Positions 1 through 64,000 of a stretch of DNA of 64,000 nucleotides are shown here, one piece after another (the stretch's first letter is position 1; each line of letters begins with the position of its first letter). The notes below the pieces were generated by a model. That model made no database searches and was not told the origin of the DNA. It saw only the letters and a list, made by a program, of their open reading frames with translations. The stretch is from Zetaproteobacteria bacterium CG1_02_55_237 (GTDB taxonomy: Bacteria; Pseudomonadota; Zetaproteobacteria; Mariprofundales; Mariprofundaceae): NCBI GenBank assembly GCA_001871195.1, contig MNXA01000054.1, forward strand, positions 1 through 64,000. The letters run 5' to 3'. Made by a program: the position numbers and the translations under genes.

Positions 1-127
1 AAGCAGCATATTCAATCTGGATCAAGGGACCAGAGAAAAATGCTCAACGTATGGAGAGTAAATGCAAGTTGATTGTTCTGAGGGTCCGATTTTGGCCGGA
101 AGCGGCCGGTCGGGTTGAATCTTTAGA

Positions 128-988
128 TCAGGGAATCATCTCCAGTGAGGCCCATTCGTCCATGGTGTCGGTGCGGGCGAGCTTGAGGCCGGCGGTGACG
201 TAGGCGGCGGTGACGGCATCGGTCTGCGTACTCAGCAGGCCGGAGAGGACGAGGCGCTTGCCGACGCATTTTGCTAGTGCCGGGGCCATGTCGATCAGGG
301 GGCCGGCGAGGATGTTGGCGGCGACCAGCTCGAAGGTTTGATTCGGAGGGGTGTCGCCCAGCAGGGATTCGAGCTGCACACCATTGATGGCGGCATTCAC
401 TTCGCTGGCCTCGACCGAGATCGGGTCGTTGTCGATGGCCACGATGCCTTTCGCGCCCAGCTTTCCGGCGGCGATGGCCAGCAGGCCCGAGCCTGCGCCC
501 ATGTCCAGCATGCTGGCTGGCGGGGATTCGGCACAAACCCGTTCAATCGTCTCAAGGCACAGGCGGGTGGTGGCATGCTGGCCGGTGCCGAAGGCCATGC
601 CGGGATCGAGCACGATGTCGATGCGGTCTTCGGGCGCGGCCTCGCAGAAGGACGGGCGCACCCACAGTGTCTTGCCGATGGGCATGCCGTGCCAGTCTTT
701 TTGCCAGGCCGTTTCCCAGTCGTCATTCAGGCTGTTGAGCGTAATCTCCGCTTCGCCAATTCCGAGGCGCAGGGCGGCAGCGGTGATATGGGCGCGGCTT
801 TGTTGCACATCGTCGCCCGCCGGAAACCATGCCACATACTCACTGGCACCGCTTTTTGCATCCGTCTCAACGGCATTGCCGCAAGCCTCAAGCTGTGCGC
901 AGAGCTGTTCAAAGGCCTGTTCACTGATGGCGGCCTCGGGAAGGCGCAGTTCGAGCAATGTGTCCTTACTGGAAATGGTGTCTTGCAT
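128..988 (-). CDS. prmA: Ribosomal protein L11 methyltransferase
   Basis: Trimethylates lysines and the N-terminus of ribosomal protein L11 in the cytoplasm, using S-adenosylmethionine. The 286-residue length fits the family. The sequence shows an N-terminal substrate-recognition domain, the conserved DPGMAFGTG stretch (about residues 128-136) that precedes the methyltransferase fold, SAM-binding motif I LDMGAGSG (161-168) and the NILAGPL motif near residue 224. It is divergent from the flavoprotein gene starting at 1078, so the 89 bases between them should hold both promoters. Family assignment is firm; the start at 988 is the first ATG giving a full N-terminal domain. Confidence 0.96.
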   Translation of the reverse strand: MQDTISSKDTLLELRLPEAAISEQAFEQLCAQLEACGNAVETDAKSGASEYVAWFPAGDDVQQSRAHITAAALRLGIGEAEITLNSLNDDWETAWQKDWHGMPIGKTLWVRPSFCEAAPEDRIDIVLDPGMAFGTGQHATTRLCLETIERVCAESPPASMLDMGAGSGLLAIAAGKLGAKGIVAIDNDPISVEASEVNAAINGVQLESLLGDTPPNQTFELVAANILAGPLIDMAPALAKCVGKRLVLSGLLSTQTDAVTAAYVTAGLKLARTDTMDEWASLEMIP

Positions 989-1077
989 CTTGTCGGCCTC
1001 TCGGTTTCAATGTCCCGCCTACCTGGTTCCGCGGAACACCAAGCGAGGTTCTATTGCCACATACTCTTCCATATTTG

Positions 1078-1773
1078 ATGCGCGTTAAAGCTTCGGAGCT
1101 GCTCAGCAGCCCCACGAGCGGGGAAGCCATCATCCGACTGGAAATCGAGCCGGCTAAGGGTAAGCGGATTGAGCCCTTCATTCCCGGCCAGATTGTCCGC
1201 CTGGGTCTGCCCGGCGTGCACGATCCGAAACCCGGTTATTTTGCCATCGCATCGGAACCGGCACGTTCCGATGCCTTTGAGTTTGTGATCAAAAACCGTC
1301 CCGGTATTGCCGCACTGCTTGCCTCGCTGGAGCCCGGCTCCACCGTGGAGGTGGAAGGACCGATGGGGCATGGTTTCGATCTCGCCCCCTTTGTCGGCTG
1401 CGATGTGTATCTGATCGGCGTGGGCACCGGCGTGGCTCCGCTGCGCAGTGTATGGCGGCATTTGATTTCGCACCGCGAACAATACGGCGCTGTGCATATC
1501 TACTGCGGTTTTTTAACCCCCTGCCACCGCCTGCTTACCGATGAACTGGAGGCGCTGTCGGAACATGACATCGAGGTCAGCGTGTCGGTGACCAGCGGCA
1601 GCGAAAGCTGGGATGGGCCCATCGGTTATGTGCAGGATACGCTCAGGCTGGATGCGCCGGACGGGAAAAACAGTGTTGCCTGTCTGGCCGGCATGAACGC
1701 CATGGTGGACGCCTGCCGTGAAACGCTGCAGAATCTCGATTTTGATGACAGTCACATCCTGCTCAACTACTGA
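1078..1773 (+). CDS. FNR-like FAD/NAD(P)-binding oxidoreductase
   Basis: A 231-residue ferredoxin-NADP reductase superfamily protein. An N-terminal FAD-binding barrel (about residues 1-95, with PGYFAIASEP in the flavin-contact region) is followed by a nucleotide-binding domain opening with GVGTGVAPLRSV (about 119-130). It ends in CLAGMNAMVDACRE and a short ILLNY tail. It lacks the C-terminal 2Fe-2S cysteine cluster of PyrK, so it resembles a stand-alone reductase or the gamma-type subunit of a larger complex. The start chosen is the ATG opening MRVKASELLSS; no good Shine-Dalgarno is visible. It sits directly before ruvX, probably co-transcribed. The electron partner cannot be named from the sequence. 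Confidence 0.85.
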   Translation: MRVKASELLSSPTSGEAIIRLEIEPAKGKRIEPFIPGQIVRLGLPGVHDPKPGYFAIASEPARSDAFEFVIKNRPGIAALLASLEPGSTVEVEGPMGHGFDLAPFVGCDVYLIGVGTGVAPLRSVWRHLISHREQYGAVHIYCGFLTPCHRLLTDELEALSEHDIEVSVSVTSGSESWDGPIGYVQDTLRLDAPDGKNSVACLAGMNAMVDACRETLQNLDFDDSHILLNY

Positions 1774-2230
1774 TTCCTCTCTTCCTCCATCTTTGACACT
1801 ACCCCTATTGGCGCTTGATATCGGCGGCAAACGTATCGGCGTGGCCGTTTGCGACCGGTTCGCCATTTCCGTGCGCGGCCTTGCCTGCCTGTTTCGCAAG
1901 GATCAGGGCTGGACCCGCCAGGCATTGAAACTGGCTGCCGATTATGGCTGCAAGGGGATTGTGATCGGCCTGCCCTTGAATATGGATGGCTCTGAGGGTG
2001 TGCAGGCAGAGGATTGCCGCAAAGCTGCAGCCGAACTTGGGCTGTTGTCAGATTTGCCGCAGGTGATGCAGGATGAACGACTGTCCTCATGGACGGCAAA
2101 AGAACGTCTTTATGCTCAGGGGCTGAATGAAAAAAAGGTTCGCGAACGTATCGACCAAACGGCGGCGGCAGTCATTCTTGAAGATTTTCTTGCTGCCCAC
2201 CCGGAGTTGAAGGAGCCGAATCATGGCTGA
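1745..2230 (+). CDS. ruvX: Putative pre-16S rRNA nuclease / Holliday junction resolvase-like protein (YqgF)
   Basis: RuvX/YqgF family RNase H-fold protein implicated in 16S rRNA 5'-end maturation. It has the family opening LALDIGGKRIGVAVCD, a central IVIGLPLNMDG motif and DERLSS, which carry the conserved acidic residues. The start is uncertain: ATGs at 1718 and 1745 overlap the upstream flavoprotein gene, while TTG codons at 1793 or 1808 would give the usual short N-terminus just before the LDIGG motif; none has a convincing ribosome-binding site. Its end overlaps pyrR by 8 bases, so it is probably the first part of the pyrimidine operon, a ruvX-pyrR-pyrB-pyrC order also known in Pseudomonas. 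Confidence 0.9.
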   Translation: MTVTSCSTTDSSLPPSLTLPLLALDIGGKRIGVAVCDRFAISVRGLACLFRKDQGWTRQALKLAADYGCKGIVIGLPLNMDGSEGVQAEDCRKAAAELGLLSDLPQVMQDERLSSWTAKERLYAQGLNEKKVRERIDQTAAAVILEDFLAAHPELKEPNHG

Positions 2231-2738
2231 TGTCATCTACGATAATGCAGCGGTGAATGCCGCACTGGACCGCATGGCAAAGGCCATTCGTTGCCACGGC
2301 GACAGCCTTACCCTGATCGGTATAGAGCGCGGCGGGGCTCAGGTTGCCGATGCCATTCAGCGCCGCCTTGAAGAGGCCGGCTGTGAAGTTGAGCGCGGTA
2401 ATATGGATATCAGTTTCTACCGCGACGATCTGGATACCATCGGTGCCAACCCGGAGGTTCGTCCCAGCCACATGCCCTTTGATGTGAGCGGCAGGACGGT
2501 CTGGCTGGTGGACGATGTGCTGTATACCGGGCGCACCATTCGTGCGGCGCTCGGCGAGGTGTTCGATTACGGCAGGCCGGACTGCGTGCGCCTGGCGGTG
2601 CTGCTGGATCGCGGCGGACGACAATTGCCCATCGCACCCGATGTGGCGGGCCTGATGCATGCCGCCGATCCCGGCTGTTCCGTCAAACTGGTTACTGAAG
2701 GTGATTGGCATATCGTGCAACGGAGAGTGAGATCATGA
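2223..2738 (+). CDS. pyrR: PyrR family uracil phosphoribosyltransferase / regulator
   Basis: A 171-residue PyrR homologue. PyrR proteins are phosphoribosyltransferases that convert uracil and PRPP to UMP; in Gram-positives they also bind pyr mRNA. The PRPP loop VWLVDDVLYTGRTIRAAL is intact (about residues 95-112), and SLTLIGIERGGAQVAD matches the family's N-terminal loop. It overlaps ruvX upstream and shares an ATGA overlap with pyrB downstream, so translation is coupled. No PyrR-type RNA attenuator is recognisable before the operon, so whether it regulates here or is only a salvage enzyme is open. Confidence 0.95.
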   Translation: MADVIYDNAAVNAALDRMAKAIRCHGDSLTLIGIERGGAQVADAIQRRLEEAGCEVERGNMDISFYRDDLDTIGANPEVRPSHMPFDVSGRTVWLVDDVLYTGRTIRAALGEVFDYGRPDCVRLAVLLDRGGRQLPIAPDVAGLMHAADPGCSVKLVTEGDWHIVQRRVRS

Positions 2739-3748
2739 GCACGCCTCATCAGCAAATGTTTTTCCAGCATCTGTTCGGCATAGGTCAGCTGAGTAAAGAG
2801 CAGATCGAACATCTGGTCAGCATGGGAGAATCATTCATCGAGCTGTCGCGCCGGCCGATTAAGAAAGCGCCAACGCTGAGAGGGAAAACGGTCATCAACC
2901 TGTTTTTCGAGAACTCCACACGCACACGCACCAGCTTCGAGATTGCCGGCAAACGCCTGTCCGCCGATGTGATTAATATCTCCGCCTCGACCAGCGCCAC
3001 CAGCAAGGGCGAGACGTTGCTCGATACCGCCGAAACGCTGGCCGCCATGCAGCCGCATGTGCTGGTTATCCGCCATTCGATTGCCGGCACCTGCGAGTTT
3101 CTCGCCGATTTCCTGCCGCATACCTCGATCGTCAATGCCGGTGACGGAGCGCACGAGCATCCGACCCAGATTCTGACCGACCTGCTCACCCTGAAAACCC
3201 AGGCCAGCGGTTACGAGGGCATCACCATGACCATCGTGGGTGATATCGCCCATTCCCGCGTGGCCCGCTCGCACCTGCTGGCAGCACAAAAGCTTGGCTA
3301 CAAGGTGCGCGTTGTCGCCCCGAAAACCCTGCTGCCAAGTCAGGTCGAGCAATACGGTTGCGAGGTGTTCCATAATTTTGATGAAGCCATTCCAGGCTCC
3401 GACGTGCTGTATATGCTGCGCGTGCAGACCGAGCGGCTGACCGATAACTGCTCCTTCCCCTCCATCCGCGAATACCACGAGGCCTATGGTCTGAATCGCA
3501 AACGGCTGGCGCTGGCCGGCGATAACTGCGTGGTCATGCATCCGGGACCGATGAACAGAGGTGTGGAAATCTCCTCCGATGTGGCCGATTCGGCGCGCAG
3601 CCGCATCCTTGATCAGGTCGAGCACGGTGTGGCCGTGCGCATGGCCGTGCTGACCGCGCTGTGCGGCACGGCCCCTGAACCGGAAAAACGCACGCCGCGC
3701 CGCGAAAAAGCCGAAGCCGCCATGCAGGCACAGGGGAAGTTGCTATGA
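2735..3748 (+). CDS. pyrB: Aspartate carbamoyltransferase catalytic subunit
   Basis: Condenses carbamoyl phosphate with aspartate, the committed step of pyrimidine synthesis. It carries the carbamoyl-phosphate loop STRTRTSFE (about residues 61-69), HPTQILTDL in the middle and HPGPMNRGVEI near the C-terminus. The start is the ATG overlapping the pyrR stop (ATGA), giving 337 residues; an upstream in-frame start at 2705 inside pyrR is less likely. The stop overlaps the pyrC start in the same way. No pyrI regulatory subunit is present nearby, consistent with the PyrB-PyrC-linked class of enzymes. Confidence 0.97.
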   Translation: MSTPHQQMFFQHLFGIGQLSKEQIEHLVSMGESFIELSRRPIKKAPTLRGKTVINLFFENSTRTRTSFEIAGKRLSADVINISASTSATSKGETLLDTAETLAAMQPHVLVIRHSIAGTCEFLADFLPHTSIVNAGDGAHEHPTQILTDLLTLKTQASGYEGITMTIVGDIAHSRVARSHLLAAQKLGYKVRVVAPKTLLPSQVEQYGCEVFHNFDEAIPGSDVLYMLRVQTERLTDNCSFPSIREYHEAYGLNRKRLALAGDNCVVMHPGPMNRGVEISSDVADSARSRILDQVEHGVAVRMAVLTALCGTAPEPEKRTPRREKAEAAMQAQGKLL

Positions 3749-5022
3749 CGACGTTGTTAATCAAAGGCGGGCGGGTCATCGATCCGGCCAATGGTGTGGA
3801 TGAAATCGCCGATATTTACATTGAAGACGGGCGCATTGCTGCCGCCGGCGGCAAGGCAAAGACAGAGATCGATGCCAGCGGTCTGATCGTCTGCCCCGGC
3901 CTGATTGATATGCATGTGCATTTGCGCGAGCCGGGTCAGGAATGGAAAGAGGATATCGAATCCGGTTCGCGGGCTGCTGTGGCCGGTGGTGTTACTTCGA
4001 TGTGTTGCATGCCCAACACCAAGCCGCGGCTGGATCACGCCGGCGTGGTGCGGCAGGTGATTGAGCGCGCCCGGCAGGTAGGGCTGTGCGATGTGTATCC
4101 AATCGGCGCGGTAAGCCGCGATCTGGAAGGCAAGGAACTGACCGAGATGCGCGAGCTGATGCGCGCGGGCGCCGTGGCCTTTTCCGACGATGGTAATCCC
4201 ATCTGGCATTCCGGCGTGATGCGCAAGGCGCTGGAATATGCCTCCACCTTCGATTTCCTGATTATCCAGCATGCCGAGGACCTGCAACTCACCAAGGGTG
4301 GTTGCATGAATGAAGGGCGTATTTCGACACAACTGGGTGTGTCCGGCATGCCTGCTGTGGGCGAAGACGATATGGTGTCGCGCGACATCATGCTGGCCAA
4401 GCTGGCCGATGCCCGTTACCACGTGGCGCATATCTCCACGCGTGGCGCGGTCGAACTGGTGCGTCGCGCGCAGGCCGAGGGCCTGAAGGTGACAACCGAG
4501 GCGGCACCGCATCATTTCGCGCTGACCGAGGAAGAGCTGCTGGGCTTCAATGCCGATGCCAAGATGAGCCCGCCGCTGCGCACCGAAGAGGATCGCCAGG
4601 CGGTCATCGAAGGGCTGCGTGACGGAACGATCAGCGTCATCGCCACCGATCATGCGCCGCACCATGAAGACGACAAGCACTGCGGCCTGTCCTGCGCTGC
4701 CTTCGGGATTGTCGGTCTGGAATCGATGCTGCCGGTATCGCTGGGCCTTGAGCGCGAGGGTGTGCTGCCCATGTCCGACCTCATCGCCACCATGACAAGC
4801 AATCCGGCGAAGCTGCTGCATCTGGATGCAGGCACATTGAGCGAGGGTGCTGCTGCCGATATCTGCATCTTTAATCCCGATGAGAAATGGACACTGGATC
4901 GCAACAAGCTTTTCTCCAAATCCCGCAACACGCCGTGGCACGGTCGCGAGATGACCGGCAAGGTTGTGCATACCATCAAGAACGGACGGGTTGTTTTCCA
5001 GAAGGGTGATGTCATTGGCTGA
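3745..5022 (+). CDS. pyrC: Dihydroorotase (class I, multifunctional-complex type)
   Basis: Cyclises carbamoyl aspartate to dihydroorotate. At 425 residues it is the longer amidohydrolase type. The zinc-binding motif DMHVHLREPG lies near residue 54, with a second metal/catalytic motif ATDHAPHHEDD near residue 300. Because these metal ligands are intact it is probably an active enzyme rather than the inactive PyrC-like scaffold found next to pyrB in some Pseudomonas. It overlaps pyrB by 4 bases and the following electron-transfer protein by about 14 bases. Confidence 0.95.
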   Translation: MTTLLIKGGRVIDPANGVDEIADIYIEDGRIAAAGGKAKTEIDASGLIVCPGLIDMHVHLREPGQEWKEDIESGSRAAVAGGVTSMCCMPNTKPRLDHAGVVRQVIERARQVGLCDVYPIGAVSRDLEGKELTEMRELMRAGAVAFSDDGNPIWHSGVMRKALEYASTFDFLIIQHAEDLQLTKGGCMNEGRISTQLGVSGMPAVGEDDMVSRDIMLAKLADARYHVAHISTRGAVELVRRAQAEGLKVTTEAAPHHFALTEEELLGFNADAKMSPPLRTEEDRQAVIEGLRDGTISVIATDHAPHHEDDKHCGLSCAAFGIVGLESMLPVSLGLEREGVLPMSDLIATMTSNPAKLLHLDAGTLSEGAAADICIFNPDEKWTLDRNKLFSKSRNTPWHGREMTGKVVHTIKNGRVVFQKGDVIG

Positions 5023-5899
5023 TAACGATTTCACCCCGCATCGCAACACCATCTTCGAAGAGCAGGCCGAGGTGCTGGCCCGCGTCGAGCATCCGGGCGA
5101 TCAGTACATTCTGCGTGTGAAGGCAGCAAAGACGGCACAGCATGCCCAGCCGGGCCAGTTTGTGCATATCCGTGTTTCTGAAGCACGTCCGCTGCGCCGG
5201 CCGATCTCCATCATGCTGACCAACCCCGAGAAGGGCACGGTCGATCTGTTGTTCAAGGCGATTGGTGAAGGCACGCGCGAACTTAGTCAGCGTAAACAGG
5301 GTGATTTGTTGCCCATGCTCGGCCCGATTGGCCGGCCATTCGATTTGTCCGACCTGAACAAACGTTACGTGTTGATTGGCGGTGGCGTGGGCATTCCGCC
5401 GATGATTTTTGCTGCCGACCATCTGGCAGGAAAAGCGGATGTGGTGGTGTTTGCCGGTTCCGAGGTGGCCTTCCCGTTTTCCCTCAGGCCATCGCAATTC
5501 CTGCTTCCCGGCATTGCCGGCAATACCATTCTTGCCATTGCCTCGCTTGAATCACGTGGCGTAGCGAGCCGGTTGGCTTCCAATGCCGATATGTATGGCT
5601 GCTATCAGGGCCACGTTCCGAATCTTGCCGGTGAATATCTGCGGGCGCTGAAGGAGTCGGAACGGGCGCGAACGGTGATGTTGTCCTGTGGACCGCATCC
5701 GATGCTGCATGCCGTGGCGCGGCTATCGCGTGAAACCGGCGTAGCTGCTCAGTTATCACTGGAAGAGCATATGGCCTGCGGTATCGGCGGCTGTGCCGGC
5801 TGTGTTGTTAAAACCAAAGAGGCTGGTGGTGAATACTACCGCCGCGTTTGTGTGGATGGTCCCGTTTTCCCTGCGGAGATGCTCCCCGAGTTCGCCTGA
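5009..5899 (+). CDS. Dihydroorotate dehydrogenase electron-transfer subunit-like protein (PyrK family)
   Basis: A PyrK-like iron-sulfur flavoprotein of about 297 residues. It contains the FAD motif RRPISIM, the nucleotide-binding motif GGGVGIPP and a C-terminal four-cysteine cluster (CGIGGCAGC ... RRVCVDGPVF) typical of the 2Fe-2S site. PyrK passes electrons from PyrD-type dihydroorotate dehydrogenase to NAD. The position after pyrC supports a pyrimidine role, although no pyrD is in the window. ATG 5009 is used here; TTG 5015 has a better-spaced AAGGG (5002-5006). It is longer than usual PyrK proteins (about 260), mostly through its N-terminus. Confidence 0.85.
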   Translation: MSLADNDFTPHRNTIFEEQAEVLARVEHPGDQYILRVKAAKTAQHAQPGQFVHIRVSEARPLRRPISIMLTNPEKGTVDLLFKAIGEGTRELSQRKQGDLLPMLGPIGRPFDLSDLNKRYVLIGGGVGIPPMIFAADHLAGKADVVVFAGSEVAFPFSLRPSQFLLPGIAGNTILAIASLESRGVASRLASNADMYGCYQGHVPNLAGEYLRALKESERARTVMLSCGPHPMLHAVARLSRETGVAAQLSLEEHMACGIGGCAGCVVKTKEAGGEYYRRVCVDGPVFPAEMLPEFA

Positions 5900-6171
5900 C
5901 CTCCTCACCGTGCGTGTGAGGGAATTGCTCAAGCCATCCTTATTAGCCTGAGCCACTGCGTTCTTCTTTCTTGCTTGCCCAAGAAAGAAGCAAAGAAGGG
6001 CACCCACGGGTAGCTGCGAATTCCCGGCCCGAGCACTCACTCTTCGGGCGCAAATCGCGAGTAAGGCCCGCTTTTTTTGCGCTTGTCCGACGAGCAAGCA
6101 CCCGGTCCGGCACAGCTACAAGCGGGACCCGGAAGTCAAAGTCGAAAGCGGTGAAACCAAGAGTAAGAAAC
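5900..6171. repeat. Non-coding stretch with a perfect 11-bp inverted repeat, possible degenerate dispersed repeat
   Basis: About 270 bases between the pyrimidine operon and the dapD terminator hold no convincing gene. CTTCTTTCTTG (5963-5973) is followed six bases later by its exact complement CAAGAAAGAAG (5980-5990). The text after it (AAGAAGGGCACCC and a GC-rich tail to about 6150) resembles sequences repeated in several proteobacterial genomes that yield spurious basic ORFs. A weaker hairpin CCTCAC/GTGAGG (5903-5908 and 5916-5921) follows the pyrK-like stop, but has no T-run. Copy number in the genome is unknown. Confidence 0.45.
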
Positions 6172-6199
6172 AAAAAAAAGCCCCGGTTTCCCGGGGCTT
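6172..6199 (-). terminator. Rho-independent terminator downstream of dapD
   Basis: Read on the minus strand, AAGCCCCGG pairs with CCGGGGCTT around a four-base loop, followed by a run of eight T (the A-run at 6172-6179). It lies 28 bases after the dapD stop and closes the argH-to-dapD transcript. Confidence 0.9.
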
Positions 6200-6227
6200 A
6201 TCGTTTGATTGTAGTTCGCTGGTTAGA

Positions 6228-7049
6228 CTATTCGCGCAGCAGCTCGGTGATGCCGGTCTTGGAGCGGGTCTTTTCGTCCACCGTTTTGACGATGACTGCG
6301 CAGTACAGGTTCGGACCACCGGATTTGCCTGGCATGGAACCTGAGACGACGACCGAATACGGCGGCACCTCACCGTAATACACCTTGCCAGTCTCACGAT
6401 CGATGATGCGCGTCGATTTGCCGAGATATACACCCATGGAAATGACTGATCCCTCGCGCACGATCACGCCCTCAACCACCTCCGAGCGGGCACCGATGAA
6501 ACAGTTGTCCTCGATGATGGTCGGGGTGGCCTGCAGCGGTTCGAGAACGCCGCCGATACCGACACCGCCGGAGAGATGCACGTTCTTGCCGATCTGGGCG
6601 CAGGAGCCGACCGTGGACCAGGTGTCGACCATCGTGCCCTCATCGACATAGGCGCCGATGTTTACATAGGAAGGCATGAGCACAACCTTGGGGGCGATGT
6701 AGGCGCCGCGCCGAACCGTTGCCGGTGGCACCACGCGCATGCCGCCCTTGCGGAACATATCCTCGCCCCATGTGGCGAATTTCAGCGGCACCTTGTCGTA
6801 GTAATTGGATACGCCGCCGTTGATGACCTTGTTGTCATTGATCTTGAAGTAGAGCAGGACGGCCTTTTTCAGCCATTCGTTGGTGACCCATTTACCATCG
6901 GCGTCCTTCTCGGCAACGCGCACGCCGCCATCGTCGAGCAGGGTGATGACCTTTTCGATGCTGCTGCGGAAAGGCTCAGCACCATTTGCGGCACTCCATG
7001 CATCGCGTGTGTCCCAAGCTTCCTCAATCACCTGCTGTAAATGGCTCAT
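6228..7049 (-). CDS. dapD: 2,3,4,5-tetrahydropyridine-2,6-dicarboxylate N-succinyltransferase
   Basis: Succinylates tetrahydrodipicolinate in the succinylase branch of the DAP/lysine pathway, using succinyl-CoA. The 273-residue protein has the alpha-helical N-terminus and a left-handed beta-helix with hexapeptide-like repeats ([25 protein letters not shown]), then the family motif [13 protein letters not shown]. The start opening MSHLQQ is preferred over the ATG 15 bases upstream because AAGGAGC sits six bases before it. It is the last gene of the minus-strand cluster with dapC and the LysA-like gene and is followed by a strong terminator. Confidence 0.96.
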
Positions 7050-7130
7050 ATATGGCTCCTTCATTCATGGATAAGTTTCAAGTGTAACAAAAAAACCGCG
7101 ATGCCGAAGCATCTGTTATCGGCAGATAAT

Positions 7131-8333
7131 TCAGACGAGGACGATTTCCTGCGGGCGCTCGTGACTAAGAAATTCGACATTGGACATGCTCAGGCCATAG
7201 GCGCCGGCCAGACCGAATACCGCGATATCGCCGACATCGGCAGCATCCACGAACTCATTATTGGCCAGTTTATCAGCCCCGGTGCACAGCGGCCCACCGA
7301 AATACACCGCTTCGCGGCGTACGGCTTCCTGCCCGGCAAACAGGGGCGGGACTTCCATACGCAGGATGGACAGCGGATGATTGATAGCCAGCGCTGCCGG
7401 TCGCCTGAAATGATTGATGCCGCCGGCGCAGATCACCTGCTTTTTGCCGCGGCTGTCCTTGATGTCCAGGATTTCAGTACAGAACCAGCCGGAGTCGGCT
7501 GCCAGATAACGGCCGAGCTCAAGGAAGAAGGTTCGTCCGGCAAAGCCGTACTCTTCGATTAAACGACTCAGGCCGTGGGCATAGGCCTCGGGATTGAAGT
7601 CGTGCCCTTCCTCAAGGTAGTCCACGCCGAAGCCGCCACCGAAGTCGATGGTATCGCACTGCACGCCGGGATAGGTGGCCTCAATCGTGCGCGCCATGCC
7701 GAAAACCAGTTCGCAGTTTTTCAGCAGGTCGTCGACATTGAGCACGCCGGATGCCGCATAGACATGCAGACCACGGAAGTGCAGGGAATCAAGCGCCAGA
7801 ATTTGCGGCAGAATATTGCCCAGCTTCTCTTCATCGACGCCGAATTTCTTGGAGCCGCCGGAAAAGGTGGTTTGCGCTTCATGGATATCAAAATCGGCGT
7901 TGATGCGCAGCAGAACATCCTGCGTTTTGCCCATTTTTGTGCAGATGGCATGCAGGCGGTGTGCCTCGGTCAGCGATTCGATGTGAATGGTTCGAATGCC
8001 CCTGGCAACACCCCAGCGCAGCTCTTCTTCCGATTTGCCCGGGCCTGTATAGATCAGTTGTGAGGGCGAGAAACCAGCCGCCACGGCCTTTTCCGCCTCA
8101 CCTAGGCTGGCGATTTCGATGCCTTTGGCTCCGGCTTCAAATGCTGCTGCAAGGAATGCCGCATGCGGATTGGCCTTCATGGCGTAAAACACCTCAACAC
8201 CCGCCGGCATGATGTCGGCCAGATGGGCAATCTTTTCGCGCATCGGTGCGGTGTCGTAGAGGTAGACGTTGAGTGTGCCGTCAGCGGCAGCAAGTTCACG
8301 CAGCGTGATTTCAACATTAGCTGGAATATTCAT
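7131..8333 (-). CDS. Type III PLP-dependent decarboxylase, probable diaminopimelate decarboxylase (atypical)
   Basis: A 400-residue alanine-racemase-fold PLP enzyme. The lysine forming the PLP Schiff base is in YAMKAN (K53), the phosphate-binding loop is IDFGGGFGVDY, and the C-terminal catalytic cysteine is in GPLCTGAD (about 347-354). Canonical diaminopimelate decarboxylases have a CESGD-type motif there; CTGAD, ELGRYLAADSGWF and the FLSHERPQEIVLV tail are closer to BtrK/siderophore/exosortase-associated decarboxylases. Position between dapC and dapD, downstream of argH and an LptM-like lipoprotein, strongly suggests the lysine pathway (meso-DAP to lysine). Another acidic substrate cannot be excluded, so no symbol is given. 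Confidence 0.8.
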   Translation of the reverse strand: MNIPANVEITLRELAAADGTLNVYLYDTAPMREKIAHLADIMPAGVEVFYAMKANPHAAFLAAAFEAGAKGIEIASLGEAEKAVAAGFSPSQLIYTGPGKSEEELRWGVARGIRTIHIESLTEAHRLHAICTKMGKTQDVLLRINADFDIHEAQTTFSGGSKKFGVDEEKLGNILPQILALDSLHFRGLHVYAASGVLNVDDLLKNCELVFGMARTIEATYPGVQCDTIDFGGGFGVDYLEEGHDFNPEAYAHGLSRLIEEYGFAGRTFFLELGRYLAADSGWFCTEILDIKDSRGKKQVICAGGINHFRRPAALAINHPLSILRMEVPPLFAGQEAVRREAVYFGGPLCTGADKLANNEFVDAADVGDIAVFGLAGAYGLSMSNVEFLSHERPQEIVLV

Positions 8334-8336
8334 GCC

Positions 8337-9521
8337 TTAAATTCTCACCTGTTTGATTCGGCGCGCAAGCTCGGCTGCCTTTTCCGGGCCATCGACAAGG
8401 GCTGCGCGGATAAAGCCCTTTCCCGGATTGGATCCCTGCACATCATCGGCGGACAGGTAGGCTCCGGGAAGAACGGTGATCGCCTGCTGTGCATAGGCGG
8501 CCTTGGCAAAGGCTTCACCATCGGCGACAGGCAGCCAGACGAAGAAGGAGCCGGCCGGCGGTTCACCATCCTCATAGGCTTCAAAAAAAGCGCTTAGGCT
8601 CTGTCGATACACATCCAGATGACGTTGAACATGCGCCTCGTCCGACCATGCGGCGGCAGCTACGTGCTGCAGGGGAATCGGTGTGGCGGGTCCCGTGTAG
8701 GTGCGCAGCTTGGCAAAGCGTGCAATGAGGGCTGCATCGCCGGCAATGAAACCGGAGCGCATGCCGGGCAGGGCCGAGCGTTTGGACAGCGAGTTCATCA
8801 CCAGACAGCGGCTGAAGCCCTTGCGGCCAAGATGTTCGGCTACCTGCAACAGGCCGGTGGGCGGCTGGTGCATATAGATTTCCGAATAGCATTCATCGGA
8901 CACAATGTTGAAATCGAAACGGTCGGCGAGGGCAAACAGATCGCGGTACCAGGCATCCTCGGCAATCCAGCCGGTCGGATTGCTTGGGGAGCAGACATAA
9001 ATAAAGGCCGTGCGCCGCCAGACCTCATCCGGAACGGAAGCAAGTTCAGGTGCAAAGCCGGTTTGCTCTGTGCAGGGCATGAAATAAGGGATGCCTCCGG
9101 CCAGTACGGCACCGCCCAGATAGATCTGGTACATCGGGTTTGGCATCAGCACATATGGCTTTTCAGCAGCATCCGGGTCGACCAGCGCATGCGCTACGGC
9201 AAACAACGCCTCGCGCGTACCGTTGGCGCTGAGCACCTGAGTGTCGGCATCAATCCCACTTAGCCCGTAGCGCTGTGTGAGCCAGTCGCTAACGGCATGG
9301 CGCAGTACGTCTGCCCCCTTGGTGGTCGGGTAGCGTGAGAAACCGGAAAGGTTGCCGTTCAGTGTTTCACCCACAAAGGGCGGTAGCGGCAAGCGCGGCT
9401 CACCTGCACCTGCATCGATATGCGGCAAACCTGACGGTGGTGTAATACCCGTCAGCAGAAACTTCAGGCGCTCAAAGGGATAAGCACCCAGTGTATCCAG
9501 TCGTTGTTGCGGCTGTATCAC
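8337..9521 (-). CDS. dapC: N-succinyl-LL-diaminopimelate aminotransferase
   Basis: Class I PLP aminotransferase for the step after DapD. It has LDTLGAYPFERL at the N-terminus as in DapC proteins, CSPSNPTG in the middle and the PLP lysine in SLSKRSALPGMRSG (about K247). The likely start is the GTG at 9521, which overlaps the stop of the upstream lipoprotein gene as GTGA and gives 394 residues; the ATG at 9563 would place an unrelated leader inside the neighbour. It precedes the LysA-like gene by three bases. DapC versus a close ArgD-like aminotransferase is decided by the N-terminus and the dapD linkage. Confidence 0.92.
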   Translation of the reverse strand: MIQPQQRLDTLGAYPFERLKFLLTGITPPSGLPHIDAGAGEPRLPLPPFVGETLNGNLSGFSRYPTTKGADVLRHAVSDWLTQRYGLSGIDADTQVLSANGTREALFAVAHALVDPDAAEKPYVLMPNPMYQIYLGGAVLAGGIPYFMPCTEQTGFAPELASVPDEVWRRTAFIYVCSPSNPTGWIAEDAWYRDLFALADRFDFNIVSDECYSEIYMHQPPTGLLQVAEHLGRKGFSRCLVMNSLSKRSALPGMRSGFIAGDAALIARFAKLRTYTGPATPIPLQHVAAAAWSDEAHVQRHLDVYRQSLSAFFEAYEDGEPPAGSFFVWLPVADGEAFAKAAYAQQAITVLPGAYLSADDVQGSNPGKGFIRAALVDGPEKAAELARRIKQVRI

Positions 9522-9931
9522 TTGGAAAGGTCGTCGGCACGAGCCCGCATCGGGGCGCTCCATGGGCTGAGGTTGCCGGCAGAATCGACAGCGCGGAGGC
9601 GGAAGGCGAACTCGCGATCATGACTTAAAAGTTTGAAGTTGCGGATCAGCACGATGCCTTTTTTCTTGGGTAGAGGTGGCTGCTCGAAATTCCGCCGCCA
9701 AGGGGTCAGGCAATCGCATACGGAATCGACTTCAGCACGATCTATCTGGTAGCCGACCTGATCGGAACCGCCAAGAATGGTGAACGTCAGTTGCAGCACA
9801 CTTACCTCTTTGGATGATTGCAGATCGACAATGCGCAGCGGTTCGCTGGTATCCGGGTGGGGGAATTCCTTGCGGCCGCAGCCGCCCAGAACGATGAGTG
9901 CGATCAGGCTCCCCAGTAAAATATTACGCAT
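9518..9931 (-). CDS. LptM-like lipoprotein with a C-terminal extension
   Basis: A 137-residue predicted lipoprotein. A hydrophobic signal ends in the lipobox LGGC, and GCGRKEFPHPD right after the cysteine resembles the GCGQKGPLYLP motif of LptM/YifL, the small lipoprotein encoded between argH and lysA in many proteobacteria. Unlike LptM (about 65 residues) it continues about 110 residues, ending in FRLRAVDSAGNLSPWSAP, which looks like the last strands of a fibronectin type III domain. The ATG at 9931 has GGAGG at a good distance; ATG 9934 is just upstream. It overlaps argH at its start and dapC at its end. Confidence 0.75.
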   Translation of the reverse strand: MRNILLGSLIALIVLGGCGRKEFPHPDTSEPLRIVDLQSSKEVSVLQLTFTILGGSDQVGYQIDRAEVDSVCDCLTPWRRNFEQPPLPKKKGIVLIRNFKLLSHDREFAFRLRAVDSAGNLSPWSAPMRARADDLSK

Positions 9932-11315
9932 CATGCGCCTCCAGTTTGTTCTTCCATGCATCGCATTGAGCCCTTACCTGCTCAGGCGCAGTGCCACCGA
10001 TGTGATTGCGCGCAGCCACACAGGCCTCGACGGACAACTTGGCCGTCATGTCTTTCTTCAGTCGGTGGTCGATGGCAGCGCAGGCGGCAGCATCCATTTG
10101 ATGAAGTTCGATATCATGTTCGATACACCATGCCACGCTGCGTCCGACAATCTCATGGGCCTCGCGGAAGGGGATACCTGCGCGTACCAGAGCATCGGCA
10201 AGATCCGTGGCGGTTGAAAAACCGGAGGCTGCGGCATTGCGCATGCGCTCTTTATTCACCTGCATGCCGGGGAGCATGTCGGCGAAGACGCGCAGGCAGC
10301 CTTCGAGCTGGTCAAAGGCATCGAATACCGCGCCCTTGTCTTCCTGCATATCCTTGTTGTAGGCCAGCGGCAGGGCTTTGACTGTGCACAGCATGGCCAC
10401 CAAGCCGCCGATAATGCCGCCCGTCTTGCCGCGCACCAGTTCCGGCATGTCCGGGTTCTTCTTTTGCGGCATGATACTTGAGCCGGTGCAGAAGGCATCG
10501 GGCAGATCGATAAAACGGAACTGCGCGCTCATCCACAGGATGACCTCTTCCGATAACCTTGAAAGGTGCACCGCGCAGATGGAGCAGGCGGCCAGCAGCT
10601 CGAGGACAAAATCACGGTCCGATACAGCATCCAGTGAATTGGCGCAGGGCGCGTCGAAACCCAGTTTTTTTGCCGTGTAGGCGCGGTCTATGGGAAAGGA
10701 GGTGCCGGCCAGTGCGGCTGAACCGAGCGGGCACTGATTCATGCGGGCTCTGGCATCGGCAAAGCGCCCGGAATCGCGGGCCAGCATTTCGACATAAGCC
10801 AGCAGGTGATGCCCGAGGGTGACCGGCTGCGCCGTCTGCAGGTGCGTGAAGCCGGGCATGATGGTATCGGCGTGGCTGCGCGCCAGATTCACCAGCACAC
10901 CTTGCAAGGTGTGAATGCGGACCTGCATTTCATCAACGCGGCGACGCAGGAACAGGCGGGTATCGGTGGTTACCTGATCATTGCGGCTGCGTGCTGTATG
11001 CAGGCGTTTACCTGCATCGCCAATCTTCTCGGTCAGGCGTGCCTCGATATTCATATGCACATCTTCAAGCGCTACGGTGAATGGAATCTCCCCGGCCTCA
11101 ATGGCTTTTTCGATATCGTTCAGGCCTGAAAGAATTTGTTGCACATCATCATCGGAAAGAATGCCTTGCTGGCCGAGCATGCGAGCATGGGCGCGGGATC
11201 CGGCTATGTCCTCGCGGAACATGCGCCCGTCCACATCGATGGATGCGTTGAACTGTTCGACGAATTCATTGGTCGGGGCATTGAAACGACCGCCCCAGAG
11301 CTTGTCCTTGGCCAT
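9924..11315 (-). CDS. argH: Argininosuccinate lyase
   Basis: Splits argininosuccinate into arginine and fumarate. The family signature GSSIMPQKKNPD is present in the C-terminal half, the catalytic histidine region TAQPVTLGHHL is near residue 160, and the N-terminus KLWGGRF is diagnostic. The start opening MAKDKLWGG (463 residues) has GGAGAGG immediately upstream; an ATG 63 bases earlier has no such site. It is the first gene of the minus-strand cluster running argH, lipoprotein, dapC, lysA-like, dapD. Confidence 0.97.
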   Translation of the reverse strand: MAKDKLWGGRFNAPTNEFVEQFNASIDVDGRMFREDIAGSRAHARMLGQQGILSDDDVQQILSGLNDIEKAIEAGEIPFTVALEDVHMNIEARLTEKIGDAGKRLHTARSRNDQVTTDTRLFLRRRVDEMQVRIHTLQGVLVNLARSHADTIMPGFTHLQTAQPVTLGHHLLAYVEMLARDSGRFADARARMNQCPLGSAALAGTSFPIDRAYTAKKLGFDAPCANSLDAVSDRDFVLELLAACSICAVHLSRLSEEVILWMSAQFRFIDLPDAFCTGSSIMPQKKNPDMPELVRGKTGGIIGGLVAMLCTVKALPLAYNKDMQEDKGAVFDAFDQLEGCLRVFADMLPGMQVNKERMRNAAASGFSTATDLADALVRAGIPFREAHEIVGRSVAWCIEHDIELHQMDAAACAAIDHRLKKDMTAKLSVEACVAARNHIGGTAPEQVRAQCDAWKNKLEAHDA

Positions 11316-11557
11316 ATCCTCTCCTGAGTCCGGCTCCTGCCTAAGCAGGCCGCACCACTCTAGCGTTGCATCCGCCAATCGGAAACATGCCAGACCCTGC
11401 CTTATCTATATACCTTTAGAACAAGGCGCGCTCAGCGTTTTTCGTGCCAAACAAATGCTCTGATAGATATTGAGTCGGATTGATGATGTTTATTCATATT
11501 TGCGATGGGCTTGGGGGGCATTTGTGGCTGTTTGAGCACACATTTGAATCGTTCGTC

Positions 11558-11585
11558 TTGAATTAGTTTGATGCTGGAATACACT
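11558..11585 (+). promoter_or_regulatory. Candidate sigma-70 promoter for the outer-membrane protein gene
   Basis: TTGAAT (11558-11563) and TACACT (11580-11585) are 16 bases apart and end 26 bases before the ATG at 11612. A second TTGAAT lies at 11544-11549. The rest of the 296-base gap from argH holds no visible gene. Inferred from consensus match only. Confidence 0.4.
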
Positions 11586-11611
11586 GAGTCAGAGTTTCCA
11601 AGGAGGAATCT

Positions 11612-12235
11612 ATGAAAAAGCAAATTTGTTTAGCGGTAGCCCTGCTGTTGTTAAGTATAGCTCCAGCCACCGTTGCACATGCAAATGATATGGATATTCG
11701 CCCCTATATGGGTGTTGGTATGGGTGCCTTCGGCATTGAATACTCTGATTCTGCCATCAGCCAGAGGAAAACCACATTTGGCGGATTCGTAAAAGGTGGC
11801 GCCGATATCGGTGATTACTTTGGCCTCGAGTTGCGTTTGGGCACGACAACCAAGGCCAGCAAAGATTATGCCGCCGGCACTTTGGGAGCTGCTGCCGGAA
11901 CGTTCAAGGCCAACGCCAGCTATTTCTTTTCCTATTTAGCTAAATTGCAGGTGCCGGCCAGCGATGAGCTTAAGCCTTATGCCCTGATTGGTGGTACCAC
12001 AGCTAATTTCAAGACAACTAACTCTTCCACCGGGCTTTCCTCTTCGAAGGCCAAGACCGGCTTCAGCTATGGCTTCGGCATTGACTACAACCTGGGCAAC
12101 CAGTTCAGTGTCAGTGGCGAGTGGATGCAGTACTGGACCAATGTGAACCTTGGCACCAGCTATGCCCCGGCTCCGGGAACCAATCCCAAGGCCAAGATCT
12201 GGGGTGCCGTTGCTGCACTCGATTATCATTTCTAG
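11612..12235 (+). CDS. Outer-membrane beta-barrel protein
   Basis: A 207-residue secreted protein with a clear Sec signal (MKKQICLAVALLLLSIAP...AHA) followed by alternating amphipathic strands and a terminal aromatic residue (LDYHF), as in small OmpA/OmpX-type porin-like barrels (the broad outer-membrane beta-barrel family). It is a paralogue of the protein at 39173-39739: both share PY.G...GAF near the mature N-terminus, a YFGLELRLG/YLGAELRIG strand, YALIGG and TGFSYGFG/TGYAYGLG. AAGGAGG lies just before the ATG. It is a single-gene unit with its own candidate promoter and terminator. Function is unknown. Confidence 0.85.
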   Translation: MKKQICLAVALLLLSIAPATVAHANDMDIRPYMGVGMGAFGIEYSDSAISQRKTTFGGFVKGGADIGDYFGLELRLGTTTKASKDYAAGTLGAAAGTFKANASYFFSYLAKLQVPASDELKPYALIGGTTANFKTTNSSTGLSSSKAKTGFSYGFGIDYNLGNQFSVSGEWMQYWTNVNLGTSYAPAPGTNPKAKIWGAVAALDYHF

Positions 12236-12275
12236 GAATTAAGCCGCCGACCTGCAGGTGGGTCGAGCATTGATG

Positions 12276-12308
12276 AAAAAAGGGAGAGGCAGCGCCTCTC
12301 CCTTTTTC
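12276..12308. terminator. Rho-independent terminator, possibly bidirectional
   Basis: GGGAGAGGC and GCCTCTCCC pair around a three-base loop, flanked by an A-run before and a T-run after. It sits between the barrel gene ending at 12235 and the convergent flavodoxin gene ending at 12346, so it can serve both. Confidence 0.9.
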
Positions 12309-12345
12309 ATGCGGTTATTTATTCCTTGCTTGCCGGATGCCGGGC

Positions 12346-12888
12346 CTAGTCGAAAAGTCTTTCGGCCACCTCGATCAGGTGGGCGCCATAGGAGCGGGCA
12401 GCTGTCAGTTGGCTATCGCTGATCCCCGCAGGCATGCCTTCATGGTTGCCGCTGCGTGCGTAGGCACCCCAGTGCAGGCCTCCTTCGGCATAACCCAGTG
12501 TGCTCTTGGGAAAGCCGACCACCAGCATGCCGTGCTCAAGAAAATTAGCATGCAGGCCGGCCATGGTAAGTTCGGCCCCACCGCCTGCACCGCCAAAACC
12601 ACCACCGCTAACAAACACGCCGCCAACCTTGCCTTGCAGAGCATTTTCCATCCACAGACTGGCCGACTCATCGATCAATTTTTTCATCTGCCAGGCCATG
12701 GACCCCATATGTACCGGTGTGCCGAAGACGATGACATCTGCGCCAAGCAGGTCATTGGGGGCTGTGTTGCCTGCCTGCTTCAGCTCAATCTGCGTCTCGG
12801 GGACAGACGAGCGCATGCCGGCCGCGATGGCCTTGGCCATTTTTTCGGTGCTGCCGTAGTCGGAGTGGTAGGCAATCAGCACCTTCAT
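12346..12888 (-). CDS. Flavodoxin-family protein, WrbA/NQO type
   Basis: A 180-residue flavodoxin-fold protein. The FMN phosphate loop is YHSDYGSTEKMA at residues 7-18, followed by FGTPVHMGSMAWQMK and a glycine-rich SGGGFGGAGGGAE loop, as in WrbA-like NAD(P)H:quinone oxidoreductases that reduce quinones by two electrons. It is shorter than E. coli WrbA (198), so exact WrbA orthology is not claimed. It abuts the yqgE gene and is probably the last gene of the surA-pdxA-yqgE cluster. Confidence 0.85.
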   Translation of the reverse strand: MKVLIAYHSDYGSTEKMAKAIAAGMRSSVPETQIELKQAGNTAPNDLLGADVIVFGTPVHMGSMAWQMKKLIDESASLWMENALQGKVGGVFVSGGGFGGAGGGAELTMAGLHANFLEHGMLVVGFPKSTLGYAEGGLHWGAYARSGNHEGMPAGISDSQLTAARSYGAHLIEVAERLFD

Positions 12889-13442
12889 CAGGCGTGGCCC
12901 ACCTGACTGGAGAGTTGCGCTTTGTTCACACCCATGGCCTGTGCGCCAAGCGTCCAGCGCTGTTCAATCGGGGTGTGAAACACCAGATGCGCATCGGCCG
13001 GCGTTATCAGCCAGTCGTTGCGATTGATTTCCTCTTCAAGCTGGCCTGCTTCCCAGCCGGCGTAACCAAGCAGCAGCATGAAATGTTCGGGGCCCTCGCC
13101 GCGTGCAATTTCTTCGAGCACATCGCGTGAGGTGGTCAGGTGAATCTCCGGCGTGACGCACAGCGTTGAGTCGTAGACCTGCCAGCTGTCATGCAACACG
13201 AAACCACGAAATGGCTCCACCGGGCCGCCCTCGAAGGTGGGTTGGTCCGGGTGTCTGATGCCCTGAAGATGCATATCGTCGAGCACGGCGCTGACGCTGA
13301 TATTCTGCGGGCGGTTGATAATAAGCCCCATGCTGCCCTCTGCATCGTGGTGGCAGAGCAGCACAACGGAGTCGAAAAAATTCGCATCCAGTAACGATGG
13401 CATGGCCAGCAGAAGATTGCCGGTCAACTCATTGAGATGCAT
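12888..13442 (-). CDS. YqgE/AlgH family protein
   Basis: A 184-residue UPF0301 protein. Family hallmarks are an N-terminus with LTGNLLLAMPSL, VVLLCHHDAEGSMGLIINRP, the FEGGPV motif and LLLGYAGWEAGQLEEEI. AlgH was named for alginate regulation in Pseudomonas, but the biochemical role is unknown. Its start overlaps pdxA by 14 bases, suggesting coupled translation. Confidence 0.93.
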   Translation of the reverse strand: MHLNELTGNLLLAMPSLLDANFFDSVVLLCHHDAEGSMGLIINRPQNISVSAVLDDMHLQGIRHPDQPTFEGGPVEPFRGFVLHDSWQVYDSTLCVTPEIHLTTSRDVLEEIARGEGPEHFMLLLGYAGWEAGQLEEEINRNDWLITPADAHLVFHTPIEQRWTLGAQAMGVNKAQLSSQVGHA

Positions 13443-14433
13443 GCATACTCCTTTGGCTCATCGACTTTGCTGCTTCGATGGCCGCAACAAGGCTACTGTA
13501 GGACACTTTTCCACTACCTGCACGATCCAGTGCGGTACCGTGATCCACACTGGTGCGGATAAAGGGCAAGCCAAGTGTGATGTTAACTGCTTCTCCGAAG
13601 CTGAGTGCCTTGATGGGGATAAGGCCCTGATCGTGATAGCAGCAAACGACTGCATCGAAGGAGGTGCGCATGGCAGGTGAAAACAGGGTGTCGGCAGGCA
13701 GCGGCAGCGTGACATCGATGCCTTCCCGGCGCGCCTGTTCGACTGCCGGTGCCAATATGTCTATTTCCTCTTTGCCGAAATGCCCTGCCTCTCCGGCGTG
13801 CGGATTGAGGCCACACATCGCGATACGTGGCGTATCGATGGCAAATCTCTCATGCAGATCGTGATGCACGATGCGCAGACATTGCAGGGTCTGCTGCACC
13901 GATAATGCAGCGGGGACATCGGCGATGGCCAGATGTGTGGTCAGCAGGGCCACGCGCAAGGCATCACTGGCCAGCATCATCACGAAAGGTGAATCACCGG
14001 CCAGGTGAGCGAGAAATTCGGTATGGCCTGGAAAGCTGAAGCCGGCGTCGCGCAGTACGGCCTTTTCAATGGGGCCGGTCACCATGGCGCCGGCGCGTTG
14101 TTGCATGCAGGTCTCTGCAGCAATGCGGATGCATGCGATGACTGCCGCCGCAGTATGCGCCGCCGTTGCCCCCGCCGTAACCGGTCCGGTGATGCTCTCG
14201 GCAGGGAGCGGGTTCCAGCAGTTCAGAACATCGTGCGAAGCCTGAGGTGAGGCAACCTCGCGCAAGGGAAGGCGCAATCCCAGCTGTTGGCAGCGCTTTT
14301 CCAGCCAAGCTGCCGGAGCACAGATACAGGTGCCGCGCAGCAGGTCGGGATCAGCAGCCCATGCCAGCGCTATACAGTCAGGGCCAATGCCTGCCGGCTC
14401 ACCAGCAGTAATCAGGATGGGCAGGGAGGCCAA
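13429..14433 (-). CDS. pdxA: 4-hydroxythreonine-4-phosphate dehydrogenase
   Basis: NAD-dependent oxidation of 4-phosphohydroxy-threonine in pyridoxal 5'-phosphate synthesis. Opens with ITAGEPAGIGPD, has the metal-ligand motif GHTEFLAHL (about 136-144), CGLNPHAGEAGHFG and CYHDQGLIPIKAL with the other conserved histidines, and ends DHGTALDRAGSGK. Length 334 is normal. It follows surA by three bases, as surA-pdxA do in E. coli. Confidence 0.96.
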   Translation of the reverse strand: MASLPILITAGEPAGIGPDCIALAWAADPDLLRGTCICAPAAWLEKRCQQLGLRLPLREVASPQASHDVLNCWNPLPAESITGPVTAGATAAHTAAAVIACIRIAAETCMQQRAGAMVTGPIEKAVLRDAGFSFPGHTEFLAHLAGDSPFVMMLASDALRVALLTTHLAIADVPAALSVQQTLQCLRIVHHDLHERFAIDTPRIAMCGLNPHAGEAGHFGKEEIDILAPAVEQARREGIDVTLPLPADTLFSPAMRTSFDAVVCCYHDQGLIPIKALSFGEAVNITLGLPFIRTSVDHGTALDRAGSGKVSYSSLVAAIEAAKSMSQRSMHASQ

Positions 14434-14436
14434 AGT

Positions 14437-15783
14437 TTACCGGCAGACCCTGTGCTCAATCCTTGCCTTGGCTTTAAGGCCGGACAACCAGCGTGGCAAC
14501 TGGTCCTGCATTTCGAGATTGAGCAGAATATTCTGAATCTCGTCGTGGTGTGCTTCAAATGAGTCCGGTTCGATATGGCGCTTTTCGACGACCCGGATGA
14601 TATGCAGACCAAAGCGCGATTGAACGATGCCGCTTGTCTGGCCTGGTTCAAGCGCGAAGGCCACCGCTTCAAACTCGGGCAGCATGGCACCATGTTTGAA
14701 CCATCCGAGATCTCCGCCCTTGGGGCCACTGGGGCCTTGCGACACCTCTTTGGCGCGGGAGGCGAATTTTTCATCCGAAACACCCTGCATGGACGTAGCA
14801 ATCTGCTCTGCACGCTGGCGCACCTTGGCCTGTTCAGCTTCGGTCATGCTGTCGGACAGCTTCAGCAAAATGTGTCGGGCATGCACCTCATCGTAGGCTT
14901 CAGCCATTTTGTTGGGCTCTTTCATACGCTCATTGGTGACATTGAAAAGATGCAGCCCTCCGGGGGAACGAATGGTTTGAGATAGTTCTCCTACCTTAAG
15001 GGAAAACACCGAGGCAAAACGCGGTGGCAGCGCTCCAGGAAGGACCCAGCCGAGGCTGCCACCCTGTGCGCCTTCGGGAGAGGCTGAGTTCAGCTCTGCG
15101 ATACGGGCAAAACTGGTGCCATCCAGAATGCGTTGCCGCCATTGATCCATTTGCCGGTACGCCGCGGCTACATCTTCAGGAGTAGGGTCCATGGGCAGGG
15201 CAAGGAATATCTGAGATATCTCAAGTTCACGCTGCGGTGCCGGATTGGCGATATATTTGCGGTAGTACTCGCGCATGGCCTCTTCACTGATCTGCAAGCG
15301 CGATCGTACCGCTATATTGCCCAATTTTCCGGTCAACAGCCGCTCGCGCAGGGTTTCCTTGTAGTTGTCGACATCCATCCCCTGTGACCTGAGAATCTCC
15401 TCCAGTTGACCGGCAGGAATGCCGTTTTGAGCCTCGACATTTGCCATGGCCTGATCCAGTTCCTCATCGCTGACCGAGATTTCCAGGTTGACTGCTTCCT
15501 GCTGTTGCACAAGTAGAAGGATGCTTTTGTCCATTGCGCGGGCAAAAAGCTGTTGCTCATCAGGGATTTGTTTCATGCCGGCATCGACCAGCTGTTTGCG
15601 CAGCTCGATGGCGTCCTGTTGAACCTGATAACAGGCAATGGCCTCTCCGTTGACGATGGCGGCAATGCCGTCCATTACCTCGGTCGTGGCCGTAGCCGGG
15701 CCAGGTTGGCAGATAAGAATCGCTGCCATGAATAAAAAACGAGGTATGATGTTAAGCAATGCGGTTTCTCCATGGGAAAACAT
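14437..15783 (-). CDS. surA: Periplasmic chaperone / peptidyl-prolyl isomerase SurA
   Basis: Delivers outer-membrane barrel proteins such as LptD to the Bam complex. It has a signal peptide ending GPATA, an N-terminal SurA chaperone domain with the MDGIAAIVNGE opening, and two parvulin domains (about residues 180-280 and 300-400; the second contains HARHILLK, GGDLGWF and FGLHIIRV). ATG 15783 has no ribosome-binding site; TTG 15759, with GGAGA about nine bases upstream, also gives a clean signal peptide and may be the true start. It lies 11 bases after lptD, the classical lptD-surA-pdxA order. Confidence 0.94.
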   Translation of the reverse strand: MFSHGETALLNIIPRFLFMAAILICQPGPATATTEVMDGIAAIVNGEAIACYQVQQDAIELRKQLVDAGMKQIPDEQQLFARAMDKSILLLVQQQEAVNLEISVSDEELDQAMANVEAQNGIPAGQLEEILRSQGMDVDNYKETLRERLLTGKLGNIAVRSRLQISEEAMREYYRKYIANPAPQRELEISQIFLALPMDPTPEDVAAAYRQMDQWRQRILDGTSFARIAELNSASPEGAQGGSLGWVLPGALPPRFASVFSLKVGELSQTIRSPGGLHLFNVTNERMKEPNKMAEAYDEVHARHILLKLSDSMTEAEQAKVRQRAEQIATSMQGVSDEKFASRAKEVSQGPSGPKGGDLGWFKHGAMLPEFEAVAFALEPGQTSGIVQSRFGLHIIRVVEKRHIEPDSFEAHHDEIQNILLNLEMQDQLPRWLSGLKAKARIEHRVCR

Positions 15784-15794
15784 AATGATTATTT

Positions 15795-17882
15795 TTAATT
15801 GGAAGCCACGCTACCCAGCCCCTTGAAGCCTATCAAGAGACTCGCACCAACCTCGCGTTTGCTGGTGGTGGCTGTCGGGCGCTTGTTGCTGTGGGCTTCG
15901 ATGCTGATATCCCAGCACGGGTGGGTGTAGGTTAGGCCAAGAGCGACCTGCTGGGTGGATTTCTGTATAAAATCGTAGTTGACCGATCCATTGGCCTTCC
16001 AGCGCTCACTGAAAGCAATGATTCCTGTGATCTGACCGGTCTCGGAGATGGTGGTGAGCTCGGTGTTGTTGATAACATAGGATGCGTTGAGGCTGTCTCC
16101 AGCCGCATCTGACAGCGAAAGATTTTCCGATATGCGATTCCAGTAAGTGCGCGTCGGATCGTATTCAGCCTCGACGGTAGCCGTTAAATTCTCTACTGGG
16201 CTGAATTGCATCAGCCCAAGAAGATTGGAAAAGCCAGTGGGTGCATTGAGCGCGTTATAGCGACTGCGCATATGATATTGCACACCTCCGCTGACACTCA
16301 GTACGGTCCATGCTGCACCATCGGGCGAATCCTTGGCCTCAAAATTATTGGTCAACAGGAATGAAACCCGATTTGAACGCTCAACGTTATCCATGCCCGA
16401 ATAGCGGTTGCCGGAGAATAGATTGCTAAGGCGCAATGGGCTGAGAGCCGAATCAAAATTAGGCACCCCCTGTCGGTTGCTGACGGCATTAAAATCGTAG
16501 CGGATGCGGGGGATAATGCTGTGTCGCACTGTGCGTGCATCACTGATGCGTTCGAAGACCATCTGTGAGTCGAGGGAAAACTCCCCGCTTCTCAGCATTG
16601 GGTTGCGCACAGCCCCCTGATTCAACCAGTATCTCGTATACGTCGAGCCGGCGGTCAGGGTGGTGGAAACCCCTCCGCCCAGCATGCTCCAGGGGATGGT
16701 CACATAGGGGTGTGAATAAGCACGCCAGTCTCTGATGCTGTTTATCCCATTGCTGTTACTGAATCGAGTCGTGTTGTGCACAACATGCAGCGTGGCCGGG
16801 GTGTCGAATAGTGGAAAATCCATATTGGTGTTGAAATTGGGATACTGCTGCAGGGTGGCCTTGTTGTTGAGCGTGGCAAGGTTGTGATTGTAGATGGAGG
16901 CAAGGCTCCAGTTGCCGTATTCGAAGCCCTGGGAAAGGGTTGCGCTGCTGCTCAGGTAGCGCAGGGCCACCTCCTTCGAGTCGTGTGAAAATTCGGCCAG
17001 ATAGTTTCGTTCATTCACCTCGTCGCCCTTGGCCCTCAGGGTTAAATCCAGCGGCAGTTGCCAGTTACCTTCACCCCGCAGGCGACCGACCGAGCGGCCC
17101 AGTATCTTGTCGTGCAGGCCCTCGAACTGGACCTGTTCATTGCCGATGGTGGAAGCGTGGCGCAGTTCTGTTTCCGTCATCATGCCGCGGGCCGTCATCC
17201 AGTGCGGTGTAATGGTTGCATCCCAATCCGGTTGCGGTGCAAAATAATAGGGCAGGGCCCATTCTGTGCCACGGCGTTTGCCGGAGGCGAAAAACGGGAG
17301 CATAAAGCCTGATTTTCGCCGGATTGCCTGTTGCCAGTATGGGGAATAAAACAGCGGCACGCCGGCGACCTCAAAGCGGGCATGCTTGGCGGTGAACACG
17401 CCCTCATTTTGGTCCAGCACGCCTTCGGCAGCATGTACCTGCCAGGTTTCCTCATCTTTTGGGCAGGTGGTCATCACCGGATCGAAGGCCTGATAGGTGT
17501 ACTCATTGATGCGCAGCAGGCGCGTGGCCTTGAGTTGTTCTCCTCCAGGAAGCTGTATCTCGGCATCCAACAGCTCTCCACTCTTATTTTCCGTATTCAT
17601 GTCGCCGGAGGCGGCGTGAATGTCTGCCTGCTCGGAGACGATATGCACATGGCCTTCGGCCTTGATGTTTTTGTCGACGGCATCATAACGCACCTTATCA
17701 GCCGTGATTGTTTCTCCGCTGCGCTGAATTTCCACCTTGCCCGTGGCCGTGGCCACGCCATCTGCATCACGCACAATCTTATCGGCCGTAATGTTTACAT
17801 CTGTAGCCATCGCACACACAGGTGCCAGCAACAGGGCGAGGCCCATCCATAGTCGTGGATATGTGATAAGTGCGGTCAGCAA
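15795..17882 (-). CDS. lptD: LPS-assembly protein LptD
   Basis: Outer-membrane translocon that inserts lipopolysaccharide into the outer leaflet with LptE. The 695-residue protein has a signal peptide ending AMA, an N-terminal OstA/LptA-like beta-jellyroll (about 27-160: NITADKIV, GKVEIQRSGETITADKV) and a large C-terminal barrel. It is shorter than the E. coli protein (784). Only two cysteines remain in the mature protein, in MTTCPKDE and THPCWDIS, placed like the interdomain disulfide partners of E. coli LptD. Confidence 0.95.
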   Translation of the reverse strand: MLTALITYPRLWMGLALLLAPVCAMATDVNITADKIVRDADGVATATGKVEIQRSGETITADKVRYDAVDKNIKAEGHVHIVSEQADIHAASGDMNTENKSGELLDAEIQLPGGEQLKATRLLRINEYTYQAFDPVMTTCPKDEETWQVHAAEGVLDQNEGVFTAKHARFEVAGVPLFYSPYWQQAIRRKSGFMLPFFASGKRRGTEWALPYYFAPQPDWDATITPHWMTARGMMTETELRHASTIGNEQVQFEGLHDKILGRSVGRLRGEGNWQLPLDLTLRAKGDEVNERNYLAEFSHDSKEVALRYLSSSATLSQGFEYGNWSLASIYNHNLATLNNKATLQQYPNFNTNMDFPLFDTPATLHVVHNTTRFSNSNGINSIRDWRAYSHPYVTIPWSMLGGGVSTTLTAGSTYTRYWLNQGAVRNPMLRSGEFSLDSQMVFERISDARTVRHSIIPRIRYDFNAVSNRQGVPNFDSALSPLRLSNLFSGNRYSGMDNVERSNRVSFLLTNNFEAKDSPDGAAWTVLSVSGGVQYHMRSRYNALNAPTGFSNLLGLMQFSPVENLTATVEAEYDPTRTYWNRISENLSLSDAAGDSLNASYVINNTELTTISETGQITGIIAFSERWKANGSVNYDFIQKSTQQVALGLTYTHPCWDISIEAHSNKRPTATTSKREVGASLLIGFKGLGSVASN

Positions 17883-17898
17883 AAGTCGCAGGGGGTAA

Positions 17899-18600
17899 TC
17901 AGTCGGGTTTTCGCGCCCGCCCGAGATAGTTCACGGACATGTCGGCGGATAGTTCAAAACGGTCGGCAAGCAGTTGGTAAGACATGCCGCACATATCCTC
18001 TACATCAAGGCCTGCACTACGACATGCCTGATGCAGCTCCGAGGGGCGGATGAATTTGCTGTACTCATGGGTTCCCTTGGGCAGCCAGCGAAGCACGTAT
18101 TCGGCACCGATAATGGCTTTGATGTAGGCCTGCATCGTGCGGTTCAGTGTAGCGAAGAAAAAGTAACCGCCGGGCTTAAGCATGCTGCTGCATGCACGCA
18201 CTGTACGGCCCACATCAGGGACATGTTCCAGCACCTCCAGACAGGTGACGACATCGTATGCCCCAATATGCTCTTCCGCCCATGTTTCGGCGTCGTTCTC
18301 CACATACTCCAGTTCGATGCCCGAGCTCTCAGCATGCAATCGGGCAACGCCGAGCGCCTTGGGGGAGCGGTCAATACCGGTGACCTTTGCACCTCTTGCC
18401 GCCATGCCTTCGGCCAGCAGCCCGCCACCGCAGCCGACGTCGAGAACTGTCGAAATATTCAGGTCAACGATAGAGGCAATGTAGTCGAGGCGAAGAGGGT
18501 TGATGCGGTGCAGTGGCTTGAATTTTCCGTTTGCATCCCACCATTCGGTGGCCATTGCCTCGAATTTTTTAATTTCTTCCGGATCATAGTGTTTTTGCAT
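17899..18600 (-). CDS. ubiG: Ubiquinone biosynthesis O-methyltransferase
   Basis: Catalyses both O-methylations in ubiquinone synthesis. It opens MQKHYDPEEIKKFEAMATEWW, which matches UbiG N-termini, then has SAM motif LDVGCGGGLLAEGMA (about 52-66) and the membrane-region PKGTHEYSKFIRPSEL. The start at 18600 gives 233 residues; an upstream in-frame ATG adds an unrelated arginine-rich leader. It is divergent from lipB, with about 80 bases between them for both promoters. Confidence 0.95.
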   Translation of the reverse strand: MQKHYDPEEIKKFEAMATEWWDANGKFKPLHRINPLRLDYIASIVDLNISTVLDVGCGGGLLAEGMAARGAKVTGIDRSPKALGVARLHAESSGIELEYVENDAETWAEEHIGAYDVVTCLEVLEHVPDVGRTVRACSSMLKPGGYFFFATLNRTMQAYIKAIIGAEYVLRWLPKGTHEYSKFIRPSELHQACRSAGLDVEDMCGMSYQLLADRFELSADMSVNYLGRARKPD

Positions 18601-18679
18601 GGTACGGCAGGCTGCAAGCCGAGAAGCCCAAAGGCAAGCCCGCATGGACCTGTAGGGCCAAAGCCGCCAGCATCGGGGG

Positions 18680-19333
18680 ATGCAATATATGTCGAACGAA
18701 GGCCTGCGGGCTCCGGAATTTGCCTGGTTGGGGCGTGCTGATTATAGCCTGATGTGGCAGCGCATGGAGAGGCAGGCACAGCTGTTATCCGGACAGCAAT
18801 CTGGCCAGAGGTCTGAAGAGGTGGTGTGGGCCTGCGAGCATGAGCCGGTTTATACCACGGGTCGCCGCGGGGTGGACAATCGTCGGCAGGCCGAGCTTCC
18901 GGCGCCTTTGGTGCGTACAGACCGTGGTGGCGAGACAACGTTTCACGGGCCAGGTCAGGTCATGTTGTACCCAATACTTTCGCTGCGCAAAAGAAAGCTC
19001 GGGGTGCGTGATTATGTTTGCCTGCTGGAGCATTCGTGTATTGATCTGTTGGCCGACTGTGGCATTCGTGCAGGCTTACGTGAGGGCTTGCCCGGTGTGT
19101 GGGTTGGCAGTGCCAAGATTGCTGCCATCGGCCTGCGTGTATCGCATGGTATCGTATGGCATGGGATGGCACTGAATGTCTGCGTGGATGCGCATTGGTT
19201 TGCTGCCATCAATGCCTGTGGTGCCGGTCTCGGCGTGACAAGCATGGATGCATTTATTGAGCCTCCATTACTGGTTGATCTTGCGAATGCATGGTATAAT
19301 TTATTGTGCGCAAGGCTTGATGCGGCTGTTTAA
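18680..19333 (+). CDS. lipB: Octanoyltransferase
   Basis: Transfers octanoyl groups from acyl carrier protein to lipoate-dependent enzymes, the first step of lipoate synthesis. Signatures are EPVYTTGRRG, RGGETTFHGPGQVMLYPI (about 89-106), GVWVGSAKIAAIGLRV containing the catalytic lysine, and NACGAGLGVTSM containing the catalytic cysteine. The 217-residue length is typical. Start may be ATG 18680 or 18689. lipA is not in the window. Confidence 0.96.
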   Translation: MQYMSNEGLRAPEFAWLGRADYSLMWQRMERQAQLLSGQQSGQRSEEVVWACEHEPVYTTGRRGVDNRRQAELPAPLVRTDRGGETTFHGPGQVMLYPILSLRKRKLGVRDYVCLLEHSCIDLLADCGIRAGLREGLPGVWVGSAKIAAIGLRVSHGIVWHGMALNVCVDAHWFAAINACGAGLGVTSMDAFIEPPLLVDLANAWYNLLCARLDAAV

Positions 19334-19522
19334 GTAATGAGATCGGGCACAAAGACTCGGTACTGATTTACAGAGTGCGGGTCAATCGCTATGGTTCGCC
19401 GCCTTATTTACATTGGGGTATGTTCCCGGCGGCCAATACAGTGCCGGATTATTTAGATGGAGCATGGATTCCTGATGTTTTTTGGGCCGGAATTTGAGGC
19501 CAATGGTATATGGAGGAACAAA

Positions 19523-19894
19523 ATGGGACTGAGCGAAAAACAGCTTGAAGGTTTTACCGAGCAACTCGCCGAGTGGCGTGGTGAGCTTGAAGGTGGCCTG
19601 AACGATTCCATACATTCCATGCATCGGGAGGAGCAGACCTCCTTTCCCGATCCGACGGATCAGGCAACCGTAGAGGCTGACCGCAATTTCGATCTGCGTA
19701 TCCGCGATCGTGAGCGTCGCCTGATTAAAAAGATTGATCAGGCCATGGGCCGAATCAAAGACGGATCATTCGGCATCTGTGAAAGCTGTGGTGGTGCAAT
19801 TAGCAGCAAGCGTCTGCAGGCCCGTCCTGTGACCACGCTGTGCATCGACTGCAAGACCGCTCAGGAGATTGAGGAGCGCACCCGCACCGACTGA
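19523..19894 (+). CDS. DksA/TraR family C4 zinc-finger protein
   Basis: A 123-residue DksA-type transcription factor that would bind the RNA polymerase secondary channel. The DxxDxA coiled-coil tip motif is present as DPTDQA, followed by a charged coiled coil and a four-cysteine zinc finger (CESCG ... CIDCK). The start opening MGLSEKQLEG has GGAGG seven bases upstream; an upstream ATG at 19457 is less likely. It stands alone with a strong terminator. It is shorter than E. coli DksA (151), so ppGpp response is inferred only from family. Confidence 0.9.
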   Translation: MGLSEKQLEGFTEQLAEWRGELEGGLNDSIHSMHREEQTSFPDPTDQATVEADRNFDLRIRDRERRLIKKIDQAMGRIKDGSFGICESCGGAISSKRLQARPVTTLCIDCKTAQEIEERTRTD

Positions 19895-19918
19895 TTGCGT
19901 TTTTTGACTTGAAGATTC

Positions 19919-19950
19919 AAGCCCTGTCCGAAAGGACGGGGCTTTTTTTT
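19919..19950 (+). terminator. Rho-independent terminator after the DksA-type gene
   Basis: AAGCCCTGTCC pairs with GGACGGGGCTT around a GAAA tetraloop, followed by a run of eight T. It begins 25 bases after the stop codon. Confidence 0.93.
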
Positions 19951-19967
19951 CGACGGTATGATGCCAT

Positions 19968-20099
19968 ATGAAAAACTCTATGAGTATTTCTATGGCTCAA
20001 TACATGTGTAAACAATGCGAGGATTTCTTATCATTGAGGTTTGATCATGTACAGAGCTTTAATAGTGCGCGTAGACTCCATTGTTGGGAGAAGGCATGA
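19968..20099 (+). CDS. Possible 43-residue cysteine-containing small protein
   Basis: A short ATG-initiated frame of 43 codons whose TGA overlaps the ATG of the following methyltransferase gene (ATGA at 20096-20099). The product contains MAQYMCKQCEDFL and ends RLHCWEKA, so it has a CxxC pair and a third cysteine near a histidine. No Shine-Dalgarno is visible before the ATG. The region is AT-rich and differs from the surrounding genome. The overlap suggests coupling, but an ORF of this size can occur by chance. Confidence 0.25.
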   Translation: MKNSMSISMAQYMCKQCEDFLSLRFDHVQSFNSARRLHCWEKA

Positions 20100-20794
20100 A
20101 AAAAACACTCAAGTTGATACCTGGAGTTGATTGGTTTTGGAGCCATGCTAATACGTGGTGTAAAACAACGCTTCTACGTTTAAAGAAAACAGAAGATGTT
20201 TTTACGGACATATACGAGAAAAATTATTGGGGTGACAGAGAGTCGGCATCAGGGCCTGGCTCAAATATGGAGGAAACAAAAGTAATAAGACAGGAGCTAA
20301 GTCATATCGTTTCCAGCTACAGGGTATTATCTCTTCTTGATATTCCATGTGGTGATTTTCATTGGTTGAAAGAGGCAAACTTGGGTGAAGTCTCATACAT
20401 CGGGGCTGATATCGTTAATCAGCTTATTGATAATAATAAGCGTTATGAAAACAGTCATCGTCAATTCGTTCGCTTAAATATTCTGAAGGACCGTTTGCCT
20501 CAAGTTGATCTGATTCTTGTTAGAGATTGCCTGGTTCATTTTTCGTACTCAGATATTGCCAAAGCTGTTGATAATATTTGCGCCAGCGGTTCAAAGTATT
20601 TATTGGCGACAACTTTCCCAGACAAGGAAAATAATATTAATATAGCAACGGGGCAGTGGTTTCCACTCAACCTCCAGATAGCCCCCTTCTTTTTCCCCCA
20701 GCCTGTTCTAATCATCAACGAGAATAACCCCGAATATCCTGACAAGTCCCTTGCTCTTTGGCGGATAGCGGATATCAAGGGGAAACATTTATAG
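20096..20794 (+). CDS. SAM-dependent methyltransferase, AT-rich and probably acquired
   Basis: A 232-residue class I methyltransferase. SAM motif I is LLDIPCGDFHW (about 79-89), then YIGADIVNQLI, and VDLILVRDCLVHFS as motif IV. The N-terminal 70 residues (FWSHANTWCKTTLLRLKK, then DIYEKNYWGDRESASGPGSN) resemble methyltransferases found in surface-polysaccharide clusters, but no glycan gene is adjacent, so the substrate is unknown. ATG 20096 has GGGAG five bases upstream; TTG 20081 is an alternative. Codon use is strongly AT-rich compared with both neighbours, which suggests horizontal acquisition. Confidence 0.8.
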   Translation: MKKTLKLIPGVDWFWSHANTWCKTTLLRLKKTEDVFTDIYEKNYWGDRESASGPGSNMEETKVIRQELSHIVSSYRVLSLLDIPCGDFHWLKEANLGEVSYIGADIVNQLIDNNKRYENSHRQFVRLNILKDRLPQVDLILVRDCLVHFSYSDIAKAVDNICASGSKYLLATTFPDKENNINIATGQWFPLNLQIAPFFFPQPVLIINENNPEYPDKSLALWRIADIKGKHL

Positions 20795-20939
20795 TGCGTT
20801 CTGTGGGGATGGGGCGAACTATCCTGATAAAGCTGTCGGCCCCCTGCTTTGGTGGGCGCTATCTCTGACTAGTGTACTAATCTGAAGGCGGTCGGTTTAA
20901 CCGTAATGCGAACTATCATTATTGCCAGATTCCAGCGGT

Positions 20940-21254
20940 TTAGCCCTCAACTTCACTTTGACGGCTTTCCTTGCGGGCACGGATACGGTCTTTTTTGTCA
21001 TCCACCGCATGCGCATCGCGCGGTTTCTTGGGCAGGGGGCGGTAAATTTCGACGCGATCCCCATCACGCAGGACGTTATTGATGGCCACCAGCTTACCCA
21101 GCACACCGACCTTGTTCACCGTCAGATCAATCTCCGGGTATTTCTCCAGCAAGTGGCTCATGGCGATGGCTTCCTCGGCGGTAGTGCCGTCGGGTACCTC
21201 CATCTCCTCCAGGGTCTGCTCGGTCGGCAGGGCGTAGGCAACGGTGATGTTCAT
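20940..21254 (-). CDS. rnfH: RnfH family protein (UPF0125)
   Basis: A 104-residue ubiquitin-like beta-grasp protein. It opens MNITVAYALPTEQTLEEMEVP and contains VGVLGKLVAINNVLRDGDRVEIYRPL, characteristic of RnfH. It overlaps the RatA-like gene by 4 bases, the conserved ratA-rnfH pairing. The tail is lysine/arginine-rich. Biochemical role is unsettled; the Rnf complex genes are not in the window. Confidence 0.92.
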   Translation of the reverse strand: MNITVAYALPTEQTLEEMEVPDGTTAEEAIAMSHLLEKYPEIDLTVNKVGVLGKLVAINNVLRDGDRVEIYRPLPKKPRDAHAVDDKKDRIRARKESRQSEVEG

Positions 21255-21694
21255 TTCACTTCCTTACGGTAGAGCTGCATGGCACGTTCCTCGAAAACAT
21301 GCGCCATAGTCTTGCAGGCATGACCGAAAATGGGGGATGCGACCATGCCCAACACCATGCTCTTGAATTCGAATTCAATGGAGAATCGCACTCGGCAGGC
21401 ATCCGGCCCGCGCTCCTCGAAGGACCAGATGCTTTCCAGAAAACGGAAGGGCCCCTCCAGCAGTCGAACCTCCACCAGCTTATTCGGCACAAAACGATCC
21501 ACCGTTTTAAAAGGCTGACGCAGGCCCTTAAAGTCAGCCACCAGTTCTGCTGTCAGTTCATGTTCGCTACGGGTCAGGATGCGGGCTTCGGCGACCCAGG
21601 GCAGGAAGCTGGGATAGGCCTCGATGTCCATCACCACCTCGAACATGTGCGAGGCCGGACAGGCGAGGTTGCGCAGATCCTCATAGCTGGGCAT
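21251..21694 (-). CDS. RatA/Coq10-like START-domain protein
   Basis: A 147-residue polyketide-cyclase/START fold protein. Typical features are MFEVVMDIEAYPSFLPWV near the N-terminus, FKTVDRFVPN and the C-terminal ARLxAHVFEERA-like helix (seen as KTMAHVFEERAMQLY). Homologues bind ubiquinone (Coq10) or were described as the RatA toxin affecting ribosome association; the ubiquinone role is the more likely in this ubiG-containing genome. It lies between der and rnfH and overlaps each by one to four bases. Confidence 0.9.
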   Translation of the reverse strand: MPSYEDLRNLACPASHMFEVVMDIEAYPSFLPWVAEARILTRSEHELTAELVADFKGLRQPFKTVDRFVPNKLVEVRLLEGPFRFLESIWSFEERGPDACRVRFSIEFEFKSMVLGMVASPIFGHACKTMAHVFEERAMQLYRKEVK

Positions 21695-23154
21695 CAGCGA
21701 TACCTTTTATCCCCACGCCTGGGTCCGCGACCCTCCCCACTGCTTTCCTTACGATTGCCATCGCTCTTGTCAGCATAGGGATTGTCCGAAGCGTCGAACA
21801 GCAGACGCACGGGCACGCCTGTCATACGGAAGCAAACGCGGAACTCGCGCTCCAGGTATTTCAGGTAGGCCGAGCGCACCGCCTTGGGGCGGTTGCAGAA
21901 AATGCGGATAACGGGCGGTGAAGAGGACACCTGCGTACAATACTTCATGCGCACCACAGCGCCATTATCGCTGGGCGCCGGCTGGCGCTCCTGCGCATCC
22001 TCCAGCCAGCGATTCAGCTCACCGGTTGTGAAAGTGCTCTGATTGCGCCGGGCTGCCGAAACAGCCTGCCGTAGCAGACCGTGTGTGCCCTTCCCGATCT
22101 TGGCTGAAATGCGCAACAGCGGTACATCGGGCAGTCCGCGCATGCGGAAATCCAGTCGCTCGGCCAGAAGCTTCCATGCCGTATCGCTCAGCAGATCGAC
22201 CTTATTCACGGCCACCAGCAGCGCACAGCCCTTTTCATGCGCCAGAGTCATCAGGCGCATATCCTGATCACTGATCCCGGCTTCTCCGTCGATCAGCATG
22301 ATAGCCGCATCGGCACGGGCAAAGGCCTGCTGTGCCTTGACGCGGGCAATAAACTCGATGGCATCGTTGATGCGCGAATGGCGACGTTGCCCGGCTGTGT
22401 CGATCAGGCGAACAATGCCCTCGCCCTGCGGGTCCTTGTAGTCCAAATCGACGTCCACGGCATCGCGCGTGGTGCCGGGCTTGGGGCTGACTACCATGCG
22501 CTCGCGGCCCAGCCAGGTGTTGATCAGGGTTGATTTACCGGCATTCGGGCGGCCGATCACGGCGAGCCGTGCCAGTGGCTTCTCTCCCCCTTCTTCCATC
22601 TCGTCTTCCGGCGGCAGCGTTGCCGCCAAGACCTCACGCAAACGATGCAAGCCCTGATTGTGCAGAGCCGATACGGGCAGTGGCTCGCCGAGGCCGAGGC
22701 TATGGAAATCATGCGCCGTATCAGGGTTTTCGGCCTTGTTGACGACAAGCAACAAGGGGGCCTGTCTGCGCCTGAGTCGTTCGGCAATCATCTCGTCCAG
22801 CGGGCTAACGCCAGTGCTGCCATCGGTTAGCATCAGCACCACATCAGCCACTTCAAGGGCCGCTTCCACCTGCAAATCGATGGCTGATTGCAGATCAATC
22901 GGGCCGCTCGTGCCGTCCACCTGTAGCGGTGCCGCTGAAAGCCCTATGCCGCCGGTGTCGACCAGCGTTACATAGCGGTGTTTGCCACCGTCACGCAACA
23001 GCCATTCGGTCTCCAGACGGTCGATGGTGACCCCCGGGCGGTCTCCAACAATAGCCTTGCGCTCGCCGATCAGACGATTGAACAGGGTCGATTTACCGAC
23101 GTTCGGTCGCCCGACAATGGCGACGATGGGGAGGCGTCCGCTACGGCCGGACAT
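21694..23154 (-). CDS. der: Ribosome-assembly GTPase Der (EngA)
   Basis: Tandem-GTPase needed for 50S subunit assembly. The first G domain has GRPNVGKST (about 15-23) and VDTGGI, the second GRPNAGKST (about 201) and IDTAGQRR, with NKAE and NKVD base-recognition motifs. A KH-like domain near the C-terminus includes KYCTQVSSSPPVIRIFCN and a basic tail. Length 486 is normal. Start and stop overlap neighbours (bamB upstream, ratA-like downstream), the common bamB-der order. Confidence 0.97.
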   Translation of the reverse strand: MSGRSGRLPIVAIVGRPNVGKSTLFNRLIGERKAIVGDRPGVTIDRLETEWLLRDGGKHRYVTLVDTGGIGLSAAPLQVDGTSGPIDLQSAIDLQVEAALEVADVVLMLTDGSTGVSPLDEMIAERLRRRQAPLLLVVNKAENPDTAHDFHSLGLGEPLPVSALHNQGLHRLREVLAATLPPEDEMEEGGEKPLARLAVIGRPNAGKSTLINTWLGRERMVVSPKPGTTRDAVDVDLDYKDPQGEGIVRLIDTAGQRRHSRINDAIEFIARVKAQQAFARADAAIMLIDGEAGISDQDMRLMTLAHEKGCALLVAVNKVDLLSDTAWKLLAERLDFRMRGLPDVPLLRISAKIGKGTHGLLRQAVSAARRNQSTFTTGELNRWLEDAQERQPAPSDNGAVVRMKYCTQVSSSPPVIRIFCNRPKAVRSAYLKYLEREFRVCFRMTGVPVRLLFDASDNPYADKSDGNRKESSGEGRGPRRGDKRYR

Positions 23155-24311
23155 CAGCGAATCAGATAGAGCCCGCCGAGATTGTTGCGCAGCAGGACTC
23201 CTCCGGCGACCACGACCGGTGAACGGTCCACCCGCCCCGGCAGATGGAGCTCTCCCGTTACATGGCCATCAAGGCTGAGCGTGAAGACATTGCCGCGAAT
23301 ATCGGCTACGTAGAGCTTAGCCTGCGCAAGGGCGGGACCAACCAGTTCACCGGCATCGAGCTTGCGCTTCCACAAGGTTGCGCCGCTTGCCGGGTCAAGC
23401 TCCAGCACGCTGTCGTTACTGGCTGCAAAAAGTCGCCCGTCATGCGCCAGCGGGGCTGATTTCAGTGACAGGCTGCGCTGCCAGAGCTGCTGACCATCAC
23501 GCGCCGACAGCCCGATCAGATCGCCCTGATAAAACGATACCACCAGCACATCGCCAATCAGTACCGGGTCGGCCAACGGGGTTTTCAGCTCGCTAAGGAC
23601 CACGGCATCGTTGTCGAGCATCAACTGACGACGCCATAGCAGATCGCCGTTGTCGCTACGCAGTGCCAGAGCATCGCCATTGGTCATGACGGTATAGCAG
23701 ACATCTCCGTCAACCAGCGGAGAAGGACCGGAGTTCATGCTCAGGCCAGCCTGTGGGCCGGAAAAGCTCCAAAGCTTCTCACCCTTGTCGGAGATGCGAT
23801 AAACACTGTTATCCCCGGTCTGCACCAGCAGATCGTCACCAATCCGTACCGGGTGACCGAACATGGCGGTGGACATTTTCCACTCCCACAGGATGCTGCC
23901 CTCTCGAGGATCGATGCCGTAAAGAATCCCCTGCGCATCACTGAGCACAACAAGATCGGCAGACATGGCAAGACCACCGGAATCACCGTCCGCATGCAAC
24001 GCGACACGGTGTACTTCACTGCCCTGCATATTGTAGATATGCGCATAGCTGTCCTGACCGGTAAGCACAATCAGATCGCCGGCCTGTACTGGCTGGGCAA
24101 AGCTGTATGGCGACAGCGGACGACGCTGATCGACATCCACCCCCCAAACCAATTGCAATTCGGAGGGCGCCTGCTCAACGGGCTCGGTAGCGATGGATGA
24201 TACAACCGCCTGTTCTTCTGCAGTCTGCTCGCCCTTGTTCCAGTTAAACATGGAGCAACCGGCCAGGCCTAGCAGCAGGGAGCAATACAGCAGGTGCCGG
24301 TGCAATGGCAT
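23154..24311 (-). CDS. bamB: Outer-membrane assembly lipoprotein BamB
   Basis: Lipoprotein of the Bam barrel-assembly machine. The protein opening MPLHRHLLY has a lipobox GLAGC at about residue 18, and then PQQ-like beta-propeller repeats (for example LYGIDPREGSILWEWKM, VYRISDKGEKLWSF, VLELDPASGATLWKRKL). The start at 24311, one base after the upstream stop region, gives 385 residues; the longer reading to 24446 would lie inside the upstream gene. It sits between the YfgM-like gene and der, as in E. coli. Confidence 0.95.
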   Translation of the reverse strand: MPLHRHLLYCSLLLGLAGCSMFNWNKGEQTAEEQAVVSSIATEPVEQAPSELQLVWGVDVDQRRPLSPYSFAQPVQAGDLIVLTGQDSYAHIYNMQGSEVHRVALHADGDSGGLAMSADLVVLSDAQGILYGIDPREGSILWEWKMSTAMFGHPVRIGDDLLVQTGDNSVYRISDKGEKLWSFSGPQAGLSMNSGPSPLVDGDVCYTVMTNGDALALRSDNGDLLWRRQLMLDNDAVVLSELKTPLADPVLIGDVLVVSFYQGDLIGLSARDGQQLWQRSLSLKSAPLAHDGRLFAASNDSVLELDPASGATLWKRKLDAGELVGPALAQAKLYVADIRGNVFTLSLDGHVTGELHLPGRVDRSPVVVAGGVLLRNNLGGLYLIR

Positions 24312-24315
24312 ACCC

Positions 24316-24993
24316 TCAGCCCTGACCCGCCGCAGTCGCGGACTTATTCTGTGTGGAAAGCTGCTGCTCAATGCTCTGGCGCAGCGCATCATCATGAGAT
24401 ATCGCATCGCGCGCTTTTTGCAGATGCTCGATGCGCCCGGCTTCATCGTTCGTCGCCTGCGCCATCAGATATTGACGCAACTGCTCGTAATCCGCACCAC
24501 CGCGTTCTGCCAGCAGCGCAAGTGCTGCCGCCTTGTCGCCGGCCTCGATCTTGAGTTGGGCCAAATCCAACCGTGCCTGCATTTTGATGCCACCGTCCAC
24601 ATCCGAACGGGCCATCAGTTCCTGCAGATATTGTTCAGCGTGCTCCGCATCCGCACGGGCCAAGAGCAGGCGGGACAGACCACCGTATACGGTATCATCG
24701 TAATCCTTGATCACAGCTTGCAACATGGAGCGCCGGTCCTCTTGCTGCTGTGAGTTAAGCGCCTGATGATACAGCGCAGCCGCCGAGGCACGTTGCGATT
24801 CGCGATGCTCCTTCCACAGGCTGACGCCAACGATCAGCAAAAGCAGAGCAACGAGGCCTGCAATAATCTTCTGCTGATTGGCCATGGCCCATGCTGTCAG
24901 CTGGGCCGAGCGCATTTCACGCTTCAGTTCCTCCAGCTCTTCATGACTGACGTCAATCGGCTCGTTCTCGGGTTGCTTCTTATTCTTGCTCAA
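24316..24993 (-). CDS. YfgM-like TPR membrane protein, ancillary SecYEG subunit
   Basis: A 225-residue protein with a cytosolic acidic N-terminus, one membrane helix (IIAGLVALLLLIVGVSLW, about 43-60) and a periplasmic TPR-like domain (SQRASAAALYHQAL, GGLSRLLLARADAEH, ARLDLAQLKIEAGD). This matches the YfgM/UPF0070 family, which connects the Sec translocon with periplasmic chaperones. The family's place before bamB and der is preserved. Confidence 0.9.
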   Translation of the reverse strand: MSKNKKQPENEPIDVSHEELEELKREMRSAQLTAWAMANQQKIIAGLVALLLLIVGVSLWKEHRESQRASAAALYHQALNSQQQEDRRSMLQAVIKDYDDTVYGGLSRLLLARADAEHAEQYLQELMARSDVDGGIKMQARLDLAQLKIEAGDKAAALALLAERGGADYEQLRQYLMAQATNDEAGRIEHLQKARDAISHDDALRQSIEQQLSTQNKSATAAGQG

Positions 24994-25069
24994 TGTCGTT
25001 CTCCAGCTTTTAATCTATGGTTTATCAATATCGCGAGGCGCACGAAAACTAAGCGCCGGCCCCCGCCTG

Positions 25070-26155
25070 TCAATCTTCCCCCGCTTTTGCCTCAACAGGG
25101 GAAGCCATCTCATGTCTATCCATCATGACCTGCAATACGCTGCGCACCAGTGCTGCCATCGGAATGGCAATAAAGACACCGAGCACGCCCCAGAAGCTGC
25201 CAAAGACCAGAATCGCCACGATAATGGCAATCGGATGCAGGTTGACCACCTCGGAAAACATCCACGGGATCAGCACATTGGCATCAAGCAGCTGCACCAC
25301 CGTGTAGGCAATCAGCGCGTACAGTGTGGCATCCGTCATGCCCCACTGGAAAAAGGATAGAGCCACGACAGGTACGGTCACCACCGCAGCGCCGACGAAG
25401 GGAATCCACACAGAAAGCCCGGTCAGTGCGCCCAGCAGCAAGGCGTATTGATGGCCGCAGAAGAACAGTGCCAGCCATGTGACCACACCGACAATGACCA
25501 TCTCCCAGAACTTGCCGCGGATGTAATTTCCGATCTGCACATCAACCTCGCCCCACACCTGGTTGACCAGGGTGCGCTCGCGCGGCAGAAAACGCTGTCC
25601 CCAGGTAATCAGTTCGCCCTTGTCCTTGAGCAGGAAAAACACCAGCACGGGTACCAGCACGGCATAAACCAGCAGGGTGATCAGGCCGGGAATTGAGGCC
25701 AGCGAAAAGGAGAAGATCGCTCCGCCCCAATCCTGCATTTTCTCCACTGCCATGGAGGCAAGCTTCTGAACATAATCGGGATCAATCCAGCCGGCATACT
25801 GTATTTGCACCAAATGCAGCCAGGTACGCAGACTTTCAACCAGATTCGGCGCCTGCGTAATGAGTTTGCCGACCTGCCCGGAAAGAAGCGGCAATACAGT
25901 GAGTAGCGAAAACAACAGAAACAGAATGGCTGCCAGAGCCACCAGAGAAATACTAAGTAGACGCGGTACGCGACAGCGGCACAACAGCTCCACCACGCCA
26001 TCGAGCACATAGGCCAGAGCAATAGCAGCCAGCAGCGGCGCCAGCATCTGACCGAACAGGCTGAGCAGGCCGAAGATCATGGCCAGCGAGGCCAGCAAGG
26101 CCACCATCTGAGAGTCGGCCAGTTGCCGGTCCAGCCACGGTTTTAGTCTTGGCAT
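25070..26155 (-). CDS. AI-2E family transporter (PerM-like permease)
   Basis: A 362-residue inner-membrane protein with about eight hydrophobic segments. Family signatures include PLLSGQVGKLITQAPNLVE, IGNYIRGKFWEMVIVGVV and VLIPWMFSEVVNLHPIAIIVAIL. Members have been proposed as exporters of autoinducer-2 or as Na+/H+ antiporters; substrate is not deducible here. The start opening [11 protein letters not shown] has GAGGG just upstream and overlaps the DUF4149 gene by 13 bases. Upstream in-frame ATGs give a leader lying inside that gene. Confidence 0.88.
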   Translation of the reverse strand: MPRLKPWLDRQLADSQMVALLASLAMIFGLLSLFGQMLAPLLAAIALAYVLDGVVELLCRCRVPRLLSISLVALAAILFLLFSLLTVLPLLSGQVGKLITQAPNLVESLRTWLHLVQIQYAGWIDPDYVQKLASMAVEKMQDWGGAIFSFSLASIPGLITLLVYAVLVPVLVFFLLKDKGELITWGQRFLPRERTLVNQVWGEVDVQIGNYIRGKFWEMVIVGVVTWLALFFCGHQYALLLGALTGLSVWIPFVGAAVVTVPVVALSFFQWGMTDATLYALIAYTVVQLLDANVLIPWMFSEVVNLHPIAIIVAILVFGSFWGVLGVFIAIPMAALVRSVLQVMMDRHEMASPVEAKAGED

Positions 26156-26658
26156 GTTTCCCTCTGCCCGCTCCATCCCAACGCAGTCAGGCCTGCGGCA
26201 AACAGACTGGCCGCAAGGTGAAGCAGGGCGCTTATCCCATGCCACATGCCGAATGCGGCACGCTGCGGACTATCTTTGGGCAGTGCGTCGATCGGGCCCA
26301 TGGCATCTTTCATGGCCTGCATATGCGGGGCAAGCACGAACTCCTGAGTTCCACACAGCAGCAACAGGGCGGTCAGCAGTATCCATCGCCAGCGTCCTGC
26401 TTCGCGACCGCGCCAGAACAGGGCCACTGCAATCAGCAGCAACAGAATGGCACGATTGGCAATATGGAAAATCAGTCCTGCCAGGTGTCCGGCCTGCGCT
26501 GAAGTGTCGAGATTGGCAAACAATACCGGTGCAACGACATAGCCCGGCACGACAAGCAAAGCCAGAACCAGCGCCAGGGCCAGCCGGATACTCCCGGCTC
26601 GCAGGCAAGAGGCGCTAAAACAACGACACTCAGCGATAATCGACTGCCTGAATTTCAT
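26143..26658 (-). CDS. DUF4149 membrane protein (TMEM205-like)
   Basis: A protein of about 171 residues with four hydrophobic segments ([71 protein letters not shown]). It matches the DUF4149/TMEM205 pattern, including [13 protein letters not shown] in the first loop and [13 protein letters not shown]. Function unknown. The ATG at 26658 overlaps the greA 3' end by 29 bases and has GGAG nine bases upstream; ATG 26697 is deeper inside greA. Confidence 0.75.
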
Positions 26659-27103
26659 ACTCACGTACTCCGCCGGGTGCCTGCACAGAAGCCACATCGC
26701 CGGCTTCCTTGCCGATCAGGGCACGGGCAATGGGTGAGGTGATGGACACCATGCCCTGCTCGATATTGGCCTCATTGACGCCGACGATCTGGTACACAAC
26801 CTCCGCACCCGTTTCCAGATCGATCAATTCGACAGTAGCACCGAATACGATCCGGTCAGACACAATCGCAGCGGTGTCGATGACATGCGCCCGGGCCAGC
26901 TTGTCTTCCAGATCCTTGATGCGGCCTTCGTTGAAGCCCTGCTCTTCCTTGGCTGCGTGGTACTCGGCGTTCTCGGAGAGATCGCCGTGCGCGCGCGCCG
27001 TGGAAATCGCCTCGACAATGCGCGGGCGGTTCACCGTTTTCAGATGCTTAAGCTCTTCGCGCAGGGCTTCGGCACCCTTGATGGTCATCGGTACACGTTC
27101 CAA
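26630..27103 (-). CDS. greA: Transcription elongation factor GreA
   Basis: Stimulates transcript cleavage by stalled RNA polymerase. It opens [18 protein letters not shown], has the coiled-coil tip with catalytic acidic residues in [20 protein letters not shown] (about 36-55) and the C-terminal FKBP-like domain ([29 protein letters not shown]). Length 157 is typical. It follows carB by four bases, a conserved order. Confidence 0.98.
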
Positions 27104-27107
27104 CGCA

Positions 27108-30335
<3,228 letters not shown>

Positions 30336-30477
30336 CGGTGATGGGGTCTCCTTGCGGGCTGGCCTTACAGGCTGGGGAAGGTGCTCTCCACCTTCCGGCA
30401 GCAGCGAAGCATACGAGAATCGTTTGCCCCTGCCTATATCGCGTATATTTCACTCTGAAGACTCCCGGCAGCAAGCC

Positions 30478-30870
30478 TCAGCCTGCCAAAGGCAGGACTT
30501 CCTTGAAATGTGCCAGCAACAGAATATAGGCAAATACAAACAAGGCTCCCGCCCCTGCCTTGCGGCGGATCGCCATGGTTCGTCCAAAGTGCAGGGTGAC
30601 CATGCCAAGGACAATATAGATGAACACAGCCACCAGCTTCACGCTGATCCAGCCTCCTGCCAGCGGCGACAGTCCGATGACAAACAACAACGCCACGCCG
30701 CTACCCAGCAGAAGTGTATCCACTGAATCAGGAACGTGGCGAAGCCAGCGGCGGGAAAGAGCCCTGCCCGAGAAGACCGCCCGGCAACGCCAGATAAACA
30801 GCAGCAGGGTGGCTAGAGCGCAGATGACATGCAGGCTTTTCAACAGGGTGTAGCTGGTTTCGACAGGCAT
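30478..30870 (-). CDS. SirB2-family membrane protein
   Basis: A 130-residue protein with four hydrophobic helices, including YTLLKSLHVICALATLLLFIWR at the start and VDTLLLGSGVALLFVIGLSPL. The SLHVxCA opening and WISVKLVAVFIYIVLGM match the SirB/invasion-gene-upregulator family, which is membrane-embedded and of unknown biochemistry. It stands between carB and the divergent cation exchanger. Confidence 0.75.
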   Translation of the reverse strand: MPVETSYTLLKSLHVICALATLLLFIWRCRAVFSGRALSRRWLRHVPDSVDTLLLGSGVALLFVIGLSPLAGGWISVKLVAVFIYIVLGMVTLHFGRTMAIRRKAGAGALFVFAYILLLAHFKEVLPLAG

Positions 30871-31029
30871 GCCATCACGTTAAGAGGCGTGCCAGGAGAC
30901 GTCAACCTATATGGCCCTGCTTGCATTTAAGCCCCTCCAGGCTATCGTGAGATGGTTGCCGAAATGCTTCGGTAAGGCTCCCTGAAAGGCAGGTAAACGC
31001 ATGTTCAACAACCCTGAGGATCAAACCTG

Positions 31030-32049
31030 ATGCTGGAATCACTTCTTCTTCTCGCACTGGCTCTGGTGCTGGTTTTTGTCGCCGCGGAGCTGTTTACCAA
31101 CGCACTTGAGTTCATCGGCGAGCGCATGGGTGTTTCCGAGGGCGTAACCGGTTCCATTTTTGCTGCCGTCGGCACGGCAATGCCCGAAACCATCGTGCCC
31201 ATCGTCGCCATTCTGGCCGGTGGTGCCACAATGGAAATCAATCATGCTGTCGGCATGGGCGCCATTCTCGGCGCCCCCTTCATGCTGGCCACATTGGGCA
31301 TCGGCATCATGGCGCTTGCGGCCGGCTTTTCCCGCAGCTGGCATATACCCCTCCATCCCGAGCCGAGCGGGCTTAAGCGCGACCTGCGCGTCTTCCTGCC
31401 CGGCTTCATGCTGGTGGTGGTTGCCGGTCTGCTGCCGGAAAGCTGGGATGCAGCGCGTGGCGGTATCGCCAGCCTGCTGATCCTGGGTTACTTCTTTTAT
31501 GTGTTGAAAACGATTCAGGCCAGCCGTGCTCTGGTTGAAAACGGCCATGCCACTGAAGCACATCATGAGCTATATGCCACCCGCCTGTTGCCGGAAGCCA
31601 ACTGGACGGCGATCGCACAGCTTCTCGTCGCACTTTGCCTGCTGGTTATCGGCGCTCGTATGTTTGTCAGCGGTGCAGAAGAGGTTAGTGCGATGATCGG
31701 CGTTTCGGCCTTTGTCGTCGCCCTGCTTATTGTGCCCATCGCCACCGAGCTGCCGGAGAAGGTGAACTCCGTAGTATGGATACGCCGTCGCAAGGATACG
31801 CTCGCTTTCGGTAATATCACCGGTGCCATGGTTTTTCAGGGCACGGTGATTCCTGCTATCGGCATGCTGATCATGCCGTGGCATATTGATCTCGCCTCGG
31901 CTGCCGGTGCATCTATCGCTCTGACCCTGATCGGCGGCATTGCGCTGGCCGTTTTACATGCCTGCGGCAGGCTGCAGCCGCGCTTGCTGCTGCTCAATGC
32001 CAGCCTGTATCTGGCTTTTGGCGTGTACGTGGTGCTGAGTTTCGCCTGA
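31030..32049 (+). CDS. Sodium/calcium exchanger family (CaCA) protein
   Basis: A 339-residue inner-membrane cation exchanger with about ten helices and two internal alpha-repeat motifs, FAAVGTAMPETIVPIVAIL (about 44-62) and VPIATELPEKVNSVVW (about 237-252). These correspond to the GTSLPE-type ion-binding motifs of Ca2+/cation antiporters. The actual ion cannot be assigned. It precedes a CPA1-type antiporter by about 70 bases, and the two may form an ion-homeostasis pair. Confidence 0.88.
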   Translation: MLESLLLLALALVLVFVAAELFTNALEFIGERMGVSEGVTGSIFAAVGTAMPETIVPIVAILAGGATMEINHAVGMGAILGAPFMLATLGIGIMALAAGFSRSWHIPLHPEPSGLKRDLRVFLPGFMLVVVAGLLPESWDAARGGIASLLILGYFFYVLKTIQASRALVENGHATEAHHELYATRLLPEANWTAIAQLLVALCLLVIGARMFVSGAEEVSAMIGVSAFVVALLIVPIATELPEKVNSVVWIRRRKDTLAFGNITGAMVFQGTVIPAIGMLIMPWHIDLASAAGASIALTLIGGIALAVLHACGRLQPRLLLLNASLYLAFGVYVVLSFA

Positions 32050-32117
32050 ACATCCGGCGGACACGGCTGGCAATATAAAAATGTGGGCCATGCATATTCA
32101 ATTCAGGGAGTCTTGCA

Positions 32118-33500
32118 ATGATTGAAACAGTTTTGGCTGTCGCCGCCATCCTCTATCTGGCCCTTCAGATCGAGGACAAACTCAGCGTTCCGTCGCCACT
32201 TTCCCTGATTACCCTGTCCTTCACACTGTATTATCTACTGCCCGAGATCGGTCTGGCGCGTGATGCAAATCAGTTTGCGGCACTGGTCATGTTGCTGCTA
32301 CCCATCCTGCTGATTGGCGATTCGCTCGAGCTGCGCGTCGCCGATCTGAAAGAGCATGCCCTGAGCCTGTTTTATCTGGCGGTGATTGCTGTGGCGCTTT
32401 CCGTGCTTGCCGCCATTTTTCTGGGTGGCTGGCTGTTTGCCCAGTATCACCTGAGCATGGCGGCCATTATCGTGCTCTTTGCCATGGTGCTGGCCACTGA
32501 TCCGGTTTCCGTGGTCAGTATCTTCTCCAAGTTCGAGCTGCCGCACCGCCTGAAGATTCTCGCCGAGGGTGAAAGCCTGTTCAACGATGCCACGGCACTG
32601 ATTGTTTTCGTGTTTATCGGTCTGTATGCATTGCAGGGCGGTGAAATAACCGCAGCCTATGTCGGGCAAATCAGCCTGATCGTGGTGTTCGGATCGGCGG
32701 CTCTCGGTATCTGTTTTGCCTATCTGGGCTTGATCATGCTGAAGACCACGGATAACAGATTCGCCGAATTGATGATCCTGATTTTGACCGGCTACGGCGC
32801 CTTTGATCTGGCCGAACACTTCTATTCCATGCTCAACATTTTTGGCGCGCATTCGCACCTGCACCTTTCCGGCATTCTTGCCTGCATCTTCGCCACCGTC
32901 ACCCTGCATCACCAGATGACCAAACAGACAGATGCGGAGGAGAAGCAGCTCCAGAATGAGGAGGACCTTCTGCTCAATGAGTCGGGGCAGATGAAGCCCT
33001 CACGTCAGATGATCGCCAGCGCCGTTGCCAAAATTCGCGTCACCATCGACGAGCAACAGCGGCATCTGCGCACCAAGGAGGATATTCAGCTTTTGGCGCT
33101 GGTTGCCAATACCATGCTGTTTGTCGCCATGGCCGAAATTGTCGATTTTTCTCTGCTGCTTCAGTACAAGAAGGAAATCATTGTGATGTTTCTGGCCACC
33201 ACGGTGATTCGTGCCCTGATGATGGCCAAGTTTGCCGTGATCACCAATCAGACGGAAAAAATGACCAATGTAAATTTCCGCTGGTGGGGCGTGCTGACCT
33301 TTGCCGGCATCAAGGGGGGACTATCGGTTGTCATGCTGATGATGATTCCGGCTGACTATCAGCATCTCGACATGTTCAAGGCCGTGGTTATCGGCGTGAT
33401 CCTGCTTTCCACCTTCATCTATTCAGTGATTCTGCTGCTGATCATCGGCAGGAATGCCGAGGTGTTCAGAAAGGAAAAAGAAGCCGAGCACCACGCTTGA
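32118..33500 (+). CDS. Na+/H+ antiporter, CPA1 (NhaP-like)
   Basis: A 460-residue monovalent cation:proton antiporter with about twelve membrane segments. Key motifs are ATDPVSVVSIFSKFELP (about 124-140) and GESLFNDATALIVF (about 151-164), the latter with the acidic residues of the transport site, and AGIKGGLSVVMLMM. A hydrophilic insertion of about 80 residues (QTDAEEKQLQNEEDLLL...) lies near 270-330 and is charged, as in some NhaP relatives. The start has GGGAGT 10 bases upstream. Ion selectivity (Na+, K+, Li+) is not certain. Confidence 0.9.
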   Translation: MIETVLAVAAILYLALQIEDKLSVPSPLSLITLSFTLYYLLPEIGLARDANQFAALVMLLLPILLIGDSLELRVADLKEHALSLFYLAVIAVALSVLAAIFLGGWLFAQYHLSMAAIIVLFAMVLATDPVSVVSIFSKFELPHRLKILAEGESLFNDATALIVFVFIGLYALQGGEITAAYVGQISLIVVFGSAALGICFAYLGLIMLKTTDNRFAELMILILTGYGAFDLAEHFYSMLNIFGAHSHLHLSGILACIFATVTLHHQMTKQTDAEEKQLQNEEDLLLNESGQMKPSRQMIASAVAKIRVTIDEQQRHLRTKEDIQLLALVANTMLFVAMAEIVDFSLLLQYKKEIIVMFLATTVIRALMMAKFAVITNQTEKMTNVNFRWWGVLTFAGIKGGLSVVMLMMIPADYQHLDMFKAVVIGVILLSTFIYSVILLLIIGRNAEVFRKEKEAEHHA

Positions 33501-33518
33501 GTGTTCTCAGCTGAGGCG

Positions 33519-33812
33519 TCAGTTAGCGGCTTCTTCCGGTGTTTCGGCGCGAATGGACAGGGCGTGAATAGCATCCTTAAAGGCATCGCCCAGGGCTGCA
33601 TGCACCATGCGATGCCGTGCTATACGCGACTTTCCGGCAAAGCAGGCGGCAACGATATGCGCGGCAAAATGCCCGCCGCCATGACCGCGCACACCGGCAT
33701 GCCCGGCATGCTGTGCAGACTGATCTTCAATCTCTATAAACTCGGGTTGAAGAGCATCCTCAAGGGCAGCGCGTATGGCGCTTGCGCGGCCCGAGTCAGT
33801 TTGTTGGTTCAC
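33519..33812 (-). CDS. BolA family protein
   Basis: A 97-residue BolA/IbaG-type protein with the central HAGHAGVRGHGGGHFAAHIV segment carrying histidines for glutaredoxin/iron-sulfur partnering, then SRIARHRMVHAALGDAF, the family's helix signature. BolA proteins act with monothiol glutaredoxins in iron-sulfur and morphological regulation. Starts overlap the YhbY gene by 4 bases. Confidence 0.92.
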   Translation of the reverse strand: MNQQTDSGRASAIRAALEDALQPEFIEIEDQSAQHAGHAGVRGHGGGHFAAHIVAACFAGKSRIARHRMVHAALGDAFKDAIHALSIRAETPEEAAN

Positions 33813-34087
33813 GCCTCGTCTTTCTTCTTGCGATACAGGATGAATACCTTGCCGATACTGTGCACCAGATCAGCACCGATTTTGGTAGCCAATTCAGTCG
33901 CCAAAGCGCTGCGCTCATCCCGCTCGCCTGCTGCAACATGCACCTTGATCAACTCGTGGCGCTCAATGCAGGCATCGGTTTCCGTGACCAGTGAATCGGT
34001 CATGCCCTTCTGGCCGACTCGAATGAGCGGCTTCAGATGGTGGGCGGCCTGTTTCAGTTTTTTCTTTTGTGCTGAATCCAGCGGCAT
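33809..34087 (-). CDS. yhbY: RNA-binding protein YhbY (CRS1/YhbY domain)
   Basis: A 92-residue CRM-domain protein associated with pre-50S ribosomal subunits. Features are LKPLIRVGQKGMTDSLVTE (the conserved GxxG loop) and ERHELIKVHV, with FILYRKKK at the end. It is translationally linked with the BolA gene by a 4-base overlap. Confidence 0.95.
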   Translation of the reverse strand: MPLDSAQKKKLKQAAHHLKPLIRVGQKGMTDSLVTETDACIERHELIKVHVAAGERDERSALATELATKIGADLVHSIGKVFILYRKKKDEA

Positions 34088-34181
34088 GCTTTTCTCCTTT
34101 GAACGTGCCAGAGTCTAGCTGCATGCAGGCTGGCGATGAAGCATGTAATGCAATCTGCCGGGTGGAGGAAAGTACTGTTAC

Positions 34182-35078
34182 ATGAAGAATGTCGTGAAAC
34201 ACTTGCAAGAGCATCCACAACGCGTACTGATCCTCGGGGCAGGTGAGGGCGGTACGGACGTCCTGGAGATGCTTCATGATGAAACCTTGGCTAATGTCGT
34301 CGGTGTGGTTGATTCCAGATCTGATAGCAAAGGGCTTATGCTGGCCCGTGAGCTGCAGACCCCTGTATTCTCCGACATCGATAGCGCAATCGAGGCCTGC
34401 AAGCCCTGCCTCGTATTTAATCTGACCGGCAATGAAGAGATTGATCGTGCTATGGCTGAAACACCCGGGGTGGATGGTGTCATCGGAGGCCTGCAGGCGA
34501 AGCTTATCGTGCGTATGGTCAACAGGATTAAGGAATCAAGAGATCAAATGCGCTATGAGGCAACCCATGATGCCTTAACCTGTATATATAACCGGCGCCA
34601 CATTCAGACCCTGCTCGGGGAAGCCGTGGCACAGGCATCCCGCTACAACCTGCCCTTTTCCATCGCACTGCTTGATCTTGATCATTTCAAAAGCATCAAT
34701 GACACTTATGGCCACCCGGCCGGCGATGCAGTGCTTAAAGGCGTTGTCCAATCCTTACAGGCATGTATCCGCGATGCCGATATTATCGGCCGTTGGGGCG
34801 GTGAGGAATTTATCCTGTTGCTGCCGCACACTGACAATGCGGCCGCTGTGCTGGCCGCGGAGCATTGGCTGGCGCATGTGTGTCAAACTCCGATTCGCCT
34901 GCCCGATGGCCAGGATATCCAGGTCAGTTTTTCTGCCGGTGTTGCCAGCTATAAGGGTCGGGGTGATAAGCAGGCGGTGAGCGAATGCATTGAGGCGCTT
35001 CTGCATGAAGTTGATGTCCACCTGTATGACGCCAAGGCTCAGGGAAGGAAAAGGGTGTGCGGTAGCGAGTGCCGATAA
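34182..35078 (+). CDS. Diguanylate cyclase with a Rossmann-like N-terminal domain
   Basis: A 298-residue soluble protein. Residues about 1-110 look like a nucleotide-binding Rossmann domain: RVLILGAGEGGTDVLEML, then VVGVVDSRSDSKG and LVFNLTGNEEI, similar to CoA/NAD-binding folds. Residues about 125-295 are a GGDEF domain with an intact GGEEF motif (206-210) and, five residues before it, the inhibitory-site RxxD (RDAD, 197-200), so active and feedback-controlled c-di-GMP synthesis is expected. There is no membrane segment. The ligand of the N-terminal domain is unknown. The gene stands alone before the cytochrome operon. Confidence 0.9.
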   Translation: MKNVVKHLQEHPQRVLILGAGEGGTDVLEMLHDETLANVVGVVDSRSDSKGLMLARELQTPVFSDIDSAIEACKPCLVFNLTGNEEIDRAMAETPGVDGVIGGLQAKLIVRMVNRIKESRDQMRYEATHDALTCIYNRRHIQTLLGEAVAQASRYNLPFSIALLDLDHFKSINDTYGHPAGDAVLKGVVQSLQACIRDADIIGRWGGEEFILLLPHTDNAAAVLAAEHWLAHVCQTPIRLPDGQDIQVSFSAGVASYKGRGDKQAVSECIEALLHEVDVHLYDAKAQGRKRVCGSECR

Positions 35079-35113
35079 TCCATCTGCAAGCGCACAATCT
35101 AATCACGTAATTC

Positions 35114-35130
35114 TTTCAGGTTTATTTCAG
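35114..35130 (+). promoter_or_regulatory. Candidate tandem operator before the cytochrome operon
   Basis: TTTCAG (35114-35119) and TTTCAG (35125-35130) are separated by five bases, an 11-base period typical of OmpR/PhoP-family tandem sites. The 17-base block matches 16 of 17 bases of the one at 39109-39125. TATTAT (35138-35143) could be the -10 element; the ATG follows at 35154, so the leader would be very short. Confidence 0.6.
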
Positions 35131-35153
35131 TTCTATCTATTATCGTTCCGCAC

Positions 35154-35735
35154 ATGCAAAGGCAAAGCACACAAATCGAGGTCTGGGACCCGTTGCTGCG
35201 CAGCTTCCACTGGTTGCTGGTTGCCGCCTTCGCCACTGCATGGTGGAGCGAAGGGAACAACATCCAGCTACACCTGCTGGCCGGCAGCATCATACCCGGC
35301 CTGCTGCTCTTCCGCCTGATCTGGGGTTTTGCCGGCGAGCATCATGCCCTGTTCGCGGCTTTCCGTCCGTCGCTGCACAATATTAAACAGCACCTCGGCG
35401 AACTGCTGAGTCTGCATGCCCGCCAGTATGCTGGGCACACACCGATCGGCAGCCTGATGATCTATATCCTGCTGCTTGCCCTGTTCGTCCTCGGTATTAG
35501 CGGTATGCTGCTCATGGCCCTGCAGATGGGAATTGGTCCGTTTGCTGGCTGGGCAGCCGGAGTGAGTTCAGATACAGAGTGGCTGGTGCAGCAGATTCAC
35601 CACTGGTGCTTCCATGCTCTTCAAATTCTCATCGCAGTGCATCTGGCCGGAGTCGCGGTGGAGAGTGTGTTACAAAGAAGCAATCTCACGGCCGCCATGA
35701 TTAGCGGAAAAAAAGCCCTCAAGGAGGTACAATAA
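35154..35735 (+). CDS. Cytochrome b561-type membrane protein
   Basis: A 193-residue di-heme cytochrome b of the Ni/Fe-hydrogenase b-type / b561 superfamily with four membrane helices. Probable heme-ligand histidines are in RSFHWLLVAAF, QLHLLAG, and the QQIHHWCFHALQILIAVHLAG stretch. It opens VWDPLLRSFHW as in this family. In other bacteria such cytochromes are encoded with the SHP and DHC cytochromes c and pass electrons between the quinone pool and them. It overlaps the next gene by one base (TAATG), and AAGGAGG lies at its 3' end for that gene. Confidence 0.88.
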   Translation: MQRQSTQIEVWDPLLRSFHWLLVAAFATAWWSEGNNIQLHLLAGSIIPGLLLFRLIWGFAGEHHALFAAFRPSLHNIKQHLGELLSLHARQYAGHTPIGSLMIYILLLALFVLGISGMLLMALQMGIGPFAGWAAGVSSDTEWLVQQIHHWCFHALQILIAVHLAGVAVESVLQRSNLTAAMISGKKALKEVQ

Positions 35736-36133
35736 TGAAACATCTCTGGTTGATACCCATGCTACTGCTTGCTGGCGGCGCACAGGCTGCTGAAGCAGTG
35801 GTGCAGGCGCAGATTGCCCAGTACGAACAGCAGGGCGCAAAGGGAGCCGATGCCGCGCGCGGCATGGCAGCATGGAATGAACAGCATATGCAGGCCAATA
35901 TGCAAAAGATGGTGAGTTGTGCCACTTGTCATGGCAGCAACCTGAGTCTCGCAGGAGAACATGTGCGTACGGCCAAGCGCATTGAACCGATGGCCCCGAG
36001 CGTCAATCCCGAGCGGTTGACCGATCCGGCCAAGATTGAAAAGTGGTTCGGGCGCAACTGCGAATGGACCATCGGACGTGACTGCACAGCACAGGAGAAG
36101 GCGGATTTCCTTGCCTTCATCCAATCAAAATAA
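35735..36133 (+). CDS. SHP-type cytochrome c (DUF1924)
   Basis: A 132-residue periplasmic monoheme cytochrome c with a signal peptide (to about AQA, residue 18). Heme site CATCH is at 62-66. WFGRNCEWTIGRDCTAQEK (about 104-122) is the signature of the sphaeroides heme protein / DUF1924 family, in which an asparagine serves as the second heme ligand and leaves on reduction, allowing O2 or NO binding. Here N108 is the candidate ligand and C109 and C117 a possible disulfide. It sits between the cytochrome b and the diheme cytochrome c, its usual partners. Confidence 0.9.
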   Translation: MKHLWLIPMLLLAGGAQAAEAVVQAQIAQYEQQGAKGADAARGMAAWNEQHMQANMQKMVSCATCHGSNLSLAGEHVRTAKRIEPMAPSVNPERLTDPAKIEKWFGRNCEWTIGRDCTAQEKADFLAFIQSK

Positions 36134-36155
36134 AATACTCTCAAAGGAGATGACA

Positions 36156-36764
36156 ATGAAACCAACATCTAAACTCAATCGCTTCTGGGGCATGCTGCTG
36201 CTTGCCGCTTGCATCACCCTGTCGATGGGCACGCTGGCCTGGAGCGATAGCGACAAATGGAACGAAGGCGGAAGCAAGAACAAATCCGAAGGAGGCAAGG
36301 CCGGCAGCTGGGGCCAGACAACCGGTGTCGCTGTGGTGACCAACAAACTCTATGCAGCCGAATGTTCGGCCTGTCATTTTGCCTACCAGCCCGGCTTTCT
36401 TCCCGAGCGTTCATGGGTGAAGATCATGGGCTCGCTTGGTGACCATTTTGGTGAGAACGCCAAGCTGGATGAGCCAACACGTGTCAGCATCGAGAACTAT
36501 CTGCGCGGCCACGCAGCTGATCATCTACCCAACCGCTTCAGCACCAGCTTCCTGCGCTCCATCAAGGCGGATGCAAGCCCGCTGCGTATCTCCGAAACAG
36601 GTTATTTTATACGCAAACACGATGAAATCCCTGCACGCATGGTCAGGGACAATCCCAAGGTGCGTTCCTTCGCCAATTGCGCCAGTTGCCATGGTGGTGC
36701 GGAAAAGGGCTCTTTCGATGAAGATGCAGTGCGCATCCCCGGCTTCGCAAGCTGGGAAGATTAG
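36156..36764 (+). CDS. Diheme cytochrome c (DHC type)
   Basis: A 202-residue periplasmic cytochrome c with signal peptide and two heme motifs, CSACH (70-74) and CASCH (175-179). The middle has YQPGFLPERSWVKIMGSLGDHFGENA and NYLRGHAADHLPNRFS, matching the diheme cytochrome c family DHC, an electron donor to SHP. The ATG at 36156 has AAGGAG six bases upstream, favoured over ATG 36150 and over the much longer upstream reading. Confidence 0.9.
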   Translation: MKPTSKLNRFWGMLLLAACITLSMGTLAWSDSDKWNEGGSKNKSEGGKAGSWGQTTGVAVVTNKLYAAECSACHFAYQPGFLPERSWVKIMGSLGDHFGENAKLDEPTRVSIENYLRGHAADHLPNRFSTSFLRSIKADASPLRISETGYFIRKHDEIPARMVRDNPKVRSFANCASCHGGAEKGSFDEDAVRIPGFASWED

Positions 36765-36773
36765 GTCTGCGAG

Positions 36774-37121
36774 ATGTGTGCGAGCAGGGCTGAAGACTTG
36801 AAACGATGCAGGATATTATCCTGTCTTGCGGCGAGTTTTGCCCTGTTCGCACTCGCATTAACCCTTGCTCCGCAGAGCAGCCTGGCCGACGATATGGACC
36901 GGGTGCGTGAACTGCGTAGCACATCAAGCATCATGCCTCTTTCGCAACTGCTGCAGGAGGTGGAGAAACAATACCCCGGAACCTTGCTTGAGGTTGAGCT
37001 TGAAGAGGAAAAAGGGCGGGTGATCTATGAAATGGAATTGCTGGGTGAGGATAGGGTTGTGCGTACCCTCAAGGTCAATGCCAGAAATGGCAAAATACTC
37101 TCGGTGGACAGGGAAGACTGA
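36774..37121 (+). CDS. PepSY domain protein, exported
   Basis: A 115-residue protein with an N-terminal hydrophobic signal (LSCLAASFALFALALTLAPQSSLADD) and a single PepSY-like domain: LSQLLQEVEKQYPGTLLEVELEEEKGRVIYEMELL then RTLKVNARNGKILSVDRED. Such proteins often accompany two-component systems and may modulate the sensor in the periplasm. Start is ATG 36774; TTG 36798 would give a more typical signal peptide. Its stop overlaps the regulator start (TGATG). Confidence 0.85.
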   Translation: MCASRAEDLKRCRILSCLAASFALFALALTLAPQSSLADDMDRVRELRSTSSIMPLSQLLQEVEKQYPGTLLEVELEEEKGRVIYEMELLGEDRVVRTLKVNARNGKILSVDRED

Positions 37122-37810
37122 TGCGCTTGCTGCTGATTGAGGATGATCGAGATCTGAACAAGGAGTTAACCAGCGAGCTCTCCCGGCGCGGCTTCGCTGT
37201 GGATAGCTGTCATGAAGGTGTGGATGGTGCTTTCATGGGAGAAAGCGAGCCCTATGACATCATCATTCTGGATCTCGGTCTTCCCGACCTTCCCGGTTTG
37301 AGCATTCTGGAACAGTGGCGCGCCAAGGGCATCAAAACCCCGGTACTGATTCTCACCGCGCGCGGTGCATGGCATGAAAAGGTGGATGGTTTCCGCAAGG
37401 GGGCCGATGATTACCTGACCAAGCCCTTCCATATCGAGGAGCTTGCCGTCCGTTTGCAGGCACTGGTCAAGCGCTCGGCAGGGGTCGTTGTCTCCGGCCT
37501 TGAAATCGGGCGCCTGCGACTGGATGAAGGCAGTCAGTCCGCCCAATGGAAAGAGGCGGATACATGGCGCGACATCGAGCTGACCGGTATCGAGTTTCGA
37601 CTGCTGCGCTACATGATGTTGCATCCTAAAAAGGTCTGCTCCAACTCGCACCTGCTTGAGCATGTCTATGACTTCGATGCTGAAAAAGAAAGCAATGTGA
37701 TTGAGGTTTATATCAGCCGCCTGCGCAAGAAAATCGACAAGGATGTTATCAGCACCCGTCGCGGACAGGGTTATTATCTTGATCCCGATCTGCTTGGCGA
37801 CAAGGACTGA
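37121..37810 (+). CDS. PhoP-like response regulator
   Basis: A 229-residue OmpR/PhoP-family response regulator. Phosphoacceptor D51 lies in IIILDLGLPDLPG with the acidic pair EDD at 7-9, and LTARGAWHEKVDGFRKGADDYLTKPFHIEEL closely follows PhoP. The C-terminal winged helix ends YISRLRKKIDKDVISTRRGQGYYLDP. It overlaps PepSY and kinase genes by one base each, so the three are translated together. Predicted targets are the tandem TTTCAG sites before the cytochrome operon and before the outer-membrane protein gene. Confidence 0.95.
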   Translation: MRLLLIEDDRDLNKELTSELSRRGFAVDSCHEGVDGAFMGESEPYDIIILDLGLPDLPGLSILEQWRAKGIKTPVLILTARGAWHEKVDGFRKGADDYLTKPFHIEELAVRLQALVKRSAGVVVSGLEIGRLRLDEGSQSAQWKEADTWRDIELTGIEFRLLRYMMLHPKKVCSNSHLLEHVYDFDAEKESNVIEVYISRLRKKIDKDVISTRRGQGYYLDPDLLGDKD

Positions 37811-39105
37811 TGGTTTCCCTCAGGCAGCGCCTCATCCTGAGTCTGGCCGCCAGCCTGGCATTTTTCTTTATTGTTCAGACCCTGATGATCGGCAATGAAG
37901 TTGAGGACCTGGGCGAACGCAATCTGCTTTCCCGTCTGCAGCATGATCAGGATCAGATTCTGGCGGCGTTGGAATGGACGCCGCCCGCAGCTCCTGAATT
38001 GCGTCAGTCGCTGATCCCCGGTATCTACGAGCGCCCCTTTTCGGGCCACTATTTTCAGCTGGATATCGGCGGCGAAAGCCTGCGCTCGCGTTCGCTGTGG
38101 GACGAACAGATGCCACCACAATCTGAGTCCATGATGCACGATGTTCCCGGCCCGGACGGTCAGCGGTTGCTGATTTTGCAGAATGCCGTCCAGATCAACG
38201 GGCAGACCATCACCATACGTACCGCAGAGAACATTCTGCCGATCGAATTTTCAACCGGTGTCTTCCAGCGTCATCTGCTGTTATTTGCCGTGGCCGCCGT
38301 CGTGGCCCTGATGGTTCTGCAGGGGTGGCTAATCGGGTATAGCCTGAAGCCGCTGCGTCGCGTACAGCGGCAGATCAATCGTCTGAAAAATGGCGACCTT
38401 GGGCAGATCGATGCGCCTGCCCCTGATGAAATCATGCCGCTGGTTGAGGAGATCAATCACCTGATGCGCCTTATGCAGCAACGCCTGCAGCGTTCGCGCC
38501 ATGCCTTGGGTGACTTGGCACATAGCCTGAAAACACCGCTGGCAGTGGCCCGTCAGATTGTTCAACGGCAGCCGGATTCAGCTGATAATCAACAGCTTGG
38601 CGAACAGCTGGAGCGCATTGTGCAACGCATTGAACGCGAGCTGGTGCGTGCCCGGACGGCTGGCCGCATGCCCGGTGGACAATGGGCCGACCCTGAACAG
38701 GATATTCGGGACATGAGCCAAATGCTTGCGCAGGTATTTCCGCACATCATGTTCGACCTGCAGATCGATGCAAATCTGAAGATACCCGCAGACCGCGAGG
38801 ACATGATGGAAATTTTTGGCAATCTGCTCGAAAACGCCTGCAAATGGGCCCACTCAGAAGTGCGATGCAGCGTAAGGAATGAGCAGCGCAAAACCTCCAT
38901 ATGCATCGAGGACGACGGCCCCGGCATCGAAGCGGAGGAATATGAACATCTGCTATTTCGCGGCACCCGGGCCGATGAGTCGCAGCCGGGACATGGGTTG
39001 GGGCTGTCCATTGTTTCCGAAATGGTGGCGGCATACGAGGGCAACATTGAACTATCCCGCTCTTCCGATTTGTACGGCCTGAAGGTCAGTATTCTTTTGT
39101 CCTGA
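37810..39105 (+). CDS. PhoQ-like sensor histidine kinase
   Basis: A 431-residue membrane sensor kinase. Two hydrophobic helices (about 8-28 and 156-178) frame a periplasmic sensor of about 125 residues. A HAMP-like linker follows (LKPLRRVQRQINRLKNGDL), then the phosphoacceptor motif DLAHSLKTPLAVARQ with H238, similar to PhoQ, and the ATP-binding N box ENACKWA (about 341-347), EDDGPGI and GHGLGLSIV. The periplasmic ligand is unknown; the upstream PepSY protein is a candidate partner. Confidence 0.95.
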   Translation: MVSLRQRLILSLAASLAFFFIVQTLMIGNEVEDLGERNLLSRLQHDQDQILAALEWTPPAAPELRQSLIPGIYERPFSGHYFQLDIGGESLRSRSLWDEQMPPQSESMMHDVPGPDGQRLLILQNAVQINGQTITIRTAENILPIEFSTGVFQRHLLLFAVAAVVALMVLQGWLIGYSLKPLRRVQRQINRLKNGDLGQIDAPAPDEIMPLVEEINHLMRLMQQRLQRSRHALGDLAHSLKTPLAVARQIVQRQPDSADNQQLGEQLERIVQRIERELVRARTAGRMPGGQWADPEQDIRDMSQMLAQVFPHIMFDLQIDANLKIPADREDMMEIFGNLLENACKWAHSEVRCSVRNEQRKTSICIEDDGPGIEAEEYEHLLFRGTRADESQPGHGLGLSIVSEMVAAYEGNIELSRSSDLYGLKVSILLS

Positions 39106-39108
39106 TTT

Positions 39109-39125
39109 TTTCAGGTTCATTTCAG
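39109..39125 (+). promoter_or_regulatory. Candidate tandem operator before the outer-membrane protein gene
   Basis: TTTCAG (39109-39114) and TTTCAG (39120-39125), with GTTCA between them; one base differs from the site at 35114-35130. It begins four bases after the kinase stop and ends 47 bases before the ATG at 39173. No clear -10 box is visible. Confidence 0.6.
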
Positions 39126-39172
39126 CTCCGGCATGCAGGATTCGTTCAATTACAAATCAAGGAGCTTCATCG

Positions 39173-39739
39173 ATGAGTCATTCATTCAAAATTGCCTCGG
39201 CATTCTGTCTGATGCTGGCCTTCTCCGGCAGTGCATTTGCATCCGATCCCTATGTCGGCGCAAGCCTTGGTGCCTTCAATGTCGGCACCGGTGTTTCCAA
39301 AAAGGCTGTTACCGGCGGATTTGTGCAGATTGGCGATGACTTTTCCGAATATCTGGGTGCGGAGCTGCGCATCGGCGCATCGGGCAACTCCAAACAGGGC
39401 GGCGCCGCACAGGCTAAAGCCCGTATCGACTATTTTGGCGCTGCCTTGCTCAAGCCGAAGTACAACTTCGACGACCAGTGGATGGGCTATGCCCTGATCG
39501 GTGTTGCCACCCTTCGTTCCAGCTATACCGAAACCGGCTTGGCCAAGCAGAAGAAAACCCGTACAGGCTATGCCTACGGCCTTGGTGTGCAGTATCGCCT
39601 TGCCGACAACTATGCGCTGGATGCGGAATACATGCATATGCTGAGCAAGCCCAAGACCAATGCCACGGCTATCAAAACCGCATTTCAGGGCGCTGAAAGC
39701 AGTGTGTTCACCCTTGGCGTGAAGTACTACTTCCACTGA
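39173..39739 (+). CDS. Outer-membrane beta-barrel protein, probable regulon member
   Basis: A 188-residue secreted barrel with signal peptide ending SAFA (about residue 22) and a C-terminal aromatic-rich strand (LGVKYYFH). It is paralogous to the protein at 11612-12235 (shared GAELRIG-type strand, YALIGVATL, RTGYAYGLG). AAGGAGC lies nine bases before the ATG. The tandem TTTCAG site upstream and its position right after the PhoQ-like kinase suggest that the adjacent two-component system controls it. Function unknown. Confidence 0.88.
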   Translation: MSHSFKIASAFCLMLAFSGSAFASDPYVGASLGAFNVGTGVSKKAVTGGFVQIGDDFSEYLGAELRIGASGNSKQGGAAQAKARIDYFGAALLKPKYNFDDQWMGYALIGVATLRSSYTETGLAKQKKTRTGYAYGLGVQYRLADNYALDAEYMHMLSKPKTNATAIKTAFQGAESSVFTLGVKYYFH

Positions 39740-39800
39740 TTTTTCCTTAGTTCGGGGGCGCTCCCTCCTCTCCCTCCCCCTTTCGGCAGGAGCGCCTCTG

Positions 39801-39834
39801 AAAACGGCGGAAGCATTTGCTTCCGCCGTTTTTC
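39801..39834 (+). terminator. Rho-independent terminator after the outer-membrane protein gene
   Basis: AACGGCGGAAGC pairs with GCTTCCGCCGTT around an ATTT loop, followed by a T-run. It separates the barrel gene from the adenylate cyclase gene. Confidence 0.93.
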
Positions 39835-39881
39835 TTGCTGCGCAGTCTGTTCTCAGGGGAAAATCGGGCTAGACTGCCGGG

Positions 39882-41384
39882 ATGTCGCTGCCGGAACTTC
39901 TTTTATCATGGAAACAAACCCTTGCCACCATGCGCTTTCCCATCCGTTGGCGCTGGATGGCGCTGGTCAGTGTTACCGTCGCGCTGGCCGTACTCATTGT
40001 TTCCCTGATTCTGCTCAATATGGAGCGCGAGGCATGGCGTAAATCCCAGTCTGCGCAGGCCAAGGTGATGGTTGAGCGGCTTGGCGACGAAGTGAAAAGT
40101 TTTATGCTCGCCGCCAGAAAACTGGATAAAACCCAGGTCGACATCATTGTCACCGGCTTTCGTGAAAAGGTGCCAACCGTGCTGGGCATTCAGGTGCAAT
40201 ACGCTGACGGTGAGCTGCACGACTATGGAGAAGTCGGGGAGGCTGCTGCACTGGCCGAGGGTAGTGCTCCGCAGTCTGCCGCACATCTGCTGCTTTCCGA
40301 CGATCTCTGGTATGTCCAGCCGGTGAGTTATGCCAAGACGCGGGTCGGCAGTATTGCCGTGCGCTTCTCCGGTGATGAATGGCGACAAATGGCCAATCGC
40401 TTTATTGCCGGAACCCTGATGGTGGCCATTATCGTTATTCTATTGGCCAGCATCGCCGCCTATTGGGTGGCCACGCGCATGAGTCGTCCGCTGGAGGCAC
40501 TGGCCATGGCCGCCCGGCATGTTGCCGACGGCGATTTCAGTACGCGCATTCCGGTCCGCGGCAATGATGAAATCAGCGACGCAGGACAACAATTCAACCA
40601 TATGGTCAGCGAACTGGCGCACAAAGAAAAATTGCGCGACGTATTCGGCCGCTATCTCAATCCGAAGCTGGTTAACGATATGTTCAGCGAAAACAGTGCT
40701 GCGCCCGTCAGCCATCGCCAGCAGGTATCCGTTCTGTTCGCTGACATGGTGGGATTTACGAGCTTTTCAGAGCATACCCCGAGTGAAGAGGTCGTGCAGG
40801 TGTTGAACCGGCATTTCGAACTTTTTCATCGCATCATCGATTACTACGGCGGGCATGTTGATAAATACATCGGCGATGCAGTGATGGCTGTTTTCAATCA
40901 TCCGCATGAAGACGAGGCGCATGTGCGCCACGCGGCCATGGCCGGCATGGCCATGACAATTGCCTGCCAGCGCCTGAATGAAATGAACAGCAACGGGGCG
41001 GAGGTCTTGTTCCGCGTCGGCATCAATCATGGCGAGGCAATTGTCGGCAACATCGGTGCTGTCGAGCGACTGGAGTACACGGTGATTGGTGATGCGGTGA
41101 ATGTGGCGTCGCGCATGACCGGGCTGGGGGCAGGCGGCGAAGTTGTGTTATCGAAGAACACATTCGGTGAGATCGGCAAGGGTTTCAACTTCGACAGTAT
41201 TGGACAGAAATCCATCAAAGGCATTCAAAAGCCTATCAACTGCGGTAGGCTTGTTGCCGAGGATAAAAAGGCCATTGTGAACATGCAGCATGCCGTCGCG
41301 CTGGCCTTCGATTTGACTCTGGAAAAGAAGCCGCAATCTGCCGACACAGAAGGAGAACGCATTGCCTCTACTGATCAAGCTTAG
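39882..41384 (+). CDS. Class III adenylate cyclase with membrane sensor and HAMP domain
   Basis: A 500-residue membrane protein. A first helix (about 26-46) and a second (about 173-193) flank an extracytoplasmic sensor of roughly 120 residues. A HAMP domain follows (MSRPLEALAMAARHVADGDF), then a class III cyclase domain: metal-binding D288 in LFADMVGFTSF, DKYIGD (327-332) and IGDAVNVASRM for catalysis. The lysine of DKYIGD favours ATP over GTP. The 3' end overlaps the following lipoprotein gene by 23 bases. Ligand unknown. Confidence 0.93.
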   Translation: MSLPELLLSWKQTLATMRFPIRWRWMALVSVTVALAVLIVSLILLNMEREAWRKSQSAQAKVMVERLGDEVKSFMLAARKLDKTQVDIIVTGFREKVPTVLGIQVQYADGELHDYGEVGEAAALAEGSAPQSAAHLLLSDDLWYVQPVSYAKTRVGSIAVRFSGDEWRQMANRFIAGTLMVAIIVILLASIAAYWVATRMSRPLEALAMAARHVADGDFSTRIPVRGNDEISDAGQQFNHMVSELAHKEKLRDVFGRYLNPKLVNDMFSENSAAPVSHRQQVSVLFADMVGFTSFSEHTPSEEVVQVLNRHFELFHRIIDYYGGHVDKYIGDAVMAVFNHPHEDEAHVRHAAMAGMAMTIACQRLNEMNSNGAEVLFRVGINHGEAIVGNIGAVERLEYTVIGDAVNVASRMTGLGAGGEVVLSKNTFGEIGKGFNFDSIGQKSIKGIQKPINCGRLVAEDKKAIVNMQHAVALAFDLTLEKKPQSADTEGERIASTDQA

Positions 41385-42516
41385 ATTAAATTCCCTGTTC
41401 AGTTTGCATCTGCCATTTCTGCTGGTGCTGCTTCTGTCGGCTTGTGGTGGAGGCTCAGGCATTGGCAAGCACATGAGCTCCGACATAGGCCGGGGTATGA
41501 GTGCTCTCAAAACCGTAACATTCAGCGCAGTCGGCAGCTACAAGACAGCACTGCACTACTACGAGAGTGGTGACATCATGTTGGCAAGAAGTGCCGCCAT
41601 CCGCACTGATGCCAAGCGACCGGATTACCCGGATGCACAGAAGTTACTCAAGGAAAAAATCGAACCTGCCCGGCTGCAACTGCTGCGCCACTATCGGCGC
41701 ATGGCAGAAAAAGAAGAGCAACGTGGTGCCCTGTATCGAGCCAAGGAATTTTATCTGAAAACCGCGACTGTATGGATCGGCGATGACAGTATGTTGCAGC
41801 AGGCTGCACGTATTGACCTGATTCTGCGCCAGAAACGCATTGACCAGCTCAGTGAACAGCGCCGCAAGGAAGATGCGCAATTGCTTGATGCTCTGAACCG
41901 CTATTCCCCGCCCAGAGGCCTGGACCCCAAGGACCAGCCGATGGCCCGCGAAGAGGAGCGTATTCAGGATCTTGTGCTGACGCGTGGGCGCAATGCCTGG
42001 CGGGCAGCCAAGCGCGAATTGCATGAGGGCCATCCCGAGATAGCCTATGTCGAGGCCGAATCCTACCTGCGGCTACGTCCGGGTTCGCACAACGGGCCTC
42101 TTCTTATGCGGGAGGTCAAAGAAGCCTTGCCCAAGGGTCTGCGCATTCCGCAGGAAAGCCGTCAGCAACGGAGCAAGGCAAGCGCATCACCACAACAGGT
42201 CACGGCAGATCAAATCAACCAGCTTATGCAGCAGGACAAGTGGATACAGGCGTATTCGTATGCGCTGATATATCGTCGCGAAGGTGGCGATGAGGCTGAT
42301 GCCCTGTTGCAGTCCATTAACAAAACATTGAAGAAACAGGCTGAAGTGGCTTTCAGGGCTGGTCAGATGGCATTTCAGAGCGAGCAACTGGATAAGGCCG
42401 TCGAGGAATGGGGCAAGGCGGCCGAATTGCAGCCGGACAACCGCGATTACACCGACAGTCTTCGTCGCGCCCAGGAGCTGCAGGAACGCTTTAGAATTTT
42501 GCAGAGTAATGGGTAA
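41362..42516 (+). CDS. TPR-like lipoprotein
   Basis: A 384-residue predicted lipoprotein starting at TTG 41362, with AAGGAG (41350-41355) as ribosome-binding site. The signal LPFLLVLLLSAC gives a lipobox LSAC at about residue 28. The body is mostly alpha-helical and charged, with TPR-like pairs (YKTALHYYESGDIMLARSAA; RGALYRAKEFYLKTA; ALIYRREGGDEADALLQSINKTL; AEVAFRAGQMAFQSEQLDKAVEEWGKAAELQPDNRDYTD abbreviated here as its two helices). No enzyme motif is seen. Overlap with the cyclase gene and closeness to ispG suggest co-transcription. Function unknown. Confidence 0.8.
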   Translation: MPLLIKLRLNSLFSLHLPFLLVLLLSACGGGSGIGKHMSSDIGRGMSALKTVTFSAVGSYKTALHYYESGDIMLARSAAIRTDAKRPDYPDAQKLLKEKIEPARLQLLRHYRRMAEKEEQRGALYRAKEFYLKTATVWIGDDSMLQQAARIDLILRQKRIDQLSEQRRKEDAQLLDALNRYSPPRGLDPKDQPMAREEERIQDLVLTRGRNAWRAAKRELHEGHPEIAYVEAESYLRLRPGSHNGPLLMREVKEALPKGLRIPQESRQQRSKASASPQQVTADQINQLMQQDKWIQAYSYALIYRREGGDEADALLQSINKTLKKQAEVAFRAGQMAFQSEQLDKAVEEWGKAAELQPDNRDYTDSLRRAQELQERFRILQSNG

Positions 42517-42555
42517 GGATGCAGACAATTAAACCGGAACAGAGGCAAAAAAGAC

Positions 42556-43671
42556 ATGCGTGATCAGATCGTCCAAACCAGGCGCAAAACCCGCCAGTTG
42601 AGCGTCGGCAAGGTGTTGATCGGCGGCGATGCCCCGATTGCCGTGCAGTCGATGACCAATACGCCGACCACCGATATCGATGCCACTGTCGCCCAAACCC
42701 GACGATTGGCGGAAGCAGGTGCGGATATCGTGCGTATCTCGGTGCCCGATCCTGAATCGGCTGCCGCCATGCCGGAGATTCTTAATCAGGTCGACGTGCC
42801 GATCATCGCCGACATCCATTTCAGCCACAAAATGGCACTGGCAGCCATCGAGGCCGGTGTGCACGGCCTACGCCTGAATCCCGGTAACATCGGCAGTCGC
42901 GACCGCGTTGAAACAGTCGTCAAGGCTGCACAGGAGCGCGGTATCTCCATTCGCATCGGCGTCAATGCCGGCTCACTGGAAAAGTCGCTGCTGGAGAAAT
43001 ACGGCGAGCCCTGTGCCGATGCCATGGTTGAATCGGCACTCGGTCATATTCGCATTCTTGAAGAGATGAACTTCCACGACATCAAGGTGTCGCTTAAGGC
43101 CAGCAATATCCCGATGACGGTGGCTGCATATCGCAAGCTGGCAGATGTGGTGGATTATCCCTTCCATCTCGGCATCACTGAGGCCGGCAGCAAGTTTAGC
43201 GGTACGGTGAAATCGGCCATCGGCCTCGGCCTGCTTCTGGCCGACGGTATTGGCGATACCATCCGCATTTCACTGGCCGCAGAGCCTGAGGAAGAGATTC
43301 GCGCCGGCTTTGAAATCCTTAAATGCCTGAATTTGCGCCACCGCGGCGTGAATCTGATTGCCTGCCCGTCCTGCGCGCGGCAGAAGTTCGATGTGATTCG
43401 CACCGTCGAGTTGCTGGAGAAGCGTCTGGCGCACATCCATGAGCCGATGGACGTGGCCGTGATCGGTTGCGTGGTCAACGGACCTGGCGAGGCACGCGAG
43501 GCGGGTCTTGGAATCACTGGCGGCTATCCGGTGCACCTGATGTACAAGGATGGCAAGCCGAGCGGCAAGCTCAAGTCCGGTGATCTGGTGGAGCAACTGG
43601 CGCAGGAAGTCGAGGCGCGTGCCGCAAAGCAGGCCGCTGATCGGTCCGCTAAGGGAGAGAGCAAGTCTTGA
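42556..43671 (+). CDS. ispG: 4-hydroxy-3-methylbut-2-enyl diphosphate synthase (flavodoxin)
   Basis: Iron-sulfur enzyme of the MEP isoprenoid pathway. It opens [16 protein letters not shown], has [12 protein letters not shown] near residue 32 and the 4Fe-4S cysteines in CPSCARQ (about 273-279) and [16 protein letters not shown] (about 304). The 371-residue length is typical. The stop overlaps hisS by 4 bases, the widespread ispG-hisS order. Confidence 0.97.
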
Positions 43672-44915
43672 GTACGCAGTTTCGCAGCATCCGCGGCATC
43701 CATGACGGTCTGCCTGAAGAAGTCCGCCGCTGGCGGCATATCGAGGAAACCGCTCGTCGCATTTTCGCCCGCTACGCATTCTCCGAGGTGCGCCTGCCGG
43801 TGCTGGAGCCGACTGCGATGTTTGTGCGCTCCATCGGCAGCGAAACAGATATCGTAGCCAAGGAAATGTATCGCTTCGAGGATCGTGGCGGTGATGATAT
43901 CTGCCTGCGTCCGGAGGGTACGGCAGGCACGGTGCGCGCTTACCTGCAAGGCGGGCTGACGCGCAGTGGCGCCCAACGCTGGTTTTATATCGGTCCGATG
44001 TTCCGTCGCGAGCGTCCGCAGAAAGGACGCTTGCGCCAGTTTCAACAGATCGGTGTGGAGTGGTTCGGTGTGCAGGGTCCGCTGGAGGATGTCGAAACAC
44101 TGGCCATGGCGCATGCCTTTCTCGAAGAGCTTGGCATCCCCGAACTGGCTATGGAAATTAACTCGCTGGGCTGTCCGGCCTGTCGTCCGGCCTACCGCGA
44201 CAAGCTGGTCGCCTATCTGGAGCTGCGTCGTGAACACCTGTGCGAAACCTGTAACACGCGTATCGACAGCAATCCGCTGCGCGTCCTCGACTGCAAAATC
44301 GAAGCCTGTCAGGCGCAGCTTACTGAGGCACCGGAAATGGCCTCGCATCTGTGTGGCGAATGTCAGGGGCATTTCGAAGCCGTGAAGTCCGGTCTGGATG
44401 CCCTGCAGGTTCCATATCAGGTTAATCCGCGCATCGTGCGCGGACTGGATTATTACAATCGAACCGCCTTTGAAATCGTCACCCGCAAACTCGGAGCACA
44501 GGGCACGGTGCTAGCCGGCGGACGCTACGACGGGCTGGTCGAAGAGCTGGGCGGGCCGGCTACCCCGGCCATCGGCTTCGCCATGGGGATGGAGCGACTT
44601 GCCATGCTGCTGCCGGAATCTGCTCCGGATGCTGTGGATGTGGCCGTGGTTGCCATTGGCGACATGGTTTCCGGATATGGGCTCGCCACTGCCGATGCTC
44701 TGCGTCGCGGTGGGTGTAACGCGATACACTGCGGTGGCGGTGCTGCCAAACGGCAGTTCAAGATTGCCGACCGCGAACAGGCGCGTTTTGTTGCCGTCAT
44801 CGGTGAGGATGAAATGCGCCAGAATCATGTGCAGCTCAAGGATATGCAAAGCGGCACCCAGCAGGCACTGCCCATTGAGGCAGCGGTTGCCGCCATTATG
44901 CAAGGTCATCGCTGA
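43668..44915 (+). CDS. hisS: Histidyl-tRNA synthetase
   Basis: Class II aminoacyl-tRNA synthetase. Motif 2 is visible as [19 protein letters not shown] (about 106-124), the histidine-specific motif as [12 protein letters not shown] (about 257-268), and motif 3 as [13 protein letters not shown]...GFAMGMERL. An anticodon-binding domain forms the C-terminus. Length 415 is normal. The ATGA-like overlap with ispG suggests coupled translation. Confidence 0.97.
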
Positions 44916-44917
44916 TT

Positions 44918-44955
44918 CAGCTCAAGCTCTCCGATTGAGCTGGGCACCGCCCAGC
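44918..44955 (+). promoter_or_regulatory. Two overlapping, mutually exclusive hairpins in the DUF1538 leader
   Basis: CAGCTCAA (44918-44925) can pair with TTGAGCTG (44935-44942). GCTGGGC (44939-44945) can instead pair with GCCCAGC (44949-44955) around a three-base loop. The two share 44939-44942, so only one can form. No T-run follows. They lie 75 bases before the DUF1538 operon start and 3 bases after the hisS stop. Confidence 0.45.
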
Positions 44956-45029
44956 GTTGGCCTGCGCTGTATGTTACCTGCATACGAAAGGCGGCCGTGC
45001 CGAGCGATATTCCGGCCATGTAAGTATTT

Positions 45030-45779
45030 ATGAACAGCATTCTTGTATCCCTGCACCAGATGGTGCGCCCACTCTTGGGGGCCTTGCGCGACCTCACCCC
45101 CATTATCGTTGTCATCGTCGTTTTTCAGACCCTCGTCCTGCAACAGTCTGTTCCGAATATCGGCGGCATGATCGTCGGTTTTCTTTGCGTGCTTGTTGGT
45201 CTGGCACTATTTGTTCAGGGGCTGGAAAACGCCCTGTTTCCCATCGGTGAGAATCTGGCACATGCCTTTGCCGTTAAGGGGAGCGTGTCATGGTTGTTGC
45301 TGTTTGCCGTTCTGCTTGGCTTTGGCACAACCATTGCCGAACCGGCGCTGATTGCCATTGCAGCCAAGGCCGCGGACGTAGCCGCTGCGGCATCCCTTAT
45401 CGGAATGGATGGCGATTCCCGGGAAGCCTATGCCGATGGACTCAGGCTGAGCGTGGCTGTGTCCGTGGGCCTGTCCATTTTGATCGGTGTGCTGCGTATC
45501 CTGCGCGGTTGGCCACTGCCATATCTCATTATTGGCGGTTATCTGCTCATCGAAATCATGACGCCCTTCGCGCCCCCCGAAATCATTGGCATTGCCTATG
45601 ATGCCGGGGGCGTAACTACTTCAACGATTACCGTGCCGCTGGTCGCGGCCCTTGGCGTGGGGCTCGCCTCCTCCATTCAGGGGCGCAACCCGGTGCTCGA
45701 TGGTTTTGGCCTGATAGCACTTGCTTCACTGCTTCCGATGGTGTTCGTCATGCTCTATGGCCTGGTGGTGCTTGGATGA
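45030..45779 (+). CDS. DUF1538 membrane protein (first copy)
   Basis: A 249-residue inner-membrane protein with about seven hydrophobic segments. Signature motifs are GFGTTIAEPALIAIA (about 97-111) and AYDAGGVTTSTITVPLVAALG (about 189-209), followed by GRNPVLDGFGLIALASLLP. Their equivalents recur in the next gene, so the two are paralogous halves of what looks like a two-subunit or pseudo-symmetric transporter. Conserved glycines, T/S and the glutamate of AEP inside helices are compatible with a substrate path. No ribosome-binding site is evident. Ends overlap the second copy by 4 bases. Function is unknown; a PII-regulated transport role is inferred from neighbours. Confidence 0.85.
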   Translation: MNSILVSLHQMVRPLLGALRDLTPIIVVIVVFQTLVLQQSVPNIGGMIVGFLCVLVGLALFVQGLENALFPIGENLAHAFAVKGSVSWLLLFAVLLGFGTTIAEPALIAIAAKAADVAAAASLIGMDGDSREAYADGLRLSVAVSVGLSILIGVLRILRGWPLPYLIIGGYLLIEIMTPFAPPEIIGIAYDAGGVTTSTITVPLVAALGVGLASSIQGRNPVLDGFGLIALASLLPMVFVMLYGLVVLG

Positions 45780-46561
45780 TGGTCCTGCTGTTGGATATTT
45801 TCGATACCTTCCGCGCAACCATCGATGACGTCGCGCCCATCATCGGGACGCTTTTCTTTTTTCAGTACGTTGTACTCAAAAGGCCTTTGGTTAATTTTGA
45901 CCGTATCCTTATCGGCTTGTTCATGGTCGTGATTGGCCTGACCTTGTTTCTGGTCGGGCTTGAAAAAGCCATCTTTCCGCTTGGCGACGCCATGGCTCGA
46001 CAACTGACTGCCCCGGAGTTTCTCTATGCTGCCGGGCAGACACCGACCTACCTGTGGCAGGACTACTTTTGGGTATATGTGTTTGCCTTTTCCATCGGGT
46101 TTGCCACCACGGTGGCTGAGCCTGCGCTGATCGCCGTTGCGCTCAAGGCCGAGGATATTTCGGGTGGCGCCATTCCCGCCTTCGGCCTGCGCATGGCCGT
46201 GGCTATGGGGGTGGCCATTGGCGTGACCATCGGCTGTTTCCGCATCGTTAGCGGAACCTCTCTGTGGGTGTATATTGTCGTGGCTTATGTGGTGGTACTC
46301 CTGCAAACCGTGCGTGCGCCGAAGATGATTGTCCCGCTGGCCTTCGATTCCGGTGGTGTGATAACTTCGACTGTTACCGTGCCCTTGCTGGCGGCGCTCG
46401 GCCTCGGCCTGGCCAGTACCATACCGGGCCGCAGCCCGGTGCTGGATGGCTTCGGCCTGATCGCTTTCGCCAGCGTATTCCCGATTATAACTGTCCTCGC
46501 CTATGCCCAGTTTTCGAGCTGGCAGGCACGACAATCAAACAAGCAAGACAAGGAGGGGTAA
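45776..46561 (+). CDS. DUF1538 membrane protein (second copy)
   Basis: A 261-residue membrane protein paralogous to the preceding one: GFATTVAEPALIAVA (about 103-117), AFDSGGVITSTVTVPLLAALG (about 193-213) and GRSPVLDGFGLIAFASVFP match motif by motif. About seven hydrophobic segments. The start overlaps the first copy (ATGA) and a strong AAGGAGG site at its 3' end serves the PII-like gene. In other genomes the two halves may be fused in a single DUF1538 protein. Confidence 0.85.
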   Translation: MMVLLLDIFDTFRATIDDVAPIIGTLFFFQYVVLKRPLVNFDRILIGLFMVVIGLTLFLVGLEKAIFPLGDAMARQLTAPEFLYAAGQTPTYLWQDYFWVYVFAFSIGFATTVAEPALIAVALKAEDISGGAIPAFGLRMAVAMGVAIGVTIGCFRIVSGTSLWVYIVVAYVVVLLQTVRAPKMIVPLAFDSGGVITSTVTVPLLAALGLGLASTIPGRSPVLDGFGLIAFASVFPIITVLAYAQFSSWQARQSNKQDKEG

Positions 46562-46562
46562 G

Positions 46563-46913
46563 ATGCATTTCAAACTGATTATTGCACTGGTGGACGAAAG
46601 GCAGACCAAGGACATCATGCTGGCTGCACGTGAAGCCGGAGCTACCGGGGCAACGGTGGTTGGTGCCGCACGCGGCGAAGGGCTGGAACCGAAAAAGACA
46701 TTCTTTGGCATGAATCTGGAGGCACAGCGCGACATGCTGATGTTCATCGTCGAGGAGCACCTGAGCCGGCAGGTTCTGGAGCATATCGCTGCTATCGGCG
46801 GTTTCGAAGACAACCCTGGCAGTGGGCTAGCCTTTCAGCTTGATGTTGAAGATACGATTGGCCTCAGGAGTCAGATTGAGGTCATTTCTGAAGAGGTGGA
46901 GGAGGAAATATGA
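46563..46913 (+). CDS. PII-like signalling protein
   Basis: A 116-residue ferredoxin-fold protein of the P-II superfamily. The core is recognisable (MHFKLIIALVDERQTKDIMLAAREAGATGATVVGAARGEG, then MLMFIVEEHLSRQVLEHIAAIGG), but the long T-loop with the uridylylated tyrosine of GlnB is absent, and the nucleotide-binding loop is of the DNPGSGLAFQLDVEDTIGL type. It is therefore a PII-like protein, not a canonical nitrogen regulator. AAGGAGG lies just before ATG 46563. Such proteins commonly sit next to and gate transporters. Confidence 0.85.
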   Translation: MHFKLIIALVDERQTKDIMLAAREAGATGATVVGAARGEGLEPKKTFFGMNLEAQRDMLMFIVEEHLSRQVLEHIAAIGGFEDNPGSGLAFQLDVEDTIGLRSQIEVISEEVEEEI

Positions 46914-47320
46914 TGAGCGAACGGAAAATTATACGTGTGCGCGAGGTCATGAAGGAAAAGTTTGATCTGGTGGACGGACTTTCCACTGTGCGCGAGGTGC
47001 TCGAACACATGCACCATGTTGAGACCAAGTGTGTGATTGTCGACAAGCGCCACGAGGATGATGAATACGGTATTGTTGTGCTGGCCGATATTGCCCGATA
47101 TGTGCTGGCGGCAAACAAATCTCCGGATCGGGTCAGTCTTTACGAGGTGATGACCAAGCCGGCGGTCACTATCAACCCGGAAATGAACATCCGGCACGCC
47201 AGCGCCCTGTTTGCCAGACTTGGGTTGTCGCGTGCCCCGGTGGTTAATGGCACAGGCGAGATTATCGGCATCGTCAGCCACACCGACATGGTGCTCAAGG
47301 GCCTGATGAAGCTCTGTTAG
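46910..47320 (+). CDS. Tandem CBS-domain protein
   Basis: A 136-residue cytosolic protein made of two CBS domains (about 10-65 and 75-133): VREVMKEKFDLVDGLSTVREVLEHM, then YEVMTKPAVTINPEMNIRHASALF and GIVSHTDMVLKGL. CBS pairs bind adenosine nucleotides such as AMP or ATP. It overlaps the PII-like gene by 4 bases and completes the four-gene unit with the DUF1538 pair, where it may report energy state. Confidence 0.9.
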   Translation: MMSERKIIRVREVMKEKFDLVDGLSTVREVLEHMHHVETKCVIVDKRHEDDEYGIVVLADIARYVLAANKSPDRVSLYEVMTKPAVTINPEMNIRHASALFARLGLSRAPVVNGTGEIIGIVSHTDMVLKGLMKLC

Positions 47321-47363
47321 CCGCGCATTGAGTTCCGCCCCCGGCTTGGTAGCTTCCAGCATC

Positions 47364-48458
47364 ATGAAAGATATGCAGGACACGGCTTCGCTGGACGCTT
47401 TGCGGCAGCAGATCGACAATGTCGATGAACAATTATTGGCTTTAATCCATCAGCGGGCTGAACTGGCCGCCGAGGTTGGTCGGCGCAAGAAGGCCGGCGG
47501 TGAAACTGCCTATTATGTCCCCAGCCGTGAGGCCCAGATTATCCGTCGTCTGAAGAAGAAAAATGCCGGACGTATTCCGGATGCCGCCCTGCATGGCATC
47601 TACCGCGAAATCATCGGTGCCTGCCTCTCACTCGAACAACCGCTTTGTATTGCCTATCTGGGGCCTGAAGGCACCTTTACACACACCGCTGCCCGCAAGC
47701 AATTCGGCTCCACGGCCAGCTATCTGGGCTGTCGCAACTTCGATGAAATCTTTGACGAGGTGGAAGCCGGTCGCGTCACTTATGGCGTTGTGCCGGTTGA
47801 GAATGCCTTCGAGGGTGCCGTTACCCACACACTGGATCTTTTTGTCGATCGCAATGTTTCCATCTGCGCCGAGGTGTTGCTTGGCATCCACCATCATCTA
47901 CTGGCCCGTTGCCGGATGGATGAAATCGAGGTGCTGTACACCAAGTCCGAGGTGCTCAGTCAGTGTCGCAAATGGCTGCAAAAGCATTTACCCAACACGC
48001 GCCTCGAAGAGGCTGATTCGACTGCCGCTGCAGCCGAGAAAATCGCGGGTGATCCGCATGCAGCGGCCATTGCCTCGAAAGAGGTGGCCGAGCGCTACGA
48101 CCTGCCAATACTGGCCTCCAATATCGAGGATCATCATGGCAACACCACGCGCTTTCTGGTCATAGGACAGCATGATTCGCCGCCATCCGGTAAGGACAAG
48201 ACCGCACTGGTTATGTCCACCACAGACAGACCCGGTGCGCTGCATGATCTACTGGAACCCTTTCACAATCGCGGCATTGGTTTGAGCCGCATCGAATCGC
48301 GTCCGTCGCGCAAGAATCTTTGGGAGTATGTTTTCTTCGTTGATCTGCATGGCCATCGGCAGGATGCCGAAGTGGCGGCAGCGCTTGGCGATATCGGTAA
48401 GATGCCGGATGGCTTCCTCAAGATTCTCGGCTCCTTCCCAGTCGCCGAGCGGCTGTAA
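47364..48458 (+). CDS. pheA: Bifunctional chorismate mutase / prephenate dehydratase
   Basis: Converts chorismate via prephenate to phenylpyruvate. An AroQ mutase domain (LRQQIDNVDEQLLALIHQRAELAAEVGRRK region, about 10-85) is fused to a dehydratase domain (AYLGPEGTFTHTAA; GVVPVENAFEGAV; NTTRFLVIGQ) and an ACT regulatory domain with the ESRP phenylalanine-binding motif. ATG 47364 is chosen (364 residues); ATG 47373 is possible, and the longer TTG reading at 47328 is not favoured. It begins the pheA-hisC-tyrA-aroA-cmk-rpsA run. Confidence 0.96.
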   Translation: MKDMQDTASLDALRQQIDNVDEQLLALIHQRAELAAEVGRRKKAGGETAYYVPSREAQIIRRLKKKNAGRIPDAALHGIYREIIGACLSLEQPLCIAYLGPEGTFTHTAARKQFGSTASYLGCRNFDEIFDEVEAGRVTYGVVPVENAFEGAVTHTLDLFVDRNVSICAEVLLGIHHHLLARCRMDEIEVLYTKSEVLSQCRKWLQKHLPNTRLEEADSTAAAAEKIAGDPHAAAIASKEVAERYDLPILASNIEDHHGNTTRFLVIGQHDSPPSGKDKTALVMSTTDRPGALHDLLEPFHNRGIGLSRIESRPSRKNLWEYVFFVDLHGHRQDAEVAAALGDIGKMPDGFLKILGSFPVAERL

Positions 48459-48459
48459 A

Positions 48460-49575
48460 ATGACTACCGTTGATTGGAGCAGCCGCTGTGTGGCGCAATG
48501 CGCACGTTTGCATCCCTATATTCCGGGCAAACCGGTGGAGCAGTTGCTGCGCGAAAAGGGTTTGAGCCACGCCGTTAAGCTTGCCTCCAATGAAAACCCT
48601 TACGGCCCCGCCCCCGCCGCCGTTGAGGCCATTCGCAAAGCCGCAGCAGGTGTGCATCGCTATCCGAACGGTGACTGCACTCAGCTTAAACAGGCGCTGG
48701 CAACACGCCATGGCGTTTCACCCGCACAAGTCCTGCCCGGCAATGGCTCCAACGAGGTGCTGGAGCTGATTATCCGCACCTTTGCCGGCCCGGGTGATGA
48801 GGTGATTTATGCAGCGCGTGGCTTCATCGTTTATGCGCTGGCCACCACGGCTGCCGGCGCAACAGGTGTTGCTGTTCCCGAACAGGATGGGGTGACGCAC
48901 GATCTGGAAGGCATGCTGCAAGCCGTCAACGCCAACACCAAGCTTGTGTGTATTGCCAATCCGAATAATCCCACCGGAAGTCTGCTAAGTGAAGCTGCCC
49001 TGCAAACCTTTTTCGATGCCTTGCCACGCGACGTGATCGTGGTGCTTGATGAGGCCTATCATGAATTTGTGCACGGGGTTGAAGTCGACAGCATGGGCCG
49101 ACTGCATCACCCGGGGCTTGTTATCTGCCGCACCTTTTCCAAGGCCTATGGTCTGGCTGGCTTGCGCATCGGTTATGCTGTTGGCGATGCAGCGTTGCTG
49201 GCCCAGATCAACCGCTTCCGTGAGCCGTTTAACGTCAATCTGCTGGCTCAGCAGGCCGCACTGGCCGCGCTGGGCGACACCGCATGGCTTGGCGAAACAG
49301 TGACGGAGACCTTGAGCGAGCGTCAAAGGCTGGAAGATTTTCTGTGCGAGATATCCATGCTCGGATCACCATCGCATGGCAATTTTGTGTTGCTGCGTCA
49401 TGCCGAGGCAGGCCTGATTGCCGGGCGACTTGAAGATCATGGCATCATTCCGCGGCCGCTGGCACCCTATGGCATGCCCGACTGGCTGCGTATTTCCGTC
49501 GGTACTCCGCAGGAAAACGACAGTTTTATGAGTACACTCAGCGACATCATGGCGAGCATCGGAGAACAGGCATGA
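48460..49575 (+). CDS. hisC: Histidinol-phosphate / aromatic aminotransferase
   Basis: A class II PLP aminotransferase of 371 residues. It has KLASNENPYGPAP near residue 39, the cofactor motif ANPNNPTGS and the PLP lysine in FSKAYGLAGLRIGYA. Its place between pheA and tyrA suggests that it mainly transaminates phenylpyruvate and hydroxyphenylpyruvate (a HisC2-type role) and may also serve histidine synthesis. The start is the ATG one base after the pheA stop; it overlaps tyrA by 4 bases. Confidence 0.92.
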   Translation: MTTVDWSSRCVAQCARLHPYIPGKPVEQLLREKGLSHAVKLASNENPYGPAPAAVEAIRKAAAGVHRYPNGDCTQLKQALATRHGVSPAQVLPGNGSNEVLELIIRTFAGPGDEVIYAARGFIVYALATTAAGATGVAVPEQDGVTHDLEGMLQAVNANTKLVCIANPNNPTGSLLSEAALQTFFDALPRDVIVVLDEAYHEFVHGVEVDSMGRLHHPGLVICRTFSKAYGLAGLRIGYAVGDAALLAQINRFREPFNVNLLAQQAALAALGDTAWLGETVTETLSERQRLEDFLCEISMLGSPSHGNFVLLRHAEAGLIAGRLEDHGIIPRPLAPYGMPDWLRISVGTPQENDSFMSTLSDIMASIGEQA

Positions 49576-50450
49576 ATATCGGCCGTTTGAGCATAATCGG
49601 TGTCGGTCTGATCGGCGGTTCGCTGGCCCGTGCCTTGCGCCGTGCCGGAGCAGTCAGCCACATCACAGGTGTCGGGCGCGGACGCGAAAATCTGGAGCGT
49701 GCCCTTGATCTCGGCGTGGTGGATGCCTGGACGCAGGATATCGCTGAAGGTGTAAAAGATGCCGACATGGTCCTGATCGCCGTGCCGATGGGGATGTATG
49801 ATCAGGTGTTCAAAGCCATGGCAGATTCTTTGGGGGCTGGCACGATCGTTACCGATGCGGGCAGCACCAAGCAACATGCCATAGATGTGGCAAACCGTGC
49901 CATGAAAAATCGAGAAAACTTTGTCCCGGCGCATCCAATTGCCGGTACCGAGCAATCCGGAGTGGAGGCATCCTTTGTCGAGCTCTATGATGGTCGTACC
50001 TGCATCCTGACGCCGCTTAAGTCCACGAACCCTGCCGCACTGAGCATCGTGGAAGGTATGTGGCAGATCGCTGGCAGTCGCGTGGTGCAGATGGATGCTG
50101 CCACGCATGATGATCTACTGGCTGGTGTAAGCCACCTGCCGCATGTTGCTGCCTTTGCTCTGGTCAATGCCGTCCATCGACAGAAAGCTGGTGGCTACGA
50201 CCCCTTTGAGTTTGCCGCTGGCGGCTTCCGCGATTTCACCCGCATCGCCTCATCGAGCCCGTATATGTGGCGCGATATCGCCATATGCAACCGCGAACCC
50301 TTGCTTAGAAAAATCGTGGCCCTGCAAGAGGAGCTGGAAATCCTGCGCCTGTCGCTTGAGAAGCAGGATGGAGACAAACTGCTGGATGAATTCGAGGCAG
50401 CCAAACAGGCGCGCGATGCGTGGCTCGCCAGGCAAGGGGGCGGGGCGTGA
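49572..50450 (+). CDS. tyrA: Prephenate dehydrogenase
   Basis: Oxidises prephenate to hydroxyphenylpyruvate in tyrosine synthesis. The NAD-binding loop GVGLIGGSLARALR is at residues 10-23; the catalytic histidine is in AHPIAGTEQSGVEAS (about 118-132), and SHLPHVAAFALVN follows. Its 292-residue length has no fused mutase, fitting the separate PheA fusion. It overlaps hisC and aroA by 4 bases each. Confidence 0.96.
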   Translation: MNIGRLSIIGVGLIGGSLARALRRAGAVSHITGVGRGRENLERALDLGVVDAWTQDIAEGVKDADMVLIAVPMGMYDQVFKAMADSLGAGTIVTDAGSTKQHAIDVANRAMKNRENFVPAHPIAGTEQSGVEASFVELYDGRTCILTPLKSTNPAALSIVEGMWQIAGSRVVQMDAATHDDLLAGVSHLPHVAAFALVNAVHRQKAGGYDPFEFAAGGFRDFTRIASSSPYMWRDIAICNREPLLRKIVALQEELEILRLSLEKQDGDKLLDEFEAAKQARDAWLARQGGGA

Positions 50451-51784
50451 ACATCGGCGGAACATTGATTGCCGGACCGGCCAAAGGGGCGCTTGCCGGG
50501 CGCGTTAACGTGCCGGGTGACAAGTCCATGTCGCACCGCGCTGTGATGCTCGCATCCCTGGCCGATGGTGTAACCGAGATTCACGGCTTTTTGCCCGGTG
50601 AAGACAATCTGGCGACAGCACAGATGTTTGCCGATATGGGCGTGCGCATAGAATGGCTGAACAGCGCCAAGACCTCGCTCAGGGTTCACGGTGTCGGACT
50701 GCACGGGCTCAAGCCGTCAGCAGGCATGCTTGATGCCGGCAACTCTGGAACCTGCGTTCGCTTGATGACCGGCGTGCTGGCAGGTCAGGACTTCGCATCT
50801 ACCGTGACCGGCGATGCTTCGCTGTGCAAAAGACCGATGCGACGGGTGGCCGATCCGGTGCGACGCATGGGCGCGACGGTTGATGGAAGCGATAGTGGCA
50901 ACCTGTTGCCCCTGACTGTTCGGGGTGGGAACTTAAAAGCGATCCATCATGTTTCCGAGGTCGCCAGCGCGCAGGTGAAGTCGTGCGTATTGCTGGCAGC
51001 TCTCTATGCCGAAGGCGAGTCCACCGTGAAAGAACCGCGCCCGACCCGCGATCATACCGAGCGTATGTTGCCGCTCTTCGGCCAGCCTGTGCATGTTGAT
51101 GTGGATGGCGTGATCCATCTCAACCCTGTTGGAAAGCTGACCGCGCCCGCAGCTCCGATTCATATTCCGGCCGACCCATCCTCAGCGACCTTCTTTGCTG
51201 TGGCGGCAACACTCGTTCCTGGTTCGGATGTGACGCTTGAACAGGTGGGGATGAATCCGCTGCGCAATGGTTGGAGCAGGATACTTGCAGGTATGGGTGG
51301 GCAGTTGAGGCTGGTAAACGAGGCTAAGGTGGGTGAAGAGAGCGTCGCCGATATTCAAGCCGTTTACACAGCACTGCACGGCCTGAAGGTGAATCCGGCC
51401 GATGTGCCCGATGCCATTGACGAGTTTCCGGCGCTCTTTGCTGCAGCATCCCTGGCTGATGGCGAGTTTCTGCTTAGCGAGGCTGAAGAGTTGCGCGTCA
51501 AGGAGTCCGACCGCATTGCCGTGATGGCCAGGGCGCTGATTGCGGCAGGCGCAAACATCGAGGAATTTCCGGACGGGGCACGTATTGTCGGAGGCCGGCT
51601 TGCCGGAAGCTGCACGGTTGATGCCGAGGGCGATCACCGTATTGCCATGGCGATGGCGGTGGCGGCGCAATGCAGTGAGGCTGATATCACCATTAACAAT
51701 GCAGCTGCAATTGCCACGTCATTTCCTGATTTTGTGCCCCTGGCGCAAAGCATTGGTATGAATGTGCATTGGGCTTCGGTTTGA
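50447..51784 (+). CDS. aroA: 3-phosphoshikimate 1-carboxyvinyltransferase (EPSP synthase)
   Basis: Sixth shikimate-pathway enzyme, joining shikimate-3-phosphate with phosphoenolpyruvate. The phosphate-binding motif GDKSMSHRAVMLASLADG is near residue 24, LDAGNSGTCVRLM near 96 and GDASLCKRPMRRV near 124. The RPMxRV form groups it with the Bacillus/alphaproteobacterial type rather than the E. coli type; the glycine in GNSGT, which in EPSP synthases is linked to glyphosate sensitivity, is retained. GTG 50447 overlaps the tyrA stop (GTGA) and gives 445 residues. Confidence 0.96.
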   Translation: MNIGGTLIAGPAKGALAGRVNVPGDKSMSHRAVMLASLADGVTEIHGFLPGEDNLATAQMFADMGVRIEWLNSAKTSLRVHGVGLHGLKPSAGMLDAGNSGTCVRLMTGVLAGQDFASTVTGDASLCKRPMRRVADPVRRMGATVDGSDSGNLLPLTVRGGNLKAIHHVSEVASAQVKSCVLLAALYAEGESTVKEPRPTRDHTERMLPLFGQPVHVDVDGVIHLNPVGKLTAPAAPIHIPADPSSATFFAVAATLVPGSDVTLEQVGMNPLRNGWSRILAGMGGQLRLVNEAKVGEESVADIQAVYTALHGLKVNPADVPDAIDEFPALFAAASLADGEFLLSEAEELRVKESDRIAVMARALIAAGANIEEFPDGARIVGGRLAGSCTVDAEGDHRIAMAMAVAAQCSEADITINNAAAIATSFPDFVPLAQSIGMNVHWASV

Positions 51785-52482
51785 TGGTGGTGGATATGAG
51801 TGAGTGGAAAGCAATCTCCGGCCTGCAAATTGCCATCGACGGCCCTTCCGGTTCCGGCAAGGGCACGATTGCCAAGACGGTGGCACAGGCTGTCGGCCTG
51901 CCGGTACTCGATACCGGCTTGCTGTATCGCTTTATCGGTTACAGCAGCATGCAGAACGGAGCCACGGATGAGGCTGGCGTTCTCGCCTGCATGGATGAAT
52001 GCCTCGGCGATATGCAGTGGATGCCCGGCGGTATCTTTGTGCAAGGTAAAAACATCGGCGATAAATTGCGCCAGGAGGATGTTGCCGCAGCCGCCTCGCG
52101 TGTCGCCGCCATGCCGGAGGTGCGTCGCAGGCTCCTGCATGTGCAACAGGATATCGCCAAGAATGGCTGTGTGATGGATGGTCGCGATATCGGCTCGGTG
52201 GTTTTACCCGATGCCCAGGCAAAATTTTATCTCACCGCCTCATTGCGCGAACGCGCCAGAAGGCGTTGGTCGCAGTTGCAGGGGCTGGGAGCCGAGGTTA
52301 GCCTTGATGCCACCCTGAATGAAATCAGGTTACGCGACACACAGGACGCCGAACGCACCCATTCCCCGCTCAAACAGGCTCGGGATGCGGTTTGCATCGA
52401 TTCCACCACCATGCGCATAGATGAAGTGGTGGATCGCATGCTCTCCATCATGGAGCGCAGAGCACTGATAGAAAAAACCTGA
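51784..52482 (+). CDS. cmk: Cytidylate kinase
   Basis: Phosphorylates CMP and dCMP. The P-loop IDGPSGSGKGTIAK opens the protein (about 19-32), followed by LDTGLLYR, GRDIGSVVLPDA and LRERARRRW typical of Cmk. ATG 51784 overlaps the aroA stop by one base (TGATG); ATG 51796 is an alternative. The aroA-cmk-rpsA order is widely conserved. Confidence 0.95.
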   Translation: MVVDMSEWKAISGLQIAIDGPSGSGKGTIAKTVAQAVGLPVLDTGLLYRFIGYSSMQNGATDEAGVLACMDECLGDMQWMPGGIFVQGKNIGDKLRQEDVAAAASRVAAMPEVRRRLLHVQQDIAKNGCVMDGRDIGSVVLPDAQAKFYLTASLRERARRRWSQLQGLGAEVSLDATLNEIRLRDTQDAERTHSPLKQARDAVCIDSTTMRIDEVVDRMLSIMERRALIEKT

Positions 52483-52535
52483 CATGCGCGACATGAACAG
52501 AAACGAATAATGCCAACCAGAGGACACCTCCACCC

Positions 52536-54614
52536 ATGAGCAATACGCCCGAACCCACCAACGCCCCCGTGCCTGAAACAGACGCGCCTGCCGTAACGCC
52601 GGCAGCCGAAGCGGAGACGGCAAGCCCCGAGGTCGCCCCGAGCGCCGTTGAAGCACCAGCTGCCGCCGCTGCCCAGCCTGCGCCGGCCAAGGCCGAGAAA
52701 CCTGCCAAAGCAGCCAAGCCTGCCAAGGCTGTCAAAGAGGCAAAGGTAGAGAAGGCAGCTGAAACGGATGACGAGGAATTGTTCCGCCAGATGCTGGAAG
52801 AGTCCCTGCGTCAGCAGCCTGTGGCATCAAGCGGCGAAATCATTCGCGGCATTGTTGTCGGCGCGGACCGTGAAGTCGTCATGATTGATGTCGGCGGAAA
52901 AAATGAAGGTCGCGTGTCAGCCTCCGAATTCGAACAGCTTGGCGAAGCACTGCCTGCCGTTGGTGATGAAATTGAAATTATGGTACAGCACTCGGGCGAC
53001 CGTGGCGGCTCCACCTATTCCGTCATCGCTGCCAGGCGTAATGCCTTGTGGGAACATATCGAGGCCTCGCTGAACGAGCAGAGCATCATGCAGGGTAAGG
53101 TAAGCAAGGAAGTGAAGGGCGGTTTGCGCGTGCAACTTGGCGGCATCGAAGCCTTTATGCCTCGCTCCGAATGCGATACCAGCCTGTCTCAAAACGTTGG
53201 CGAACTGGTCGGGAAAGATGTTGAAGTGGTCGTTATCACCGCTGAGCGCCGTCCGGAAAATGTCGTTGTGTCGCGCAAGCGACCATTGGAAAAGGTTCTG
53301 CTGGAGAAGAGGGCTGAGTTTTTCGCCAAGGCCAAGGTCGGCGACAAGATTAGCGGCGAAGTGAAACGACTCACCGATTTCGGTGCTTTCGTGGATCTCG
53401 GCGGTGTGGATGCCTTATTGCACATCTCCGATATCGCCTGGCGTCGTTTGAAGCATCCATCTGAGGCCTTGCAGGCCGGACAGAAGATCACAGCTGAAAT
53501 CATCAAGATGAATGAGACTACCGGCAAGGTATCGCTATCCATGCGCGCCCTGCAGTCGGATCCGTGGGAGAATGTGGAGCACAATTATCAGCCTGGTATG
53601 CGTATCACCGGAACCGTTCGTCGCCTGCTTGATTTTGGCGCCATGGTGGAGCTTGAACCCGGGGTTGAGGGCATGATTCACCGCTCCGAGATGAGCTGGA
53701 CACGGCGTGATACCAACCCATCGCAAATGGTTTCCGAAGGCGATGTTGTGGATGTTGCAGTGATCGAGGTGGACGGTACGAAACGCCGTATTGCCCTGAG
53801 TTTGAAGGAAGTCTCAGAGAACCCCTGGCAGGCCTGGTTGGCCGGTCATCCGGCCGGTTCGCATGTCAGTGGCCCGGTGCGCAGCATTACCGAGTTCGGC
53901 ATGTTTGTACGACTGACCGACGATCTCGATGGCCTGGTGCATATCGGCGATCTGTCATGGAAGGAGCAGGGCGACAAGGTTATTGCGAATTACAAGAAGG
54001 GGCAGGAAGTCGAGTGCGCAGTGCTGGGCGTGGATATCGACCGCCAGCGTATTTCGCTCGGTATCAAGCAGTTGGAAAGCGACCCTTATGAAGTCTTTAT
54101 GGATGGCGCCAGCCGTGGCCGCAAGGTTGAAGGCAAGGTGATTTCCATCGCCAAGGGCGCAGCCATGATCGAAGTCATGGAAGGGGTTGTGGCACGTCTG
54201 GCACTCAGGGAAGTGCCGCGCGACCACGATGAGCTGAAGGTCGGCGAGACCATTGAGGCCAAGGTCATCGAACTTGATCGCAAACGCAGACGTATCGGAT
54301 TGTCCATCAGCCAGTTGCTGCGCGATGAGGAAAAGGATGCTGTGCGCAATTATTCGCAGAGTATTTCCGGTGGCAAGGCGATGTCGGCGCTGGCCCTGGA
54401 GTTGCAGCGCAAGCTGTTGAGCAAACAGGAAAAAGCCCCGGCCAAAAAGGCTGCGGCAAAGCCAGCGGCCAAAGAAGTTGTAAAAGACAAGCCTGCAAAG
54501 AAAGACGCTGAAGCTGCAAAAAAGCCAGCCGACAAGGCTGAAAAAAAGGCCGTAGAGAAAGTTGAAGATAAGGGTACAGTCAAGGGGAGTGGGAAAGAGG
54601 GGAGTAAAGCATGA
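52536..54614 (+). CDS. rpsA: 30S ribosomal protein S1, with long low-complexity ends
   Basis: Binds mRNA and helps load it on the 30S subunit. Six S1 (OB-fold) domains are present in the body (for example GEVKRLTDFGAFVDLGG and GTVRRLLDFGAMVEL and GPVRSITEFGMFVRL). At 692 residues it exceeds the usual 550-570. The first 85 or so residues are Ala/Pro/Glu-rich (ETASPEVAPSAVEAPAA), and the last 60 are Lys/Ala-rich (KKAAAKPAAKEVVKDKPAKK). Both ends are low-complexity. Its stop overlaps ihfB by 4 bases. Confidence 0.96.
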   Translation: MSNTPEPTNAPVPETDAPAVTPAAEAETASPEVAPSAVEAPAAAAAQPAPAKAEKPAKAAKPAKAVKEAKVEKAAETDDEELFRQMLEESLRQQPVASSGEIIRGIVVGADREVVMIDVGGKNEGRVSASEFEQLGEALPAVGDEIEIMVQHSGDRGGSTYSVIAARRNALWEHIEASLNEQSIMQGKVSKEVKGGLRVQLGGIEAFMPRSECDTSLSQNVGELVGKDVEVVVITAERRPENVVVSRKRPLEKVLLEKRAEFFAKAKVGDKISGEVKRLTDFGAFVDLGGVDALLHISDIAWRRLKHPSEALQAGQKITAEIIKMNETTGKVSLSMRALQSDPWENVEHNYQPGMRITGTVRRLLDFGAMVELEPGVEGMIHRSEMSWTRRDTNPSQMVSEGDVVDVAVIEVDGTKRRIALSLKEVSENPWQAWLAGHPAGSHVSGPVRSITEFGMFVRLTDDLDGLVHIGDLSWKEQGDKVIANYKKGQEVECAVLGVDIDRQRISLGIKQLESDPYEVFMDGASRGRKVEGKVISIAKGAAMIEVMEGVVARLALREVPRDHDELKVGETIEAKVIELDRKRRRIGLSISQLLRDEEKDAVRNYSQSISGGKAMSALALELQRKLLSKQEKAPAKKAAAKPAAKEVVKDKPAKKDAEAAKKPADKAEKKAVEKVEDKGTVKGSGKEGSKA

Positions 54615-54895
54615 CAAAGTCTGAACTGGTAGACGCCATTGTAAGTCTGGAGGGCCAGATTACCCGACGTGAAGCCGAGGTGGTGGTAAATAATATTCTT
54701 ACCGCTATCGGAGATGCACTGGGCCGTGGTGAGCGGGTGGAGCTGCGTGGTTTTGGCAGTTTCTATACCAAAGAACGGGATGCGCGAGTGGGGCGCAATC
54801 CGAAGACCGGTGCAAGCGTTAGCGTACCGGCCAAGATTGTGCCGCAATTCAAGCCTGGCAAAGAATTGCGTGACAGGGTGGACAGCGCTTCCTGA
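54611..54895 (+). CDS. ihfB: Integration host factor beta subunit
   Basis: A 94-residue HU/IHF-family DNA-bending protein, acting as heterodimer with IhfA. The arm signature GRNPKTGASVSVPAKIVPQFKPGKEL (about 60-85) includes the intercalating proline. It opens MTKSELVDAIVSLEGQITRR. It follows rpsA as in E. coli and overlaps it by 4 bases. IHF beta rather than HU is favoured by this context and GASVSVP. Confidence 0.93.
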   Translation: MTKSELVDAIVSLEGQITRREAEVVVNNILTAIGDALGRGERVELRGFGSFYTKERDARVGRNPKTGASVSVPAKIVPQFKPGKELRDRVDSAS

Positions 54896-54954
54896 ACCAA
54901 TCTGTCCATCCTCCGCATGGTCTATAATGTGCAGAACACCAGAGGAGAAATGAG

Positions 54955-64000: not shown

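Follow-up and report, generated by a model that had tools for sequence, protein, structure and literature searches.

A DUF1538 membrane pair encoded with PII and CBS proteins: a candidate PII-gated cation/proton antiporter

Introduction

The window analyzed here, i.e., the whole stretch of 64,000 nucleotides, contains an operon of four genes arranged on a single strand (forward) in the order umpA-umpB-PII-CBS (positions 45030-47320), which, judging from sequence comparisons, probably codes for a cation/proton antiporter gated by a dedicated PII protein that likely brakes it, with further input from an adenylate-sensing CBS protein (rough probability of 0.6). PII proteins are known controllers of nitrogen and carbon transporters, and transporters served by a PII of their own are already known. 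What would be new is the near-universal pairing of a PII with a family of Na+/K+/H+ antiporters, together with its CBS partner and with chains bearing multiple PII domains, all of which are undescribed as far as the searched literature shows: no paper linking PII or CBS to DUF1538 or UmpAB was found in a literature search whose coverage left most subscription journals outside. The linkage between PII and DUF1538 suggests a widespread bacterial on/off switch for ion exchange. If this reading is true, PII control would in many bacteria extend to monovalent cation/proton exchange, and thus to salt balance and the pH of the cytoplasm.

The umpA-umpB-PII-CBS Operon

The operon comprises the following features:

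45030..45779, forward strand: umpA-like gene, coding for a DUF1538 membrane protein of 249 aa (PF07556, 7e-65)
45776..46561, forward strand: umpB-like gene, coding for a paralogous DUF1538 membrane protein of 261 aa (PF07556, 2e-64)
46551..46557, forward strand: AAGGAGG, ribosome-binding site of the PII gene (from the sequence)
46563..46913, forward strand: PII-family gene, coding for a protein of 116 aa devoid of cysteine (PF00543, 6e-11; AlphaFold2 model; conservation)
46910..47320, forward strand: gene coding for a stand-alone protein of 136 aa with two CBS domains (PF00571, 4e-18; CBS-CP12, 5nmu, E 1e-21)

The start of umpB overlaps the end of umpA, the PII gene starts 1 base past the umpB stop with its strong ribosome-binding site placed before the start, and the start of the CBS gene overlaps the PII stop. 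An earlier reading of this DNA (the original prediction) had recognized two paralogous membrane proteins followed by PII-like and tandem CBS genes in overlapping or tightly spaced frames. Both observations hold: the motifs AEPALIA and GGV-TST-TVPL-AALG are common to the UmpA-like and UmpB-like proteins, the DUF1538 domain covers both at full length, and the two downstream products match the Pfam P-II and CBS families with the scores given above.

The genes that we take from their translations to be ispG and hisS, upstream of the operon, and pheA, hisC, tyrA and aroA, downstream of it, are housekeeping genes. No specific gene family was found to recur around the four-gene core when 153 other loci were compared, the largest cluster of neighbors being a merged set of signaling-protein-like sequences, and a scan for promoters and terminators returned nothing exceeding chance. 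The operon itself lies far beyond chance, since its gene set and gene order are kept across phyla.

The Membrane Pair and Its Assayed Relative

The original prediction gave the substrate of the membrane pair as unknown, but a member of the family has already been assayed: UmpA and UmpB of Halomonas zhaodongensis, a DUF1538 pair, were described in 2017 as a heterodimeric, pH-dependent Na+(Li+,K+)/H+ antiporter (PMC5484666). The cloned fragment, which conferred both salt tolerance and antiport activity on E. coli, contains four ORFs, and neither a PII nor a CBS gene is among them (PMC5484666). As Halomonas UmpAB is active without these genes, PII and CBS would be modulators that are dispensable for transport.

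The window proteins resemble the Halomonas pair in that they are two paralogous DUF1538 membrane proteins encoded by overlapping genes, each of which matches its own NCBIfam subunit model best (NF041627/NF041628). The UmpA-like protein scores 333 bits against the UmpA model and 180 bits against the UmpB model, and the UmpB-like protein scores 333 bits against UmpB and 202 bits against UmpA. They differ from it in that both scores are under the equivalog cut-offs (333 vs. 490 bits for UmpA and 500 bits for UmpB), and in that the published work mentions no PII or CBS partner. The UmpA equivalog cut-off was reached by none of the 625 sampled genomes, among which the H. zhaodongensis locus itself was not found; in the genome that came closest, with 428 bits, PII and CBS genes adjoin those of UmpAB. 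On these profile matches, the window pair belongs to the DUF1538 family and is likely to function as UmpAB does, the transport activity being extrapolated from the relative. The AlphaFold2 model of a natural UmpA-UmpB fusion is confident in its N half and uncertain in relative placement (pTM 0.50). Foldseek searches with this model retrieved no solved structure at E < 0.2, and searching the PDB for DUF1538, by sequence and by profile, yielded no match.

Linkage and Co-occurrence of PII and DUF1538

DUF1538 loci were gathered from three sources, namely an even sample of 398 genomes from the phylum of the window (Pseudomonadota), the 80 best-matching relatives among the named GTDB genomes, and samples drawn from Gammaproteobacteria and from two further phyla, taken as Desulfobacterota and Bacteroidota. 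Linkage profiles were built from proteins of the window and its genome and then extended over the sampled loci, and the counts were made on the 144 non-identical loci that had a downstream flank of 1.7 kb or more. A PII gene lies directly downstream of DUF1538 and on the same strand in 137 of these 144 loci, directly upstream in two others (L082 and L093) and in an overlapping frame in one (L142), and the four loci without an adjoining PII (L065, L066, L079, and L261) all belong to genomes that encode the same PII class elsewhere. The outcome to which the original prediction was most exposed, DUF1538 genes occurring mostly without PII neighbors, was thus looked for and is contradicted by the counts. 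The linkage is independent of the custom profiles, because each of 73 DUF1538-linked PIIs matches PF00543 independently, as does the window PII, and because the NCBI annotation agrees, other DUF1538-linked PIIs being labeled “P-II family nitrogen regulator.” With such a label, a role in nitrogen regulation may be wrongly read into these genes.

Co-occurrence was assessed in the 398 Pseudomonadota genomes with a threshold for the PII-class profile (E <= 1e-12) fixed ahead of the search. DUF1538 is present in 87 genomes and the PII class in 90, i.e., in 87 of 87 genomes with DUF1538 and in 3 of the 311 without it (G077, G140, and G143). Fisher's exact test returns p values of 4e-85 by genome and 3e-44 by genus, both of which are made too small by kinship, and the contrast of 87/87 vs. 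3/311 stands without them. The weakest PII match in a DUF1538 genome was 8e-13, the second PII type being barely within the limit. The pairing is also found in Clostridia (Paraclostridium, Peptoclostridium, Vescimonas, Acetoanaerobium, and Subdoligranulum). Linkage and co-occurrence together lend support to the putative transporter with a dedicated PII partner that the original prediction had proposed. On a tree built from a short alignment with few outgroups, the DUF1538-linked PIIs fall on one side of a well-supported branch that parts them from the included GlnB/K and PII-NG sequences, and the PII class follows the DUF1538 type.

Two of the exception genomes, both from a sister family, carry the PII and CBS genes as a pair that follows a malic-enzyme gene, away from UmpAB (L292:161-1001 and L293:141-955), which indicates that PII and CBS travel as one unit. 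The genome G497 has UmpA alone on one contig (L261) and an intact UmpB-PII-CBS set on another (L262); the umpA and umpB genes can therefore be unlinked. That PII-CBS pairs can sit away from UmpAB also suits an alternative in which the two proteins share the expression of UmpAB but have another target, such as an enzyme or a transcription factor, and would signal the ion status without contacting the antiporter. So does the location of two stand-alone PIIs near argB, whose product, N-acetylglutamate kinase, is a classical PII target. However, the adjacency is maintained across phyla, the PII class tracks the DUF1538 type on the tree, and this class is almost never encountered without DUF1538, so that action elsewhere is judged unlikely and a PII dedicated to UmpAB is preferred. 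The two stand-alone genes are both on the reverse strand (L291:4900-5274 and L294:4844-5191), with an SH3-like gene between each of them and argB; one of the two genomes, G077, has no DUF1538 match. DUF1538-DUF1538-PII operons were also observed on plasmids of Methylocystis (L298) and Chelativorans (L299), which were typed as mobilizable and conjugative.

The PII Protein

The AlphaFold2 model of the window PII adopts the PII fold (pLDDT 84.6), its T-loop being of low confidence, and the solved folds nearest to it are those of TTHA0516, SbtB, CPII, and classical PII. The original prediction held that the GlnB T-loop was lacking, but a T-loop exists (approximately residues 37-57); it is about 5 residues shorter than that of GlnB and has a conserved sequence of its own. 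Residues 44-57 rank among the best-conserved stretches of the PII homologues, suggesting that its partner is conserved as well. The window PII has neither the uridylylation nor the C-terminal signature of GlnB, in the patterns that we assume for them, whereas each of the three GlnB/K proteins encoded by the window genome has both. In the pocket of the homologues, the glycines are invariant and the GxG motif is kept, but the position of classical Lys90 is I/M/V/L and that of Arg101 is Gly in 73 of 73 sequences, and Arg103 is replaced in nearly all 73, mostly by A, S, or M. Since these residues, which hold the ATP phosphates in GlnB, are lost, the signal perceived by the PII may be other than a nucleotide.

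The arrangement is reminiscent of GlnK-AmtB, in which the PII gene also adjoins that of its membrane transporter and the protein has a PII fold with a T-loop. On the other hand, the T-loop of the window PII is shorter, unrelated and devoid of the uridylylation site, the ATP-contact residues are lost, and AmtB and DUF1538 are different transporter families. SbtB-SbtA offers another precedent, with a divergent PII dedicated to one transporter and SbtB among the nearest solved folds. Here, though, the membrane partner is a DUF1538 pair instead of SbtA, the PII contains zero cysteines and hence no SbtB-type R-loop (the C-terminal cysteine loop of SbtB), and an extra CBS protein is encoded. The absence of an R-loop also bears on the notion that DUF1538 is a bicarbonate transporter under PII control, as SbtA is under SbtB, and serves inorganic carbon uptake. 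The original prediction listed inorganic carbon as one possible substrate in a host that it called an autotroph, and SbtB and CPII both serve carbon uptake. However, the one pair assayed within DUF1538 exchanges Na+, Li+, and K+ for H+ (PMC5484666), the family is frequent in Vibrio, Photobacterium, Colwellia and Clostridia, hosts that are not known to be autotrophs, and around the core no specific gene family is recurrent, be it of carbon fixation or otherwise. For these reasons, inorganic carbon is very improbable as the substrate, and cation/proton exchange is retained.

PII-NG genes associated with CusA-type efflux genes provide a further case of a PII-family gene beside a transporter gene, but the tree places PII-NG apart from the DUF1538-linked PIIs and gives it a long branch. 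The genome of the window itself contains such a case on contig C10 (L008:1495-1806), where the end of a CusA-type efflux gene and a PII-NG-type gene overlap.

The CBS Protein

The nearest solved relative of the window CBS pair is the CBS part of cyanobacterial CBS-CP12 (5nmu), a protein reported to form a hexamer and bind AMP (PMC9406205). The window protein has no CP12 domain and, unlike CBS-CP12, lies in the context of an antiporter rather than of the Calvin cycle. Given the AMP binding of this relative, adenylate sensing, and more specifically AMP sensing, can reasonably be inferred for the window protein. Its second CBS domain carries S-H-T-D, an instance of the Ser-x-x-Asp motif, and its first has no Ser/Thr at the first motif position; across 44 homologues, the Ser and Asp of the CBS2 ligand motif are conserved only in part, at 73% and 57%, respectively. 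The nucleotide gating advanced in the original prediction is thus weakened on the side of the PII by the loss of Lys90, Arg101, and Arg103, and made plausible on the side of the CBS protein by its AMP-binding relative. A CBS gene is present in 99 of the 144 DUF1538 loci and accompanies only the UmpAB type. In Magnetococcales, umpAB-PII occurs without the small CBS gene (L138:3257-5894 and L134:2798-5464), and genes for two larger CBS-containing proteins lie upstream, on the same strand in L138 and on the opposite strand in L134. As a close relative of the CBS part of CBS-CP12, the window protein may also help to trace the origin of that fusion.

Proposed Mechanism

By analogy with their relative, UmpA and UmpB would pair in the membrane as a heterodimer and exchange Na+, Li+, or K+ for H+. 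The PII would form a trimer, as is expected from its family, and its short conserved T-loop would dock on the cytosolic face of UmpAB. Docking would change the activity of UmpAB, most likely by braking it, as GlnK does on AmtB and SbtB on SbtA; a brake is favored over an activator because UmpAB works alone and because of this analogy. The CBS protein would bind an adenylate, probably AMP, and relay the energy status of the cell to PII or to UmpAB, so that when energy is low the proton-consuming ion exchange would be halted, the purpose possibly being to spare the proton-motive force or to set pH.

The near-obligate pairing and the fused two- and three-domain PII chains would also suit a permanent component, i.e., a PII that activates the antiporter or belongs to it as a stable structural subunit, instead of braking it. 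Nevertheless, the known transporter-bound PIIs, GlnK and SbtB, bind reversibly, which argues against such permanence. The probability of an activator or subunit is further lowered, to a small one, by Halomonas UmpAB, which worked in E. coli from a fragment without PII or CBS ORFs (PMC5484666). The existing E. coli test system for UmpAB makes control by PII, including the favored braking action, directly testable.

Two Types of DUF1538 Loci and Multi-PII Chains

DUF1538 loci are of two types. Loci of the UmpAB type have split genes or a fusion of about 500-560 aa, with one PII and usually a CBS gene. Loci of the second type often have a longer fused DUF1538 protein, with either two PII genes or one chain containing 2-3 PII domains, and no CBS gene was found downstream of them. 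The two sensors of the original prediction consequently apply in part: the CBS protein recurs with the UmpAB type, whereas the second type has 2-3 PII domains and no CBS downstream. The genome of the window has both types, as it carries, in addition to the UmpAB operon, a second-type locus on contig C1 (L011:5370-7828), in which two different PII genes come after the gene for a 584-aa fused DUF1538 protein; the score of the second PII is slightly below the Pfam cut-off. Elsewhere, three P-II stretches are recognized by Pfam in a single PII chain (L253:6465-7640). A single-chain PII pseudo-trimer of this kind would be unusual for PII, and natural repeats of this sort would permit a domain-by-domain study of the PII trimer.

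A broader reading is advanced tentatively, at somewhat less than even odds. PII would be the near-obligate regulatory partner of the whole DUF1538 family in at least four phyla, with PII signaling reaching Na+/K+/H+ and pH homeostasis. The PII trimer would act on an asymmetric UmpA-UmpB pair and would itself have been made asymmetric repeatedly, through two PII genes or through two- and three-domain single chains, and its pocket would sense a signal other than MgATP/2-oxoglutarate.

Long multi-PII chains beside DUF1538 were also observed in L245, L246, L258, L269, and L276, and two-domain PII chains in L239, L240, L249, L250, L295, L296, L300, and L301. Beside the second-type locus of the window genome, a CBS protein gene is divergently transcribed (L011:4750-5211).
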